NCBI GenBank assembly: GCA_021295775.1
Contig: JAGWBS010000008.1
Location: 14,734-74,636 of the forward strand
Direction: 5' to 3'
Source: Pseudomonadota bacterium
GTDB taxonomy: Bacteria > Myxococcota_A > UBA9160 > SZUA-336
DNA length: 59,903 bases
Part shown: positions 1-59,903 of the stretch, one piece after another
Numbering within the stretch: position 1 is the first letter of the stretch
Layout of the letters: each line of letters opens with the position of its first letter
The notes under the pieces: model-generated
Database searches by the model: none
What the model was told of the DNA's origin: nothing
Seen by the model: only the letters and a program-made list of their open reading frames with translations
Translations under genes and position numbers: made by a program

Positions 1-117
1 AGGGTATCGGGGGGGCGGGGTTTCGGGGCGGGCTGGCGCTGCGCCGCCGGGGGGTTTCGCGAACGAGCGAGACCGGGGCGGCTGCGGCCGCCGGGCTCGA
101 CCCCGGCCCGTCGTGTC

Positions 118-1452
118 CTAGCGCTGGGCGTCGAGGCGTCCGAACAGCACGCGCAAGAGCAGCGCGACGGCGACGCCGGCCAGTCCGATCGCCAGTCCGG
201 TCCAGATCCCCGACACGCCGGCGCCGGCCGAGAAGGCCAGCCACGCCCCCAGCGGCAGGCCGAACAGCCAGTAGCCGACGAAGCCGGCCCAGGCCGCCGG
301 CCGCGTCCGCCCGACGCCGCGCAGGACCCCGCAGGCCACGACCTGCGTGCCGTCGAAGATCTGGAACGCGCCGGCGATCGGCAGGATCAGCACGCAGAAA
401 GAGACCACCTCGGGATCGGAGGTGTAGAGCCGCGCGAGCTGTTTCGGCAAGAAGATGAACGCCCCGGCCGAGATCAGCATGATGCCGGCGCCCAGGCCGA
501 AGGCGACCCGCGCGGAGCGCCGGACGCGCTCCGGCTGGCCGGCCCCCAGCAGGTTGCCCGCGCGCGTCGATGCGGCGATCGCGATTCCCAGCGGCAGCAT
601 GAACGAGAGCGACGCCAGGTTCAGCGCGATCGTGTGCGCGCCCAGCTCGGAGACGCTCAGCAGCCCGGCGAGCAGCGTCGACCCCGAAAACGCCCCGATC
701 TCCAGCACCAGCTGCAGCGCGACCGGCAGACCCAGCGACAGCAGGCGCCGCAATCCGGCCGGGTCCAGCGCGCGCCGGCTCCAGGGCACCCAGGCGCCGG
801 CGTGCAGCCGCGCCCGCACGACCCAGATCCACAGACCGAGGACCAGGAAGACCCGCACCAGGCTGGTCGCGATCCCGGCTCCGACCAGGCCCAGCGCGGG
901 CAGGCCCAGGTTCCCGAAGATCAGCGCCCAGTTCGCCAGCGCGTTGAGTCCGTTGGCCACGATCATCAGCCACATGGCGGGCCGCACCAGCGTCCGTCCC
1001 TGCAGGTACTGGCGCAGGGCGGTGAAGACCAGCAGGCAGGGGATGCTCGGGAGCTGCACCCACAGATAGGCGTGAGCCGCGGCCGCCAGCTCGGGCTTCT
1101 GGCCCAGCAGCACCAGCCCGGGCTCGGTGAGCAGGAACAGCCCCGCGACGGGCAGGGTAAGGGCGAGCGCGACGACCACGCCCTGCTGCAGCACGATTCC
1201 GGCGCGCCGCCCGTAGCCCGCGCCGTGCGCCTGGCTGACCAGCGGGTCCATCCCCAGCAGCAGGCCGGTGGAGCAGAACAGCGTGAGGCTCGACCAGACG
1301 TTGGCGATCGCGGCGGCGGCCAGCACCTCGGTGCCGACGCGGCTGACCATCAGCGTGTCGACGACGCCCATCAGCATGGTCCCCGCCTGCGTCAGGATCG
1401 CGGGGCCCGCCAGGCGCCCGATCGCGCGCAGCTCGGAGGACTGCCAGCTCAT
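118..1452 (-). CDS. MATE family multidrug/toxin efflux transporter
   Basis: 444-residue polytopic membrane protein of the MATE/MatE family, which exports cationic drugs or metabolites using an ion gradient. About twelve hydrophobic segments follow a short polar N-terminus (MSWQSSELRAIGRLAGPAIL), with the two-fold pseudo-repeat of MATE proteins and a typical N-half stretch (LMVSRVGTEVLAAAAIANVW). The open frame runs further upstream, but the ATG at 1452 gives the normal family length and begins directly before the first conserved helix. Transcribed away from the biliverdin-reductase-like operon. Substrate cannot be told from sequence. Confidence 0.9.
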   Translation of the reverse strand: MSWQSSELRAIGRLAGPAILTQAGTMLMGVVDTLMVSRVGTEVLAAAAIANVWSSLTLFCSTGLLLGMDPLVSQAHGAGYGRRAGIVLQQGVVVALALTLPVAGLFLLTEPGLVLLGQKPELAAAAHAYLWVQLPSIPCLLVFTALRQYLQGRTLVRPAMWLMIVANGLNALANWALIFGNLGLPALGLVGAGIATSLVRVFLVLGLWIWVVRARLHAGAWVPWSRRALDPAGLRRLLSLGLPVALQLVLEIGAFSGSTLLAGLLSVSELGAHTIALNLASLSFMLPLGIAIAASTRAGNLLGAGQPERVRRSARVAFGLGAGIMLISAGAFIFLPKQLARLYTSDPEVVSFCVLILPIAGAFQIFDGTQVVACGVLRGVGRTRPAAWAGFVGYWLFGLPLGAWLAFSAGAGVSGIWTGLAIGLAGVAVALLLRVLFGRLDAQR

Positions 1453-1756
1453 GCGGCGCACAGGGGTAGCACTCCGGGCGGGCCGGAGCCGCGCGGGCCC
1501 CTCCGTCAGCGGGACTTCCTGCTCCAAAGGCGGCGTCACGCCCACGACAGAGCCCGGGCCGCGAACCCGGTTCCGCCCCCCGGGAACGTCCTCGCGGGCC
1601 AGCCCGGGACGGCCGCCGGCTCTTCCCCGCGGGAAGACCGCTGGCGCCCGCGCGCGCGGGGAGCGACTGTGCCGGGAGTCGCGGCCCCGGCGGGCCCGGA
1701 GGCAGCTCGCGCGCCAGGCGGCGGCGCGCGGCGAAGCGCGGCGCGGAGGACGGGCG
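1453..1756. other. Divergent intergenic region, about 300 bp
   Basis: Gap between the divergent MATE and reductase genes, so it must hold promoters for both. It is extremely GC-rich and I see no convincing -35/-10 pair. The only structure that stands out is a perfect 7-bp inverted repeat with a 3-nt centre at 1621-1637 (TCTTCCC-CGC-GGGAAGA), a possible operator. No credible small gene: the reading frames crossing it lack normal codon usage. Confidence 0.4.
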
Positions 1757-2611
1757 GTGCCGAAGCAATGGAAGATCGCGGTGCTGGGCGCCGGGCGCGC
1801 GGGTCGCGCGCGGATCGCGGCGATCGAGGCCCACCCGCGCTGCCGCCTCGCCGGGGTGGTGCGCCGGCGGCCGGGTCCCGGCGAGCCGGACCTGGAAGCG
1901 GCGCTCGCCGACCCCGGCGTGGACGCCGTGATCGTCTGCACCCCCAACCTCCTGCACGCGCGGGCCGTGCGCGCCGCGCTGGAGGCCGGCAAGCACGTGG
2001 CCGTGGAGTATCCGCTGGCCGAGAGCTCGGCCGAGGCCGCCGAGCTTTTCGAGCGGGCCGCGGCCGGAGCTCGCGTGCTGCACGTCGAGCACATCGAGCT
2101 CCTCTCCGGCTCGCAGCGACGCCTGCGCGAGTCGGCGCGGGGTTTGGGCCGTCCGCGCGGCGGCGGGCTGCGCTTTAGCGGAGGCAGCGACGGATGGATC
2201 GCCCGCGAGGATCTGGCCGGCGGGCCGGGGCTGCGCGCTCTGGCCCGCCTGCATCGCCTGGTGGATCTTTTCGGACCGGCCGAGGTCTCCCGGCGCCGGC
2301 TGGAGACCTCCGAAAGCGGCTACCGGCTGGAGGTCGGGCTGCGCTTCGCCGCGGGGGGCGAAACCAGCCTGTCGGAGGTGCGCGCTCCGCAGCTGGCCCG
2401 CGCCAGCGAGTGGGAGGTCGAGTGCGAGGCCGGAATCCTGCGCACTCCGCCGGCGAGCCCCGAGAGAGGGCTCTTCGCGCGCGATCTGGAAGTTTTCGTG
2501 TCCCGCCTCGAGACGCGGGCGACCTCGTACGTGTCGGACGCGCGCGTGCTGGAGGTCCTGAGTCTGGTCGACGCGATCGACCGGCCTGCCTATCCTCCCG
2601 CGCGTGCTTGA
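1757..2611 (+). CDS. Biliverdin reductase-like Gfo/Idh/MocA oxidoreductase
   Basis: 284-residue NAD(P)-dependent oxidoreductase. An N-terminal Rossmann motif (VLGAGRAG) is followed by the Gfo/Idh hallmark region AGKHVAVEYP. The VEYP version (not the usual EKP) and the following HVEHIELL are the signature of biliverdin reductases, and the later GGPGLRALARLHRLVDLFG and LFARDLEVFVSRL stretches also match animal/cyanobacterial BVR from memory. BVR reduces biliverdin to bilirubin. Start is GTG 1757, where homology begins; the frame is open further upstream. It overlaps the next gene by 8 nt and heads the transporter operon. A different sugar or nucleoside-derived substrate remains possible; no heme oxygenase is in the window. 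Confidence 0.72.
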   Translation: MPKQWKIAVLGAGRAGRARIAAIEAHPRCRLAGVVRRRPGPGEPDLEAALADPGVDAVIVCTPNLLHARAVRAALEAGKHVAVEYPLAESSAEAAELFERAAAGARVLHVEHIELLSGSQRRLRESARGLGRPRGGGLRFSGGSDGWIAREDLAGGPGLRALARLHRLVDLFGPAEVSRRRLETSESGYRLEVGLRFAAGGETSLSEVRAPQLARASEWEVECEAGILRTPPASPERGLFARDLEVFVSRLETRATSYVSDARVLEVLSLVDAIDRPAYPPARA

Positions 2612-3605
2612 GGTCGCTCGCGCCGGGGCGCTCCGCCGCCTGCTGCCGGTCGCGCTCGCGGTTCTGGTGGCGGGAGCCTGCGCGGAGCAGTCCCGGGACC
2701 CCGGTGTGCTGCGGGTGGGGCTGCTGACGCCCGGCTCCATTCGCGACGGGGGCTGGAACCAGAGCGCCTACGAGGGCCTGGAACGCATCCGCGACGAGTT
2801 GGGAGCCGAGGTCGCCCACCAGGAGACGCACACCCCCCAGGAGTTCGAAGACGGCTTCCGCGACTTCGCCCAGCGCGGCTTCGACCTGGTCGTGGGACAC
2901 GGCTTCGAGTTCCAGGACGCGGCCGTGAAGGTAGGCGCGGGCTACCCGGACACGGTCTTCCTGACCACCAGCGGCTCGGCGGTGCGCACCAACGTGGCGC
3001 CGATCGTCTTCGAGTTGGAGCAGGCGACCTACGTGCTCGGCTACACGGCGGCCCTGCTGTCGCGCAGCGTCAAGCTCGGACTGGTCGGTGGCGTCGAGAT
3101 CCCGTCGGTCGCCAGCACCTTCCTGGCGTTCGAGGCCGGAGCGCTCCACGCACGGCCCGGGATCGACGTGGTGACGACCTACATCGGCAACTGGTCCGAC
3201 GTGGCGGCGGCGCGCGAGGCCACCCGCGCCCTGATCGACGCGGGCGCCGACGTGCTGATCCACAACGCCAACGAGGCCGCGCGGGGGTTCTTCCAGGCGG
3301 TGAGGGAGAGCCCTCGGGTGTACGCGTTCGGGACCAACCGCAACCAGAACGAGCAGGCGCCCGAGTCGGTGATCGCATCCGCCACGCTGGACGTGTCGCA
3401 GGCCCTGCTGCAGGTCGCACGCCGGGTGGACGCGGGGCGCTTCGAAGCCCGTCTGCTGCGCTTCGGCCTGCGGGACCGGGTGATCCGGGTCGAGTGGAAC
3501 GAGCGCCTGGAGCCGCTGCTTTCCGCGCGCGACCGCGCGGCGATCGAGGACCTGGTGCACGAGATCGAGTCCGGCAGCTTCAAGGTCCCCCGCCGCGATT
3601 TCTGA
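2604..3605 (+). CDS. BMP family (PnrA/BmpA-like) ABC transporter substrate-binding lipoprotein
   Basis: 333-residue extracytoplasmic binding protein of the basic membrane protein family, which binds purine nucleosides or related ligands for ABC import. The N-terminus is a lipoprotein signal (hydrophobic run then VAGAC). The early motif PGSIRDGGWNQSAYEGL is diagnostic: these proteins stack the nucleoside base in this region. Later VVGHGFEFQDA and GLVGGVEIPSV fit the two-lobe fold. Start GTG 2604 overlaps the upstream reductase by 8 nt and lies 7 nt after TATCCT, so it may also have its own leaderless promoter. Followed after 10 nt by its ATPase. Confidence 0.9.
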   Translation: MLEVARAGALRRLLPVALAVLVAGACAEQSRDPGVLRVGLLTPGSIRDGGWNQSAYEGLERIRDELGAEVAHQETHTPQEFEDGFRDFAQRGFDLVVGHGFEFQDAAVKVGAGYPDTVFLTTSGSAVRTNVAPIVFELEQATYVLGYTAALLSRSVKLGLVGGVEIPSVASTFLAFEAGALHARPGIDVVTTYIGNWSDVAAAREATRALIDAGADVLIHNANEAARGFFQAVRESPRVYAFGTNRNQNEQAPESVIASATLDVSQALLQVARRVDAGRFEARLLRFGLRDRVIRVEWNERLEPLLSARDRAAIEDLVHEIESGSFKVPRRDF

Positions 3606-3615
3606 GCCGTCCGGC

Positions 3616-5058
<1,443 letters not shown>

Positions 5059-5061
5059 GCC

Positions 5062-6066
5062 GTGCGCGCGTGGATCGAGCCGCTGCTGGCGATCGGACTG
5101 GCCCTGCTGCTGGCGGGCGGGCTGCTGCTGGGCCTGGGCGCGGATCCTCTGGCCGCGCTCGCGGCGCTGGCCCGCGGGGCGTTCGGCAGCGCGTACGCCC
5201 TGGAGAGCACGCTGACCCGCGCCGTCCCCCTGTGCCTGGTGGGGCTGGCGGTCGCGCTGGCGTTCCGCGCGGGCGTCTGGAACATCGGCGGCGAGGGGCA
5301 GATCTGCGTCGGAGCGCTGGTCGCGGCGGCGCTCGGGACGCGCGCGCTGGTCGGCGGCCCGGCCGCCGCCCAGGTCTCGCTGGTGCTCTTGGCGGGCGCC
5401 GCCGCCGGAGCGCTGTGGGCGGGGATCGCGGCCTGGCTGCGGGTGAGCCGCGGCGTCTCGGAGGTGCTCTCGACCATCCTGCTGAATTTCATCGCTCTGC
5501 TGGGCGTGGCCTTCGCAGTGCACGGGCCGCTGCAGGAGGCGGCGGGGGCCTACCCGCAGAGCGACGCGCTGGGGGCCGCCGCCCGGCTTCCGCGGCTGGC
5601 GGGTCTGGAGCGCCTGCACGCCGCCGCCCCGCTGGCCCTGCTGCTCCCGGGCCTGGCCTGGCTGCTGCTGTTCCGCAGCGCGGCCGGGCTGCGCCTTCGC
5701 GCGGTCGGTCTGGCCCCGGAGGCGGCGCGCTACGCCGGCGTCTCGCCGCCCCGCGAAGTCGTCCGCGTGCTGCTGATCTCGGGCGGGATCGCGGGGCTGG
5801 CGGGAGCGGTCGAGATCGCGGGCGTCACCGCCCGGCTCTTCGAGGGCCTGTCGGGGGGGCTGGGCTTCACGGCCATCGCGGTGGCGCTGCTCGCCCGTCT
5901 CCATCCGCTGGCCGTGATCCCCGCCGCGCTGTTCTTCGCTTCCCTGGCCACGGGAAGCGGTGCGCTGCAGCGCGCCGCGCACGTGCCCAAGGTGCTGGTG
6001 CAGGTGATCGAGGCGCTGGTCATCTTCCTTTCGGTCGGCTTCGCGCTGCGCCGCGGAGGCCGTTGA
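5062..6066 (+). CDS. ABC transporter permease (nucleoside/simple sugar), first subunit
   Basis: 334-residue inner-membrane permease of the BPD_transp_2 (YufP/NupP, RbsC-like) family. It carries the characteristic AFRAGVWNIGGEGQICVGAL motif after the first helices, the SEVLSTILLNFIAL helix and about nine transmembrane segments. Works as a heterodimer with the next gene and the upstream ATPase. Starts with GTG 5062, 3 nt after the ATPase stop, and ends 1 nt before the second permease, so the operon is tightly coupled. Confidence 0.92.
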   Translation: MRAWIEPLLAIGLALLLAGGLLLGLGADPLAALAALARGAFGSAYALESTLTRAVPLCLVGLAVALAFRAGVWNIGGEGQICVGALVAAALGTRALVGGPAAAQVSLVLLAGAAAGALWAGIAAWLRVSRGVSEVLSTILLNFIALLGVAFAVHGPLQEAAGAYPQSDALGAAARLPRLAGLERLHAAAPLALLLPGLAWLLLFRSAAGLRLRAVGLAPEAARYAGVSPPREVVRVLLISGGIAGLAGAVEIAGVTARLFEGLSGGLGFTAIAVALLARLHPLAVIPAALFFASLATGSGALQRAAHVPKVLVQVIEALVIFLSVGFALRRGGR

Positions 6067-6067
6067 G

Positions 6068-6922
6068 GTGCTCGAGCTGGGCTTCGCGTTCGCCGCCCTG
6101 CGGCTCAGCGCGCCGCTGGGATTCGCGGCGCTGGGCGAGCTGGTCGCCCAGCGCTCCGGGGTGCTGAACATCGGCATCGAAGGGATGATGCTGACGGGCG
6201 CGTTCGCCGCCTTCGCTGCGGGCGCCGCGACCGGCTCCGCCCCGCTGGCCTGCGCCGCCGCCGTGGCCGCCGGGACGGCCATGGCGGGGGTCTTCGGGGC
6301 GTTCGCGATCGGGCGGCGCGCCGACCCGATCGTCTGCGGCACCGGTCTCAACCTGCTGGCGCTGGGCGGAACGGGCACGGCTCAACGCCTGCTGTACGCG
6401 CCCGGCGAGCCGCTCCCCTCGGCCCCCCAGATCGCGTGGCCGGTCTGGGTCGCGCTGCTGGCGCTGGGGGCACTGGGGGTCGGGCTGTTCCTGGCCTACA
6501 GCCGGCCGGGCCTGCGGCTGCGCGCCGCGGGCGAACGCGCCGAGGCGGCGCACGCCCAGGGGATCGACGTGCGCCGCGTCCGCTGGTCCGCGACGCTCTT
6601 CGGCGGGGCCTGCGCCGGGCTGGGAGGCGCCTGCCTGACGCTGTGGATCTCGGACACCTTCGTCGAGAACATGACCGCCGGCCGCGGCTTCATCGCGCTG
6701 GCGCTGGTGCTCTTCGGCGCTTTCCGGGCGTGGCGGATTCTCGCCGGAGCGGCGCTCTTCGGCGCCGCCAGCGCGCTGCAGTTCCGCCTGCAGGCCGCGG
6801 GTGTGGAGATCCCCTACAACCTGCTGCTGATGACGCCCTACGTCCTCACCCTGGCCGTGCTGGCGCTTTTCGCGGGGCGGGTGCGGCCTCCGGGCGACCT
6901 GGCGCGGCCCTTCGAGGGCTGA
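6068..6922 (+). CDS. ABC transporter permease (nucleoside/simple sugar), second subunit
   Basis: 284-residue permease of the YufQ/NupQ type. The N-terminal GELVAQRSGVLNIGIEGMML is the hallmark of the second permease in BMP/nucleoside importers. Seven to eight hydrophobic segments are visible. Start GTG 6068 sits 1 nt after the first permease. It closes the five-gene operon and is followed directly by a strong hairpin. With the BMP protein this forms a complete importer; purine nucleosides are the best-supported ligand class for the family, but the ligand here is inferred. Confidence 0.92.
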   Translation: MLELGFAFAALRLSAPLGFAALGELVAQRSGVLNIGIEGMMLTGAFAAFAAGAATGSAPLACAAAVAAGTAMAGVFGAFAIGRRADPIVCGTGLNLLALGGTGTAQRLLYAPGEPLPSAPQIAWPVWVALLALGALGVGLFLAYSRPGLRLRAAGERAEAAHAQGIDVRRVRWSATLFGGACAGLGGACLTLWISDTFVENMTAGRGFIALALVLFGAFRAWRILAGAALFGAASALQFRLQAAGVEIPYNLLLMTPYVLTLAVLALFAGRVRPPGDLARPFEG

Positions 6923-6958
6923 GCGCGCCCGCGCCGGTCCGAGCGCGGGCGGCGCGCC
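6923..6958. terminator. Bidirectional hairpin terminator between convergent genes
   Basis: GCGCGCCCGCGC (6923-6934) pairs with GCGCGGGCGGCGCGCC (6943-6958) with one bulge and an 8-nt loop, filling the 40-nt gap between the ABC operon (+) and the M20 gene (-). There is no U-tract, which is common in very GC-rich genomes. Confidence 0.5.
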
Positions 6959-6962
6959 GGGT

Positions 6963-8108
6963 CTATTCGGCTCCGCGGAAGAGCGCCTCGAAGACCGCCT
7001 GCGCGCGCTCGACCTGGTCGGCTTCGACGAATTCGCGCGCGGTGTGGGCCTGGGCGATCCCGCCCGGTCCGAAGACCACTCCCGGAATTCCCGCGGCGGC
7101 GGCCACGCCCGCGTCCGTTCCGAACGCCGCGCCGGCCAGTTCCACCGTCCCGCCGGCCGCCCGCACCGCCGCGGCGACGGCCCTCGCGCCCGGGTGCTCG
7201 TCGGGGGTGTGCAGGGGCGGCTTCTCGAGCCGGCACCAGTCCACGCTCAGGTCCTGCAGGCCGGCGGCCGCCAGCGCCTCGAGGACTTCCTCGCGGACGC
7301 TGTGCTCGTCCTCTCCCGGCAGCAGCCGGTGGTCGATCAGCAGCCAGGCCTGGTCCGGAACGATGTTGGGGGCGCTGCCGCCCCCGATCACCCCGATCGA
7401 GAGCGTGGCCGCGCCCAGCCGCTCGTCGCGACGCTCGCTCACCCGCCGGCCCAGTTGGTCGAGCGCCAGCGCTGCCCGCGCCAGAGCGACGATGGCGTTG
7501 CTCCCCCCGGCCGGCTCCGACGCGTGGCAGGCGCGCCCCGCGGCGCTGATCCGCGTGTGCACCACGCCCTTGTGCCGGGTCACGACCCGCAGCGAGGTCG
7601 GCTCCGTGGCGACCAGCCAGTCGGGCTCGCGGCGCAGCGCGGAGAGCACGTCGCGGATGCCCAGGCTGCCCAGTTCCTCGTCCGCCTCGCCCACCAGCAC
7701 CACGTTGCGCGCCAGGCCGCCGTCCGCCAGCACGCGCTCCAGGGCGGCGACCGCGCCGGCCATGCCGGCCTTGGTGTCGCAGGAGCCGCGGCCGTAGAGC
7801 CGGCCGGCGTCCAGCCGCGGGTCGAAGGGCTCGATCTCCATTCCGTCGACGGGGACGGTATCGAGGTGCGAGGCGACCACCAGGGTCTCCCGGGCCCCCT
7901 CGGCCTCGGCCACGGCGATCACCGAGGGCCGATCGGGAGGGCCGACCAGCTCCACGTCCAGGCGCAGCCCCTCGAGCTGGCGGCGCAGGTGTTCCGCGTA
8001 GCGCCGCTCCCCGACGATCTCCGGATCCAGGTCCGTGCGCCGCATGGGGTTGACGGACGGGATCGCGACGTAGTCGCGCAGGTAGCGCAGGGCGGGGGAG
8101 GCCGACAT
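6963..8108 (-). CDS. M20 family metallopeptidase/deacylase, ArgE-like
   Basis: 381-residue cytoplasmic dinuclear-zinc amidohydrolase of the M20 (ArgE/DapE/carboxypeptidase) family. Visible ligands: SHLDTVP (His-x-Asp), GRGSCDTKAGMAG (bridging Asp), GEADEELGS (catalytic Glu-Glu) and the C-terminal AQAHTAREFVEADQV histidine. The last motif resembles N-acetylornithine deacetylase (QAHxPxEY), so ArgE or another N-acyl amino acid deacylase is likely. The ATG at 8108 starts MSASPALRYLRDYVAIPSVNP, normal for the family. A TATCAT -10 lies 11 nt upstream on the coding strand. Confidence 0.85.
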   Translation of the reverse strand: MSASPALRYLRDYVAIPSVNPMRRTDLDPEIVGERRYAEHLRRQLEGLRLDVELVGPPDRPSVIAVAEAEGARETLVVASHLDTVPVDGMEIEPFDPRLDAGRLYGRGSCDTKAGMAGAVAALERVLADGGLARNVVLVGEADEELGSLGIRDVLSALRREPDWLVATEPTSLRVVTRHKGVVHTRISAAGRACHASEPAGGSNAIVALARAALALDQLGRRVSERRDERLGAATLSIGVIGGGSAPNIVPDQAWLLIDHRLLPGEDEHSVREEVLEALAAAGLQDLSVDWCRLEKPPLHTPDEHPGARAVAAAVRAAGGTVELAGAAFGTDAGVAAAAGIPGVVFGPGGIAQAHTAREFVEADQVERAQAVFEALFRGAE

Positions 8109-8119
8109 GGGGAAAGGGG

Positions 8120-8125
8120 ATGATA
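8120..8125 (-). promoter_or_regulatory. Candidate -10 element (TATCAT) for the M20 gene
   Basis: On the minus strand TATCAT lies 11 nt before the ATG at 8108, predicting a transcript with an almost absent leader. No good -35 is visible. The element sits in the 29-nt gap behind the GH15 gene. Confidence 0.35.
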
Positions 8126-8137
8126 GCGACCGAGCCG

Positions 8138-10030
8138 TCAGTCCAGCAGCAGGCGCGGCACTTTCTCGGAGCCCTCGTCGCGCAGGCGCAACGCCAGGTC
8201 GATCCGGCAGGCGGCGTTGATCAGGCCCAGGTGGCTGAACGCCTGCGGGAAGTTGCCCAGCAGCTCGCGGGAATCGGGGTCGAGCTCCTCGGCCAGCAGT
8301 CCCAGGTGATTCGACGCGTCCACGTGAGCCGAGAACACTTCCTGGGCGGTCTCCAGTTCGCCGCCCAGGGCCAGCGTCTCGGCCAGCCAGAAACCGCAGA
8401 GCATGAACACTCCCTCGGCGCCCCCGACGCCGTCGTCGTCGCGGTAGCGGTAGAGGAACGGACCGTGCCCCAGCTCGCCGCGCAGCCAGCGGATGGTTTC
8501 GGACACCCGCGGGTCGCTGGCCGGCAGAAAGCCCTGGGTCGGCAGGCGCAGCAGCGAGGCGTCGGGCACGTCGCTGCCGTAGCGGCCCACGAAGCGCTTT
8601 CCCGAGCGGTCCAGACCGTTGCTCAGCAGGTCGGCGCGGACCGCCTCGGCGGCGTCTTTCCAGCGCTGCGCGTGCCGGGGCGCGCCGAAAAGCGGAGCCA
8701 GCCTGTGGCCGCGGTCCAGGGCGACCCAGCTCATCAGCTTGGAGTGGACGTTGTGGCTGATGCCGGCGCGCGGCTCCCAGATGCCGTGGTCCGGCTCCTG
8801 CCAGCGCTGCTCGACCGAACCGATGATGGCCTCGATGTGCCGCCACGCCCGCAGCGGCAGCGAGCCGCCGAAGCGCTCGTACATGAAGGCGGCGTCGACC
8901 AGGGTCCCGGCGGTGTCGAACTGCAGCTGGTCCTTGGCCCCGTTGCCGATGCGCACCGGGCCGGAGCCGCGGTAGCCGCGCAGGTGGTCGAGCGAGCGCT
9001 CCCGCGGAACGAGCTCGCCATCGACGGTGTACATGACGCCCAGCTCGGGAATGCGGTCCAGCGTGTCGCGGATGAAGTGGAAGAAGTCGCGGGCTTCGCG
9101 GTCGAAGCCGATCAGATTCGCGGCCCGGATCGTCAGCGCCGCGTCGCGCGTCCAGGTGTAGCGGTAGTCCCAGTTGCGCACGCCCCCGACCCACTCCGGC
9201 AGCGAGGTGGTCGGCGCCGCCACCACCGCGCCGGTGCGTGCGTAGATCAGCAGCTTGAGCGCCAGCGCCGCGCGCATGACGTGATGGCGCCAGGGGCCGT
9301 CGTAGCGGAGCTGGCGCGACCACTCGCGCCAGGCGTGGCGGGTGGCGCGCAGGTGCTCGAACGGCCGGTAGGCTTCGATCGGCTCGGGCCGGGGCGTGTC
9401 CCAGGACAGCACCATCCAGCGGCGCTCGCCGGACCGCAGCCGGATCGTCCCGACCCGCCCCCCGCCCGGGCGCGGTTTCCACTCGACCGACCCTCCCACG
9501 GCGGCCACCAGCCGCTCGCCGCTCGGTCCCGTCGCCAGCAGGCCGTGCTCGGTCGCCTCGATCCGGGTGCTCTCCAGGCCGTAGCCGAAGCGCGGATCGA
9601 AGACGAGTTCCAGTTCGACCTCGCCGTCGCGGCACTCGATGCGGCGGTGGATCTCGTGGATCGTGGCGCGAGGGTCGTCGCTCCAGGGCATGTAGTCGGT
9701 CAGACGCACCTGGCCGCGGTCGTGGACGCGGAAGAGCGTCTCCAGGACGTTGGTGTCGGGGTCGTAGCGCTGCAGGCTTTCGAAGGCACACGAGGCGGGG
9801 GTGATCGCGGTCAGGCCGCCGCGCTCGGGGTCGAGCAGCGCGCCGAAAACGCTGGGGCTGTCGAAGCGCGGCAGACACAGCCAGTCGATCGCGCCGTCGA
9901 CCCGCACCAGCGCGCAGGAGAAACCGTCTCCGATCAGGCCCCGCGCGCCGATACCGAGCTCGCCGCCCCGCTCGCCGGCGGCGAACTCGAACGGGCGCGA
10001 GAGACTGCGGGCGGCTGTGAACAGATCCAT
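8138..10030 (-). CDS. Glycoside hydrolase family 15 protein (glucoamylase/trehalase type)
   Basis: 630-residue GH15 enzyme, likely hydrolysing alpha-glucosidic bonds of trehalose or maltodextrins. The N-terminal beta-sandwich begins with the family pattern LIGDGFSCALVRVDGAIDWLCLPRFDSP. The (alpha/alpha)6 catalytic domain shows YRYTWTRDAALTIRA, the general-acid region GIWEPRAG followed by HSKLMSWVALDRG, and near the C-terminus the second acid region LLAEELDPDSRELLGNFPQAFSHLGLINA. No signal peptide, so cytoplasmic, which fits the bacterial trehalase-like branch. ATG 10030. Exact substrate (trehalose, glucan or glucosylated metabolite) is not determinable. Confidence 0.9.
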   Translation of the reverse strand: MDLFTAARSLSRPFEFAAGERGGELGIGARGLIGDGFSCALVRVDGAIDWLCLPRFDSPSVFGALLDPERGGLTAITPASCAFESLQRYDPDTNVLETLFRVHDRGQVRLTDYMPWSDDPRATIHEIHRRIECRDGEVELELVFDPRFGYGLESTRIEATEHGLLATGPSGERLVAAVGGSVEWKPRPGGGRVGTIRLRSGERRWMVLSWDTPRPEPIEAYRPFEHLRATRHAWREWSRQLRYDGPWRHHVMRAALALKLLIYARTGAVVAAPTTSLPEWVGGVRNWDYRYTWTRDAALTIRAANLIGFDREARDFFHFIRDTLDRIPELGVMYTVDGELVPRERSLDHLRGYRGSGPVRIGNGAKDQLQFDTAGTLVDAAFMYERFGGSLPLRAWRHIEAIIGSVEQRWQEPDHGIWEPRAGISHNVHSKLMSWVALDRGHRLAPLFGAPRHAQRWKDAAEAVRADLLSNGLDRSGKRFVGRYGSDVPDASLLRLPTQGFLPASDPRVSETIRWLRGELGHGPFLYRYRDDDGVGGAEGVFMLCGFWLAETLALGGELETAQEVFSAHVDASNHLGLLAEELDPDSRELLGNFPQAFSHLGLINAACRIDLALRLRDEGSEKVPRLLLD

Positions 10031-10088
10031 TCGTCTTTCCCGTGCTCCTCGATGGCGGACGGCTTCGGCGCCGGCCGCAGCCCGGCGA

Positions 10089-11072
10089 TCAAGTCGCGGA
10101 GGGTTCGGTCCCGGCCGAGTCTTCCTCGCCGCCGTGTTTCTCCAGCCAGCTCAGGTAGCGGGGGACTCCCTCCTGGACGCTCAGGAACGGGGCCGTGTAG
10201 CCGGCGGCCCGCAGTTCGCTCAGGTCGGCGCAGGTGAAGACCTGATAGCGCCCGACCAGCTCTTCGGGGAAGTCCCGGTACTCGATTTCGCCCCGGCCCG
10301 CGTGCGCGATCAGGGCCTGCGCGACCTCGTTGAAGCTCTGGGCGCGGCCCGTGCCCAGGTTGAAAAGTCCGCTGTGCTCGGGGTGCTCCAGGAACCACAG
10401 GTTGACGGCCGCCACGTCTCCGACCCAGACGAAGTCGCGGCGCTGCTCGCCGGGCGCGCAGCCGCCGTACTCGCCGAAGAGCCGCAGCCTGGAGCCGGCC
10501 TGTAGCTGGCGGTAGAGCTGGTACACGATGCTGGCCATCCGGCCCTTGTGCTGCTCGCGCGGGCCGTAGACGTTGAAGTAGCGCAGGCCGACGACCGGGC
10601 AGCGCAGCTTCGCCCGGCGCTGTCGCAGGTGGCGGTCAAAGAGCAGCTTGGAATAGGCGTAGAGGTTGACCGGCCGCTCGCAGGCCGGGTCGATCCGGAA
10701 CTCGCGTCCCGTCCCGTAGACCGCGGCCGACGAGGCGTAGATCAGCGGGATGCGCTGTGCGTCGCACAGGCCCAGCAGACGCTTGGAATAGGCGTAGTTG
10801 GCGCGCAGCATGCGCCGCCCGTCCCATTCCATGGTGTCGGTGCACGCGCCCTGGTGCAGGACCGCTTCGACCCGGCCCAGCGCGCCCGACTCCAGTTGGT
10901 CGAGGAACTCCTCGGGCTCGAGCAGGTCCAGGATCTCGCAGTCGGCCAGGTTGCGGAACTGCCGCCCGCGCGCGAGGTCGTCCACCGCCAGAACTTGCCC
11001 CCGGCCGCGCTCGTTGAGCGCTCGAACCAGATGGCTGCCGACGAATCCGGCCGCGCCGGTCACCGCGATCAT
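10089..11072 (-). CDS. hldD: ADP-L-glycero-D-manno-heptose 6-epimerase
   Basis: 327-residue extended SDR epimerase that makes ADP-L-glycero-D-manno-heptose for the LPS inner core. Evidence: N-terminal GAAGFVGSHLVRALNERG nucleotide-binding loop, HQGACTDTMEWDG (the ADP-heptose epimerase signature), YASSAAVYG, catalytic NLYAYSKLLFD (Tyr-x3-Lys) and GLRYFNVYGPRE. Length is typical (about 310-330). The ATG at 11072 begins the Rossmann strand MIAVTGAAG and has a GGAGGAG ribosome site just upstream; the frame extends further but without similarity. It shows that the organism makes heptose-containing LPS. Confidence 0.92.
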   Translation of the reverse strand: MIAVTGAAGFVGSHLVRALNERGRGQVLAVDDLARGRQFRNLADCEILDLLEPEEFLDQLESGALGRVEAVLHQGACTDTMEWDGRRMLRANYAYSKRLLGLCDAQRIPLIYASSAAVYGTGREFRIDPACERPVNLYAYSKLLFDRHLRQRRAKLRCPVVGLRYFNVYGPREQHKGRMASIVYQLYRQLQAGSRLRLFGEYGGCAPGEQRRDFVWVGDVAAVNLWFLEHPEHSGLFNLGTGRAQSFNEVAQALIAHAGRGEIEYRDFPEELVGRYQVFTCADLSELRAAGYTAPFLSVQEGVPRYLSWLEKHGGEEDSAGTEPSAT

Positions 11073-11191
11073 CCGCTCCTCCGCGGCCGCTTGACCGCCT
11101 TCGAGCCGGCCCTGCAAGCTACCGGCGAAGCGTGCGATTTCCAGATGGGAACGAATTTCGGCGGTCGCACCGACCGCCGGGCGGGGAGGAA

Positions 11192-11983
11192 ATGGGCGGG
11201 GAGCTGACGGACGCCGAGCGCTCCGGCTACCGGCGCGACGGTTTCTTCGTGCGCACCGGTCTGTTCGCCGCCGATGAGCTGAAGGCATTGCGCGAAGCGG
11301 TGGAGCGCGTGCACGAGCGCATCTGCGCCGCCTCCGCGGAGCCCGATCCGGCTCCGGTCGAACGCATCGACGACAAGCGCTACCAGCGCCTGCTGGATTC
11401 GCTGGTCAAATGGGAATGGCAGGAGGGCCGCAGCGAGATCCGCTCGATGGAACCCTGCCTGCACCTCGACCCCCGCCTGGAGCGGCTGCCCGACGATCCA
11501 CGCCTCGCCCGGCCCGCGGCGGAGCTGTCCGGCGCCGATCGCCTGAGCCTGTTCACCGACAAGCTCAACTTCAAGCGCCCGGGCGGGGCGCCGTTCCCCT
11601 GGCACCAGGACAGCCCCTACTGGGCCTTCGGCTGCGACCACCTCGACCGCCTCGCCAGCGTCCAGCTCTACCTGGACGACGCCACGCGCGAAAACGGCTG
11701 CCTGTGGATCCTGGCGGGCAGCCACCGGCACGGCGCGTTGCCCGTTCGAGAGGATCGCGGGGTCCTGGGGCGGCTCTACACCGACGTGAGCCGGGTGGAG
11801 GAGCGCCGGGAGCGGGCGATCGAGGCCCCGGCGGGCTCGGCGGTCTTCTTTCACGGCGACGTGGTGCACGGCAGCCGCTCGAACGCCTCCGCAGCGTCGC
11901 GCCGGGCGCTCGTCCTGACCTATCAGCCGGCGGGCCTGCCGCGCTGGAACCGCCGGGACGTGCGCGACATCGCCGCGGGCTGA
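11192..11983 (+). CDS. Phytanoyl-CoA dioxygenase (PhyH) family oxygenase
   Basis: 263-residue Fe(II)/2-oxoglutarate-dependent oxygenase. It begins LTDAERSGYRRDGFFVRTGLF, the typical PhyH opening. The iron-binding facial triad is visible as FPWHQDSPYWAF (His-x-Asp) and FFHGDVVHGSRSNAS (distal His), with the 2-oxoglutarate-binding Arg in ASRRALVLTYQP. ATG 11192 is chosen because homology starts there; a GTG at 11132 would add 20 poorly conserved residues. Family members hydroxylate acyl-CoAs, secondary metabolites or phosphonates; the substrate here is unknown. Confidence 0.85.
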   Translation: MGGELTDAERSGYRRDGFFVRTGLFAADELKALREAVERVHERICAASAEPDPAPVERIDDKRYQRLLDSLVKWEWQEGRSEIRSMEPCLHLDPRLERLPDDPRLARPAAELSGADRLSLFTDKLNFKRPGGAPFPWHQDSPYWAFGCDHLDRLASVQLYLDDATRENGCLWILAGSHRHGALPVREDRGVLGRLYTDVSRVEERRERAIEAPAGSAVFFHGDVVHGSRSNASAASRRALVLTYQPAGLPRWNRRDVRDIAAG

Positions 11984-12007
11984 GGCTGCGCGGCCCCGAG
12001 CCGCGGG

Positions 12008-12035
12008 TTCCGCCCGGATCGGCGCCGCCTATACT
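12008..12035 (+). promoter_or_regulatory. Candidate promoter of the DNA methyltransferase gene
   Basis: TTCCGC (12008-12013), 16-nt spacer and a strong TATACT -10 (12030-12035), 27 nt before the GTG start at 12063. TATACT recurs as a -10 at several intergenic sites in this window, which supports the call. Confidence 0.4.
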
Positions 12036-12062
12036 GTCGGCGGATTCGCGGGCGGCGGGCGC

Positions 12063-12908
12063 GTGGGCAAGATCATCCTGGACGACAACCTGTCCGTGCT
12101 GAAGGGCGTGCCGGACCGCAGCGTCGACCTGATCTACGTCGACCCGCCCTTCAATACCGGCCGGCGCCAGGAGCGCAGGCGACTCAGGACGGTTCGCGAC
12201 GAGGACGCGGGAGACCGGACGGGCTTCGCGGGCCGGCGCTACCGCACCACCGAACTGGGCCGCTCGGGCTACGCGGACGAGTTCGACGACTACCTCGGCT
12301 ACCTGGAGCCCCGCCTGGTCGAGGCGCACCGCGTGCTGGGCGACACGGGCAGCTTCTTCCTGCACCTCGACTATCGCGAGGTGCACTACTGCAAGGTCCT
12401 GCTGGACCGCATCTTCGGCCGCGCCTCGTTCGTCAACGAGATCATCTGGGCCTACGACTACGGCGCGCGCTCGCGGAAGAAATGGTCCGCCAAGCACGAC
12501 AACATCCTGTGGTACGCCAAAGACCCGGCGAACTACACCTTCAACTTCGACGAGATGGACCGCATCCCCTACATGGCTCCCGGCCTGGTGGGCAGGGAGA
12601 AGGCTGCGCGCGGCAAGACGCCCACCGACGTGTGGTGGCACACCATCGTGAGCCCCAACGGTCGCGAGAAGACCGGCTACGCCACTCAGAAGCCGCTGGG
12701 CGTGCTGGAGCGGATCGTCAAAGTCCACTCGCGCCCCGGCGACCTGTTGCTGGACTTCTTCGCCGGCAGCGGGACGCTGGGCGAAGCCGCCTCGCGCCAC
12801 GGACGCGACTACATCCTGGTCGACCACAGTCCCGAGGCCGCCCGCGTGATGATCCGCCGACTCGCCTCCACCCGCCCCGATCTGATCGGCTGCGAGCATC
12901 TGGCCTGA
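12063..12908 (+). CDS. Site-specific DNA methyltransferase (beta class, adenine-N6/cytosine-N4), solitary
   Basis: 281-residue N6-adenine or N4-cytosine DNA methyltransferase. The catalytic motif IV (YVDPPFNTG) comes near the N-terminus and the SAM-binding motif I (LDFFAGSGTLGEAA) near the C-terminus, which is the beta-class permuted order. The region between, including EIIWAYDYGARSRKKWSAKHD and ATQKP before the SAM motif, is typical of this group. Start GTG 12063. No restriction endonuclease or specificity gene is adjacent, so this looks like an orphan, possibly regulatory, methyltransferase. Recognition sequence cannot be deduced. Confidence 0.9.
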   Translation: MGKIILDDNLSVLKGVPDRSVDLIYVDPPFNTGRRQERRRLRTVRDEDAGDRTGFAGRRYRTTELGRSGYADEFDDYLGYLEPRLVEAHRVLGDTGSFFLHLDYREVHYCKVLLDRIFGRASFVNEIIWAYDYGARSRKKWSAKHDNILWYAKDPANYTFNFDEMDRIPYMAPGLVGREKAARGKTPTDVWWHTIVSPNGREKTGYATQKPLGVLERIVKVHSRPGDLLLDFFAGSGTLGEAASRHGRDYILVDHSPEAARVMIRRLASTRPDLIGCEHLA

Positions 12909-12938
12909 TGCCCGCGGGTGTATGATCCCGGCTCACCT

Positions 12939-14051
12939 GTGAGCGTCCCGTTACTGATCTCCGCCGACTCGCACGTGGTCGAGCCACCGGACCTCTGGAC
13001 CGGGCGGGTGCCGGCCCGCTTACGCGAGCGCGCTCCGCACCAGGTGCGGCTGGAACAGGGCGACGCCTGGGTGATCGAGGGGCTTGACCGGCCCTTCCCC
13101 TACGGACTGGTGCAATGCGGCGGCCTGCCGCCGGAGGAGTACCGGCTGTGGGTGCGCTGGGAAGAGGTGCGGCCGGAGGCGGTCGACCCCGGCGCGCGCC
13201 TGTCCGCCCTGGACCGCAGCGGGGTCGAGGCCGAGGTGCTCTTCCCGTCGCCGCGGCTGCAGAACGCCATCGCGCTCAACCCGGACGCCGAGTTCCAGAA
13301 CGCCTGCGTGCGCGCCTACAACGACTGGCTGGCCGAGTGGTGCTCGCCCGACCCGTCCCGGCTGCGGGGCGTCGCGCTGATGCCCGCGACCGGCTGCGCC
13401 GCCGCCGTGGCCGAACTGGAGCGCTCGCTGGAAGAGCCCGCCCTGTGTGGCGTCCTGCTCTCCCGCTATCCCGACGGCGGCGTGGACCTTTCGTCCCAGG
13501 ACGACCCGTTCTGGGCGCGCTGCGCCGAGGCCGGCGTCCCGGTCCACCTTCACGTGGGTTTGTCGGGCTCGCCCGCGGGCACGCCGGACAAGGCGCACTC
13601 GTTTTCCGGCGCGTTCACCGGCGCTTTCCGCTTCTACGACCCGCCGGTGCGGATCGCGGAAATGATCTATACGCGGCTGTTCGACCGCTTCCCCACCCTC
13701 CAGGTCGTCTACACCGAAGTGGACGTGGGCTGGGTGCCGTATCTGATGGAGCAGCTCGACGATCGCTACGCGCGCCAGAACCCGGCCGAGAAACGCGCGC
13801 TGGACCTTCTGCCGAGCGAGTACTTCGCGCGCAACCTGCTGTTCAGCATCGTCAAGGACCGCTTCGGCGTGAGAAACCGCCACGCGCTGGGCGTCGAGCG
13901 GATCCTGTGGTCGAGCGACTTCCCGCACGCGACCTGCGACTTTCCCGACTTCGCCGCCGCCATCGAAGAGGACTTCGCGGGCGTGCCGCAGCCGGAGCGC
14001 GCCGCGATCCTGCGCGAGAACGCGCGGCGGCTGTACTTCCCGGGGGGCTGA
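12939..14051 (+). CDS. Amidohydrolase 2 family protein (ACMSD-like TIM barrel)
   Basis: 370-residue metal-dependent amidohydrolase/decarboxylase of the amidohydrolase-2 group. Opens with ISADSHVVEPPDLW, where this subfamily has Asp-Ser-His in place of the His-x-His metal site, and contains HLHVGLSG, a mid-barrel FDRFPTLQVVYTEVDVGWVPY and the C-terminal ILWSSDFPHATCDFPD, which holds the metal-binding Asp. Such proteins decarboxylate or hydrolyse aromatic or lactone compounds. Start GTG 12939 is chosen right before the first strand; a TATGAT element lies 12 nt upstream of it. Followed after 7 nt by the DapA-family gene. Confidence 0.85.
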   Translation: MSVPLLISADSHVVEPPDLWTGRVPARLRERAPHQVRLEQGDAWVIEGLDRPFPYGLVQCGGLPPEEYRLWVRWEEVRPEAVDPGARLSALDRSGVEAEVLFPSPRLQNAIALNPDAEFQNACVRAYNDWLAEWCSPDPSRLRGVALMPATGCAAAVAELERSLEEPALCGVLLSRYPDGGVDLSSQDDPFWARCAEAGVPVHLHVGLSGSPAGTPDKAHSFSGAFTGAFRFYDPPVRIAEMIYTRLFDRFPTLQVVYTEVDVGWVPYLMEQLDDRYARQNPAEKRALDLLPSEYFARNLLFSIVKDRFGVRNRHALGVERILWSSDFPHATCDFPDFAAAIEEDFAGVPQPERAAILRENARRLYFPGG

Positions 14052-14058
14052 ACTCCAC

Positions 14059-14970
14059 GTGAGCCGCGTCTTCCTGTGCTCGATCACCTGCTTCGATGCG
14101 GACGGGGCGCTCGATCTGACCGCCCAGTCCGCGCTCTTCGAGCGCGCCGCCCGGGCCGGCGTGGGCCTCTACGTGGGCAGCGCTTCGCCGGGCGAGGGCC
14201 ATGCGCTGCGGCCCGAGGAGACGGACGCGCTGCTTCGGGCAGCGGTCGCGGCGGCGGGCGGGCGCGTATCGGTACGGGCGATGGGCGTGGAGCCGCGAAG
14301 CGCGGCGCAGATGATCGAGTTCCTGGAGCTGGCCGGCGGAACCGGGGTCGACGCCGCCCAGATCTACTCGCTGGACATGGGGCACGGCGGGCAGCCCACC
14401 CCGGCCGAACTGGAGAGCTACTTCCGGCGCGCGATCGAATCGACCGGGCTGCCGGTCGCGCTCTCGTCCCACATGTACAACGGCTATCTGGTCCCGCCCG
14501 AGATGATCGAGCGGCTGGCCGCCGATTACCCGCATCTGATCGCGGTCAACGCCACCACCCCGGACGTGCCCTACCTGAGCGAGTTGCTGGAGCGCGTGCG
14601 CGGCCGCCTGGAAGTCTGCGTGGGCGGCCCGATGCACGCGCTCACGGCCCTGGGCATGGGCGGCGACGGCTATCTGTGCACCGAGGCCGCGCTGATCCCC
14701 GAGCGCTGCGCCGCGCTGGGGCGCCACTTCGAGCGGGGCGAGATCGAAAAGGCCGCCGCGGCCCACGCCGACGTGCTGCGCTGGATGCGCACTCTCGGCT
14801 GCGTCTCCGGCATGTCGGTGCGGCGGACCAAGGCGGCCATGACGGTCTTCGGGCTGCCGGGCACCGGCCTGCGCGAACCTCATGCGCCGCTGGACCCGGA
14901 GGAAATCGAGACGCTGCGAGAAGCGCTGCGGAACGCCGGCCTGCGCGCCGAAGTCCCGCCCGACGCCTGA
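14059..14970 (+). CDS. DapA/N-acetylneuraminate lyase superfamily protein lacking the Schiff-base lysine
   Basis: 303-residue TIM-barrel protein of the dihydrodipicolinate synthase superfamily. The GSASPGEGHAL loop (about 40-50), the catalytic Tyr (MYN, Tyr140) and the LGMGGDGYLCTEAALIPER segment are recognisable. The strand that normally carries the catalytic lysine (IIGIKEATGN in E. coli DapA) reads LIAVNATTPD here, so Lys is replaced by Asn164. Normal class I aldolase chemistry should be impossible. Start GTG 14059, 7 nt after the amidohydrolase, so the two are probably cotranscribed and may act on the same catabolic intermediate. Confidence 0.75.
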   Translation: MSRVFLCSITCFDADGALDLTAQSALFERAARAGVGLYVGSASPGEGHALRPEETDALLRAAVAAAGGRVSVRAMGVEPRSAAQMIEFLELAGGTGVDAAQIYSLDMGHGGQPTPAELESYFRRAIESTGLPVALSSHMYNGYLVPPEMIERLAADYPHLIAVNATTPDVPYLSELLERVRGRLEVCVGGPMHALTALGMGGDGYLCTEAALIPERCAALGRHFERGEIEKAAAAHADVLRWMRTLGCVSGMSVRRTKAAMTVFGLPGTGLREPHAPLDPEEIETLREALRNAGLRAEVPPDA

Positions 14971-15072
14971 GATCTCCGCGCGGAGGGCCGCCTCGGCGAG
15001 GTTCGCGACACGCGCTTCTCCCCGAAGGTGGGCTCGGGCCCGCACCTCTCCCGCTCTTCGGGCCGGGTCGCC

Positions 15073-15993
15073 TCAGGCGTAGGGCGCGACGAGCTGTTCG
15101 ACCAGGAATCGGCGCCCCTCTTCCGCCAGGATCTCGAGGCGCGAGCGATTGCTGTAGAGCGTCATGTGCGAGGTGTCGCGGCACAAAAAGAGGCGCTTTT
15201 CCGGGGTCGCGATGCGATTGAAGACCTCCGTCTCCGCTTCCCAGAGGGTGATGTCGTCGCGCTCCGCCACGCTCATCAGCACCGGGGTCGACAGGATGCG
15301 GCGCAGAAAGGGTCTGACGTCGTAGCTCATCAGCAGCTCGACCGAAGCGACCGTGTTCCAGTGCTCGTGGAGCGGGGCGACGGTCTCCTTCAGCTGCAGG
15401 AAGGCGCTGGTCACCTCCGGAAACGGCCAGGTCGCCAGTTCGCGGGCCGGTTCGGCCGTGGACATGGACAGCGTGCCCAGCTCCCCGCCGGCGAGCCGCT
15501 TGCGGCGGTCTTCCAGGATCCGGGCCTCCAGTTCGCGGAAACCGAGCGCGCCGTGCACCTGCTGCATCGTCAGCCAGCCGTCCACCACGGGGATGTTGGA
15601 GACGACGCAGCGCACGCGCGGGTCCGTGGCCGCCACGATCAGTACGTGCCCTCCGCTGTAGGAGATCCCCCAGATGCCGATGCGCTCCGAGTCCAGGTCC
15701 TCCCGCGTCTCGACCCAGGAGATGGCGTTCTTGTAGTCCTCGATCTGCGCCCAGGGATCGATGTGCTGGCGCGGCTCGCCGGCGCTCTCGCCGAAGCCGC
15801 GGTAGTCGAAGACCAGCGCCGCCACTCCCGCGCCGGCGAAGACCTTGGCGTACTCGGGCTGGACCAGCTCCTTGACGTAGCACCAGCCCCCCGCCATCAC
15901 CACGGCCGGGTGCGGGCCCGGGCTCTCCGGCAGGTACAGGTGTCCCCGGATCGTCGTCCCCTGGCTCTTGAATTCGACGTCTTCGCGGCGCAT
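15073..15993 (-). CDS. Alpha/beta hydrolase (dienelactone hydrolase/acyl-peptidase-like)
   Basis: 306-residue alpha/beta hydrolase. Begins with a beta-strand pair (VEFKSQGTTIRGHLYLPE) and an oxyanion strand (PAVVMAGGWCYVKE). FDYRGFGESAGEPRQHIDP leads to the nucleophile elbow IGIWGISYSGGHVL, an acid region in AERDDITLWEAE and a final His in CRDTSHMTLY. The arrangement resembles the S15/dienelactone hydrolase-type proteins that cleave esters or C-C bonds. ATG 15993 starts MRREDVEFKSQG. A CATAAT -10-like element is 31 nt upstream. Substrate unknown. Confidence 0.85.
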   Translation of the reverse strand: MRREDVEFKSQGTTIRGHLYLPESPGPHPAVVMAGGWCYVKELVQPEYAKVFAGAGVAALVFDYRGFGESAGEPRQHIDPWAQIEDYKNAISWVETREDLDSERIGIWGISYSGGHVLIVAATDPRVRCVVSNIPVVDGWLTMQQVHGALGFRELEARILEDRRKRLAGGELGTLSMSTAEPARELATWPFPEVTSAFLQLKETVAPLHEHWNTVASVELLMSYDVRPFLRRILSTPVLMSVAERDDITLWEAETEVFNRIATPEKRLFLCRDTSHMTLYSNRSRLEILAEEGRRFLVEQLVAPYA

Positions 15994-16024
15994 CTGCTGC
16001 TCCGATCTGTGTAACCTCCGGGCC

Positions 16025-16030
16025 ATTATG
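16025..16030 (-). promoter_or_regulatory. Candidate -10 element (CATAAT) for the alpha/beta hydrolase gene
   Basis: On the minus strand CATAAT lies about 31 nt before ATG 15993. No clear -35 is present at 16-18 nt. Weak support. Confidence 0.25.
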
Positions 16031-16125
16031 AGGACTGCGGCGCGGGGTCGCCCGGGGAAAGGGGCGGTCGCGGGGCGTCGCCGCGAAGGCGCGGGCGCGG
16101 CCCGCCCGCGGGAGGAGCGCCAGCC

Positions 16126-16608
16126 GTGAAAGCCGCCGTTTGCCGCGAGTGGGGCCGGATCGAGATCGAAGAAATCGACGAGCCGTCGCCGAGGGCGGGC
16201 GAAGTCAAGCTCCGGCTCGAAGCGACGGGGCTGTGCGGCACCGACCGTTCGATCCTGGAAGGGCACCTGCGACCGCCGCTGCCGATCGTACTCGGCCACG
16301 AGGGCGCCGGCACCGTGGTTGAGGTCGGGCCGGGCGTTTCGAGCCTGGTCCCCGGCGACCGCGTGGTTTGCACGATCGTCGTGAGCTGCGACCGCTGCTA
16401 CTTCTGCGTGCGCGGCGAGCCGGGCCTGTGCGAGACCAATCGATTGCTGACCGGCACCATGCTCGACGGCACCACCCGGCTCTCGCGCGGCGGCGAGCCC
16501 ATTCACTCGCTCTCGTACCAGGCGTCGTTCGCCGAGTTCGCGGTGGTGCCCGAGTGCCCCGCCGTCAAGCTTCCACCGGATACGCCCCAGGCGGAGGTGG
16601 CGGGGTGA
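16126..16608 (+). CDS. Zn-dependent alcohol dehydrogenase, N-terminal (GroES-like) part of a split gene
   Basis: 160-residue catalytic domain of a medium-chain zinc alcohol dehydrogenase. It has the catalytic-zinc site GLCGTDRSILEGH and GHEGAGTVVEVGPGV, and a partial structural-zinc cluster region (CDRCYFCVRGEPGLC). The frame stops after KLPPDTPQAEVAG, exactly where the hinge helix AALLGCGVSTG should follow. The missing half continues in another frame with a GTGA stop/start overlap at 16605. Start GTG 16126 has a GGAGG site 10 nt upstream. Either a roughly 16-nt deletion broke the gene or the two domains are made separately. Confidence 0.75.
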   Translation: MKAAVCREWGRIEIEEIDEPSPRAGEVKLRLEATGLCGTDRSILEGHLRPPLPIVLGHEGAGTVVEVGPGVSSLVPGDRVVCTIVVSCDRCYFCVRGEPGLCETNRLLTGTMLDGTTRLSRGGEPIHSLSYQASFAEFAVVPECPAVKLPPDTPQAEVAG

Positions 16609-17198
16609 GCACCGGTCTGGGCGCCGCCATGTTGCGCGCCCCGGTCGCGCCGGGCAGCCGGGTGCTGGTCGTGGGCGCGGGAGGCGTCGGGCGCGCGGTG
16701 CTGCTCGGCGCCCTCACCCGGGGCGCCGTGCGGACGATCGCCTACGACATCGACGGCGCCAAAGCGCGGGGGGCGGTGGAACTCGGCCTGGCCAGCGATG
16801 CGCTCGACTCCCCGGACGAACTGGTCGAACAGGTCCTGGAACTCAGCGACGGACGGGGGGTGGACTACGCCTACGACGCGGTGGGCGCGCCCGGGACTCT
16901 GGAACTCGCGCTCCACGCCACCCGGCCGGGCGGCGAGGTCGTCGTCATCGGCCACATGCGCGAAGAAGTGGTGGCGCGGATCGACACCCGCCAGCTCCTG
17001 CGGCAGAAACGCGTCACCGGAACCTTCGGCGGCTCGATCACCCCCCACCGCCACATCCCCGAGTTCGTCGAGATGCACCGCAGCGGGCGCTTCGATCTGA
17101 GTCGCCTGATCGACGCCCGCTACCGGCTGGAGGAGATCGGGCAGGGCTTCGAGGATCTGCGCCGCGGCCGGATCGGCCGCGGCGCGATCGTGTTCTGA
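16605..17198 (+). CDS. Zn-dependent alcohol dehydrogenase, C-terminal Rossmann part of a split gene
   Basis: 197-residue NAD-binding half of the same medium-chain dehydrogenase. It starts at a GTG that overlaps the TGA of the N-terminal piece and reads directly into GVSTGLGAAML, the normal first helix of the coenzyme domain. The dinucleotide motif VLVVGAGGVGRAV and the YDIDGAK acidic loop imply NAD, and GVDYAYDAVGAPGTLELAL and TGTFGGSITPHRHIP are typical. Together with the upstream part the total (about 357 residues) is slightly short of a full enzyme, because about five hinge residues (normally ALLGC) are absent. Confidence 0.72.
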   Translation: MSTGLGAAMLRAPVAPGSRVLVVGAGGVGRAVLLGALTRGAVRTIAYDIDGAKARGAVELGLASDALDSPDELVEQVLELSDGRGVDYAYDAVGAPGTLELALHATRPGGEVVVIGHMREEVVARIDTRQLLRQKRVTGTFGGSITPHRHIPEFVEMHRSGRFDLSRLIDARYRLEEIGQGFEDLRRGRIGRGAIVF

Positions 17199-17210
17199 CC
17201 CCGCCCGCGA

Positions 17211-17243
17211 GCCCGGAGCCGGGCGAGCGCTCGGGCTCCGGGC
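17211..17243. terminator. Hairpin between convergent dehydrogenase and glycosyltransferase genes
   Basis: GCCCGGAGCC (17211-17220) is perfectly complementary to GGCTCCGGGC (17234-17243), a 10-bp GC stem in the 86-nt convergent gap. Likely terminates transcription in both directions; no U-tract. Confidence 0.5.
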
Positions 17244-17284
17244 CGCCGGCGAGTCCCGAGTGGCGCGCCCCGGCCCTGGTCGGC

Positions 17285-18109
17285 TCAGGCAGCCCGCCGG
17301 ACGTGGCTTGAGCGCCAGTCCGCGGGGTGAAGATGGGCGATCAGGCGCAGCGCCACGCTGCGCCAGTCCTGCTCAAGGGCGCGCTCGCGGCAGCCTTGCC
17401 GCGGCAGGCTCAGGGCGCGTTCGACGGCACGGCCCAGGTCAGCGTCCAGGGCGCCGGTCACGCCCTGTTCCACCACGTCGATCGGGCCGGTCACGGGATA
17501 GGCCGCCACCGGCGTGCCGCAGGCGATGGCCTCCAGCATGACCAGGCCGAAGGTGTCCGTCCGCGAAGGGAATACCAGCGCGTCCGCCTCGGCGTACTGC
17601 CGCACCAGCTCGTCGCCGAAGCGGTAACCCAGCCAGCGGGCGTGCGGGTAGAGGCGCTGCAGCCCCGCCCGGCTCGGGCCGTCGCCGACCACGGTCTTCT
17701 CGGCGTCCGTCGGCAGACTCAGGAAAGCCTCCAGGTTCTTCTCGGCTGCGACGCGCCCCACGTAGAGCAGACGCGGGCGCGAGCGCGGGGTTCGGGGCAG
17801 GGGCCGGAAGCGCCGCGTGTCCACGCCCCGCCCCCACACCACCAGATTCGTCAGGCCCCAGCTCTCCAATTCCGCGCGGTGATGGCGGGTCGTCACCAGA
17901 ACGCACTCGGAAGGGCGGTGGAACCAGCGCAGGAAGCGATAGCCGACGGCGGGTGGAAGTCCGGTGCGGTCGCGCACGTACTCCGGGAACTTGGTGTGCA
18001 GGGAAGTGGTAAAGGGCCGGCCGCGGCGGATGGCGCAGCGCCGGGCCGCGAAGCCCAGCGGACCTTCCGTCGCGAAGTGGAGCGCATTTGGGGCGGACTC
18101 GTCGATCAT
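17285..18109 (-). CDS. GT4 family glycosyltransferase, main part (5' end frameshifted)
   Basis: 274-residue stretch containing most of a GT-B glycosyltransferase of family 4. It has the N-lobe end HFATEGPLGFAARRC, FTTSLHTKFPEYVRDRTGLP and TRHHRAELESWG, and the C-lobe nucleotide-sugar site RLLYVGRVAAEKNLEAFL, VGDGPSRAGL and the E-x7-E region FPSRTDTFGLVMLEAIACGTPVAAYP. The true N-terminus is encoded upstream in another frame (see 18106-18290). Such GTs, often annotated as glucosyltransferase/mannosyltransferase, are commonly next to LpxH-like phosphoesterases in bacteria and modify glycolipids. Unless the shift is an assembly error the gene is broken. Confidence 0.75.
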   Translation of the reverse strand: MIDESAPNALHFATEGPLGFAARRCAIRRGRPFTTSLHTKFPEYVRDRTGLPPAVGYRFLRWFHRPSECVLVTTRHHRAELESWGLTNLVVWGRGVDTRRFRPLPRTPRSRPRLLYVGRVAAEKNLEAFLSLPTDAEKTVVGDGPSRAGLQRLYPHARWLGYRFGDELVRQYAEADALVFPSRTDTFGLVMLEAIACGTPVAAYPVTGPIDVVEQGVTGALDADLGRAVERALSLPRQGCRERALEQDWRSVALRLIAHLHPADWRSSHVRRAA

Positions 18110-18290
18110 GGCCTGCTCCGGCGATGCGGATTTCGGCGTAGCCGGGCAGCGGCAGGGTCGGGAACAGGCCCGGGTGGACCACGTCGACCGCGTGTCCCAG
18201 GCCGCGCAACTCCGCCACGACGTTTTGCAGCGTGGTGACCACGCCGTTGGTCTGCGGGCTCCAGGCGTCGCTGACGATGAGGATCTTCAT
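18106..18290 (-). pseudogene. 5' end of the GT4 glycosyltransferase, out of frame with the rest
   Basis: From ATG 18290 the frame encodes MKILIVSDAWSPQTNGVVTT, the classical GT4 start, and continues to PGYAEIRIA, after which homology jumps to another frame (MIDESAPNALHF). About four residues plus one base are missing near 18110-18125 compared with relatives. The ATG overlaps the stop of the LpxH-like gene by 4 nt (ATGA), so this is the genuine translational start of the glycosyltransferase. Confidence 0.7.
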
Positions 18291-19099
18291 CCCGCACGCC
18301 GCAGGTTCGCCACCGGGGCGACGTGCACGACCGGATTGTTGCGGGAGCGGTCGATGAGGCGGAAAACCCCATTCTGGTCTTCCACCAGCGCCGTGCACGA
18401 CTCCACCCAGTCGCCGCAGTTCATGTAGCGGATACCGTCGATGTCGCGGATCTCTGCGCGGTGAATGTGGCCGCAGATCACGCCGTCGAAGCCGCGCCGG
18501 CGGCATTCGTGGCTGACCGCGCGTTCGTAGTCGCTGGCGTAGTTCACCGCCTGCTTGACGCGATGCTTGATCCACGCGGACAGGGACCAGTAGCCGTAGC
18601 CGAATTTGCGCCGCAGCCAGTTCAGGTAGCGGTTCAGGCGCAGGAGCAGGTTGTATCCGATGTCTCCCAGGAAGGCGATCCAGCGGTGGTAGCGGGTGAC
18701 GACGTCGAACTGGTCGCCGTGCACCACCAGCAGCCGCCGGCCGTCGGCGGTCTCGTGCACGGCCCGGTCCACCAGCGAGATGTTTCCCAGCACCAGTTCC
18801 GAGTAGCGGCGCAGGAACTCGTCGTGATTGCCGGTCACGTAGGTCAGCCGGGTGCCGCGCTTGACCAGCGTCAGGATCCGGCGCACCGCGTTGTTGTGAG
18901 ACTGGGGCCAGTAGAAGCTCGAGCGCAGGCGCCAGCCGTCGATGATGTCCCCGACCAAGTAGAGCTGGTCGCAGGTGTGCGCCTTGAGGAAGGCCACCAG
19001 GCGCTCCGCCTGGCAACCCCTGGCCCCCAGGTGGATATCGGAAAGGAAAACGGCGCGATAGTGCTTTTTGCCGCTTTCTTCCAACTCGTCCGACTGCAT
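18287..19099 (-). CDS. LpxH-like UDP-2,3-diacylglucosamine diphosphatase family metallophosphoesterase
   Basis: 270-residue calcineurin-like phosphoesterase. Dimetal ligands are visible in order: FLSDIHLG (Asp/His), VGDIIDGW (Asp), VTGNHDEFL (Asn-His), VVHGDQFD (His) and ICGHIHRAE (His-x-His). The DGWRLRSSFYWPQSHNNAVRRIL insert marks the LpxH-related subgroup that acts on UDP-diacylglucosamine or similar membrane glycolipid phosphates. ATG 19099. Followed by the GT4 gene with an ATGA overlap, so the two form one unit, probably in envelope glycolipid synthesis. Whether it is the main LpxH of lipid A synthesis is uncertain. Confidence 0.85.
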   Translation of the reverse strand: MQSDELEESGKKHYRAVFLSDIHLGARGCQAERLVAFLKAHTCDQLYLVGDIIDGWRLRSSFYWPQSHNNAVRRILTLVKRGTRLTYVTGNHDEFLRRYSELVLGNISLVDRAVHETADGRRLLVVHGDQFDVVTRYHRWIAFLGDIGYNLLLRLNRYLNWLRRKFGYGYWSLSAWIKHRVKQAVNYASDYERAVSHECRRRGFDGVICGHIHRAEIRDIDGIRYMNCGDWVESCTALVEDQNGVFRLIDRSRNNPVVHVAPVANLRRAG

Positions 19100-19275
19100 G
19101 CCGGGATACGGCCTCTTGCCGTTGAATCGGCGCGCAAGCTAGCCAGGGTGCTTGACGGACGGGTGACGAATCGGTTCCGAACCGGAGATCTTTGCCCGGG
19201 TTTCGTCCCGGCGCTCGGAGCCGGGGCGCTCCCGGTCCGCCCCTGGGCACACCGGACATCGAACGGCGCGGGGAG

Positions 19276-19315
19276 CCCGGCGGGCGTGGAGCGCTGGGCT
19301 CTTCTTCCCGCCGGG
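19276..19315 (-). terminator. Candidate terminator of the RNase P RNA gene
   Basis: CCCGGCGGG (19276-19284) is perfectly complementary to CCCGCCGGG (19307-19315). On the minus strand the hairpin lies 10-15 nt past the estimated rnpB 3' end, with an A/G-rich loop. It occupies the roughly 230-bp gap between rnpB and the LpxH-like gene, in which I see no gene. Confidence 0.4.
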
Positions 19316-19327
19316 TGACGGTCGCGC

Positions 19328-19770
19328 GGGGCGGCCGTCAGTGGACTGTAAGCCGGGTTCTGTACCGCCCGCGAAAAGCGGCCGGTGGGGACCATTCGTC
19401 TAGGCCCAGGGTCGCCCCTGGGCTCGAGCGCTCCGACCCTGACGCCGGGCGCGCACCCGTGGGCCGCGCCTTCGGACGGGCCGCCCTCGACGGCGTCTCT
19501 ATTCGAGCTTGCACCAGGAGGGGTTTACCTCGCCGCCGGTTTCCCGGCTGTCGCGCGTGGGCTCTTACCCCACGTTTTCACCTTTGCCGCCCCGCTCGCC
19601 CTCCGCCCCGTAGGGCGGAGCGAAGCGGGGGTGGGCCGTGTGTTTTCTGTGGCACTTTCCCTAGGGTCACCCCCGGTGGCCGTTAGCCACCTCCCTGCCC
19701 GACGGTGCCCGGACTTTCCTCTCCCGCGCGGCCCTTGGGCGTTGCGGCAGCGGCCCCCCGTCCTCCTCCG
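19328..19770 (-). ncRNA. rnpB: RNase P RNA, bacterial class A
   Basis: Catalytic RNA of RNase P, which removes 5' leaders from pre-tRNA. On the minus strand the universally conserved pieces appear in the right order: GAGGAAAGTCCGGGC (at 19721-19707), AGGGAAAGTGCCACAGAAA, GGTGAAAACGTGGGGTAAGA, a GACGAATGGTCCCC segment and the 3'-terminal CAGAACCCGGCTTA (19362-19349). That order and the J-region motifs define class A. Both ends are approximate (within about 20-30 nt) because I estimated helix P1 by eye. Any reading frame over this stretch is spurious. Confidence 0.93.
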
Positions 19771-19866
19771 GAGGGGAGGCCGGCCGGACGAGAGCGGAGA
19801 CCGCAGCGCCGGCCTCCCGCCTCTGGTATGGTCCGCGCCGCCACCCGCGACGGAGGCGCGCCCAGC

Positions 19867-20478
19867 TTGATCATCGCCTGCCTGGACCTGGAGGGTGTGC
19901 TCGTCCCGGAGATCTGGATCAACGTCGCCGAGCGAAGCGGAATCGAGGCGCTGCGGCGCACCACCCGCGACGAGCCGGACTACGACAAGCTGATGCGCTA
20001 CCGGCTGGAGATCCTGGACGAGCGGGGACTGGGCCTGCCCGACATCCAGGACGTGATCGCGACGCTCGACCCGCTTGAGGGGGCGGGCGAATTCCTGGAC
20101 TGGCTGCGCGAGCGTTTCCAGGTCGTCATTCTCTCGGACACCTTCTATCCGTTCGCCGCCCCGCTGATGCGCAAGCTGGGCTTCCCGCTGCTGTTCTGCC
20201 ACGACCTGGAAGTGGACGCGGGCGGCCGGATCGTCGACTACCGCCTGCGCATGCCCGATCAGAAGCGCGAGTCCGTGCTGCGCTTCCGCGAGCTGCGCTT
20301 CGACGTGATCGCGGCGGGAGACTCCTACAACGACACCAGCATGCTGGCCGCGGCGCACGCCGGCATCCTGTTCCGTCCGCCCCCCAACGTGGTGGAGGAG
20401 TTCCCCCAGTTCCCTGTGACCCATGGTTACCCGGAGCTGCGCGAAGCCTTCGAGCGGGCCGCGGCGGAGCTAGGCTGA
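19867..20478 (+). CDS. thrH: Phosphoserine phosphatase/homoserine phosphotransferase, ThrH type
   Basis: 203-residue HAD-superfamily enzyme, close to Pseudomonas ThrH (205 residues), which dephosphorylates phosphoserine and can pass the phosphate to homoserine. The nucleophile motif [18 protein letters not shown], motif [13 protein letters not shown] and motif [15 protein letters not shown] with HAGILF are all ThrH-like. I chose TTG 19867 because it matches the family N-terminus ([10 protein letters not shown]), has GGAGG 10 nt upstream, and leaves TATGGT at 19827-19832 as a possible -10. An ATG at 19828 would add 13 residues and overlap that element. Confidence 0.88.
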
Positions 20479-20494
20479 GACGCCCCCCGGAAGC

Positions 20495-20524
20495 TTGCCG
20501 CCCGCCGCGGGCCGCCCCTATACT
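20495..20524 (+). promoter_or_regulatory. Sigma-70-like promoter of the icd-mdh-sucCD-pfkB operon
   Basis: TTGCCG (20495-20500), 18-nt spacer, TATACT (20519-20524). The predicted start is about 20 nt before the ATG at 20552, leaving room for the AGGAGG ribosome site at 20537. Confidence 0.6.
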
Positions 20525-20551
20525 GCGCGCGCCCCAGGAGGACCCCCGTCG

Positions 20552-21793
<1,242 letters not shown>

Positions 21794-21802
21794 GGACGGA
21801 GC

Positions 21803-22732
21803 ATGGGTCGGGCCAAGATCTCCCTGATCGGCGCCGGGAACATCGGCGGTGTCCAGGCACAGCTCGTCGCTCAGCAGCAGCTCGGCGACGTGGTCCTGTT
21901 CGACGTGGTCGAGGGTCTGCCGCAGGGCAAGGCGCTCGACATCGCCCACGCGCTCGACGGCTGGGGCAGCTCGGTTTCGGTGACCGGCACCAACGACTAC
22001 GCCGACACCGCCGGCTCGGATCTCTACATCGTGACCGCGGGCCTGGCGCGCAAGCCGGGCATGAGCCGCGACGACCTGCTGAAGACCAACCTGGGCATCA
22101 TCCGACAGGTCGCCGAGGGCATCCGGACGCACTCGCCGGAGGCGGTGGTGATCGTGGTCTCCAACCCGCTCGACGCCATGGTCTACGCGATGAAGCAGAT
22201 CACGGGCTTTCCGCGGGAGCGGGTCTTCGGCATGGCCGGCGTGCTCGACTCGGCGCGCTTCAGGTACTTCGTGGCCGAGGAGCTCGGCGTGGCGCCGCGC
22301 GACGTGGTCGCCCTGGTCCTGGGCGGCCACGGCGACAGCATGGTCCCCTTGCCGCGCCACTGCAGCGTCAACGGCGTGCCGCTGACGGAGCTGCTCGACG
22401 CCGGCGCGATCGAGGCGATCGTCAAGCGCGTGCGCGGCGCGGGGGGCGAGATCGTCGGACTGCTCAAGACCGGCTCCGCGTTCGTCTCGCCGGCGTCGGC
22501 GTCGGTGTCGATGGCGGCCTCGGTGCTTCTCGACCAGAAGCGGGTGCTGCCGTGCGCGGCCTGGCTGGAGGGCGAGTACGGAGCCTCCGGGATCTACATG
22601 GGAGTGCCGGTGCGGCTCGGGCGCGGCGGCATCGAGGAAATCCTCGAGCTCGAGCTCGACCAGGCGGAGAGCGAGCTGCTGCAGGAGAGCATCCAGCACG
22701 TCGAGCGCCTGCTGGCCGAGATCGAGCTCTAG
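21803..22732 (+). CDS. mdh: Malate dehydrogenase (LDH-like type)
   Basis: 309-residue NAD-dependent malate dehydrogenase of the lactate-dehydrogenase-like group. Coenzyme loop [20 protein letters not shown] with Asp41-region [15 protein letters not shown], substrate loop [18 protein letters not shown] (Arg-Lys-Pro-Gly-Met gives malate specificity), [10 protein letters not shown], and the catalytic His in [12 protein letters not shown]. Length is typical for this class. ATG 21803, 9 nt after icd; followed after 16 nt by sucC. Confidence 0.96.
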
Positions 22733-22748
22733 CGGGGCGGGAACAGGC

Positions 22749-23906
22749 GTGAACATCCACGAGTACCAGGCCAAGGCGCTGCTGCGCGACTACGGCGTCG
22801 AGGTGCCCCCGGGGCGCCTGGCCGGCACTCCCGGCGAGGCTTCCTCGGCGGCGGAGGGCATCGGCGGAACCGTCGTGGTCAAGGCGCAGGTGCACGCCGG
22901 CGGACGCGGCAAGGCCGGGGGCATCAAACTCGCCCGATCGGCCGCCGAGGCCGCCCAGACCGCCGAGGACATGCTCGGCATGCGCCTGGTGACCAAGCAG
23001 ACCGGCGCCGAGGGCAAGCTGGTGCGCAAGCTCTACGTGGAGGAGGCCTCGCAGATCGACGACGAGCTGTACCTCGCCCTGCTGGTCGACCGCGGCACGC
23101 GCAACATCGGCGTGATCGCCTCGGTCGAGGGCGGGATGGAGATCGAGGAGGTCGCGGAGGCGACGCCCGAGAAGATCCTGCAGCTGCAGATCGACCCGCT
23201 GGTCGGGCTGTGCGAGTTCCAGGCCCGCGACCTGGGGATCGATCTGGGCCTGACGAGCCGGCAGAACGCCCGCTTTGTGGAGCTGCTGCGCAATCTCTAC
23301 CGGCTGTTCATGGAAAAAGACTGCTCGATGATCGAGATCAACCCGCTGATCACCTCGGGCGACCGGGTGATGCCGCTGGACTGCAAGCTCTCGTTCGACG
23401 AGGCGGCGCTGTTCCGCCACCCCGACATCGCCGAGCTGCGCGACCCCGAGGAGGAGGATCCGCGCGAGGCCGAGGCGGACCGCTACGGCCTGAGCTGGGT
23501 GTCGCTGGACGGGAACATCGGCTGCATGGTCAACGGCGCCGGACTGGCCATGGCGACCATGGACATCATCCAATACGCCGGGGGCACCCCGGCGAACTTC
23601 CTGGACGTGGGCGGGACCGCCGACGCCGAGCGGGTGAGCCACGCCTTCCGCCTGATCCTGGCCGATCCACAGGTCAAGGGGATCCTGGTCAACATCTTCG
23701 GCGGCATCGTGCTCTGCGACATGGTGGCGGAGGGCATCGTCCAGGCGGCCCGCGAGGTCGGCGTGACGGTTCCCCTGGTGGTGCGGCTCGACGGGACCAA
23801 CGCCGAGAAGGGCCGCGAGATCCTGGGCGGCTCCGGGCTCGACATCACGCCGGCCGCCAACATGAAGGAGGCCGCGGAGAAGATCGTCGCGGCGGTGAGC
23901 GCATGA
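22749..23906 (+). CDS. sucC: Succinyl-CoA synthetase beta subunit (ADP/GDP-forming)
   Basis: 385-residue ATP-grasp subunit that binds the nucleotide and the succinate side of succinyl-CoA synthetase. Begins [20 protein letters not shown] and has [20 protein letters not shown] (nucleotide lysines), MIEINPLI and the C-terminal [16 protein letters not shown] and [16 protein letters not shown] that contact the alpha subunit. Normal length (388 in E. coli). GTG 22749; overlaps sucD by 4 nt (ATGA). Confidence 0.96.
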
Positions 23907-24781
23907 GCATCTTCGTCGACGCGGACACGCGGGTTCTGGTGCAGGGCATGGGCCGGACCGGCCAACTCCACACCAGCCTCTCGCTCGAGTTCGGAACGCC
24001 GGTGGTGGGAGGCGTCACGCCGGGCAAGGGCGGCGGCCAGGCCTGCGGACTGCCGATCTTCGACTCCGTCCGCGACGCCGTGCGCGAGACCGGCGCCAAC
24101 GCCTCGGTGGTCTTCGTGCCGCCCCCGGGCGCCGGCGATGCGATTCTGGAGGCGGCGGAGGCGGGCATCGGCCTGATCGTCGCCATCACCGAGCACGTCC
24201 CGGTGCGCGACATGGTGCGCGTGCGCCACGCCATGCGCGGCAGCGCGTCCCGCCTGATCGGCCCCAACTGTCCGGGCGTGCTCGACCCGAGCCTGAAAGT
24301 GCGCATCGGGATCGCGCCGTACCCGATCTTCAAGCCCGGGACGGTGGGCGTGGTCTCGCGCTCCGGCACGCTGACCTACGAGGCCGTCGGCCAGCTCTCC
24401 GCGCTGGACATCGGCCAGTCGACCTGCATCGGGATCGGCGGCGATCCGGTCAACGGCACCAGCTTCATCGACTGTCTGGAGAATTTCGAGAAGGACGACG
24501 CTACCCGCGCGGTGGTGATGATCGGCGAGATCGGCGGCAGCGCCGAAGAGGAGGCCGCCGAGTTCGTCCGCTCCGAGATGACCAAGCCGGTGGTGGCGTT
24601 CATCGCGGGCGCCACGGCGCCTCCGGGCAAGCGCATGGGCCACGCTGGCGCGATCGTCTCGGGAGGCCGGGGCACGGCCGCCGAGAAGCGCGAGGCCCTG
24701 GAGAAGGCGGGCATTCCGGTCGCCGCGAGCCCCGCGCTGATGGCGGAAACGCTGCGCGAGGCCTGTCCCGAGGCCCGATGA
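23903..24781 (+). CDS. sucD: Succinyl-CoA synthetase alpha subunit
   Basis: 292-residue CoA-binding and phosphohistidine subunit. [20 protein letters not shown] leads to the CoA loop [19 protein letters not shown] and [13 protein letters not shown] are conserved, and the phosphorylated histidine is in [15 protein letters not shown] 23903 overlaps sucC; its own TGA overlaps the next start (ATGA at 24778), so the kinase downstream is translationally coupled. Confidence 0.96.
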
Positions 24782-25677
24782 GCCTGCTGGTCGTCGGCTC
24801 CGTGGCCCTCGACGACATCGAGGCGCCGGCGGGATCGGTCCGGGACGTTCTCGGGGGCGCGGCCTGCTACTCCTCGGTGGCGGCCAGCTATTTCACGCGC
24901 GTGCTGCCGGTCGGCGTCGCCGGGCGCGATTTCCCGCCCGAGCATCTGCAGTTCCTGGCCTCCAAGGGGATCGACGTCTCGGGCATCGAGAGCGCCCCGG
25001 GTCCGACCTTCCGCTGGGGCGGACGCTACGGCAGCTCGCTCAACCAGCGCGACACGCTGTTCACCGAACTGGGGGTTTTCGAGCGCTTCCAGCCGCGGCT
25101 CTCGGCCGCCCAGCGCCGCTGCGGCCTGGTGTTCCTGGCCAACATCCACCCGGGCCTGCAGCGGGACGTGCTGGAGCAGGCCGCGCGGCCGCGCTTCACG
25201 GCGATGGACTCGATGAACCTGTGGATCGAGACGGCCCGCGAGGAACTGGTCGCGACGATCCGCAAGGTGGACTGCCTGATCGTCGACGAAGGCGAGGCCC
25301 GGCTTCTGACCGGCGAAGTCAACGTGGTGCGCGCCGGCGAATCGATCCGCGCGCTCGGCCCGCGGGTCGGCATCGTCAAGCGCGGCGAGCACGGCGCGCT
25401 GCTCTTCGACGACGAGGGCGTGTTCGCCGCGCCCGCCTTCCCCCTGAGCGATCCCGCCGACCCGACCGGCGCGGGCGATTGTTTCGCCGGAGCCTTCATG
25501 GGTTCGCTGGCCGGGGCGCGCCGGATCGGCGCGCGCGCGCTGCGCCGGGCGATGGCTTTCGGCACGGTGGTCGCGTCGTTCTGCGTGGAGCGCTTCAGTC
25601 TGGACCGCTTCCGCTCTCTCGACCGCTCGGACATCGACGCCCGCTTCGCCGCCTACCGCGAGCTGACGCGTCTCTGA
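24778..25677 (+). CDS. PfkB/ribokinase family carbohydrate kinase
   Basis: 299-residue sugar or nucleoside kinase. N-terminal [11 protein letters not shown] and [14 protein letters not shown] match the first PfkB signature region, and the C-terminal [19 protein letters not shown] is signature 2 with the anion hole and catalytic Asp. The divergent middle part ([16 protein letters not shown]) suggests a subfamily other than phosphofructokinase, possibly acting on an adenosine- or sugar-like substrate. ATG 24778 overlaps sucD by 4 nt, so it belongs to the TCA operon, an unusual partner with no obvious role there. Confidence 0.85.
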
Positions 25678-25678
25678 C

Positions 25679-25696
25679 GCCGCGCCGCGGCGCGGC
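25679..25696 (+). terminator. Palindromic hairpin after the TCA operon
   Basis: A perfect 18-bp GC palindrome (GCCGCGCC/GGCGCGGC arms around GC) begins 2 nt after the pfkB-type gene's stop codon. It can form a 7-bp stem with a small loop and probably marks the operon end before mgtE. Confidence 0.45.
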
Positions 25697-25776
25697 TTGA
25701 GGGAAGGGGAGGGGTTCGCGAGAATCGCGACGCCTTCGAATCCCGTTCCGGCCCGGTGGGTCCCGGGGGAGAGCTC

Positions 25777-27120
25777 ATGTCCGAGCGCCGCGGCAACGTG
25801 CTGCAAGCGAGCATTCTGCGGCTGGTCCGCCGCGGCGCCTGGTCGAACGCGGGCAAGCTGCTGGAAAAGAGCCACCCGGGCGACATCGCCGAGGTCCTCG
25901 ACCACCTGACTCCCGGCCCCCGGCGGGCGCTTTTCGACCTGCTCCGCTCGGACGAGCTGCGCGCGGAGGCACTGGCCATGCTGGAGTTCGCCGCCGGCGC
26001 CGACCTGCTGGGCGAACTGGATCCCGAGCGGGCGGGCCGCATCGTGCGCCAGATGTCCAGCGACGACGCCTCCGTGCTGCTGCGCGAGCTGCCGCGGGAG
26101 CGGGCCGACGCCATCCTCGCCACCCTCGGCGAGGCCTCCGAAGATGTCGAGCGCCTGCTCGGCCACGCCGAGGACACGGCGGGCGCGCTGATGTCGCCCG
26201 ACTACTTCGCGCTGGAGCAGGACCTCAGCGTCGAGGAGGCGATCGAGCGGCTGCGGACCAGCGGCGAGCGCGAGGCCAGTTTCTATGTCTACTTGGTCGA
26301 CGAGCGCCACAATCTGGTCGGCGTGCTGTCCCTGCGCCAACTGCTGATGCACGACCCCCACCAGCGGCTGAGCCGCTTCATGACCGTCGACCCGATCCGG
26401 GTCACCACCGGCGCCGACCAGGAAGAGGTCTCGCGCATCGTCTCGCGCTACGACCTGCTGGCCGTGCCGGTGGTCGACGCCAGCAATCGCCTGGTGGGCG
26501 TCGTCACCGTCGACGACGTGATCGACGTGATGCGCGAGGAAGCCACGGAGGACCTGCTCAAGCTGGCGGGCACGACGCTGGAAGAGGTCACCTCGCCCGG
26601 CCCCCTGCGCGCCGCCTGGATCCGCTTTCCGTGGCTGGCGGTCAGCTTCGCCGGCGGACTGGCGGGGATCTGGCTGCTGTCGCGCTTCGAGCCGGTGATG
26701 CAGAAGATGCTGCAGATCTCGTTCTTCCTGCCGGCGGTTTTGGCCATGGGGGGCAACGTCGGGAGTCAGTGCGCCATGGTGGTCGTGCGCGGCCTGGCCA
26801 CGGGCCGGCTGAACGTCGGCGAACTGGGCCGGATCGTCTCCAACGAGCTCGGCGTCGGCTTGCTGCTGGCGCTGGCGTTCTCGCTGGCGCTGTTCGGGGC
26901 CGGAACCTGGATGGGCTTCGGCTCGGAGAAACTGCCGCAGGTGGTCGCGATGGGCCTGTTCAGCTCCATGGTCCTGGCCGCCGCGCTGGGAACGCTGCTG
27001 CCTCTCGGCTTCAATCGACTGGGCGTCGATCCCGCGGTGGCCTCCGGCCCGCTGGTGACGATGACGATCGACATCCTCGGCATCGGGGTGTTCTTCTCGA
27101 TCGCCTACACCGTTCTGTAG
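25777..27120 (+). CDS. mgtE: Magnesium transporter MgtE
   Basis: 447-residue Mg2+ channel. Order of parts: cytosolic MgtE N domain of helical repeats (residues 1-130, HPGDIAEVLDHL and LPRERADAIL), two CBS domains (about 135-260; LSVEEAIERLR, FMTVDPIRV, AVPVVDASNRLVGVVTVDDV), the plug helix and five membrane helices with the conserved LAMGGNVGSQCAMVVVRGL and C-terminal LVTMTIDILGIGVFF, whose Asp lines the pore. ATG 25777 is preferred over GTG 25756 because of the purine-rich GGGGGAGAG just before it. The short upstream gap holds no recognisable M-box riboswitch. Confidence 0.95.
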   Translation: MSERRGNVLQASILRLVRRGAWSNAGKLLEKSHPGDIAEVLDHLTPGPRRALFDLLRSDELRAEALAMLEFAAGADLLGELDPERAGRIVRQMSSDDASVLLRELPRERADAILATLGEASEDVERLLGHAEDTAGALMSPDYFALEQDLSVEEAIERLRTSGEREASFYVYLVDERHNLVGVLSLRQLLMHDPHQRLSRFMTVDPIRVTTGADQEEVSRIVSRYDLLAVPVVDASNRLVGVVTVDDVIDVMREEATEDLLKLAGTTLEEVTSPGPLRAAWIRFPWLAVSFAGGLAGIWLLSRFEPVMQKMLQISFFLPAVLAMGGNVGSQCAMVVVRGLATGRLNVGELGRIVSNELGVGLLLALAFSLALFGAGTWMGFGSEKLPQVVAMGLFSSMVLAAALGTLLPLGFNRLGVDPAVASGPLVTMTIDILGIGVFFSIAYTVL

Positions 27121-28021
27121 GATCGCGGCATGCCCCGCGAATACCGCACGCGGGCGCTGGTCCTGCGCAGCAGCGACTGGGGCGAGTCGGACCGCATCGT
27201 GCACCTGTACACCGAGGAGCTGGGACGAGTCTCGGCGATCGCCAAGGGCGCGCTCCGCTCCAGACGCCGTTTCCCCGGCGTGCTCGAACTTTTCAGTCTG
27301 CTCGACGCCCGGCTGGTCGACCCGCCGCGCTCCTCCATGCTGCGGCTGGAGGCCGCGCGTCTGAGCCGGCCGATCGAAGGGCTGACGGACAGCCTGGCCC
27401 GCTTCGCCGTCGGCTGTCACTTCCTGGAACTTCTCGACCGCATCACGGGCGAGGGCGAGGCGCACCCCGGGATGTTCCCCTTCGCCCGGGGCGTGCTGGA
27501 GGTGCTGTCCCGCGAGGAACCCGACCGGTTGTTCGCGCTGCTCCTGCTGGCCAAGACTCTGGCCCGGCTCGGCTACCGCCCTCAACTGTCCGCCTGCGTC
27601 GAATGCGGCGCCCCGCTGCGCGGCCGGGTCGGGTTCGCACCGGCCCAGGGCGGCGGTCTGTGTCCGCGCTGCGCTCCCGAGGGAACCGCCCTCCTGTCCG
27701 CCCGGGTGCTGGACGCCCTCGAGCGGGGCATCCGGACTCCGCTGAGCCGGCGGGGCGAACTGGGTCTGAGCCGGCAGGACGTCGACCGAGTCGAGAGGGA
27801 GATGCTGGGCTTTTTCCGCTTCCACATCGGGATCGAGCTGCGCAGCGCGGAGTTTCTGCGTGGGATTCTGGCGTCGCGGCAGCTTGACGGCCCCCTGGGG
27901 CGCGGAGATACTCCGCGCGCGCGGGCGAAAGACGCCTCGGGCGATCCGGAACCTGACGGCCTACGCTATTCCGCGCCCGCGCGCCCCCCGGCGCCGGAGC
28001 CCGGACAGGAGGCGGTGGAAC

Positions 28022-30756
<2,735 letters not shown>

Positions 30757-30760
<4 letters not shown>

Positions 30761-31278
30761 GACGGAGTGTCGCGCTCGCCGCCTGCCTGGCGCTGCTCGG
30801 AGCGGGCTGCTCAGGGATCTCGCTGCCCTCTCCGGGTTCCTTGCTCCCGTGGGAGTGGCTGGAGCGCGAGGAGGCTCCGGCGGAGGAGGTGGACGTCGGG
30901 GTGGTCGCCGACGCGGAAGCCGCCGCCCTGGCCAGGCGCGTCGAGAGCTTCTACAGCCAGCTCGAGGGCGTTTCGCTGACTTCCGAGCTGACCTATTCCC
31001 GCCCCGGACTGCCCGAGTACTTCGCCTCTCCCGAGGCCTACAACGACTACTTCGCCTCGCTCGCGCTGCAGGTCCGCTGGGAGGATCTGCGCCACGACCA
31101 GATCGAGCGGATCGAGGTGCGCGAGATGCGCCTGGCCGACCTCGACGACGCCACGGTCGAGGTGGTTCTGTTCGGGCGCCACGTGCGCCGGCTGCGCTTC
31201 TGGGAACTGGAGCTGGAGCGCTCCGACCGCTGGCGCACGATCGACGGAGTCTGGCTGCTCTCCCCCGACAACCTGTAG
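30757..31278 (+). CDS. Putative lipoprotein with an NTF2/SnoaL-like domain
   Basis: 173-residue protein starting MRRSVALAACLALLGAGCSG, a clear lipoprotein signal with Cys18 as the lipidated residue. After a short linker, residues about 50-173 (ALARRVESFYSQLEGV ... LERSDRWRTIDGVWLL) have the helix-then-strands pattern of SnoaL/NTF2-like folds; this assignment is by pattern only. ATG overlaps the ppdK stop (ATGA), so it is coupled to ppdK. Function unknown. Confidence 0.75.
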
Positions 31279-31401
31279 CTCGCTCCCCCGCGCCGTCCCT
31301 CCGGCCCCCTCCACGGCGCTCGCCGGGGCCGGCCCGATCGCTTCCGCCGGCTTCCCGGGCCGGGTTGGCGGCCTCCGGTCCGGGCGGCTACCTCTTGCCG
31401 C

Positions 31402-31968
31402 ATGGGCCTGCGAAAACGGCTTCGCCCGCGCCTCTGGCCGATCTACGCGCTGGCCGCGCTGGGCCTGGCGCTGGCGCGGCCGAGCCTGCAGTCGCTGCTG
31501 GTCGGGCTGGTTCCGGTCGCCGCCGGCGAGACGCTGCGCCTGTGGGCGACCGGGCACCTGCACAAGAACGACGCGCTGACCGTCAGCGGCGCCTATGCCT
31601 ACGTGCGCCACCCCCTCTATCTGGGAACGCTGCTGATCGGCTGCGGTTTCCTGTACATGGCGAACACCTGGGGGGCGCTGCTGCTGTTCGGGCTCTTCGG
31701 CGGCTTCTATTTCGGCTACTACCTGCCCTACAAGGACCGCATCGAGAGCGCGCGGCTTGAGGAGCTCTACGGCGACGAGTTCCGGCGCTACGCGGTGGCC
31801 GTCCCGCGGCTGATCCCCCGCCCGACGGCTTACGTGCCGCTGGGCGGAGGCGCCGTGGAAGAGCGCGACTGGAGCCGCGTGCGCTTCGCGGACAACGACG
31901 AGATCGGCACCGCGCTGGCCGTCGGCCTGGGGGTGGCGGCCATGGCGCTGCGCTGGGGTCTGGCCTGA
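31402..31968 (+). CDS. Isoprenylcysteine carboxyl methyltransferase-like membrane protein
   Basis: 188-residue membrane methyltransferase of the ICMT/PEMT superfamily. Four hydrophobic segments and the SAM-binding signature GAYAYVRHPLYLGTLLIGCG (Arg-His-Pro) followed by ARLEELYGDEFRRYAVAVPR (Glu-x-L-x5-F-x2-Y) are seen. Bacterial relatives methylate phospholipids, isoprenoids or unknown lipids. ATG 31402. It precedes the kinase/hydrolase fusion by 38 nt. Substrate unknown. Confidence 0.8.
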   Translation: MGLRKRLRPRLWPIYALAALGLALARPSLQSLLVGLVPVAAGETLRLWATGHLHKNDALTVSGAYAYVRHPLYLGTLLIGCGFLYMANTWGALLLFGLFGGFYFGYYLPYKDRIESARLEELYGDEFRRYAVAVPRLIPRPTAYVPLGGGAVEERDWSRVRFADNDEIGTALAVGLGVAAMALRWGLA

Positions 31969-32006
31969 AGCCGCTCCGGTCCGATCTGTGGGGGCCGGGC
32001 GTCCGC

Positions 32007-33125
32007 GTGCTGAACCGGGGAGGCCTGGCCAACCCCGACGTGCTGCTGCTGACCTCCGAGGGCGGACGGCGCTGCGTCGTCAAGGACTACGCGGAACGCG
32101 CGTGGCCCGTGCGCGCCCTGCTCGCGTCCTGGCTGGTGCGCCGCGAGCTGGGCCTCCTGGAACGGCTCGGCGGCGTGCCCGGCGTGCCTCGCACCCTGGG
32201 CCGCGTCGATCGCCTGGCCTTCGCCATGCAGTACGTCCCCGGCGTGCCGCTGCAGCGCCGCAGCTACACGGGCCGCCTGGACGAGGATTTCTTCGACCGG
32301 CTCCAGGTCATCCTGGACGAGCTGGCCGCGCGCGGCCTGTTCCACACCGATCTGCGCAGTCCGACCAACGTGATCGCGACGCCCGAAGGCCGGCCCGCGC
32401 TGGTCGATCTGGGCTCGGTGGTGCGGGTGCGCCTGCCCCGAGCGCTGCGCGTGCGCCTCGAGCGCCGGGCCGTCGCCAAGCTCCGGCGCCGCTTCGCGGC
32501 CGGCGGGCCGCGCGGCGGTCCCCGACCCGCACAGGCGCTCAAGGCCGGCGGCACGCGCTTCGCGTTCCGCGACGCCGGGGCGCCCGAGGACGCCGTGCCT
32601 CTGCTCTGCCTGCACGATCTCGGGCTCACCTCGTGCGTGTTCTCGCCGCTGCTCGAGCGCGCTCCGGCGGCGGGCCGGCGGGCGATCGCCGTGGACCTGC
32701 CGGGCTTCGGCGATTCGCGCCGCGGGGTGCGCAGCCTGCGCCCGTCGCAGCTGGCGCCCCGCCTGCTGGCCTGCATCGACGCGATGCGGATCGGGCGGGT
32801 CGACGTGCTGGGACAGGGCTGGGGGGCCGAGATCGGGTCGCGGCTGCGCGCGCGCGCCCCGGAGCGGGTCCGGGGAGTGACCACCCTGCGTACGTTTCTG
32901 GACAGCGCTGTGGCGGCCGGCGAGTTCGAAGCGTCCGTACGGCGTGAGCTGCCGGACTGGCTCTCCGCCGACCAGCTCGAGGAGATCGAGCGGGCGCTGC
33001 GTCTGACGCCCCCGCGGGTGTGGCGCCTGGCGGCGGAGGCCCACGTCCCGGCGGGGCCGGCGGACCGGGACGGGGCGGTGCTGGGCGAAGCGGCCGGAAT
33101 CGACGCGCTGCTTCGCGGGAGCTGA
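32007..33125 (+). CDS. RIO/LPS-kinase-like domain fused to a degenerate alpha/beta hydrolase
   Basis: 372-residue two-domain protein. Residues 1 to about 165 form a small kinase: RRCVVKDYAERAW supplies the ATP lysine, LVRRELGLLERL a helix-C Glu, FHTDLRSPTNVIA the catalytic Asp and Asn, and LVDLGSVVRV the metal Asp (DLG), like RIO1/WaaP/InaA kinases. Residues about 185-372 look like the first part of an alpha/beta hydrolase (LLCLHDLGLTS, VDLPGFGDS), but the nucleophile elbow reads VLGQGWGAEIG with Gly for Ser, and no terminal His motif is seen. The kinase may phosphorylate a sugar or lipid; the hydrolase part is probably non-catalytic. GTG 32007 is the earliest start in frame. Confidence 0.7.
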   Translation: MLNRGGLANPDVLLLTSEGGRRCVVKDYAERAWPVRALLASWLVRRELGLLERLGGVPGVPRTLGRVDRLAFAMQYVPGVPLQRRSYTGRLDEDFFDRLQVILDELAARGLFHTDLRSPTNVIATPEGRPALVDLGSVVRVRLPRALRVRLERRAVAKLRRRFAAGGPRGGPRPAQALKAGGTRFAFRDAGAPEDAVPLLCLHDLGLTSCVFSPLLERAPAAGRRAIAVDLPGFGDSRRGVRSLRPSQLAPRLLACIDAMRIGRVDVLGQGWGAEIGSRLRARAPERVRGVTTLRTFLDSAVAAGEFEASVRRELPDWLSADQLEEIERALRLTPPRVWRLAAEAHVPAGPADRDGAVLGEAAGIDALLRGS

Positions 33126-33218
33126 GGCCGGCTCCCGAGGGGCTGCCCGCGGTCCGGATCCCCTATCCGTGCGCAGCTGCCCGGGGCAGGGGAGCTGGAG
33201 CCGGGATCGGCTCGAGGG

Positions 33219-33248
33219 TTTGGGGCCGCCGTGCCTTTCTGATAGATT
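33219..33248 (+). promoter_or_regulatory. Candidate promoter of the frdABCD operon
   Basis: TTTGGG (33219-33224), 18-nt spacer, TAGATT (33243-33248), in the 222-bp gap upstream of frdA. It would give a leader of about 95 nt to the GTG at 33348. The rest of the gap shows nothing else recognisable. Confidence 0.4.
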
Positions 33249-33347
33249 GCCGCCCGCACGCAGCATCCTGGGGTGGCAGCGGCTCCCGCGCCCGCATTCG
33301 AACTGGTCTGGAAGGCGCCTTTCTCGGAAGCCGCCGGAGGGGATCCC

Positions 33348-35066
33348 GTGGAGGTCATTGAGCACGACATCCTGCTGGTCGGTGGCGGCGGCGCCGGCCT
33401 GCGGGCGGCGATCGCCGCCTGCGAAGCGTCGCCGGACGTCAGCGTCGGCATGGTGTCCAAGCTGTATCCCATGCGCAGCCACACGGTCTCGGCCGAGGGC
33501 GGCGCCGCGGGCGTGGCGCGCGACGACGACAGCCTGGAGCTGCACATCCAGGACACGCTCAAGGGCAGCGACTACCTGGCGGACCAGGACGTGGTCGAGG
33601 TCTTCGTCGATGCGGCCCACAAGGAGCTGACCCAGCTCGAGCACTGGGGCTGCCCCTGGAGCCGCGAGCCCGATGGCCGCGTCTCCGTACGCTTCTTCGG
33701 CGGCATGTCGGTCAAGCGCACCTGGTACGCCACCGACAAGACCGGCTTCCACATGCTGCACACGCTGTTTCAGACCTCGCTGAAGTACGACCGCATCGTG
33801 CGCTACGACGAGTACTTCGCCACCCGCCTGCTGGTGCGGGACGGCGTGTGCAGGGGCGTGGCGGCTTTCGATCTGCGCACCGGCGAGGTCAAGTGCTTCC
33901 TGGGGCGCGCGGTCATCCTGGCCACGGGCGGCGGAGGCCGGATCTTTCCGTTCACCACCAACGCCGCGGTCAAGACGGGCGACGGCATGTCGCTGGCGTA
34001 CCGCGCGGGCGTCGCGCTCAAGGACATGGAGTTCGTGCAGTACCACCCGACCGGCCTGCCGGGCACGGGCATCCTGATCACCGAGGCGTCGCGCGGCGAG
34101 GGCGGCCACCTCAAGAACAAGCACGGCGAACGCTTCCTGGTCGAGTACGACTACGGCGTGGGCGACCGGGCCGAACTGGGCCCGCGCGACATGATCTCGC
34201 GCGCCGAGATCCTCGAGTTCGAGGCCGGCCGCGGCCTGCGCGGTCCCTACGGCGACTACGTCCATCTGGACCTGCGGCACCTGGGCGAGCAGAAGATCGA
34301 CCAGCGCATCCCGTTCGTGCGCGAGCTGGCGCGAAACTACGTCGGCATCGATCCCGTGTGGGAGCCGATCCCGGTGCGCCCGGTGGTGCACTACATGATG
34401 GGCGGGGTCGACACCGACGTGGACGGCGCCACGCCGGGGGTCGAGGGTCTGTACGCCGCCGGCGAGGTGGCGTGCGTGTCGATCAACGGCGCCAACCGGC
34501 TGGGATCGAACTCCCTTCCCGAGTGCCTGGTCTTCGGCAAGCGCTCCGGCGAGGCGGCCGTCGCCTACGCCAGCCAGGGCGCCAGCGAAGGCCCGCGGGA
34601 GGCCCTGGTCGGCCAGGCCCAAGCCGAGGAGGCGCGACTGGACGCGCTGCGCCACAAGGTCGGGGGCGAGAAGATCGCCCAGATCCGCCGCGAGCTGAAC
34701 AGCGCCATGGAGCAGGGCTGCGGCGTGTTCCGCGAGGAGGACTCGATGGCCGCCTGCGTCGACTCGGTGCGGCAGCTCAAGGGCCGCTACGCCGACATCG
34801 GCATCGGCGACTCCTCCCGGATCTTCAACACCGAGATCGTGCAGGCGCTGGAGCTGGGCAACCTGCTCGACGTGGCCGAGGCGGTCGCGGTGGGCGCGCT
34901 GGCGCGCAGGGAGTCGCGCGGCGCGCACACCCGGCGCGACTACCCCGAGCGCAACGACGCGGACTACCTCAGGCATTCGCTGGTCCGCTTCGCGGCGGAC
35001 GGGCCGCGGCTCGACTACCGCGACGTGACGATCACCCGCTGGCAGCCCCAGGAGCGCAAGTACTGA
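33348..35066 (+). CDS. frdA: Fumarate reductase/succinate dehydrogenase flavoprotein subunit
   Basis: 572-residue FAD subunit of complex II. FAD fold [20 protein letters not shown], the covalent-FAD histidine in [11 protein letters not shown], substrate and catalytic residues in [32 protein letters not shown] and [10 protein letters not shown]. The sequence follows E. coli FrdA closely (for example [15 protein letters not shown] and ERTW-like [19 protein letters not shown]), more than SdhA. GTG 33348 with GGAGG 7 nt upstream is preferred over the earlier GTG at 33273, whose extra residues are not conserved. Stop overlaps frdB by one base. Confidence 0.94.
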
Positions 35067-35806
35067 TGGAAACGCAGACCCGCAAGTTCGAGATCCTGCG
35101 CTACCGGCCCGAAGAGCAGTCCGAGCCGGAGTTCCGCAGCTACGAGGTTCCCTGCATGCCCGACTGGGTGGTGCTGGACGCGCTGAACGCGATCAAGGAC
35201 GACATCGACCCGACCCTCTCGCACCGCTGGTCGTGCCGCATGGGCGTGTGCGGGAGCTGCGGGATGCTGGTCAACGGCCGGCCGGTGCTCACCTGCGCGG
35301 CCTTCGTGCGCGACTACGAGGGCACGATCCGGGTCGAGCCGCTGTCCAACTTCCCGATCGTGCGCGACCTGGTGGTCGAGCTGGACGACTTCGTCCACAA
35401 GATCCAGAGCGTCAAGCCCTGGATCGTGCGCAAGCTGGAGAAGGACGTCGAGCAGGGCGAGTACCGCCAGTCGCCCGCGCAGCTGGAAGAGTTCAAGCAG
35501 TTCAGCATGTGCATCAACTGCGCGCTCTGCTACGCGGCCTGTCCCGTGCTGGCCTCCGAGCCCGACTTCGTCGGACCCGCCGCCATCGCCCTGGGGCACC
35601 GCTACAACCTGGACTCGCGCGACGAGGGCAACGCGGAGCGCTACGACGCCATGCACGGCCACAATGGCGTGTGGTCGTGCTCCTACGCCAACGAGTGTTC
35701 GCAGGTCTGCCCCAAGCACGTCGACCCGGCCATGGCCGTCAATCAGGCCAAGCTCACCGGGGCGCTGCAGTGGACCGGCATCCTGCCCAAGAAGAGCATG
35801 ACATGA
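35066..35806 (+). CDS. frdB: Fumarate reductase/succinate dehydrogenase iron-sulfur subunit
   Basis: 246-residue electron-transfer subunit. Binding motifs for all three clusters are present: [2Fe-2S] [13 protein letters not shown] with a later Cys in PVLTC, [4Fe-4S] [12 protein letters not shown] and [3Fe-4S] [12 protein letters not shown]. Segments such as [16 protein letters not shown] and [17 protein letters not shown] track E. coli FrdB. ATG 35066 shares one base with the frdA stop (TGATG); the end overlaps frdC by 4 nt. Confidence 0.95.
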
Positions 35807-36219
35807 GCGAGAACGCCTCCCCGACACCGGTGGCGCCGGCCCGGCCGCCCAGCGGCTTTCCGCTGGCCCACGCGCGCTACCGCAACTACGTGCTTTTCGC
35901 CCTCACCAGCGTCTTCATGTTCGTCGGCGGCGTCGGACTGCTGCTGGGCGTGCGGGCGCTGGGCCAGGGCCCGGAGGCCTGGGCGCAGTATCTGGACGCG
36001 CTCGGGCACCCGGCCGTGCTGGCGCTGAGCCTGGCGGTGTTCGGCTTCAGCGTCTACTTCACGCTCCGCTGGATGTGGATCGGCCGCAAGATCATGGTCG
36101 GCCGCGTCGGCCCGGTCCCCGGTCCGCCGATCCCGATGGCGGGGCTCGGGCTGGGCGGGATCGCGCTGTGCTTCGCCACGGGGATCGGCGTCCTGCTGCT
36201 GCTGGGAGGTGTGCTGTGA
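35803..36219 (+). CDS. frdC: Fumarate reductase membrane anchor subunit C
   Basis: 138-residue membrane anchor with three hydrophobic segments. FrdC identity rests on [13 protein letters not shown] and especially [20 protein letters not shown], which parallels GPEAWAGFVDFLQNP of E. coli FrdC. It anchors FrdAB to the cytoplasmic membrane and helps form the quinone site. ATG 35803 overlaps frdB; the end overlaps frdD (GTGA). Confidence 0.88.
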
Positions 36220-36563
36220 AGCTGATCCACAGGCTCGAACCCCTGCTCTGGATGATCTTCGGCGCCGGCGGCTACCAGCTGGCCCTCCTTCTGCCCGGCC
36301 TGGTTCTCGGGGTGGGGCTCCTGGGCGGTCTGGGATTTCTGCCGCTGGAGTACGAGCGCCTGCACGCCCTGGCCTCGAGCGCCGTCGGTAAGCCCTTCCT
36401 GGCGGGCTTCCTGATCGGGCTGTTCTGGCACTGCTGCCACCACCTGCGCCACCTGATCCTGGATCTGGGCGGCGAGCGCGCGGCGGCGCCCGGGGCGTAC
36501 TTCTCCTACGCGCTGGCCATCGTCGCCACGGCGGCCACGGTCCAGGTCCTGGTCGTCCTGTAG
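36216..36563 (+). CDS. frdD: Fumarate reductase membrane anchor subunit D
   Basis: 115-residue three-helix anchor. MIFGAGGYQLALLLPGLVL and the YERLHALASSAVGKPFL loop match the E. coli FrdD layout (FGAGGM... LSYERVLAFAQSFIGRVFL), followed by the His-rich helix end LFWHCCHHLRHLILDLG near the quinone side. GTG 36216 overlaps frdC. Last gene of the operon; the opposite-strand small gene ends 20 nt beyond its stop, with no obvious terminator. Confidence 0.88.
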   Translation: MKLIHRLEPLLWMIFGAGGYQLALLLPGLVLGVGLLGGLGFLPLEYERLHALASSAVGKPFLAGFLIGLFWHCCHHLRHLILDLGGERAAAPGAYFSYALAIVATAATVQVLVVL

Positions 36564-36583
36564 GCCGGGAACAGAGGCGTCGG

Positions 36584-36748
36584 TCAGGCACCGGCCAGCG
36601 CCGGGAGGATTTTTCGGCCGTAGGCGCCGAGCGTCCGCTCCGGGGCGTGGTGCATCAGGTCGATCGCGGACGGGTCGGTGACGCGGTGGCGCAGCTCCTT
36701 CAGCTTGGCCCGGTGCTGCCGGAGCGGGTCGAGCACGCCGGAGTTCAC
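36584..36748 (-). CDS. 54-residue hypothetical protein coupled to the CoA transferase
   Basis: Starts at a GTG that overlaps the stop of the CaiB-type gene (GTGA, 36745-36748) and encodes a basic, His-containing protein with segments LKELRHRVTDPSAIDLMHHA and LGAYGRKILPALAGA. I do not recognise the family. The overlap and protein-like composition favour a real gene; it could instead be the remnant of a longer truncated gene. Confidence 0.5.
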   Translation of the reverse strand: MNSGVLDPLRQHRAKLKELRHRVTDPSAIDLMHHAPERTLGAYGRKILPALAGA

Positions 36749-37911
36749 GAGTTCGGACCTCCGGACGTCAGCTCGCGCAGGATCGCCTCGCGGTCGGCGT
36801 CGAGTTCGGGAGCGGGGCGGCGGGTCTCGGGATCGGCGACCTCCGAGAGCTTGATCGGGTTGCCGGCCATCTCGAGCCGGCCCGACACGGGGTCGTCGGC
36901 CCGCACGACCATGTTGCGGGCGCGGACCTGCGGATCGGCGAGCGCCTGGGCGACGTCGTTGATCGGGCCGCAGGGGATGCCGGCGCGCTCGAGTTCGTCC
37001 AGCCAGCGCTCGGCCGGCCGGGTGCAGAGCACTTCCTCGAGGGCGCGCTTGAGCGCTTCGTGATTGCGGCTGCGCCGGTCGTTGTCGGAAAAGTCCGGGT
37101 CGTCGGCCAGGGCCGGGCGGCCCAGGCAGGCGCAGAGCTGGTGGAAGAGCCGGTCGTTGCCGGCGGCGATGACGATCGGCCGGGTGGCGGTGCGGAAGGC
37201 GTCGAAGGGCGTGATGGAGGGGTGTCGCGAGCCCAGCGGCTCGGGCGCGCTGCCGGTCGCCGCGCAGCGGGCGATGGCGTTCTCCAGGATGGCGATCTGG
37301 CAGTCGAGCATGGCGACGTCGACGCGGCGCCCCAGGCCGCTGCGCTGCCGCTCCAGCAGCGCGGACTGGATGCCCAGGGCGGCGAAGAGTCCCGCGGCGA
37401 TGTCGCCCACCGACGTCCCGACGCGAACCGGCGGGTCCCCGGGGAGGCCGGTCAGGCTCATGATCCCGCCCATGGCCTGCGCGATCAGGTCGTAGGAGGG
37501 CCGTTCGCGGTACGGCCCGGTCTGCCCGAATCCCGACACCGAGGCCAGAACCAGTCTCGGGAAGCGCTGGTGCAGGGTTTCCCAGTCGTACCCGAGTCGC
37601 TCCAGCGTCCCCGGACGGTAGTTCTCGACCAGCACGTCGGCGCGCTCCAGCAGGCGTTCGAACACGTCCCGGTCCGCCGGCTGCTTCAGGTCCAGGGCGA
37701 TGCTCTGCTTGCCGCGGTTCAGGGAGGCGAAGTAGGCGGACCGACCCGCCACGAAGGGGCCGATCCCGCGCGCGTCGTCGCCGGACCCCGGCCGTTCGAC
37801 CTTGATCACGCGCGCGCCCAGATCCGCCAGCAGCATGGTGCAGTAGGGGCCGGCGAGTACCCGGCTGAGATCCACGACGGTCAGACCGCGAAGGGGGGCA
37901 GGGTCGGGCAT
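36745..37911 (-). CDS. CaiB/BaiF (family III) CoA transferase
   Basis: 388-residue class III acyl-CoA transferase. Opens LRGLTVVDLSRVLAGPYCTMLLADLGARVIKVERPGSGD-type sequence (seen in shorter pieces), then YFASLNRGKQSIALDLK. The catalytic aspartate lies in VGTSVGDIAAGLFAAL, and AGNDRLFHQLC and ERAGIPCGPINDVAQAL are typical. Moves CoA between carboxylic acids, often in carnitine, bile acid, oxalate or aromatic acid catabolism; the acid here is unknown. ATG 37911 is 9 nt after TAAGCT, a possible leaderless promoter. Divergent from the formate dehydrogenase operon. Confidence 0.9.
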   Translation of the reverse strand: MPDPAPLRGLTVVDLSRVLAGPYCTMLLADLGARVIKVERPGSGDDARGIGPFVAGRSAYFASLNRGKQSIALDLKQPADRDVFERLLERADVLVENYRPGTLERLGYDWETLHQRFPRLVLASVSGFGQTGPYRERPSYDLIAQAMGGIMSLTGLPGDPPVRVGTSVGDIAAGLFAALGIQSALLERQRSGLGRRVDVAMLDCQIAILENAIARCAATGSAPEPLGSRHPSITPFDAFRTATRPIVIAAGNDRLFHQLCACLGRPALADDPDFSDNDRRSRNHEALKRALEEVLCTRPAERWLDELERAGIPCGPINDVAQALADPQVRARNMVVRADDPVSGRLEMAGNPIKLSEVADPETRRPAPELDADREAILRELTSGGPNS

Positions 37912-37920
37912 CGGCCGGGC

Positions 37921-37926
37921 AGCTTA
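37921..37926 (-). promoter_or_regulatory. Candidate -10 (TAAGCT) of the CoA transferase gene
   Basis: On the minus strand TAAGCT is followed by 9 nt and the ATG at 37911, the same spacing as seen for the divergent gene on the other side of this 65-bp gap. No clear -35. Confidence 0.3.
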
Positions 37927-37961
37927 TCAGGCTGCCGGGCACCTGCGGCGGGGCCGCTCGC

Positions 37962-37967
37962 TAGAAT
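37962..37967 (+). promoter_or_regulatory. -10 element (TAGAAT) of the formate dehydrogenase operon
   Basis: TAGAAT (5 of 6 to consensus) ends 9 nt before ATG 37977, so transcription should start at or just before the start codon: a near-leaderless mRNA. The -35 region (around 37939) is weak. Confidence 0.5.
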
Positions 37968-37976
37968 GACGGGGCG

Positions 37977-39542
37977 ATGGGCGCCAAAAGTGAACCTTCC
38001 GCGATCGTCTCGGAGCTGACTCTGCTGCAGGAGAGGGACGGCTGGCTGTCGGAATCCGGCCTGCGGGACCTGGCCGCGCGCCTGCGCCTGCCGCTGCATC
38101 GCCTCGAGAGCGTCTCGACGTTCTACACCCACTTCCGGCGTTCTCCGCCCGAAGAGCGCGAGCTGGCGGTCTGCCGCGACCTTCCCTGCGCCCTGGCGGG
38201 CGGGGAGGGAGCGCTGGCGCGCCTGTCCGAGCGCGAGCCGGGCCTGAAGCTGCGGGAAGTTTCCTGTCTGGGCCGCTGCGACCGGGCGCCGGCGGCCCAA
38301 CTCGACGACGGCGGGATCGAGCTGGATCTCTCGCGCGGCGAGTCGCGTCCGCTGGCGGCGCGGACCGCGGGCCCCTGGGCCGCCGAGCTGTACTCGGACC
38401 GCGCCGAGCACTACTCGACGCTGCGCTCGCGTCTGGCCGGGGATCCCGCCGCCTGCATCCGGGAGCTGGAGGACGCGGGGCTGCGGGGCATGGGCGGGGC
38501 GGGCTTCCCCACCGGGCGCAAGTGGTCGCTGGTCGCGGCCGAGGCGTCGGAGCCCCGCTACCTGATCTGCAACGCCGACGAGAGTGAGCCGGGCACCTTC
38601 AAGGACCGCCAGATCCTGACCGACCTGCCTCACCTGGTGATCGAGGGCATGGCTCTGGCGGCTCGCAGCGTGGGCGCGCGCCGCGGCTGGGTCTTCATCC
38701 GCCACGAGTACGCCCCCGAGCGTCGGCGGCTCGCGGCCGAGCTGGAACGCGCGTACGCGGCGGGGGCGCTGGGACGGGACATCTTCGGCAGCGGCTTCGA
38801 CTTCGACGTGGACGTCTTCGTCTCGCCCGGCGGCTACATCCTGGGAGAGGAGACGGCACTGCTGGAGTGCATGGAGGGACGCCGCGGCGAACCGCGCAAC
38901 AAGCCCCCTTTTCCCGGTTCCAAGGGGCTCTGGGGCCAACCGACGCTGATCAACAACGTCGAGACCTTCGTGCACGCCGCGGGGATCCTGAGCCGCGGCG
39001 CCGAGTGGTGGCGCGGTCTGGGCCGGGGGGAGTTCGCCGGGCACAAGTTCGTCAGCGTCAGCGGCGACGTGGAACGGCCGCAGGTGGTGCTGGTGCCGAT
39101 GGGAACCCCGCTGGGCGAGCTGCTGGATTTCTGGGGCGGAATGAGGGACGGCCGGGCTCCGTCCGCCGTCGCACCGGGGGGCGCGTCGAGCAACTTCCTG
39201 GGAGCGGACGGCCTGGACACGCCACTGGACTTCGAGGCGCTGCGCGAGGCGGGCTCCATGCTGGGCTCGGGGGCGGCGATCTTCGTGGCCGAGGGGCGCG
39301 ATCTGACCGAGGTCGGATTGAACGTCGCGCGCTTCTTCCGCAACGAGTCCTGCGGCAAGTGCGTCCCCTGCCGGGTCGGGAGTCACAAGGCCGTGGCGCT
39401 GGTGGAGCGCGAGGGCGTGAATCCGCGGACCCGCGCCAAGCTGGAGGAACTCGACGCCACGCTCTCCGAGACCAGCATCTGCGGGCTCGGACAGGTCGCG
39501 CTGGCGCCGCTGCTCTCCCTCCTGCGGGGGGCGCCCGAATGA
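37977..39542 (+). CDS. NAD-linked formate dehydrogenase diaphorase subunit, fused FdsG-FdsB (NuoE-NuoF type)
   Basis: 521-residue fusion. Residues 1 to about 130 are a NuoE/FdsG-like thioredoxin fold with a [2Fe-2S] site (AVCRDLPCAL and VSCLGRCDRAP). Residues about 140-521 are NuoF/FdsB: NADH site GMGGAGFPTGRKW, FMN region NADESEPGTFKDRQ, PGGYILGEETALLE, and the [4Fe-4S] cluster ESCGKCVPCRVG plus the Cys in SICGLGQ. It passes electrons from the molybdenum subunit to NAD. In Ralstonia/Methylosinus-type enzymes FdsG and FdsB are usually separate. ATG 37977; overlaps the next gene (ATGA). Confidence 0.9.
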   Translation: MGAKSEPSAIVSELTLLQERDGWLSESGLRDLAARLRLPLHRLESVSTFYTHFRRSPPEERELAVCRDLPCALAGGEGALARLSEREPGLKLREVSCLGRCDRAPAAQLDDGGIELDLSRGESRPLAARTAGPWAAELYSDRAEHYSTLRSRLAGDPAACIRELEDAGLRGMGGAGFPTGRKWSLVAAEASEPRYLICNADESEPGTFKDRQILTDLPHLVIEGMALAARSVGARRGWVFIRHEYAPERRRLAAELERAYAAGALGRDIFGSGFDFDVDVFVSPGGYILGEETALLECMEGRRGEPRNKPPFPGSKGLWGQPTLINNVETFVHAAGILSRGAEWWRGLGRGEFAGHKFVSVSGDVERPQVVLVPMGTPLGELLDFWGGMRDGRAPSAVAPGGASSNFLGADGLDTPLDFEALREAGSMLGSGAAIFVAEGRDLTEVGLNVARFFRNESCGKCVPCRVGSHKAVALVEREGVNPRTRAKLEELDATLSETSICGLGQVALAPLLSLLRGAPE

Positions 39543-40351
39543 GCGGCGCCGCGGGAGTGGTGCTCTGCGGCGGCCGGTCGTCGCGCATGGGGCGGCCCAA
39601 GGCGCTCCTGCCCTGGCGAGGCCGGCGCATGGTCGAGCACGTCTGCTCGGTTCTGCGCGAGGTGGTCGACGAGCTGGTGGTCGTCGGCTCGGACGCCCTG
39701 GAGCTGCCGCCGCTCGACGCCCGGCGGGTGACGGACCGGGAGCCCGGGCTGGGGCCGCTGGCGGGGATCCGCGAGGGTCTGGAGGCGATCTCCGCGCCGC
39801 GCGCCTTCGTCACCGCGACCGACGCGCCGTATCTGACCCCGGCGCTGGTGAGCGCCCTGCTGGAGCGGGGAGACGCGGTCGCGCCGGTCGTGGACGGCCA
39901 CGTGCAGACGCTCAGCGCCGTCTACCCGCGCGCTCTCGCGAAGACAGCCGGCGCTCTGATCGAAGCCGGGCGCCTGCGGCCGCTCTTCCTGCTGGAGGCG
40001 GCGGAGTTCGTGCGCGTGGCCGCCGAGGAACTGCCCGACCCCGACGCGATGCGAGGCTTCAATACGCCCGAAGAGTACCTGGAGGCGGTGCGCGCGGACG
40101 ATCCGCGGGCTCGAGTCACGGTGGAGTGCCGGGCGAGCGGGTCCGGCGGCGGGAGTTCGGTGCAGGTGCCGGTGGGGACCCTGTCCGAAGTGCTCGCGAA
40201 CGCGGGATTGGAGCCGTCCCACGGGTCCGGAGAAGGGGGGCGCAGCGCGTATTCGCTCGAGGGCTGTTTTTTCCCGAACGGGCCCGGGGTGCCGCTCGGC
40301 GCGGGGGAACGCCTGGTGGTGACGCCCGGCCCGGCGGAGGCGGGCGGGTGA
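39539..40351 (+). CDS. mobA: MobA molybdenum cofactor guanylyltransferase fused to a MoaD/ThiS-like domain
   Basis: 270 residues. Residues 1 to about 185 are MobA, which adds GMP to molybdopterin: VVLCGGRSSRMGRPKALLPW, GLGPLAGIREGL, TATDAPYLTP and the closing MRGFNTPEEY. Residues 190-270 are extra and match the beta-grasp sulfur-carrier pattern: a strand ARVTVECR, strand VQVPV, helix TLSEVLANAG, strand AYSLEGCFF, then PLGAGERLVVTPGPAEAGG, ending in Gly-Gly like MoaD and ThiS. The C-terminal match is my structural reading, not a database hit. ATG 39539 and the stop both overlap the neighbours by 4 nt, so it is embedded in the formate dehydrogenase operon. Confidence 0.85.
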   Translation: MSGAAGVVLCGGRSSRMGRPKALLPWRGRRMVEHVCSVLREVVDELVVVGSDALELPPLDARRVTDREPGLGPLAGIREGLEAISAPRAFVTATDAPYLTPALVSALLERGDAVAPVVDGHVQTLSAVYPRALAKTAGALIEAGRLRPLFLLEAAEFVRVAAEELPDPDAMRGFNTPEEYLEAVRADDPRARVTVECRASGSGGGSSVQVPVGTLSEVLANAGLEPSHGSGEGGRSAYSLEGCFFPNGPGVPLGAGERLVVTPGPAEAGG

Positions 40352-43146
40352 TCGAGCTCACGATCGACGGGCGCCGGGTCCGCGTGCCCGAGGGCACCAC
40401 GATCTGGGACGCCGCGCGCGGCGCGGGCATCGACATCCCGACGCTGTGTCACGATCCCCGGCTCTCGCCCGTGGGCGTGTGCCGCGTGTGCGTGGTGGAC
40501 GTCGGCGCTCCCGCGCTGGCCGCCTCCTGCGTGCGCCCCTGCGAGGCCGGCATGGAGGTCGAGACTTCCAGCGCCCGGGTCGAGCGTCGGCGCGGGGAGC
40601 TGGTCGAGCTGCTGATGAGCGACCAGCCTCCGCCGGAGTCGGACGCGCGGGAGACGTCGCTGGGGGACAACGCCCTGCTGGAGCTGGCCCGCCGCTACGA
40701 CGCCTGGGGCGGGTCCTTGCCGCGCCAGGCCGACCGGCCGGCCGACGCTTCCTCGCCGGTGATCGCGGTCGACCACCAAGCGTGCATTCTGTGCGACCGC
40801 TGCGTGCGCGCCTGCGACGACGTGCAGAGCAACGAGGTCATCGGCCGGAGCGGCAAGGGCTACGCGGCGCGCATCGCCTTCGATCTGGACGCCCCGATGG
40901 GCGACAGCACCTGCGTGGCGTGCGGGGAATGCGCCGCCGTGTGCCCGACCGGCGCGCTGGTCGACAAGCCGCTGGATTCCGAGCTGCGTCCGCGCGAGCG
41001 GCTCGACCCGGTCGACTCCGTCTGCCCCTACTGCGGGGTGGGCTGCGCGCTCACCTATCACGTGGACCGGGCGCGCAACCGGATCGTCTTCGCCGAGGGC
41101 CGCGACAGCCCCGGAAACCAGAAACGACTGTGCGTGAAAGGCCGCTACGGCTGGGACTACGCCCAGCACCCTCAGCGCCTGACCACGCCGCTGATCCGGC
41201 GCGAGTCCGCCTATCCGAAGGGACCGCTCTCGAAAGACGTGCGCGGCGAGCACGACGGCCGGCGCAAGCCCGGAGGCATCGTCGATTACGCCGAGGTCCT
41301 GCCCGCCTTCCGCGAGGCGAGCTGGGACGAAGCCCTCGAGCTGGTGGCGCGCCGGCTCTCCGGGATCCTGCGGGAGCACGGGCCCGACGCGACCGCGGGC
41401 TTCGGTAGCGCCAAGTGCTCCAACGAAGAGGCGTACCTGTTCCAGAAGATGCTGCGCGCCGGCTGGGGCACGAACAACGTCGACCACTGCACCCGCCTGT
41501 GCCACGCCTCGAGCGTGGCGGCGCTGCGCGAAGGCATCGGCAGCGGGGCGGTCACCACCACCTACGGCGACGTGCGCAACGCGGAGGTGGCGCTGCTGGC
41601 GGGAACGAACACCACCGCCAACCACCCGGTCGCCGCCAGTTTCTTCAAGCAGGCTCGGAAGCGGGGCACCAAACTGATCGTGGTCGACCCGCGCCGCGCT
41701 CCGATCGCCGAGCACGCGGACTACTACTGCCGCATCAAGCCGGGCACCGACGTGGCGTTCTACAACGCGGTCATGGCCGTGATCATCGACGCCGGCCTGG
41801 CGGACAGCGGGTACATCGAGCGCTTCACCGAGAACTATTCGGAACTGCGCGAGACGGTGGCCCGCTACACGCCCGAGACCGCCGCCCGCATCTGCGGCGT
41901 GGACGCGGACACCATCCGCCGGATCGGGCTGGAACTGGGCCGGGCGAAGAGCAGCATCGTCTACTGGGGCATGGGCATCTCCCAGCACGTGTACGGCACC
42001 AACAACGCGCGCTGTCTGATCGCGCTGGCGCTGCTGACTGGCAACGTCGGCAAGCCGGGCTCGGGCCTGCACCCGCTGCGCGGCCAGAACAACGTGCAGG
42101 GCGCCAGCGATGCCGGCCTGATTCCGATGATGTACCCCGACTACCAGCCGGTCGGCGATCCCGAGGCGAGGGCCAAGTTCGAGCGCGCCTGGGGCCGGCC
42201 GCTGAATCCCGAGCCCGGGCTGACGGTGGTCGAGATCACCCGCGGCGCGCTCGAGGGCCGGATCAAGGGCATGTACGTGATGGGGGAGAACCCGTTCCTG
42301 TCCGACCCCGACGTCAACAAGGTTCGCAAGGCGCTGGCCACGCTGGACTTCCTGGCCGTTCAGGACATCTTCCTGACCGAGACCGCCGAGTTCGCCGACG
42401 TGATCCTGCCGGCCGGCAGCTACATGGAAAAGCTCGGCACCTACACCAACACCGACCGCCGGGTTCAGATCGGACGGCCGGCACTCGAGCCGCCGGGCCA
42501 GGCGCGGATCGACTGGCGGATCACGGCCGAGATCTCCAGCCGCATGGGCTATCCCATGCACTACGACTCGCCCGAGCAGATCTTCGACGAGATGGCGGCG
42601 CTGACCGAGAACTACCGCACGCTCCGCTACGCCAACCTGGGCAAGACGGGCAAGCTCTGGCCCAACCCGGACCCCGAGCGCGGCGACGGTTCGGAGATCC
42701 TTTTCGAGGACGGCTTTCCCACGCCGTCGGGGCGCGCCCGCTTCGTGCCCGCGGAGTGGACCGCCGCGCCCGAACTGCCGGACGAAGAGTTCCCGCTGGT
42801 GCTCAACACCGGCCGCCTGCTGGAGCACTGGCACACCGGTTCCATGACGCGCCGCGCCGTGGCGCTGGATCGGATCGAGCCCGAGGCCTTCGTCGGCGTG
42901 CACCCCGGCGACGCCGAAGCCCTCGGCCTGGCCGAGGGCCAGCGCGTGCGGGTCGTCAGCGCGCGCGGCAGCGTCGTCCTCAAGGCCCGCCTGACCGAGC
43001 GCGAGTGCCCCGGCGCCGTCTTCATGCCCTTCCACTTCCGCGAGGCCGCGGCCAACCTGCTCACCCTCGACGAACTCGATCCCGACGGGAAGATCCCCGA
43101 GTTCAAGTTCTGCGCGGTGCGCCTGGAGCCCCTCCGGGAGGCCTGA
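40348..43146 (+). CDS. fdhA: Formate dehydrogenase molybdenum-binding catalytic subunit
   Basis: 932-residue FdsA/FdhA type catalytic subunit oxidising formate to CO2. The N-terminus is a NuoG-like electron wire: [2Fe-2S] TLCHDPRLSPVGVCRVCVV, then two ferredoxin clusters CILCDRCVRACD and CVACGECAAVCPTGAL. The molybdoenzyme body begins with [4Fe-4S] CPYCGVGCAL and CVKGRYGWDY. The Mo ligand is Cys385 in TRLCHASSV (Cys, not selenocysteine), followed by the usual NTTANHPVAA and RGQNNVQGASDAG. The C-terminal MGD-binding barrel has NTGRLLEHWHTGSMT. GTG 40348 overlaps mobA (GTGA). No fdhD is in the window. The gene ends 4 nt from the convergent exonuclease. Confidence 0.95.
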   Translation: MIELTIDGRRVRVPEGTTIWDAARGAGIDIPTLCHDPRLSPVGVCRVCVVDVGAPALAASCVRPCEAGMEVETSSARVERRRGELVELLMSDQPPPESDARETSLGDNALLELARRYDAWGGSLPRQADRPADASSPVIAVDHQACILCDRCVRACDDVQSNEVIGRSGKGYAARIAFDLDAPMGDSTCVACGECAAVCPTGALVDKPLDSELRPRERLDPVDSVCPYCGVGCALTYHVDRARNRIVFAEGRDSPGNQKRLCVKGRYGWDYAQHPQRLTTPLIRRESAYPKGPLSKDVRGEHDGRRKPGGIVDYAEVLPAFREASWDEALELVARRLSGILREHGPDATAGFGSAKCSNEEAYLFQKMLRAGWGTNNVDHCTRLCHASSVAALREGIGSGAVTTTYGDVRNAEVALLAGTNTTANHPVAASFFKQARKRGTKLIVVDPRRAPIAEHADYYCRIKPGTDVAFYNAVMAVIIDAGLADSGYIERFTENYSELRETVARYTPETAARICGVDADTIRRIGLELGRAKSSIVYWGMGISQHVYGTNNARCLIALALLTGNVGKPGSGLHPLRGQNNVQGASDAGLIPMMYPDYQPVGDPEARAKFERAWGRPLNPEPGLTVVEITRGALEGRIKGMYVMGENPFLSDPDVNKVRKALATLDFLAVQDIFLTETAEFADVILPAGSYMEKLGTYTNTDRRVQIGRPALEPPGQARIDWRITAEISSRMGYPMHYDSPEQIFDEMAALTENYRTLRYANLGKTGKLWPNPDPERGDGSEILFEDGFPTPSGRARFVPAEWTAAPELPDEEFPLVLNTGRLLEHWHTGSMTRRAVALDRIEPEAFVGVHPGDAEALGLAEGQRVRVVSARGSVVLKARLTERECPGAVFMPFHFREAAANLLTLDELDPDGKIPEFKFCAVRLEPLREA

Positions 43147-43150
43147 CGGA

Positions 43151-43834
43151 CTACACCGGGGGGTGTCGGCGGACCGGCAGCGGGTCGCGGATGTCGAGCC
43201 GGTCGAAGTGCACGTCGCGGATGCGTTCGACCATCGGCTCCAGAATGCGGCCCAGGATCTTGACGTCATCCAGCGCGTCGTGGCGGCGCAGGCCCGAGAC
43301 GTCGGCGCCGAAGTGCTTGACCAGGCGGCTGGTGCTCCAGCGCTCGCCCCGCTCGGGCGCGCCCAGCAGATGGGTCGCGAGCACCACCGAGTCCAGTATG
43401 CCGGGAAGCTCGGCCGGCATGCCGCGGCGCTCGAATTCCGCCAGCAGCAGCGGCACGTCGAACTCGAACACGCTCTGCCCGATCCACAGGTCGGCCGAAC
43501 TCGCGGCCTCCAGGTGGCGGGCCCAGGCCTCGGCGAAGGGCGGCGCACCCGCCAGCGTCTCCGGCACGATCCCCGTCAGCTCCTGGACTTCCCGGGGGAT
43601 CTCGACGCCCGGCTCCAGTTCGACGAACTGGGTGAACGCGCTGTCCTCGTGGATTCGCCCGTCGGCGAGCAGGATGCCGGCGATCTGGGTCACGCGCTCG
43701 CTCGCGGTGTCCAGACCGGTCGCCTCCAGGTCGAAAAGCCACAGGCGCAGGCGCGAGAACTCTTCCAGCAGCAGCTCGGAGACTGCGTAGATCTCGGGCG
43801 AGCGCTCCTCGATCTTGAGGATCGGGTGCTTCAA
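43151..43834 (-). CDS. DnaQ-like 3'-5' exonuclease domain protein
   Basis: 227-residue DEDD-family exonuclease. ExoI motif [23 protein letters not shown] (Asp-x-Glu), ExoII in [19 protein letters not shown] (conserved Asp) and ExoIII near [13 protein letters not shown] (His-x4-Asp, DnaQ type). Resembles the epsilon proofreading subunit or exonuclease-like nucleases. Start TTG 43834 overlaps the RecQ stop (TTGA), so the pair is cotranscribed and may process DNA ends together. Confidence 0.85.
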
Positions 43835-45447
43835 CTCTCGCGCCGGCCGCCAGAGTTGCGCGGCCGGGGGCGCCGCCGCCGCCGGCGCAGCTTGGGCTCG
43901 CAGACGTCGCAGTGGCCGCAGTTGCGCGGTTCGCCGTCTTCGAAGTAGCGCCGGATGTGGGCCACACGGCACTCGGAGTCGTTGTTGGCGTAGTCGACGA
44001 TGCTGTCGAGGCGGCGCCGGTCGGTCGTCTTGCGCTCCTCGTTGTGCTTGGAGAGCAGGCGCACCACGTCGGGAATCGCGATCTCGCCGGTCAGACGGAA
44101 CTCCCCGTCGACCTCCTGGACCAGGCCCGCGTCGCGCAGCCCCTCCAGCACGGCCTTGGTGCGCGTGACGCCGACCTCGGTCGCCATCGCCAGCGTCGAC
44201 GGGTCGCCCGCCCGGCCATCCGCGGTCCAGGCGGTCAGACCCTCGACCACCTTCTTGATCTGCGAGCGGGTGGCCGGCCCCTCGGACAGGAAGTGTCGCT
44301 GGACCGAGAGGTCACCGGGATCCCAGATCAGGATGGAGCGGGCGGCGATGCCGTCGCGGCCGGCCCGGCCCGCCTCCTGCAGGTAGGCCTCGAGCGAGCC
44401 CGGCACCTGGTAGTGGATCACGTAGCGGATGTCGGGTTTGTCCACGCCCAGGCCGAAGGCGCTGGTCGCGATCATCACGATGCGCTTGCCCGACGACATG
44501 AAACGCTTGTGGGAGTGGTCGCGCTCGGCCTTGGTGAGGCGCCCGTGGTAGATCTCGGCGGGAATCCGCGCCAGCTTGCACAGCGCCCCGAGTTCCTCGA
44601 CGTCCTTGACGGTGGAGCAGTAGACGATCCCGGGGCGTCTCAGGCGGCGCAGGTACTGGATCAGCTCGCGGCGTTTCTCGTCCTCGCCCGAGCAGCGGTT
44701 CACCTCGAAGCGCAGGTTCGGGCGGGCCACGGGGCGCACGACGACGGCCGGGTCGACCAGCGACAGCCGCTTGACGATTTCCGCGCGCACCAGCGGCGGG
44801 GCGGTCGCGGTCAGGCACAGCACCGTCGGCCGTCCCAGCTCCTCGGCGAGAGCGCCCAGGGCCAGGTACGAGGGGCGGAAGTCGTGCCCCCACTCCGACA
44901 CGCAGTGCGCTTCGTCCACCACGAACAGCGAGACTTCGGTGTCGGCGACGCGCTTCTTGAAGGCGGGTCCGGTGGCGCCCTCGGGCGTGATCAGGACAAC
45001 CTTCTGGCTGCCGCCTTCGATCAGCTCCAGGGCCTCCTCCTTCTGGGTCCCGGTGAGCGAGCTGTCGACCCGAACCGTCTCCACGCCGGTGGCCCGCAGC
45101 TTTTCGAACTGGTCACGGATGAGCGCGATCAGGGGCGACACCACCACCGTCACTCCCGGCAGGAGCATCGCGGGAAGCTGGTAGGTCAGCGACTTGCCGC
45201 CGCCGGTGGGCAGCACGGCCAGGCTGTCCTTGCCGTCGAGCACCGCGCGGATGACCTCTTCCTGGCCGGGCCGGAAGTGCCGCAGCCCGAACTGGCGCCG
45301 CAGCACGCCGAGCATCTGCGCCATCCGCTCGTCGACCGGGCCGGAGCGGTAGCGGCGCCGCCGCCGGCGCGAGCCTCCGGACCGCGGACCTCCGGGCCGC
45401 GGGTGGCCCGGTTCGGGCGCGTGCGGGCGCGTCTCCTCATCCGGCAT
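43831..45447 (-). CDS. recQ: ATP-dependent DNA helicase RecQ
   Basis: 538-residue superfamily 2 helicase. Motif 0 FRPGQEEVI, Walker [40 protein letters not shown], the C-lobe motifs [31 protein letters not shown] and [10 protein letters not shown]. The zinc site ([13 protein letters not shown] and NCGHCDVC) follows, but the HRDC domain is missing and the tail is Arg-rich. ATG 45447 is chosen; a GTG at 45606 would add 53 Arg-rich residues, but it lies ahead of the start predicted from the TATACT -10 at 45609-45614, and codon bias is weaker there. Coupled to the exonuclease. Confidence 0.9.
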
Positions 45448-45608
45448 CGGATGGGCCGGGACGGCCGAAACCGTCGCATCCGCGCCGCCATCGGCGGCTC
45501 TCGGTCGATAGGAACGCCTGCGTCTGCGGACCCGCTTGCGTTCCGGAGGAGCCTGAGTCTCCTCGATGTCCTTGTCCAGGACACACCTCCGGGTAAGGGA
45601 GTGCACTG

Positions 45609-45636
45609 AGTATATGGGTTTGCGATCCCTTTTCAC
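45609..45636 (-). promoter_or_regulatory. Candidate recQ promoter
   Basis: On the minus strand GTGAAA (45636-45631), 16-nt spacer, TATACT (45614-45609). Predicted start near 45602. It is back-to-back with the promoter of the RHH gene in the same short intergenic region. Confidence 0.4.
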
Positions 45637-45660
45637 GTGCGCGGCCGTTGCCGCGCTCGC

Positions 45661-45689
45661 TTGACGTCGCAAGCGGCGTACAGCAAATT
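45661..45689 (+). promoter_or_regulatory. Promoter of the RHH regulator operon
   Basis: Strong -35 TTGACG (45661-45666) with a 17-nt spacer to CAAATT (45684-45689). The predicted start falls about 4 nt before ATG 45701, and there is no ribosome site, so a leaderless message is likely. The -10 region is inside the palindromic operator. Confidence 0.5.
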
Positions 45690-45698
45690 GCTGTACGC
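45676..45698. promoter_or_regulatory. Perfect 23-bp palindromic operator
   Basis: Half-sites GCGTACAGCAA (45676-45686) and TTGCTGTACGC (45688-45698) are exact inverted repeats around a single A. The site covers the -10 region and ends 2 nt before the RHH start codon, so a bound protein would block initiation. The adjacent RHH protein is the obvious candidate ligand (autoregulation), and the divergent recQ promoter is only about 40 nt away. Confidence 0.65.
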
Positions 45699-45700
45699 CC

Positions 45701-46102
45701 ATGTCCAAGATCCCCCGGCCGAAACAGCGCGCGACCTTTCGGATCGATCCGGAAGTGGTCGCGCTTCTGCGTCGGCTCCCCAACCAGACCGCCTTCGTGG
45801 AACGGGTCCTACGCGAGGCGCTCGGCAGGGTCTGCCCCCTGTGCGAAGGCACAGGCGAGGTCCCCGATGTACACTTGTCCGTCTCGAACTTCAAGGACCT
45901 GCCTGTCCGCCGCCTGGATCGCAGGGGGGCGGCCCAGCTCAAGACGCTGGTCCGCCTGGGTCGAGAGCTGATGGCGACCGAGCTGCAGCTCGAGGCCCTT
46001 CCCAGCAGCGGCCGGCTCGCTTTCCGCCTGGCGCGGCAAGGCGAGCAGTTGCTGGTGGGGACGATTCCGGGGGACATGGGCGAAGTCCAGATCACCCACT
46101 GA
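45701..46102 (+). CDS. Ribbon-helix-helix DNA-binding protein with a CPLC zinc-knuckle-like motif
   Basis: 133 residues. Residues 10-42 ([20 protein letters not shown] then [13 protein letters not shown]) have the strand-helix-helix pattern of Arc/MetJ/CopG-type repressors. A CPLCEGTG motif follows; with only one Cys pair, metal binding would need dimerisation or is absent. The C-terminal half ([20 protein letters not shown]) is a small strand-rich domain I do not recognise. ATG 45701 has no ribosome site and abuts a perfect palindrome. First gene of a unit with a ferredoxin and a Trm112-like protein. Proposed role as transcription regulator is inference. Confidence 0.65.
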
Positions 46103-46128
46103 GAACCGCTCCCGAGGAGTTGTGACGA

Positions 46129-46428
46129 ATGGCGACACTGATCACGGAAGAATGCATCAACTGCGGCGTGTGCGAGCCGGAGTGCCCCAACGAGGCGATC
46201 ACCGAAGGCGAAGAGACCTTCGTGATCAACCCTGCGCTGTGCACCGAATGCGTCGGCTTCCACGGCAAGGAACAGTGCGCCGAAGTCTGTCCGGTCGACT
46301 GCTGCGTGCCCGATCCGCAGATCCCCGAGTCGGAACAGGATCTCTTCGTCCGCGCCCAGACGATCCATCCCGACCAGGCCGACACCATGGAACTCTCCGA
46401 CGAGACGTCGCGCTTCCGCGCGGCCTGA
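46129..46428 (+). CDS. YfhL-type 2[4Fe-4S] ferredoxin
   Basis: 99-residue cytoplasmic ferredoxin. Cluster motifs [16 protein letters not shown] and [22 protein letters not shown], where the 8-residue insertion between the second-cluster cysteines and the extra C-terminal stretch define the Allochromatium/YfhL group with very low potential. ATG 46129 has a GAGGAG site about 11 nt upstream. Electron partner unknown; the neighbouring RHH gene may control it. Confidence 0.92.
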
Positions 46429-46447
46429 GCCCGGGCGCGGCTGCGCC

Positions 46448-46666
46448 GTGGTCCTGGACCCTCAGCTGCTCGAGATTCTCGTCTGCCCGAAGTCGAAGAA
46501 ACCTCTGCTGTACTTCGAGGCCGAGCAGTTCCTGTTCTGCCCGGACTCGCGGCTGAAGTACCGGATCGAAGACGGGATTCCGATCCTGCTGGTCGAAGAG
46601 GCCGAGGAACTCGATTCCGCCGGCGCCGAGGCGCTGCTCGAACGCGCCGGCGGGGCGCCGGGCTAG
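46448..46666 (+). CDS. Trm112/YcaR family small protein
   Basis: 72-residue protein of the UPF0434/Trm112 family. [21 protein letters not shown], a second Cys in [13 protein letters not shown] and [15 protein letters not shown] are the family hallmarks. The usual first pair C-x2-C is CPKS here, so only two cysteines remain and the zinc site is reduced. GTG 46448, 19 nt after the ferredoxin. In eukaryotes Trm112 activates methyltransferases; the bacterial role is unclear. Confidence 0.85.
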
Positions 46667-46680
46667 ATCGGTTCGAGCCG

Positions 46681-46734
46681 GCCCCCGACCCCGGGCCGTC
46701 TCGGGCCGTGCTGTCCCGGAACCGCCCGGGCGGT
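46681..46734. terminator. GC-rich inverted repeats in the convergent gap
   Basis: The 68-bp gap between the Trm112-like gene (+) and the HIT gene (-) contains several GC inverted repeats, including a perfect 14-bp palindrome ACCGCCCGGGCGGT (46721-46734) directly at the HIT stop. Possible bidirectional terminator; weak. Confidence 0.3.
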
Positions 46735-47157
46735 CTAGTCTTCGGCCTCCAGCGCGGCCCGCATGGCCTCGACCAGCCGTCGGGCATCCTCGGGTTCCAG
46801 ACCGCCCGGCTTCCAGCCGATCCCGAGCCCGCGCTCGCCCAGCCGGGGAATCACGTGGAAGTGCACGTGGAAGACCGCCTGGTGGGCGGGCGCGCCGTTG
46901 TTCTGCAGCACGTTGTAGTGCTCGGCCCCGCTGGCGGCGCGCACCGCGCGGCAGATGCGCGGCAGGGCCCGGCCCAGCGCGCCGGCCGCGGCGTCGCTCA
47001 GCTCGTGCAGGAAGGCGACGCGTTCGCGCGGGATGACCAGCGTGTGGCCGCGCGCGATCGGGTGGATGTCCAGGAAGGAGTAGACGTGCTCGTCCTGATA
47101 GACGCAGTGCGACGGGATCTCGCCGCTGAGGATCTTGTCGAAGACGGTCTCGGCCAT
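46735..47157 (-). CDS. HIT family protein (HinT-like nucleotide hydrolase)
   Basis: 140-residue histidine-triad protein that hydrolyses AMP-linked phosphoramidates or dinucleotides. FDKILSGEIPSHCVYQDEHVYSFLDI is the family opening, GHTLVIPRERV follows, and the triad HVHFHVIPR carries the catalytic His. ATG 47157 overlaps the stop of the SDR gene by one base (TGATG), so both are in one transcript. Normal length. Confidence 0.92.
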   Translation of the reverse strand: MAETVFDKILSGEIPSHCVYQDEHVYSFLDIHPIARGHTLVIPRERVAFLHELSDAAAGALGRALPRICRAVRAASGAEHYNVLQNNGAPAHQAVFHVHFHVIPRLGERGLGIGWKPGGLEPEDARRLVEAMRAALEAED

Positions 47158-47960
47158 CACGGGGTCTCCGGGTCGCCGATCGGCGCGGCGGGCTGAATTT
47201 CGAGCGTGTCGAGCAGCACGCCCTGCGGACGGGTGACGGCGAACGCGACCGCGTGCGCGACCTGCTCGGCGGGCATCGCGCCTTCGAAGCGCTGCAGGCC
47301 GAAACGCCGCCAATAGGGGATGTGGCTCTCGGCGTCGCCGGGGTCCCAGTCGGAGGCGAACTCGCTGACCGCCGGACCCACCCGGATCGACGTCGTGCGC
47401 ACGCCCGTGCCCTCCAGCTCCAACGCGAGCGCCTGCTGGAAGTTCTCCAGTCCGGCCTTGCTGGCGCTGTAGAGCGTCTGGCGCGGGCGCGGGTGCTTGG
47501 CGGCGTCCGAGCCGATGAACACCAGCTCGCCGCCCCGGCCGCGCTCGATCATCCAGGGCAGGGCGCGCCGCACGACGTAGAAGGGCCCGATCAGGTTGGT
47601 CGCGATCTCGTGGGCGATGCGCTCGGGCGGCGTCTCGTGAATCGGTCCGGGACGCCCGACGCCCGCGTTGTTGACGACCACGTCCGCTTCGCCCAGGGAG
47701 GCCTCGGCGGCGCGGAAGAACTCGTCCACCGAGTCGTAGCGCGTCACGTCGAGCTCGTGGGCGAACACTTTTCCGCCGCCGGCTTCGATTTCGGCGGCCA
47801 CCTCCCGGAGCCGGTCGACGCGCCGGGCGCCGATCGCGACGCTCCAGCCCAGCTCGGCCAGCTGGCGCGCGATCGCCACGCCCAGGCCGGACGAGGCCCC
47901 GGTCACCACCGCGACGCGGTGGCTGGGGACGTCCTTCGTTTCGAGCGGCACCAGCGCCAT
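47157..47960 (-). CDS. Short-chain dehydrogenase/reductase (SDR)
   Basis: 267-residue classical SDR. Cofactor loop VVTGASSGLGVAIARQL, ADVVVNNAGVGRPG, active-site Ser in FIGSDAAK and the catalytic YSASKAGLENF (Tyr-x3-Lys). GARRVDRL after strand 2 favours NADP. ATG 47960 with a TATACT -10 starting 17 nt upstream. Substrate unknown; the coupled HIT gene gives no hint. Confidence 0.9.
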   Translation of the reverse strand: MALVPLETKDVPSHRVAVVTGASSGLGVAIARQLAELGWSVAIGARRVDRLREVAAEIEAGGGKVFAHELDVTRYDSVDEFFRAAEASLGEADVVVNNAGVGRPGPIHETPPERIAHEIATNLIGPFYVVRRALPWMIERGRGGELVFIGSDAAKHPRPRQTLYSASKAGLENFQQALALELEGTGVRTTSIRVGPAVSEFASDWDPGDAESHIPYWRRFGLQRFEGAMPAEQVAHAVAFAVTRPQGVLLDTLEIQPAAPIGDPETP

Positions 47961-47977
47961 GCGATCTCCGGCCGGCG

Positions 47978-47983
47978 AGTATA
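47978..47983 (-). promoter_or_regulatory. -10 element (TATACT) of the SDR-HIT operon
   Basis: Minus-strand TATACT followed by 17 nt to ATG 47960. Located in the 33-nt gap behind the MFS gene. No good -35. Confidence 0.4.
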
Positions 47984-47993
47984 GCCGGATCGC

Positions 47994-49208
47994 TCAGCCG
48001 CCCCGCGCGAGCCGGTACAGCCCGAAGGATCCGCACAGCGCTCCGCCCAGCGCGATGGTCGCGGCGGGGCCGAGGGCGCCGGCGGCGCCGCCCATCAGGG
48101 GCCCTCCGACGGCCACCAGTCCGCCCCAGCACATGTTGAACAGGCTCATCACCCGGCCGCGCTTGGCGTCGTCGATGCACTGCTGGACCAGCGTCTGAAG
48201 CATGATGATGGTGGTGAAGTAGAAAAAGCCCACCGCCAGCTGCGCGCCCATCGCGAAGGCGGGTCCCGGAGCGCGCGAGAAGGCGATCAGGGCCAGGCCG
48301 TAGGCGGCGAGCTGCAGGCCCGCGCGCCGCAGGCTCGGAGTGCGCCGCTGCAGGCTGGCGAAGAGCGATCCGGCCAGCGCCCCCAGCCCGGTGGAGGCGC
48401 TCAGCAGCGGGAAGTAGCGGCCGTCGCCTAGTAGCTGTTCCGCGAAGGGCAGGTGCAGGGCCGTGTGCGAAATCCCGAAGACCGACATGACCGCGACGCT
48501 GATCAGTACGGGTCCGGCGGGATGGCGTTCGCGCGCGTGCGAGATGCCCGAGCGGAGCTGGCCCAGGACGCTGGTCGAACCGGGATCGCGCTCGTGGGCA
48601 GCGAGCCGCATCCGTCCGAGCATCGCCAGCACGACCGCGATCACGCCCAGCAGGGTTCCGAACGCGGCCGCCGGCCCCGACAGCGCGAACACTGCCCCCG
48701 CGGCCAAGGGGCCCGCCACGCGCGTGAAGTTCGCGGCGATCGCCTGCAGCGCGATCCCGCTGCGCAGATCACGGCGCGGCACCGCGTCGGCCACCGAGGC
48801 CATCAGGGCGGGACTGGCCCAGGCATTGCTACAGCCGATGCCAACCACCAGCAGGAGCAGCCACTCGATGCTCAGCGCGCCGCTCAGCAGCAGCGCCAGC
48901 AAGCTGCCGATCACGCAAGCCTGGGCGGCGTAGGCGCCCATCAGCATGCGCCGCCGGTCGAGCCGGTCGGCGGCGATGCCGGTCCAGGGCACCAGCAGCA
49001 GGCCGGGCAGGTGCGCGGCCGCGAAGTACAGGCCCACGTACAGCGAAGCCTGCTCCGGAGTCTCGGCTAGGCTGCCGGTCAGAAACTGCAGGGAGATGTG
49101 GGAAAGCCAGAAGCCCGCCTGGAACAGGCCGACGGAGAAGTACAGCCAGCGGAAGGCCGCGTGGCGCAGCGCGCGGAAGGCGCCGCGGCGCGGTCCGGCG
49201 CCTCTCAA
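47994..49208 (-). CDS. MFS transporter (EntS-like exporter family)
   Basis: 404-residue major facilitator with about twelve helices. N-half LRHAAFRWLYFSVGLFQAGFWL, the loop-2/3 motif GIAADRLDRRRMLMGAYAAQ (GxxaDRxxRR) and the C-half DAKRGRVMSLFNMCWGGLVAVG, typical of the EntS/MFS_3 group. The frame is open farther upstream with no good start; TTG 49208 is chosen because it overlaps the stop of a 16-residue leader ORF (TTGA) which itself follows a TATACT promoter, and it gives a normal length. Substrate unknown; divergent from the AAA-VWA operon. Confidence 0.85.
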   Translation of the reverse strand: MRGAGPRRGAFRALRHAAFRWLYFSVGLFQAGFWLSHISLQFLTGSLAETPEQASLYVGLYFAAAHLPGLLLVPWTGIAADRLDRRRMLMGAYAAQACVIGSLLALLLSGALSIEWLLLLVVGIGCSNAWASPALMASVADAVPRRDLRSGIALQAIAANFTRVAGPLAAGAVFALSGPAAAFGTLLGVIAVVLAMLGRMRLAAHERDPGSTSVLGQLRSGISHARERHPAGPVLISVAVMSVFGISHTALHLPFAEQLLGDGRYFPLLSASTGLGALAGSLFASLQRRTPSLRRAGLQLAAYGLALIAFSRAPGPAFAMGAQLAVGFFYFTTIIMLQTLVQQCIDDAKRGRVMSLFNMCWGGLVAVGGPLMGGAAGALGPAATIALGGALCGSFGLYRLARGG

Positions 49209-49255
49209 GCCGGGCCTGGTTTCGAGGACGTTTGGAGACAGGCGGCCGGACGCAT
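49205..49255 (-). CDS. 16-residue leader ORF coupled to the MFS gene
   Basis: ATG 49255 to TGA 49205 encodes MRPAACLQTSSKPGPA. It begins 8 nt after TATACT and its stop overlaps the TTG start of the MFS gene (TTGA). Too short for homology; the evidence is the promoter spacing and the 4-nt overlap. It may deliver ribosomes to the MFS start or act as a sensing leader peptide. Confidence 0.45.
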   Translation of the reverse strand: MRPAACLQTSSKPGPA

Positions 49256-49263
49256 GGCGCGCG

Positions 49264-49269
49264 AGTATA
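49264..49269 (-). promoter_or_regulatory. -10 element (TATACT) of the leader ORF-MFS unit
   Basis: Minus-strand TATACT, 8 nt upstream of the ATG at 49255; the predicted mRNA has essentially no leader before the short ORF. No recognisable -35. Confidence 0.45.
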
Positions 49270-49381
49270 CGCCGCGCTCTTCGGAGCGGGCTTGCCGGAA
49301 CCCGGCGCCGGGACCGCCGCCCCATCGCGGTCGCGGGCCGCCGCTCGATCCCTCCGTCTCCAGCGCGCCTCGCGGATTGAG

Positions 49382-49387
49382 TACCCT
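49382..49387 (+). promoter_or_regulatory. Candidate -10 (TACCCT) of the leader ORF-AAA/VWA operon
   Basis: TACCCT followed by 9 nt and the ATG at 49397. The same hexamer with similar spacing precedes ndk, where a good -35 is present; here the -35 is weak. Confidence 0.35.
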
Positions 49388-49396
49388 GGCGGGCCG

Positions 49397-49441
49397 ATGT
49401 CTCACGGGACGAAGCCAGCTTTCCCCCGGGGAGCGCCGTGA
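49397..49441 (+). CDS. 14-residue leader ORF coupled to the AAA-VWA gene
   Basis: ATG 49397 to TGA 49441 encodes MSHGTKPAFPRGAP. The stop overlaps the GTG start of the AAA-VWA gene (GTGA at 49438). It mirrors the leader ORF of the divergent MFS gene in length, spacing and in a Lys-Pro near the C-terminus. Coding status is inferred from position only. Confidence 0.4.
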   Translation: MSHGTKPAFPRGAP

Positions 49442-51228
49442 ACCCGCTGCGCTCCCTGCGGGAGGCGCTCGACGAGCGGGTGGCCGGCCAGGAGCAGGCC
49501 AAGGAGGCGCTGATCCTGGCCGTGCTGGCTCGCCAGCACGTCTATCTGGAGGGGCCGCCGGGCTGCGGCAAGTCGCTGCTCGCGGCCGAGCTGGCCCACC
49601 ACGTCGCTGCCGAGGCGGTCGCGGTCTCGCTTCACCGCGACACGCGGCGCGCGGAACTGCTGGGCGAGACCGCGCTGCGGCGGCGGCGCGTGGACGGGGG
49701 AGAGCGCCTCAGCGAGGAGTTGCGTCCGGGCGCGCTACTGACGGCGCGCGTGGTGCTGATCGACGACCTGTTCCGGGCCCCGCCGACGCTGCTCGCTTCG
49801 CTGCTGCGGCTGCTCTCCGAGCGGCGCTGGGAGGGGCGCGCACTGGCGCTGGAAACCGCGGTCGCCACCGCCACTCCGGGCCCGGCGGTCTCCGCCGCCG
49901 CGCTCGATTCGCTGCTGGACGGCTTCGGGTTTCAGATCCGCCTGTCCGGCCTGGTCGCGGGAGGCGACTGGTCCGCGGCCCGCCGGCTGCTCGACGCGAC
50001 CGCGGCGGAGCGCTCCGCACCCCGCTGGACGCCCGCGCTGCGCGCTGAGCTGCAGCAGCGCGCGCGCCGCGTCGAGATCGGCCGCGGGGCGCGCGAGGCC
50101 TGGTGGCGGCTCGCCCGCCGCTGGCCGGATGCTTTCCGCGGACTCTCGGACCGCCGGTTTTCGCGGGTACTGGCGGACGCGCTTCGGGCGCACGCGTTCT
50201 GGCGGGGACGGGAGCGGGCCGACGCCGCGGACCTGCGCGTGCTGCGCTACCTGCTCGGCCGCCGGCTGGACGCCGAGACGGCCGTGGAGCTGGAGCGGAG
50301 CGTAGAGGAGATCGCCGGCGAACTGGGCGAGGCGCCGCCGGCGGGTCGCGGACAGGGCCGGGCGAAGGCCGCGGGCTGGGGAGGATCCGGGTCGAAGGGC
50401 GCCGAGCCGGTCGAAATTCTCGACCTCGCCCTGCCCCGGAACCGGATCGGGCCCTCCCGGCGGACGGACCCGGTCGACGTCGGACTGCTGCTGCGCGCGC
50501 TGCGCGGGACGAGCCAGCGCGGCTCCGCCCAGGTGCGGGACGATCCCGGCGGCGCCCCGCGCCAGTACCGCGAACTTAGGCGCCTGGACGAACTGGCGGA
50601 CGCCGACCCCGTCGATGCCGCGCTCTTCGCCGAGGCTCGGCTGCCCGAGCGCCCGCGCGTCCATCGCCGCCAGCGCCAGGACGCGGCCGGCGAACTGGCG
50701 CTGCTGCGCGACGTCTCCGCGTCGATGGAAGGGCGCCTCCACCGCTGGGCGGCCGGCTTGGCGGACGCGCTGGTCCGCTACGCCGCGCGCCGCCGCTCGC
50801 GCGTTGCCTATGTCGAGTTCGATCATCGCGCACGGCGCTACCGCTGCGACTCGCGCTTCCTGCACCGCGGCTATGCGCGGCTTCTCGGGCAGCTCGAGCG
50901 GGCCGAACCGGGTGGCCGGACCAACTACCAGGCTCCGCTGCGCGCGGCGCTCGAGGAACTGGAACACGCGCCCGGCGCGGACCGTCAGGTGGTGATGCTG
51001 ACCGACGGACTGCCCGTGGCCGGCGACCCGGAGGTGCTCTCGGAGCGCCGGCTGGCGCGCCGGCTGGGGGTCCGCGTCCACACCGTGTTCGTGGGGCTGG
51101 GCCCGTGCCCGCCCGTGCTGGACCGGCTCTCGCGCGAAACCGGAGGGCGCGGCTTCCTGGCCCGGCCCGGCCCGGGCGGCGGGATGGGGTTGCGCGAGCG
51201 GCCCGCCGCCGCGGGAGCCCGGGCTTGA
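49438..51228 (+). CDS. MoxR-like AAA ATPase domain fused to a VWA domain (chelatase D-like)
   Basis: 596 residues. AAA+ part 1 to about 290: ERVAGQEQAKEAL, Walker A YLEGPPGCGKS (about 36-46), a Walker B variant VVLIDDLFRAPP with Asp-Asp, and SLLDGFGFQIRL where MoxR proteins normally have LDRF, so the arginine finger is lost. A Gly/Pro/Arg-rich linker (about 295-400) leads to a VWA domain with a complete MIDAS site: LLRDVSASM (Asp425, Ser427, Ser429), RTNYQAPL (Thr) and VMLTDGLP (Asp). The architecture equals the D subunit of Mg/Co chelatases. GTG 49438 is coupled to a leader ORF; the stop overlaps the next AAA gene (TTGA). Confidence 0.85.
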   Translation: MNPLRSLREALDERVAGQEQAKEALILAVLARQHVYLEGPPGCGKSLLAAELAHHVAAEAVAVSLHRDTRRAELLGETALRRRRVDGGERLSEELRPGALLTARVVLIDDLFRAPPTLLASLLRLLSERRWEGRALALETAVATATPGPAVSAAALDSLLDGFGFQIRLSGLVAGGDWSAARRLLDATAAERSAPRWTPALRAELQQRARRVEIGRGAREAWWRLARRWPDAFRGLSDRRFSRVLADALRAHAFWRGRERADAADLRVLRYLLGRRLDAETAVELERSVEEIAGELGEAPPAGRGQGRAKAAGWGGSGSKGAEPVEILDLALPRNRIGPSRRTDPVDVGLLLRALRGTSQRGSAQVRDDPGGAPRQYRELRRLDELADADPVDAALFAEARLPERPRVHRRQRQDAAGELALLRDVSASMEGRLHRWAAGLADALVRYAARRRSRVAYVEFDHRARRYRCDSRFLHRGYARLLGQLERAEPGGRTNYQAPLRAALEELEHAPGADRQVVMLTDGLPVAGDPEVLSERRLARRLGVRVHTVFVGLGPCPPVLDRLSRETGGRGFLARPGPGGGMGLRERPAAAGARA

Positions 51229-52172
51229 GCGGCGGGGCGCTCCAGCGCCTGCGCGGTCTGCTGGACCGCCACGTGGTGGGTCACGACAGCGCCAAGCAGG
51301 CGCTGCTGCTGGCGCTGCTGTCCCGCGAGCACGTCTACCTGGAAGGGCCGCCGGGGACGGCCAAGACGCGCATGGCGGAGCTGGTGGCGGGCGGTTCGGG
51401 CCTGAGCTTCTTCTTCTACCAGCTCCACCGCGATACCCGCATGGCCGAGTTGGTCGGCGACGTGGTGCTGGAACGCCGCCCCCTGGACGAGGGTGACGGC
51501 GAGCGGATCGCGCAGCGCATCGAGCCCGGCGGGGTGCTGAGCTGCGAAGTCTGCGTGCTGGACGACATCTCCCGCGCGCCGGGCGAAGCGCTCAACGTGC
51601 TCCTGCGCGTGCTCAACGAGCGCCGTTTCGGCGAGCGCGAGCTGCCGCTGATGACCGCGATCGCCACCGGAAACCCGGTTTCGGACGAGTACTACAACGA
51701 ACCGCTCGACCCCGCGCACCTGGACCGATTCGCCCTCCAGCTGCGGGTCGATTCGCTGCTCCAGGCCGACCCGCCCGAGGCGGCCCGCGCCCTGCTGGAG
51801 CGCTTCGCCAGCGGCGAAGTCCGCGAACAGCCGGAGGTCGAGCCGGTGCTCTCTCGCGCGGAGTTGGCGTCGCTCCAGCAGGCGGTCGGCGAAGTCGAGG
51901 TCCCCGGCCGGGTCAAGGACTCGCTGCTCGAGATTCTGCGCAGCCTGGTCGCCGACTACGGCTGCGACGATCCCGCCGCGCTGCTGACGGATCGCAGTTT
52001 CCTGGTCAAGGCGGTCAAGCTTCTGCGCGGCCGCGCGCTGCTGGCCGGACGCCGGACGGTGGAGCCGGAAGACCTGGCGGTGCTGCACTGGATGACTCGC
52101 TTTCGGGTCCCCGAGGCGGCCCACGAAGCGCTTCCCGAGCTGATTGGCAAGACGCTCGGTAAGCGCCGCTGA
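51225..52172 (+). CDS. MoxR family AAA ATPase (chelatase I-like partner)
   Basis: 315-residue AAA+ ATPase. DRHVVGHDSAKQALLLALL, Walker A YLEGPPGTAKT, LHRDTRMAELVGDVVLERRP, Walker B CVLDDISRAPGEALNVLL (Asp-Asp), sensor 1 AIATGNPVSDEYY and an intact arginine-finger region PAHLDRFALQL. It closely resembles the AAA domain of the upstream protein, so the two arose by duplication; here the active-site residues are kept. TTG 51225 overlaps the upstream stop. Probably forms hetero-oligomers with the AAA-VWA protein to remodel or load a metal/cofactor into a target that is not encoded nearby. Confidence 0.88.
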   Translation: MSGGALQRLRGLLDRHVVGHDSAKQALLLALLSREHVYLEGPPGTAKTRMAELVAGGSGLSFFFYQLHRDTRMAELVGDVVLERRPLDEGDGERIAQRIEPGGVLSCEVCVLDDISRAPGEALNVLLRVLNERRFGERELPLMTAIATGNPVSDEYYNEPLDPAHLDRFALQLRVDSLLQADPPEAARALLERFASGEVREQPEVEPVLSRAELASLQQAVGEVEVPGRVKDSLLEILRSLVADYGCDDPAALLTDRSFLVKAVKLLRGRALLAGRRTVEPEDLAVLHWMTRFRVPEAAHEALPELIGKTLGKRR

Positions 52173-52182
52173 GCTCTTCGCG

Positions 52183-52210
52183 TTGACGATCGAACGGCCG
52201 GGGCTACCCT
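52183..52210 (+). promoter_or_regulatory. ndk promoter, leaderless arrangement
   Basis: TTGACG (52183-52188), 16-nt spacer, TACCCT (52205-52210), then 10 nt to ATG 52221. Predicted transcription start lies about 4 nt before the start codon and there is no ribosome binding site. Confidence 0.55.
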
Positions 52211-52220
52211 CCCGCCCGCC

Positions 52221-52640
52221 ATGGAACTCACGCTGTCGATCGTCAAGCCGGACGCGCTGCGCAACGGACATCTGGGCCCGATCCTGGGTATGATCGAGGA
52301 GGCCGGGCTGAAGCTGGTCGCCCTGCGCATGCTGCACCTGACCCGTCCCCAGGCAGAGGGCTTCTACGCCGTCCACCGGGAGCGGCCGTTCTTCTCCAGC
52401 CTGGTGGACTTCATGACCTCCGGCCCCTGCGTGGTCTCCGTGCTGCAGGCAGACGATGCGATCGGCCGCTACCGCAAGCTGATGGGCGCGACGGACCCGG
52501 CGCAGGCGGACGAGGGGACGATTCGCAAGCGATTCGCCAGCGACATCGAGAAGAACGCCGTGCACGGCTCCGACGCCCCGGAAACCGCGCGCACCGAAGT
52601 GGCGTACTTCTTCCGCGAACTCGACCTCGTCGAGCGCTGA
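52221..52640 (+). CDS. ndk: Nucleoside diphosphate kinase
   Basis: 139-residue housekeeping kinase exchanging phosphate between NTPs and NDPs. [22 protein letters not shown] is the NDK opening; [17 protein letters not shown] and [22 protein letters not shown] are conserved, and the phosphorylated histidine is in [13 protein letters not shown]. Length is standard. ATG 52221. Confidence 0.96.
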
Positions 52641-52922
52641 CCGAGTCGGCGGACCCTCGCCGGGTCGGGGGGCTCGCCGCACAGCCGCCTGGACCGCTCG
52701 AAACCGAAACGGGTGTCGGGCAGGACTCTCCCCGCACAGCCCGGTCCGGGCGCCCTGTGGATGGCGGCCGGAGAGGAAGAGCCTCTCAGACGTTCCCGAG
52801 TGGCGCGCCAGCGTTCGGTACGGTGCCCACCGCTCCTGGCCGCGCCGGCGAGAGGTCTCGTTCGAGATCTCTCACCGGCGCTCCCGAAGCGATGCGCAGG
52901 CCGGGGTGGGGAGGCGCCCCGA
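52641..52922. other. Convergent intergenic region, 282 bp
   Basis: Gap between ndk (+) and the TonB receptor (-). It contains a small hairpin GAGAGG-AAGAG-CCTCTC (52771-52787) and the large hairpin at 52843-52880. No protein-coding signal is seen on either strand. Confidence 0.5.
52843..52880. terminator. Large 18-bp-stem hairpin between ndk and the TonB receptor
   Basis: CGCCGGCGAGAGGTCTCG (52843-52860) pairs with CGAGATCTCTCACCGGCG (52863-52880) at 16 of 18 positions plus a wobble, leaving a very tight loop. Probable bidirectional terminator of the convergent genes. Confidence 0.55.
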
Positions 52923-55409
52923 TCAGAACTCGTAGGTAAGTTCGACGAACCAGTTCCGCGGATCGGCGATGTGGACGTTGGTCCAGCCCAGGGCTCCGAA
53001 GTCGATCGCCTGACCCCAGATGTACTTGCGGTCGCCCAGGTTCTGCACCTGCAGCGAGACCGAGAGGCCCTGCACGCCACCCGCGTCGTAGACCGAGAAG
53101 CGGCTGTTCCAGAGCGTGTACGAACTGCTGGTGATGTGCAGGTTCTGCGTCACGTCGCCGAGGCTGCGCTTGGGACTCTCCCGGATGAAGGTCACCCCCA
53201 GCTCCGGCGTGCCCCAGGACTGGGACGCGAAGGTGTAGCGGGCCGAGCCGCCCCACTTGCGCTTGGGCAGGTGGGCGAAGACACGGTTGCGCGCCTGGTT
53301 GTTGGGAGTCCCGTCGGGGAGGGTGCCGACGATGAACTCCGAGAAGGTCGCGTAAGTGAACGCGTGGTTGAGCGTCACCTCCAGGCCGTCGAAGGGCAGG
53401 GCGCGAAGATCGAACTCCCAGCCCCGGATGCGCGACTTCCCCGCGTTGTCGATGCGCGTCGCCACCCCCTGTCCGGGAATGAAGGTGGCGATCTGCTGGT
53501 CCTCGTGCTCGTCGTAGTACGCCGCGCCGTTGAACTGCAGCCGGTCGTCGAACCAGCGCGACTTGAAGCCGAACTCCCAGGAGTAGAGCAGCTCCGGCTC
53601 GTAGGCCTGAGTCGCCAGATCGCTGCCGTTGGCGGCGCGCGGACCGAAGCCGCCGGAGTTGAAGCCCTTGGACCACTTCAGATAGGTCATCAGCTCGTCG
53701 GTCCAGTAGTACTTGACGCGGGCCATCGGGGACCACGCGCTGAAGCTCGCCGACTTGTTCAAGTCGAAGAACACGTCCGCGTTTCCGTCCCCATTGGTAT
53801 CGGCACCGTTCGGGACCCGGCAGTTCTCTGCCGAAGCGCGCGTGTAGGGGTCGATCACGTTCTGTACGGCGCCGGCCGGGCCAAACACCTGCCCCGAGCA
53901 CTGGTGACGGCTGATGTCCTTGTCCTCGCTCGAGTAGCGGATCCCGGTACTGAATTCCCAGCGGTCCGAGGGCCTGTAGTTGAGGTGGGCGAAATAACCC
54001 AGGGCATCAGACTCACCCTGATTGAGCGCGCTGCTGGCCAGGGGAAAGAAGACGTCCCGCCCGCCGTACTGATCGGCGTACTGATCGGAGTCGAATTCCT
54101 CCTCGAAGTACGTGAAGCCCAGCACGAAGTCCGCGGCGCCTTCGAGGAGGTCGCCCACGAGCTGAAGCTCGGTGTTCAGGGAGTCGTAGAGCAGGTCCGT
54201 GCCGTAGTCGGCCAGGGCCAGCGGCGTGCCGTCCTGGTCGCTCCGGACGTTCATCTTGTACTCGTGGTATCCCCCCAGGAACTTGAAGGACAGGTTCTCG
54301 GAGATTTCGTAGTCCAGGATCAGACTGTGGTTCCAGGTGTTCTTGTTCTGGTCGGTTCCCTCGGCCAGACCCCCGAAATAGAGCGGGTCCGGGTCGCGCC
54401 AGTCGTACTCGTGCAGCCCCCCCGGCCAGTCCGGCTGGGAATGGCTTACGCCGGGAATCGATCCCGGGGGACGAATCAATCCGGCCAGGTTCGTGCGCCC
54501 GTACTGGTCGCAGGCGGGCTGAGCCGGATGACAGGGAATTCCTGTTTCCTGTGAGACCCCCCCGGCGGGCACCACTTCGTGGACCTTGTTGATGGGGTTG
54601 AGGGCCATGCCTTCGCGCAGCTGGTACCACTCGAAGATGTAGTCCGCGGTCAGCGACTCGCTGGCCAGCCAGCGCAGGGCGATGCGCGCGGCGTCGTCGT
54701 GGTCGTCGTTGAAGTCGAACTCGTTGCCGGGCAGGTCGTTCTCCCAGAACCCGTCGCGGCGGTTGCTGACCCAGGAGAAGCGGCCGAAGAGGCTCTCGTC
54801 GATGATCGGCACATTGAGCGTGCCGCCGATGTCGCGGCGGCCGTAGTTGCCCAGCCTGACGTTGACCCGGCCCTCGAGTTCCGAGGTCGGCCGCTTGGTA
54901 TTGATGATCACCGCGCCGCCGATCGTGTTGCGGCCGAACAGGGTTCCCTGCGGCCCTTTCAGGAACTCGACGCTCTCGATGTCGAGCAGCTGCAGCATGG
55001 TCGAGTTGCCCGCGGTGATGTAGACGCCGTCGACGTACATGCCGACCGTGGAGGGCTGCATCGGGTGGTTGTCGGCGTGCACCAGCCCGCGGCCCGAGAT
55101 GGTGAGCTGCCCCGGGTTCTGCGAGGCGGCGACGAAGGTCAGGCCTGGCACCAGCGCACCGAAGTCCTGCGTGCTGTGCAACGCCTGGCGCTCCAGGTCT
55201 TCGGCGCTGAAGGCCTGGATCGAGACCCCCATGTCCTGCAGGTCGGCCTGGCGCTTTTCGGCGGTGACGGTGATCGATTCGATGCCGCCCGGCGCGTCGT
55301 CCTGTTCGGCCTCGGTTTCCTGGGCGGATACGCCGCCCCCGAGAACCAGCGCGCAGCTCAAGACTGCCGAGAAGATCGCGAGCCTCTTCCTATAGGTGCG
55401 AACCTGCAT
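52923..55409 (-). CDS. TonB-dependent outer membrane receptor
   Basis: 828-residue outer-membrane beta-barrel that imports a ligand with TonB energy. Signal peptide MQVRTYRKRLAIFSAVLSCA ending near VSAQ; TonB box-like ESITVTAEKR; plug domain about 55-165 with LTISGRGLV and FLKGPQGTLFGRNTIGGAVI; then about 22 amphipathic strands ending in the terminal Phe of FVELTYEF. One extracellular loop contains ADTNGDGNADVFFD, resembling a calcium-binding loop. The alignment style is like receptors for hydrophobic or steroid-like compounds in sphingomonads; the ligand is unknown. ATG 55409 with GGAGG just upstream and a good promoter at 55463-55491. Confidence 0.95.
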   Translation of the reverse strand: MQVRTYRKRLAIFSAVLSCALVLGGGVSAQETEAEQDDAPGGIESITVTAEKRQADLQDMGVSIQAFSAEDLERQALHSTQDFGALVPGLTFVAASQNPGQLTISGRGLVHADNHPMQPSTVGMYVDGVYITAGNSTMLQLLDIESVEFLKGPQGTLFGRNTIGGAVIINTKRPTSELEGRVNVRLGNYGRRDIGGTLNVPIIDESLFGRFSWVSNRRDGFWENDLPGNEFDFNDDHDDAARIALRWLASESLTADYIFEWYQLREGMALNPINKVHEVVPAGGVSQETGIPCHPAQPACDQYGRTNLAGLIRPPGSIPGVSHSQPDWPGGLHEYDWRDPDPLYFGGLAEGTDQNKNTWNHSLILDYEISENLSFKFLGGYHEYKMNVRSDQDGTPLALADYGTDLLYDSLNTELQLVGDLLEGAADFVLGFTYFEEEFDSDQYADQYGGRDVFFPLASSALNQGESDALGYFAHLNYRPSDRWEFSTGIRYSSEDKDISRHQCSGQVFGPAGAVQNVIDPYTRASAENCRVPNGADTNGDGNADVFFDLNKSASFSAWSPMARVKYYWTDELMTYLKWSKGFNSGGFGPRAANGSDLATQAYEPELLYSWEFGFKSRWFDDRLQFNGAAYYDEHEDQQIATFIPGQGVATRIDNAGKSRIRGWEFDLRALPFDGLEVTLNHAFTYATFSEFIVGTLPDGTPNNQARNRVFAHLPKRKWGGSARYTFASQSWGTPELGVTFIRESPKRSLGDVTQNLHITSSSYTLWNSRFSVYDAGGVQGLSVSLQVQNLGDRKYIWGQAIDFGALGWTNVHIADPRNWFVELTYEF

Positions 55410-55462
55410 TTCCCCTCCCCATGATCATCCCCGCCGGCTTGGCCGGAACGGATTGAGCGGGG

Positions 55463-55491
55463 ATTGAAACCTAAGCGGATCGATATGACAA
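55463..55491 (-). promoter_or_regulatory. Promoter of the TonB-dependent receptor gene
   Basis: Minus-strand TTGTCA (55491-55486), 17-nt spacer, TTCAAT (55468-55463). The predicted start leaves about 45 nt to ATG 55409 with a purine-rich ribosome site. This stretch is clearly more AT-rich than its surroundings. Confidence 0.6.
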
Positions 55492-55530
55492 GCGGGTGAA
55501 CTTTCGACCGCACGCGCGGAACCCGGCCCG

Positions 55531-55556
55531 GGCTTCTCCCCCGCCGCGAGAAGGCC
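55531..55556 (-). terminator. Candidate ftsZ terminator hairpin
   Basis: GGCTTCTC (55531-55538) pairs with GAGAAGGCC (55548-55556) with one bulged base, about 45 nt past the ftsZ stop on the minus strand. Confidence 0.4.
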
Positions 55557-55601
55557 GGACCGGTCGCCGACCGAAGCGGGCGCGAATCGCGTTTTCCGCT
55601 C

Positions 55602-56813
55602 TCAGGCGAGACGCTCGCTGTTCTTGGACGCGCGGCGCAGGAACGTCGGGACGTCGAGTTCGTCGTCGAGCGGCGAGGTCGGAGCGCTCTCGGCGACTTC
55701 CAGCTCCTCGTTCTCGGCGGGGCTGGGTTCCCCGGCCGGGGAAGCGTTCGATGAGGCCGCGTTCGCCTGATTCCCATTCGGCGCCTTCTCCGGCTCGCGC
55801 CGCAGGGGCACCCCGTTGCCGTTGGACGTCCTGGCCTCCTCGCCCGGGGCGCCGCGGTGCTGCTCGCGCTTGGAGAGGCCCGTGGCGACCACGGTGACGC
55901 GCACCTCGTCGTCCAGGTCTTCCTGGACCACCCGGCCGGAGATGATGTTGGCGTCGGCGTGGCTCTGGTCCTTGATCAGCGTCAGGGCTTCGCTGAACTC
56001 GTGCAGAGTCAGGCTCGAGCCTCCGGTCACGTTGACCAGCACTCCCCGGGCCCCGCGGATCGACATGTCCTCGAGCAGCGGGTTGGAGATCGCGGCCTCG
56101 GCGGCCTTCTTCGCCCGGTTCTCGCCGCTGGCGCGGCCGGTGCCCATCAGGGCCATTCCCATCTCGTTCATGATCGTGCGCACGTCGGCGAAGTCGAGAT
56201 TGATCTCGCCCCGGGTCGTGATCACGTCGGCGATCCCCTGCACCGCGTTGAGCAGCACCTCGTCCGCGAGCTGGAAGGCCTCGGTCATGGTCGTGCTCGG
56301 ATCGGCGATCTCCAGCAGGCGGTCGTTGGGGATCGTGATCAGCGTGTCGACGGCATCGTGCAGCGCGCCGACGCCCTCCTGCGCCTGGCGCGCGCGGACC
56401 GCGCCCTCGAAACCGAACGGCTTGGTGACCACCGCCAGGGTCAGCGCGCCCAGCTTCTTGGAGACCTCGGCGATCACCGGGCTCGCTCCGGTCCCGGTGC
56501 CGCCGCCCATGCCCGCGGCGACGAAAACCATGTCGGCGCCCTCCAGGTGTTCGCTGATCCGGTCGCGCGTCGCTTCCGCCGCATCGCGCCCCACATCGGG
56601 ATCGGCCCCGGCTCCCAGCCGGCGGTCGCCGAGGTGAATCTTGACGCCGGCCCGGTTGTCGGCCAGAGCCTGCGCGTCCGTGTTGCAGGCGATGAACTCG
56701 ACCCCGGAAAGTCCGGCGTCGATCATGGTGTTGACGGCGTTGCCCCCACCGCCCCCGACGCCGATCACCTTGATGCGCGCGCTGACGGCGTACTCGTGCT
56801 CGAATTGAATCAT
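55602..56813 (-). CDS. ftsZ: Cell division protein FtsZ
   Basis: 403-residue tubulin homologue that forms the Z ring. GTP-binding N-domain with [18 protein letters not shown], the signature [17 protein letters not shown]7 synergy loop [19 protein letters not shown], a variable acidic/Asn-rich linker from about residue 325, and the C-terminal peptide [10 protein letters not shown] that binds FtsA. Length is standard. ATG 56813. Last gene of the dcw cluster here, 50 nt after ftsA. Confidence 0.97.
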
Positions 56814-56863
56814 CGGTCTCTCCCCCACCCGGCGTGCCGCGAAGCGACACGCGTCAGTGACTG

Positions 56864-58093
56864 TTAGCCCATCTCTCCGTAAAACCACTCCCGCATCCGC
56901 TGCCGGACTTTGCGGAAGGTCGATCCGTCGTAGACGCGGAAGCGGTGCTTGCCGGGGCGTTGGGAGCCCCAGATGGCCAGCCCCACGCCCGTGGCGTACT
57001 CGGGACCCTGGACGCGGTCCAGGAGTCCGCCGATGCCCTGCGGCGTGCCGCGCCGCGTGGGCAGTTCGAAGATCTCCTCGGCGAGTTCTGGCAGCCCGTC
57101 CAGCGCGCTGCTCCCTCCCGTGACCACCACTCCGGACGGGATCTGTCCCAGATGGCCGGATTTCTCGATCTCGTCCCGGACCAGCGAAAGGATCTCCTCG
57201 GCGCGCGGTTCCAGGAATCCGGCCAGCTCCTTGCGGCTCACCTCGCTGGGCTGGCGACCGCCCACCCCGGGCACGACCAGCAGCTCGTCCCGCGGCAGGA
57301 AGCGCGGGGCCGCGCAGCCGTAGCGACGTTTGATGCGCTCGGCCTGTTCGAACGGCGTGCGCAGGCCCACCGCGGCGTCGTTGGTGAAGTGGTATCCGCC
57401 CAGCGAGAGCACCGCGGAGTGCTTGATGGTGCCGTTGAGGAAGAGCGCGATGTCGGTGGTGCCGCCGCCCATGTCGACCAGCGCGACGCCCAGCTCGCGT
57501 TCGTCCGGCGAGAGCACCGCTTCGCTGGAGGCGATCGGCTCGAGCACGATGTCGATCACGTTGAGGCCGGCCCGGTTGCAGCACTTGACCACGTTCTGGG
57601 CCGACGTCACGGCCGCGGTCACGATGTGGACGTTGGCGATCAGACGCACGCCCGACATGCCGATCGGCTGCTTGATCCCGTCCTGGCCGTCGATCGCGTA
57701 CTCCTGCGGCAGCACGTGAATCACTTCCCGGTCCGCCGGGATCGCCACCGCCTGCGCCTGCTCGCTCACGCGGCGCACGTCCGCGGCCTTCACCTCCCGG
57801 TCCTTGATCGCGACCATGCCCAGCTCGTTGCGCGACTGGATGTGGCCCCCGGCGATCCCGGCGTAGACCGCGTTGATCTCGCAGCCGGCCATCATCTCGG
57901 CCTCGTCGACGGCGCGCCGGATCGAGTCGGTGGTCGCGTCGATGTCGATCACCACGCCCTTGCGCAGACCGCGCGAGGGGTGCGTGCCGAGCCCGATCAC
58001 GTCGAGGGCGTCCCCGCGGCGCTCGGTCACGACGGCGCAGATCTTGGTGGTTCCGATGTCCAGTCCGACGGTCAATTCGTCTTGCCGCGCCAT
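56864..58093 (-). CDS. ftsA: Cell division protein FtsA
   Basis: 409-residue actin-like protein tethering FtsZ to the membrane. Phosphate 1 loop [17 protein letters not shown]2/1C subdomain region around [13 protein letters not shown] and [15 protein letters not shown], phosphate 2 [14 protein letters not shown], adenosine loop [12 protein letters not shown], and a C-terminal amphipathic helix ([14 protein letters not shown]) that should insert in the membrane. ATG 58093 shares one base with the ftsQ stop (TGATG). Confidence 0.97.
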
Positions 58094-58821
58094 CAGCTCT
58101 CTCCTCTCTCGACCCCTCGCAGGATGGCCTGGTCCGAGAAGCGAAGGTCGACCTCCAGCGGACGGTGACGCTCGATCAGGCCGCTGGACCGCAGACGCAG
58201 CCAGTGCTCCAGCGCCGCCCGGGTCTCGGACCCGAGCCAGACTCCGAGCGCCGGCTCGGACAGTTCCAGCCGCACGCCCCGGTCGGCGAGCGCTTCGATC
58301 CGCGTCACTTCGATCCCGAACTCGCCCAGCGCCTCGATCACCGGCAGGGCCGGGCCGATTTCGCCTCTGACCGGCAGCAGTCCGGCCCTCTCCCGCGGGT
58401 CGATCGGAAAGCGTTCGCCGTCGGCATCGATGCCCAGCCGGGTGTCGGCGTCGAACGCCACGGGCCGTCGTTCCCTCACCCCGATCACCAGCCGCTCCGG
58501 GGGGAGCCGGGTCGCCTGGACGCTCTCCACCCGCGGGTGGCTGGCGATGCTCTCCTCGATCGCCGCCAGATCCAGGTCGATCAGCGGCGTCCGCGCGGGC
58601 ACTTCCGCCCGCTCCCACAGAGAGTTCGCCTCCAGCGCGCGCAGGCCCACGAAGTCGACCTTCGCCAAGCTCAGCAGCTCGTGGCGCAGATAGTCGGGAC
58701 GGGACTCGAACTCGAGTCCGCGCGCGGCGTAGGCCGCTCCCGCGGCCAGCGTTCCCGCCAGCAGCAGGACGCCCGCCGTCCGCCGGCCACGCCTGCGGCT
58801 CTTCGGCTTGCGTTTGTTCAC
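58093..58821 (-). CDS. ftsQ: Cell division protein FtsQ
   Basis: 242-residue single-pass protein of the divisome. A basic N-terminus ([14 protein letters not shown]), one membrane helix ([18 protein letters not shown]), a POTRA domain ([15 protein letters not shown] ... [26 protein letters not shown]) and the FtsQ beta-domain. Start GTG 58821 overlaps the murB stop (GTGA). Position between murB and ftsA confirms identity despite low sequence conservation. Confidence 0.9.
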
Positions 58822-59732
58822 GTCGCACCCCCCAGAACTCGGACTTCGGTTTCCAAACACAGCCCCGCGTGCTGGAGCACGCGTTCGCGCACGTGTCCGA
58901 TCAGCTCCAGCACGTCGTCCGCGGTCGCCTCGCCGCGGTTCACGAAGAAATTGGCGTGCACCTCGGAGACCTCGGCGCCGCCCACCCGCAGACCCTTGAG
59001 GTTCGCCGCCTCGATCAGCCGGCCGGCGTGATCGCCGGGCGGGTTCTTGAACACCGAGCCGCACGAGAGCCGGTCCACCGGCTGCGAGGCGCGGCGCTGC
59101 TCGAGCTGGGCGCGGGTGGCCGCGCGGATCCGCTCGGGCTCGCCCGGCCGGGTCTCGAAGGTGGCGGCCACCACCACGGCTCCGTCGGGCAGGTGCGTGC
59201 AGCGGTATTCGAAGCTCAGCTCCTCGCGGGCGAGCGCGAAGCAGCCCTCTCCGCTGGGTTCGGCGTACTCGACGGCATGCAGCACGTCGCCCATCTCGCG
59301 TTCCCGGATCCCCGCGTTCATCGCCACCCAGCCCCCGACGGTTCCCGGGATGCCCGCTCCGAATTCGAGTCCGGTCAGCGCCGCTTGTTCGCAGAAGCGG
59401 ATGACCTGCGTGTGGGTCGCCCCCGCCTCGGCGCGCAGCGACCCGCCGTCCAGGCGCTCGACCCGCCGCAGGCCGCTCAGGCGCAGAACCAGACCGCGCA
59501 CGCCTTCCTCGCGGGCCAGGGTGTTGAAGCCCGAGCCGACCACCCAGCAGCCGACGCCGCGGTCGCGGCACCAGTGCTGGATCCGCAGCAGTTCTTCGCG
59601 GCTGTCGATGCGCGCGAGCGCGTCGGCGGGACCGCCGACGCGCAGCGAGGTGTGCCTCGACAGCGGTTCGTCGAACGCGACGCGCCGCCCCAGCAGCGCG
59701 CGCAGCTCAGTCCGCAGCGCCTCACTCCGCAT
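58818..59732 (-). CDS. murB: UDP-N-acetylenolpyruvoylglucosamine reductase
   Basis: 304-residue FAD enzyme of peptidoglycan precursor synthesis. LSRHTSLRVGGPADALARI, VVGSGFNTLAREEGVRGLVLRL, GLEFGAGIPGTVGGWVAMNAG, the catalytic Ser in LSCGSVFKNPPGDHAGRLIE, and EVHANFFVNRGEATADDVL with the final Glu. This is the type I/II short form. ATG 59732 overlaps the end of murC by 11 nt. Confidence 0.96.
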   Translation of the reverse strand: MRSEALRTELRALLGRRVAFDEPLSRHTSLRVGGPADALARIDSREELLRIQHWCRDRGVGCWVVGSGFNTLAREEGVRGLVLRLSGLRRVERLDGGSLRAEAGATHTQVIRFCEQAALTGLEFGAGIPGTVGGWVAMNAGIREREMGDVLHAVEYAEPSGEGCFALAREELSFEYRCTHLPDGAVVVAATFETRPGEPERIRAATRAQLEQRRASQPVDRLSCGSVFKNPPGDHAGRLIEAANLKGLRVGGAEVSEVHANFFVNRGEATADDVLELIGHVRERVLQHAGLCLETEVRVLGGAT

Positions 59733-59903
59733 CCAGGAACTCCCGCGCCATCGACCCGACGTCGCCCGCGCCCATGAAAATCAGTGCGTCCCGCGGCTCC
59801 AGCGCGGCGGGAAGGCTCTGCAGCAGCTCGGCCCGCTCGCCCGCGTACTCCACCTCCCGGTGCCCGCGATCGCGCATGGCCAGGACCAGGTCCCGAGCGG
59901 AGA
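59722..59903 (-). CDS. murC: UDP-N-acetylmuramate-L-alanine ligase, C-terminal fragment (runs off the window)
   Basis: The last 60 or so codons of a gene whose start lies beyond the window. The frame ends ...ALIFMGAGDVGSMAREFLDAE, the typical MurC C-terminus (GAGD-G plus a helix). Its place before murB in the dcw order supports the name. It overlaps murB by 11 nt. Confidence 0.85.
   Translation of the reverse strand, partial: SARDLVLAMRDRGHREVEYAGERAELLQSLPAALEPRDALIFMGAGDVGSMAREFLDAE

Follow-up and report, generated by a model that had tools for sequence, protein, structure and literature searches.

MoaD genes that lie strictly adjacent to genes for the tungsten enzyme aldehyde:ferredoxin oxidoreductase (AOR) have been proposed to make the pterin of the tungsten cofactor (Iyer et al., 2006; PMC1779556). 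The aorD and aorE genes of Aromatoleum fit this pattern (PMC6365974), and carriers of this kind take part in making the tungsten cofactor of Thermococcus (PMC11323500). The protein tail described here, which is fused to a MobA domain and encoded in an operon for formate dehydrogenase (FDH), belongs to a family that resembles the AOR-linked MoaDs in its beta-grasp fold, its terminal Gly-Gly and its tungsten AOR neighbour. It differs in its position on the C-terminus of MobA, whereas the reported Azoarcus fusion has MoaD on the C-terminus of AOR, and in that the operon studied here has lost the AOR gene. The closest solved structure to the tail family, both by profile and by fold, is 1v8c from Thermus thermophilus, which in contrast comprises 168 residues with extra C-terminal sequence and is not fused to MobA.

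Described MobA proteins (E. coli 1e5k and others) share the NTP-transferase fold and signature residues with the fusion protein, but the latter has a C-terminal beta-grasp extension and sits in an FDH operon. The FDH itself has its closest solved relative in MeFDH1, the tungsten FDH1 of Methylorubrum extorquens (7vw6, the best PDB match of the alpha subunit). Without fdhD, M. extorquens has no MeFDH1 activity, as a deletion has shown, and FdhD, MoeA1 and MobB are all essential there (PMC13197769); in contrast, FdhD is absent here. A role in FDH maturation was once proposed for the tail as well, which would liken it to the sulfurtransferase-chaperone FdhD/FdsC, but the latter has no sequence relation to the fusion protein, and the tail keeps or loses its Gly-Gly independently of FDH. 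With a sulfur carrier fused to MobA, two steps of molybdo/tungstopterin assembly come together in one protein, a combination that has not been reported in the literature searched.

The features of the operon are collected in Table 1; the window is the whole stretch of DNA that was analysed (59,903 nucleotides). The fusion gene had been placed between the genes for a diaphorase and the catalytic subunit of FDH, and the ATGA and GTGA overlaps on either side bear this out. The active-site motif of the FDH alpha subunit is CTRLCHASS, with Cys instead of Sec. The gene order diaphorase, MobA-tail and FDH alpha, with or without an AOR gene before the latter, is found in nearly all genomes that have the fusion. 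No Moco/Wco riboswitch was found.

Table 1. Features of the FDH operon in the window (positions of the window).
Feature	Position	Strand	Basis
FdsGB-like diaphorase, NuoE-NuoF fusion, 521 aa	37977..39542	+	Pfam 2Fe-2S_thioredx, Complex1_51K, SLBB, NADH_4Fe-4S
Overlap of diaphorase stop and fusion start, ATGA, 4 nt	39539-39542	+	sequence
Fusion gene, 270 aa, MobA followed by a tail of ~85 residues with a Gly-Gly end	39539-40351	+	
MobA domain, residues 1-180	39539..40078	+	PF12804; kept LCGGxSSRMGxxK, D66, D95, GFNTPEEY
Predicted MoaD-like beta-grasp tail, residues 186-270, AOR-linked kind, eroded	40094..40348	+	family profile, hhalign, Foldseek of a relative's tail, alignments
Terminal Gly-Gly codons, GGC GGG, directly 5' of TGA	40343..40348	+	sequence
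Overlap of fusion stop and fdhA start, GTGA, 4 nt	40348..40351	+	DNA comparison with sister genome G285
FDH alpha subunit, NuoG-like N-terminus, MeFDH1-like	40348..43146	+	TIGR01591, 776.9 bits (cut-off 666)

The sequence-only reading of this DNA described a complete MobA with an extra tail. The Pfam search of the fusion protein supports this description, with the MobA-like NTP transferase domain PF12804 matched at residues 6-150 (E 2.9e-35; 122.3 bits, cut-off 27) and a MobA-type region that extends to residue ~180. MobA structures in the PDB were matched both by sequence (phmmer) and by fold (Foldseek), and the fusion protein is the best MobA match in its genome. With the MobA equivalog model TIGR02665 it scores 82.2 bits, below the cut-off of 151.85 bits; however, not one genome among 29 from the class and just one of the 14 control genomes passes this cut-off. 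The motifs LCGGxSSRMGxxK and GFNTPEEY and two Asp positions are invariant or mostly so across 17 relatives. It is likely that the protein is a working MobA, that is a GTP:molybdopterin guanylyltransferase that makes bis-MGD for the FDH of its operon.

The tail (residues ~186-270) has no Pfam or NCBIfam match of its own, and the fused tails do not match the Pfam family ThiS (PF02597). At least 26 full-length homologues rule out that it is a chance or frameshifted sequence. The terminal Gly-Gly noted at the outset is present in the ORF translation, which ends in ...TPGPAEAGG. A profile of 13 tails, compared with all PDB sequences, gave 1v8c, a 'MoaD related protein', as its sole match (E 1e-3). 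Foldseek with the tail model of a relative (L003, pLDDT 66) gave 1v8c first, followed by Urm1, CysO, SAMP1, MoaD, ThiS and TtuB, and thus matched the Gly-Gly sulfur-carrier superfamily, with modest E-values (best 2e-3) that refer to the tail of the relative and not to that of the window. The full-length model of the window protein is uneven in quality, with a mean pLDDT of 79.7 but values of 45-59 in residues 221-250 and of 47 in the last ten residues. The two methods agree that the tail family is, as judged from profiles and predicted structures, a MoaD-like beta-grasp, as had been suggested from the letters of the DNA.

A stand-alone homologue of the tail is encoded in another genome (G006; L105 3707-4006). 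It has 99 residues, ends in AAAGG, and aligns end to end with PF02597 (E 0.004; 18.1 bits, below the cut-off of 22.5). The gene lies directly before the start of an AOR gene of the operon type, which is cut short there (L105 3368-4006 on the minus strand for both; 69% identical over ~99 residues), and a transposase-like ORF is located on the same small contig.

In a comparison of profiles (hhalign), the tails that end in Gly-Gly reach a probability of 97% (E 9e-11) against AOR-linked MoaDs from the class, versus 1.7% for canonical MoaD and 0.3% for a reversed control. The profile comparison rules out that the tail is the canonical MoaD of MPT synthase, a reading that is also opposed by the further ThiS/MoaD-family genes found in each genome of the class. 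Tails without Gly-Gly match the AOR-linked MoaDs with 76% probability and the window tail alone with 0.7%; therefore, the window joins this group only through its relatives. Among AOR loci picked irrespective of MoaD, a set that excludes loci picked for a nearby ThiS match, nine of 13 have a MoaD neighbour of the AOR-linked type.

The search of genomes for the same fusion, which had been suggested as a check, showed full-length copies in at least 26 genomes, all of the window's class; G313, where the gene has an assembly gap, would make 27. It is absent from the other sampled genomes of the phylum (284 searched), and a single pattern scan outside the phylum returned three members, all matching genomes already in the set. 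All genomes compared are drafts. Genome G177, the one genome with the fusion that also has FdhD, carries a divergent version (L084) with neither FDH nor AOR seen next to it.

In 11 genomes the fusion is followed by a gene for an AOR of 590 residues (PF01314, E 2e-101; PF02730, E 6e-56), mostly directly between the fusion and fdhA, and in G163 ~2.4 kb after the fusion without adjoining it. The tails of all 11 end in Gly-Gly. Among the 18 tails without an operon AOR, that of the window is the only one with Gly-Gly; the other 17 have lost it and end in VGC, AGR, IKT, SGT, KNA, VEV and so on. The claim of a Gly-Gly terminus therefore stands for the window and the 11 AOR-containing relatives, but not for the family as a whole. 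The association has a Fisher p of 3e-7 on tips, which are not independent. On the tree of three operon proteins, in which some deep supports are low (37-71), AOR was lost ~7 times, and Gly-Gly was lost on the same branch in six of these cases; the seventh branch is the window. These repeated joint losses of AOR and Gly-Gly amount to a natural experiment, which supports the proposal of 2006 on a role of AOR-linked MoaDs in providing the AOR cofactor.

The operon of the window has no AOR gene, and no operon-type AOR is found anywhere in the window genome. In AOR-less genomes the best AOR is at most 41% identical (32% in the window genome), versus 57-71% between operon AORs, which rules out relocation of the gene instead of its loss. 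In the sister genome G285, it is the stop of AOR that overlaps with the start of fdhA, in exactly the manner in which the stop of the fusion gene does here, as is expected if the AOR gene was deleted in between; judged from this DNA comparison, the GTGA overlap is probably the junction of the deletion. An apparent intermediate of AOR loss is seen in G296, where AOR is reduced to its two ends and the tail, at a contig edge, ends in ...SAEG. The remnant (L170 2-450) follows this tail and consists of ~36 residues from the N-terminus of AOR that run directly into a piece of its C-terminus.

We consider it likely that the tail is a sulfur carrier of the AOR type, fused to MobA and eroded in the window after loss of the AOR. 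The MoaD-like domain would have been acquired as a maturation factor for the tungsten AOR of the same operon. In the AOR-containing relatives, the tail would take up sulfur as a thiocarboxylate on its C-terminal Gly and pass it on for the synthesis of molybdopterin for the tungsten cofactor of AOR, and perhaps also of FDH, so that sulfur supply and guanylylation would be linked in one chain. In the lineage of the window, the AOR gene would then have been lost from between the fusion and fdhA, with MobA retained because the FDH needs it and the tail left to erode.

In alignments with the relatives, the first-strand motif LxGRA is no longer present in the tail of the window, and four loop residues are deleted. 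The ratio of dN in the tail to dN in MobA is 1.2-1.6 in pairs with AOR and 2.0-4.7 in most pairs without; it is 1.7 for the window and its sister genome. No relaxation is seen in one AOR-less genus (G115, G227 and G298; ratio 0.8-1.2). Since the AOR gene is absent from the window, the Gly-Gly is probably a leftover and not a tool for making FDH. It may be inherited, the tail of the sister having AAAGG at its end, or it may have arisen when the deletion brought in the 3' end of AOR; the DNA alignments for the two origins are comparable. The tail of the window is now probably vestigial or structural.

A structural tail, acting independently of Gly-Gly, for instance by docking MobA to MoeA, MoaE or apo-FDH, would have been kept after AOR loss for that reason. 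We regard this as possible, if rather doubtful as the main reading, and it is compatible with an origin as AOR-type carrier. Every AOR-less fusion has a full-length tail, dN/dS stays under 1 wherever dS is usable, and G213, L219, P252, G254 and E257 are invariant in 17 sequences; however, the tail changes faster than MobA in most AOR-less lineages, and that of the window is without its first-strand motif and a loop segment. Some role that does not depend on Gly-Gly is likely in the family, because the tails without Gly-Gly are full length, have dN/dS values of ~0.3-0.5 in several pairs with usable dS, and keep the P, G and E of the VPxGPGE loop. The retained terminal Gly-Gly, present without AOR, means that the tail of the window may still function. 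As an active sulfur carrier it could serve general molybdopterin synthesis or an unrelated AOR on contig C4, the one AOR of another kind in the genome, next to which no Gly-Gly MoaD gene was found. This appears unlikely to us: the genome has other ThiS/MoaD-family genes, the core of the tail is eroded and matches no MoaD profile on its own, and its last residues could come from the AOR 3' end.

The sequence-only reading saw in the fusion a possible dedicated factor for FDH maturation, in which the Gly-Gly thiocarboxylate sulfurates bis-MGD in place of FdhD. It was right that FdhD (PF02634) is missing from the window, and none is found in the whole genome, which is 89% complete; the fusion protein has no PF02634 match either. 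FdhD is present in none of the 38 genomes of the class with MeFDH1-like FDH, versus 16 of 17 with another FDH type (hand-tallied from search tables for 91 genomes of the class plus two added genomes). These counts, the requirement for FdhD in the related MeFDH1 system and the overlap of the fusion gene with FDH genes all speak for such a factor. However, FDH of the window type occurs without FdhD also in genomes with the 17 tails that lack Gly-Gly, and in six genomes (G022, G066, G051, G303, G305 and G300) with an unfused MobA in an operon without any tail. Gly-Gly goes with AOR and not with FDH. The earlier reading had also made its case depend on conservation of the terminal Gly-Gly in homologues; the Gly-Gly is not conserved among them, and the link to FDH is refuted on this point. 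We therefore consider a dedicated FDH factor very improbable. Because FdhD-less genomes retain the FDH even when their tail lacks Gly-Gly or they have no tail at all, the tail of MobA is not the general answer to the lack of FdhD, and for the same reason we rejected substitution for FdhD as the main reading.

In 38 genomes FdhD is thus absent although their FDH is of a type that depends on FdhD in the member studied best, which constitutes a testable gap. It is conceivable, but in our view improbable, that MeFDH1-like FDHs mature here without FdhD because the operon MobA, with or without a tail, took over sulfuration of bis-MGD, its delivery, or both, and that in the AOR-bearing relatives one polypeptide moreover combines sulfur donation with guanylylation in making the tungsten cofactor. 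That the operons without a tail have a further conserved gene for maturation was considered and rejected: the neighbours there encode an outer-membrane beta-barrel, a cytochrome P450 and TauE, and none is a cofactor gene. Several FDH genes of the other type have an in-frame TGA, which makes selenocysteine likely. One in-frame TGA is seen in the FDH genes of G295, G080, G277, G006, G232, G312, G154, G255, G297 and G144, which suggests that the TGA-bearing genes of the class encode selenocysteine FDHs.

The operon with the order diaphorase, MobA.MoaD, tungsten AOR and FDH is seen at L068, L070, L073, L078, L079, L081, L082, L087 and L169. From this gene order we speculate that it may be an NAD-linked module that turns formaldehyde or another aldehyde into formate and then into CO2.
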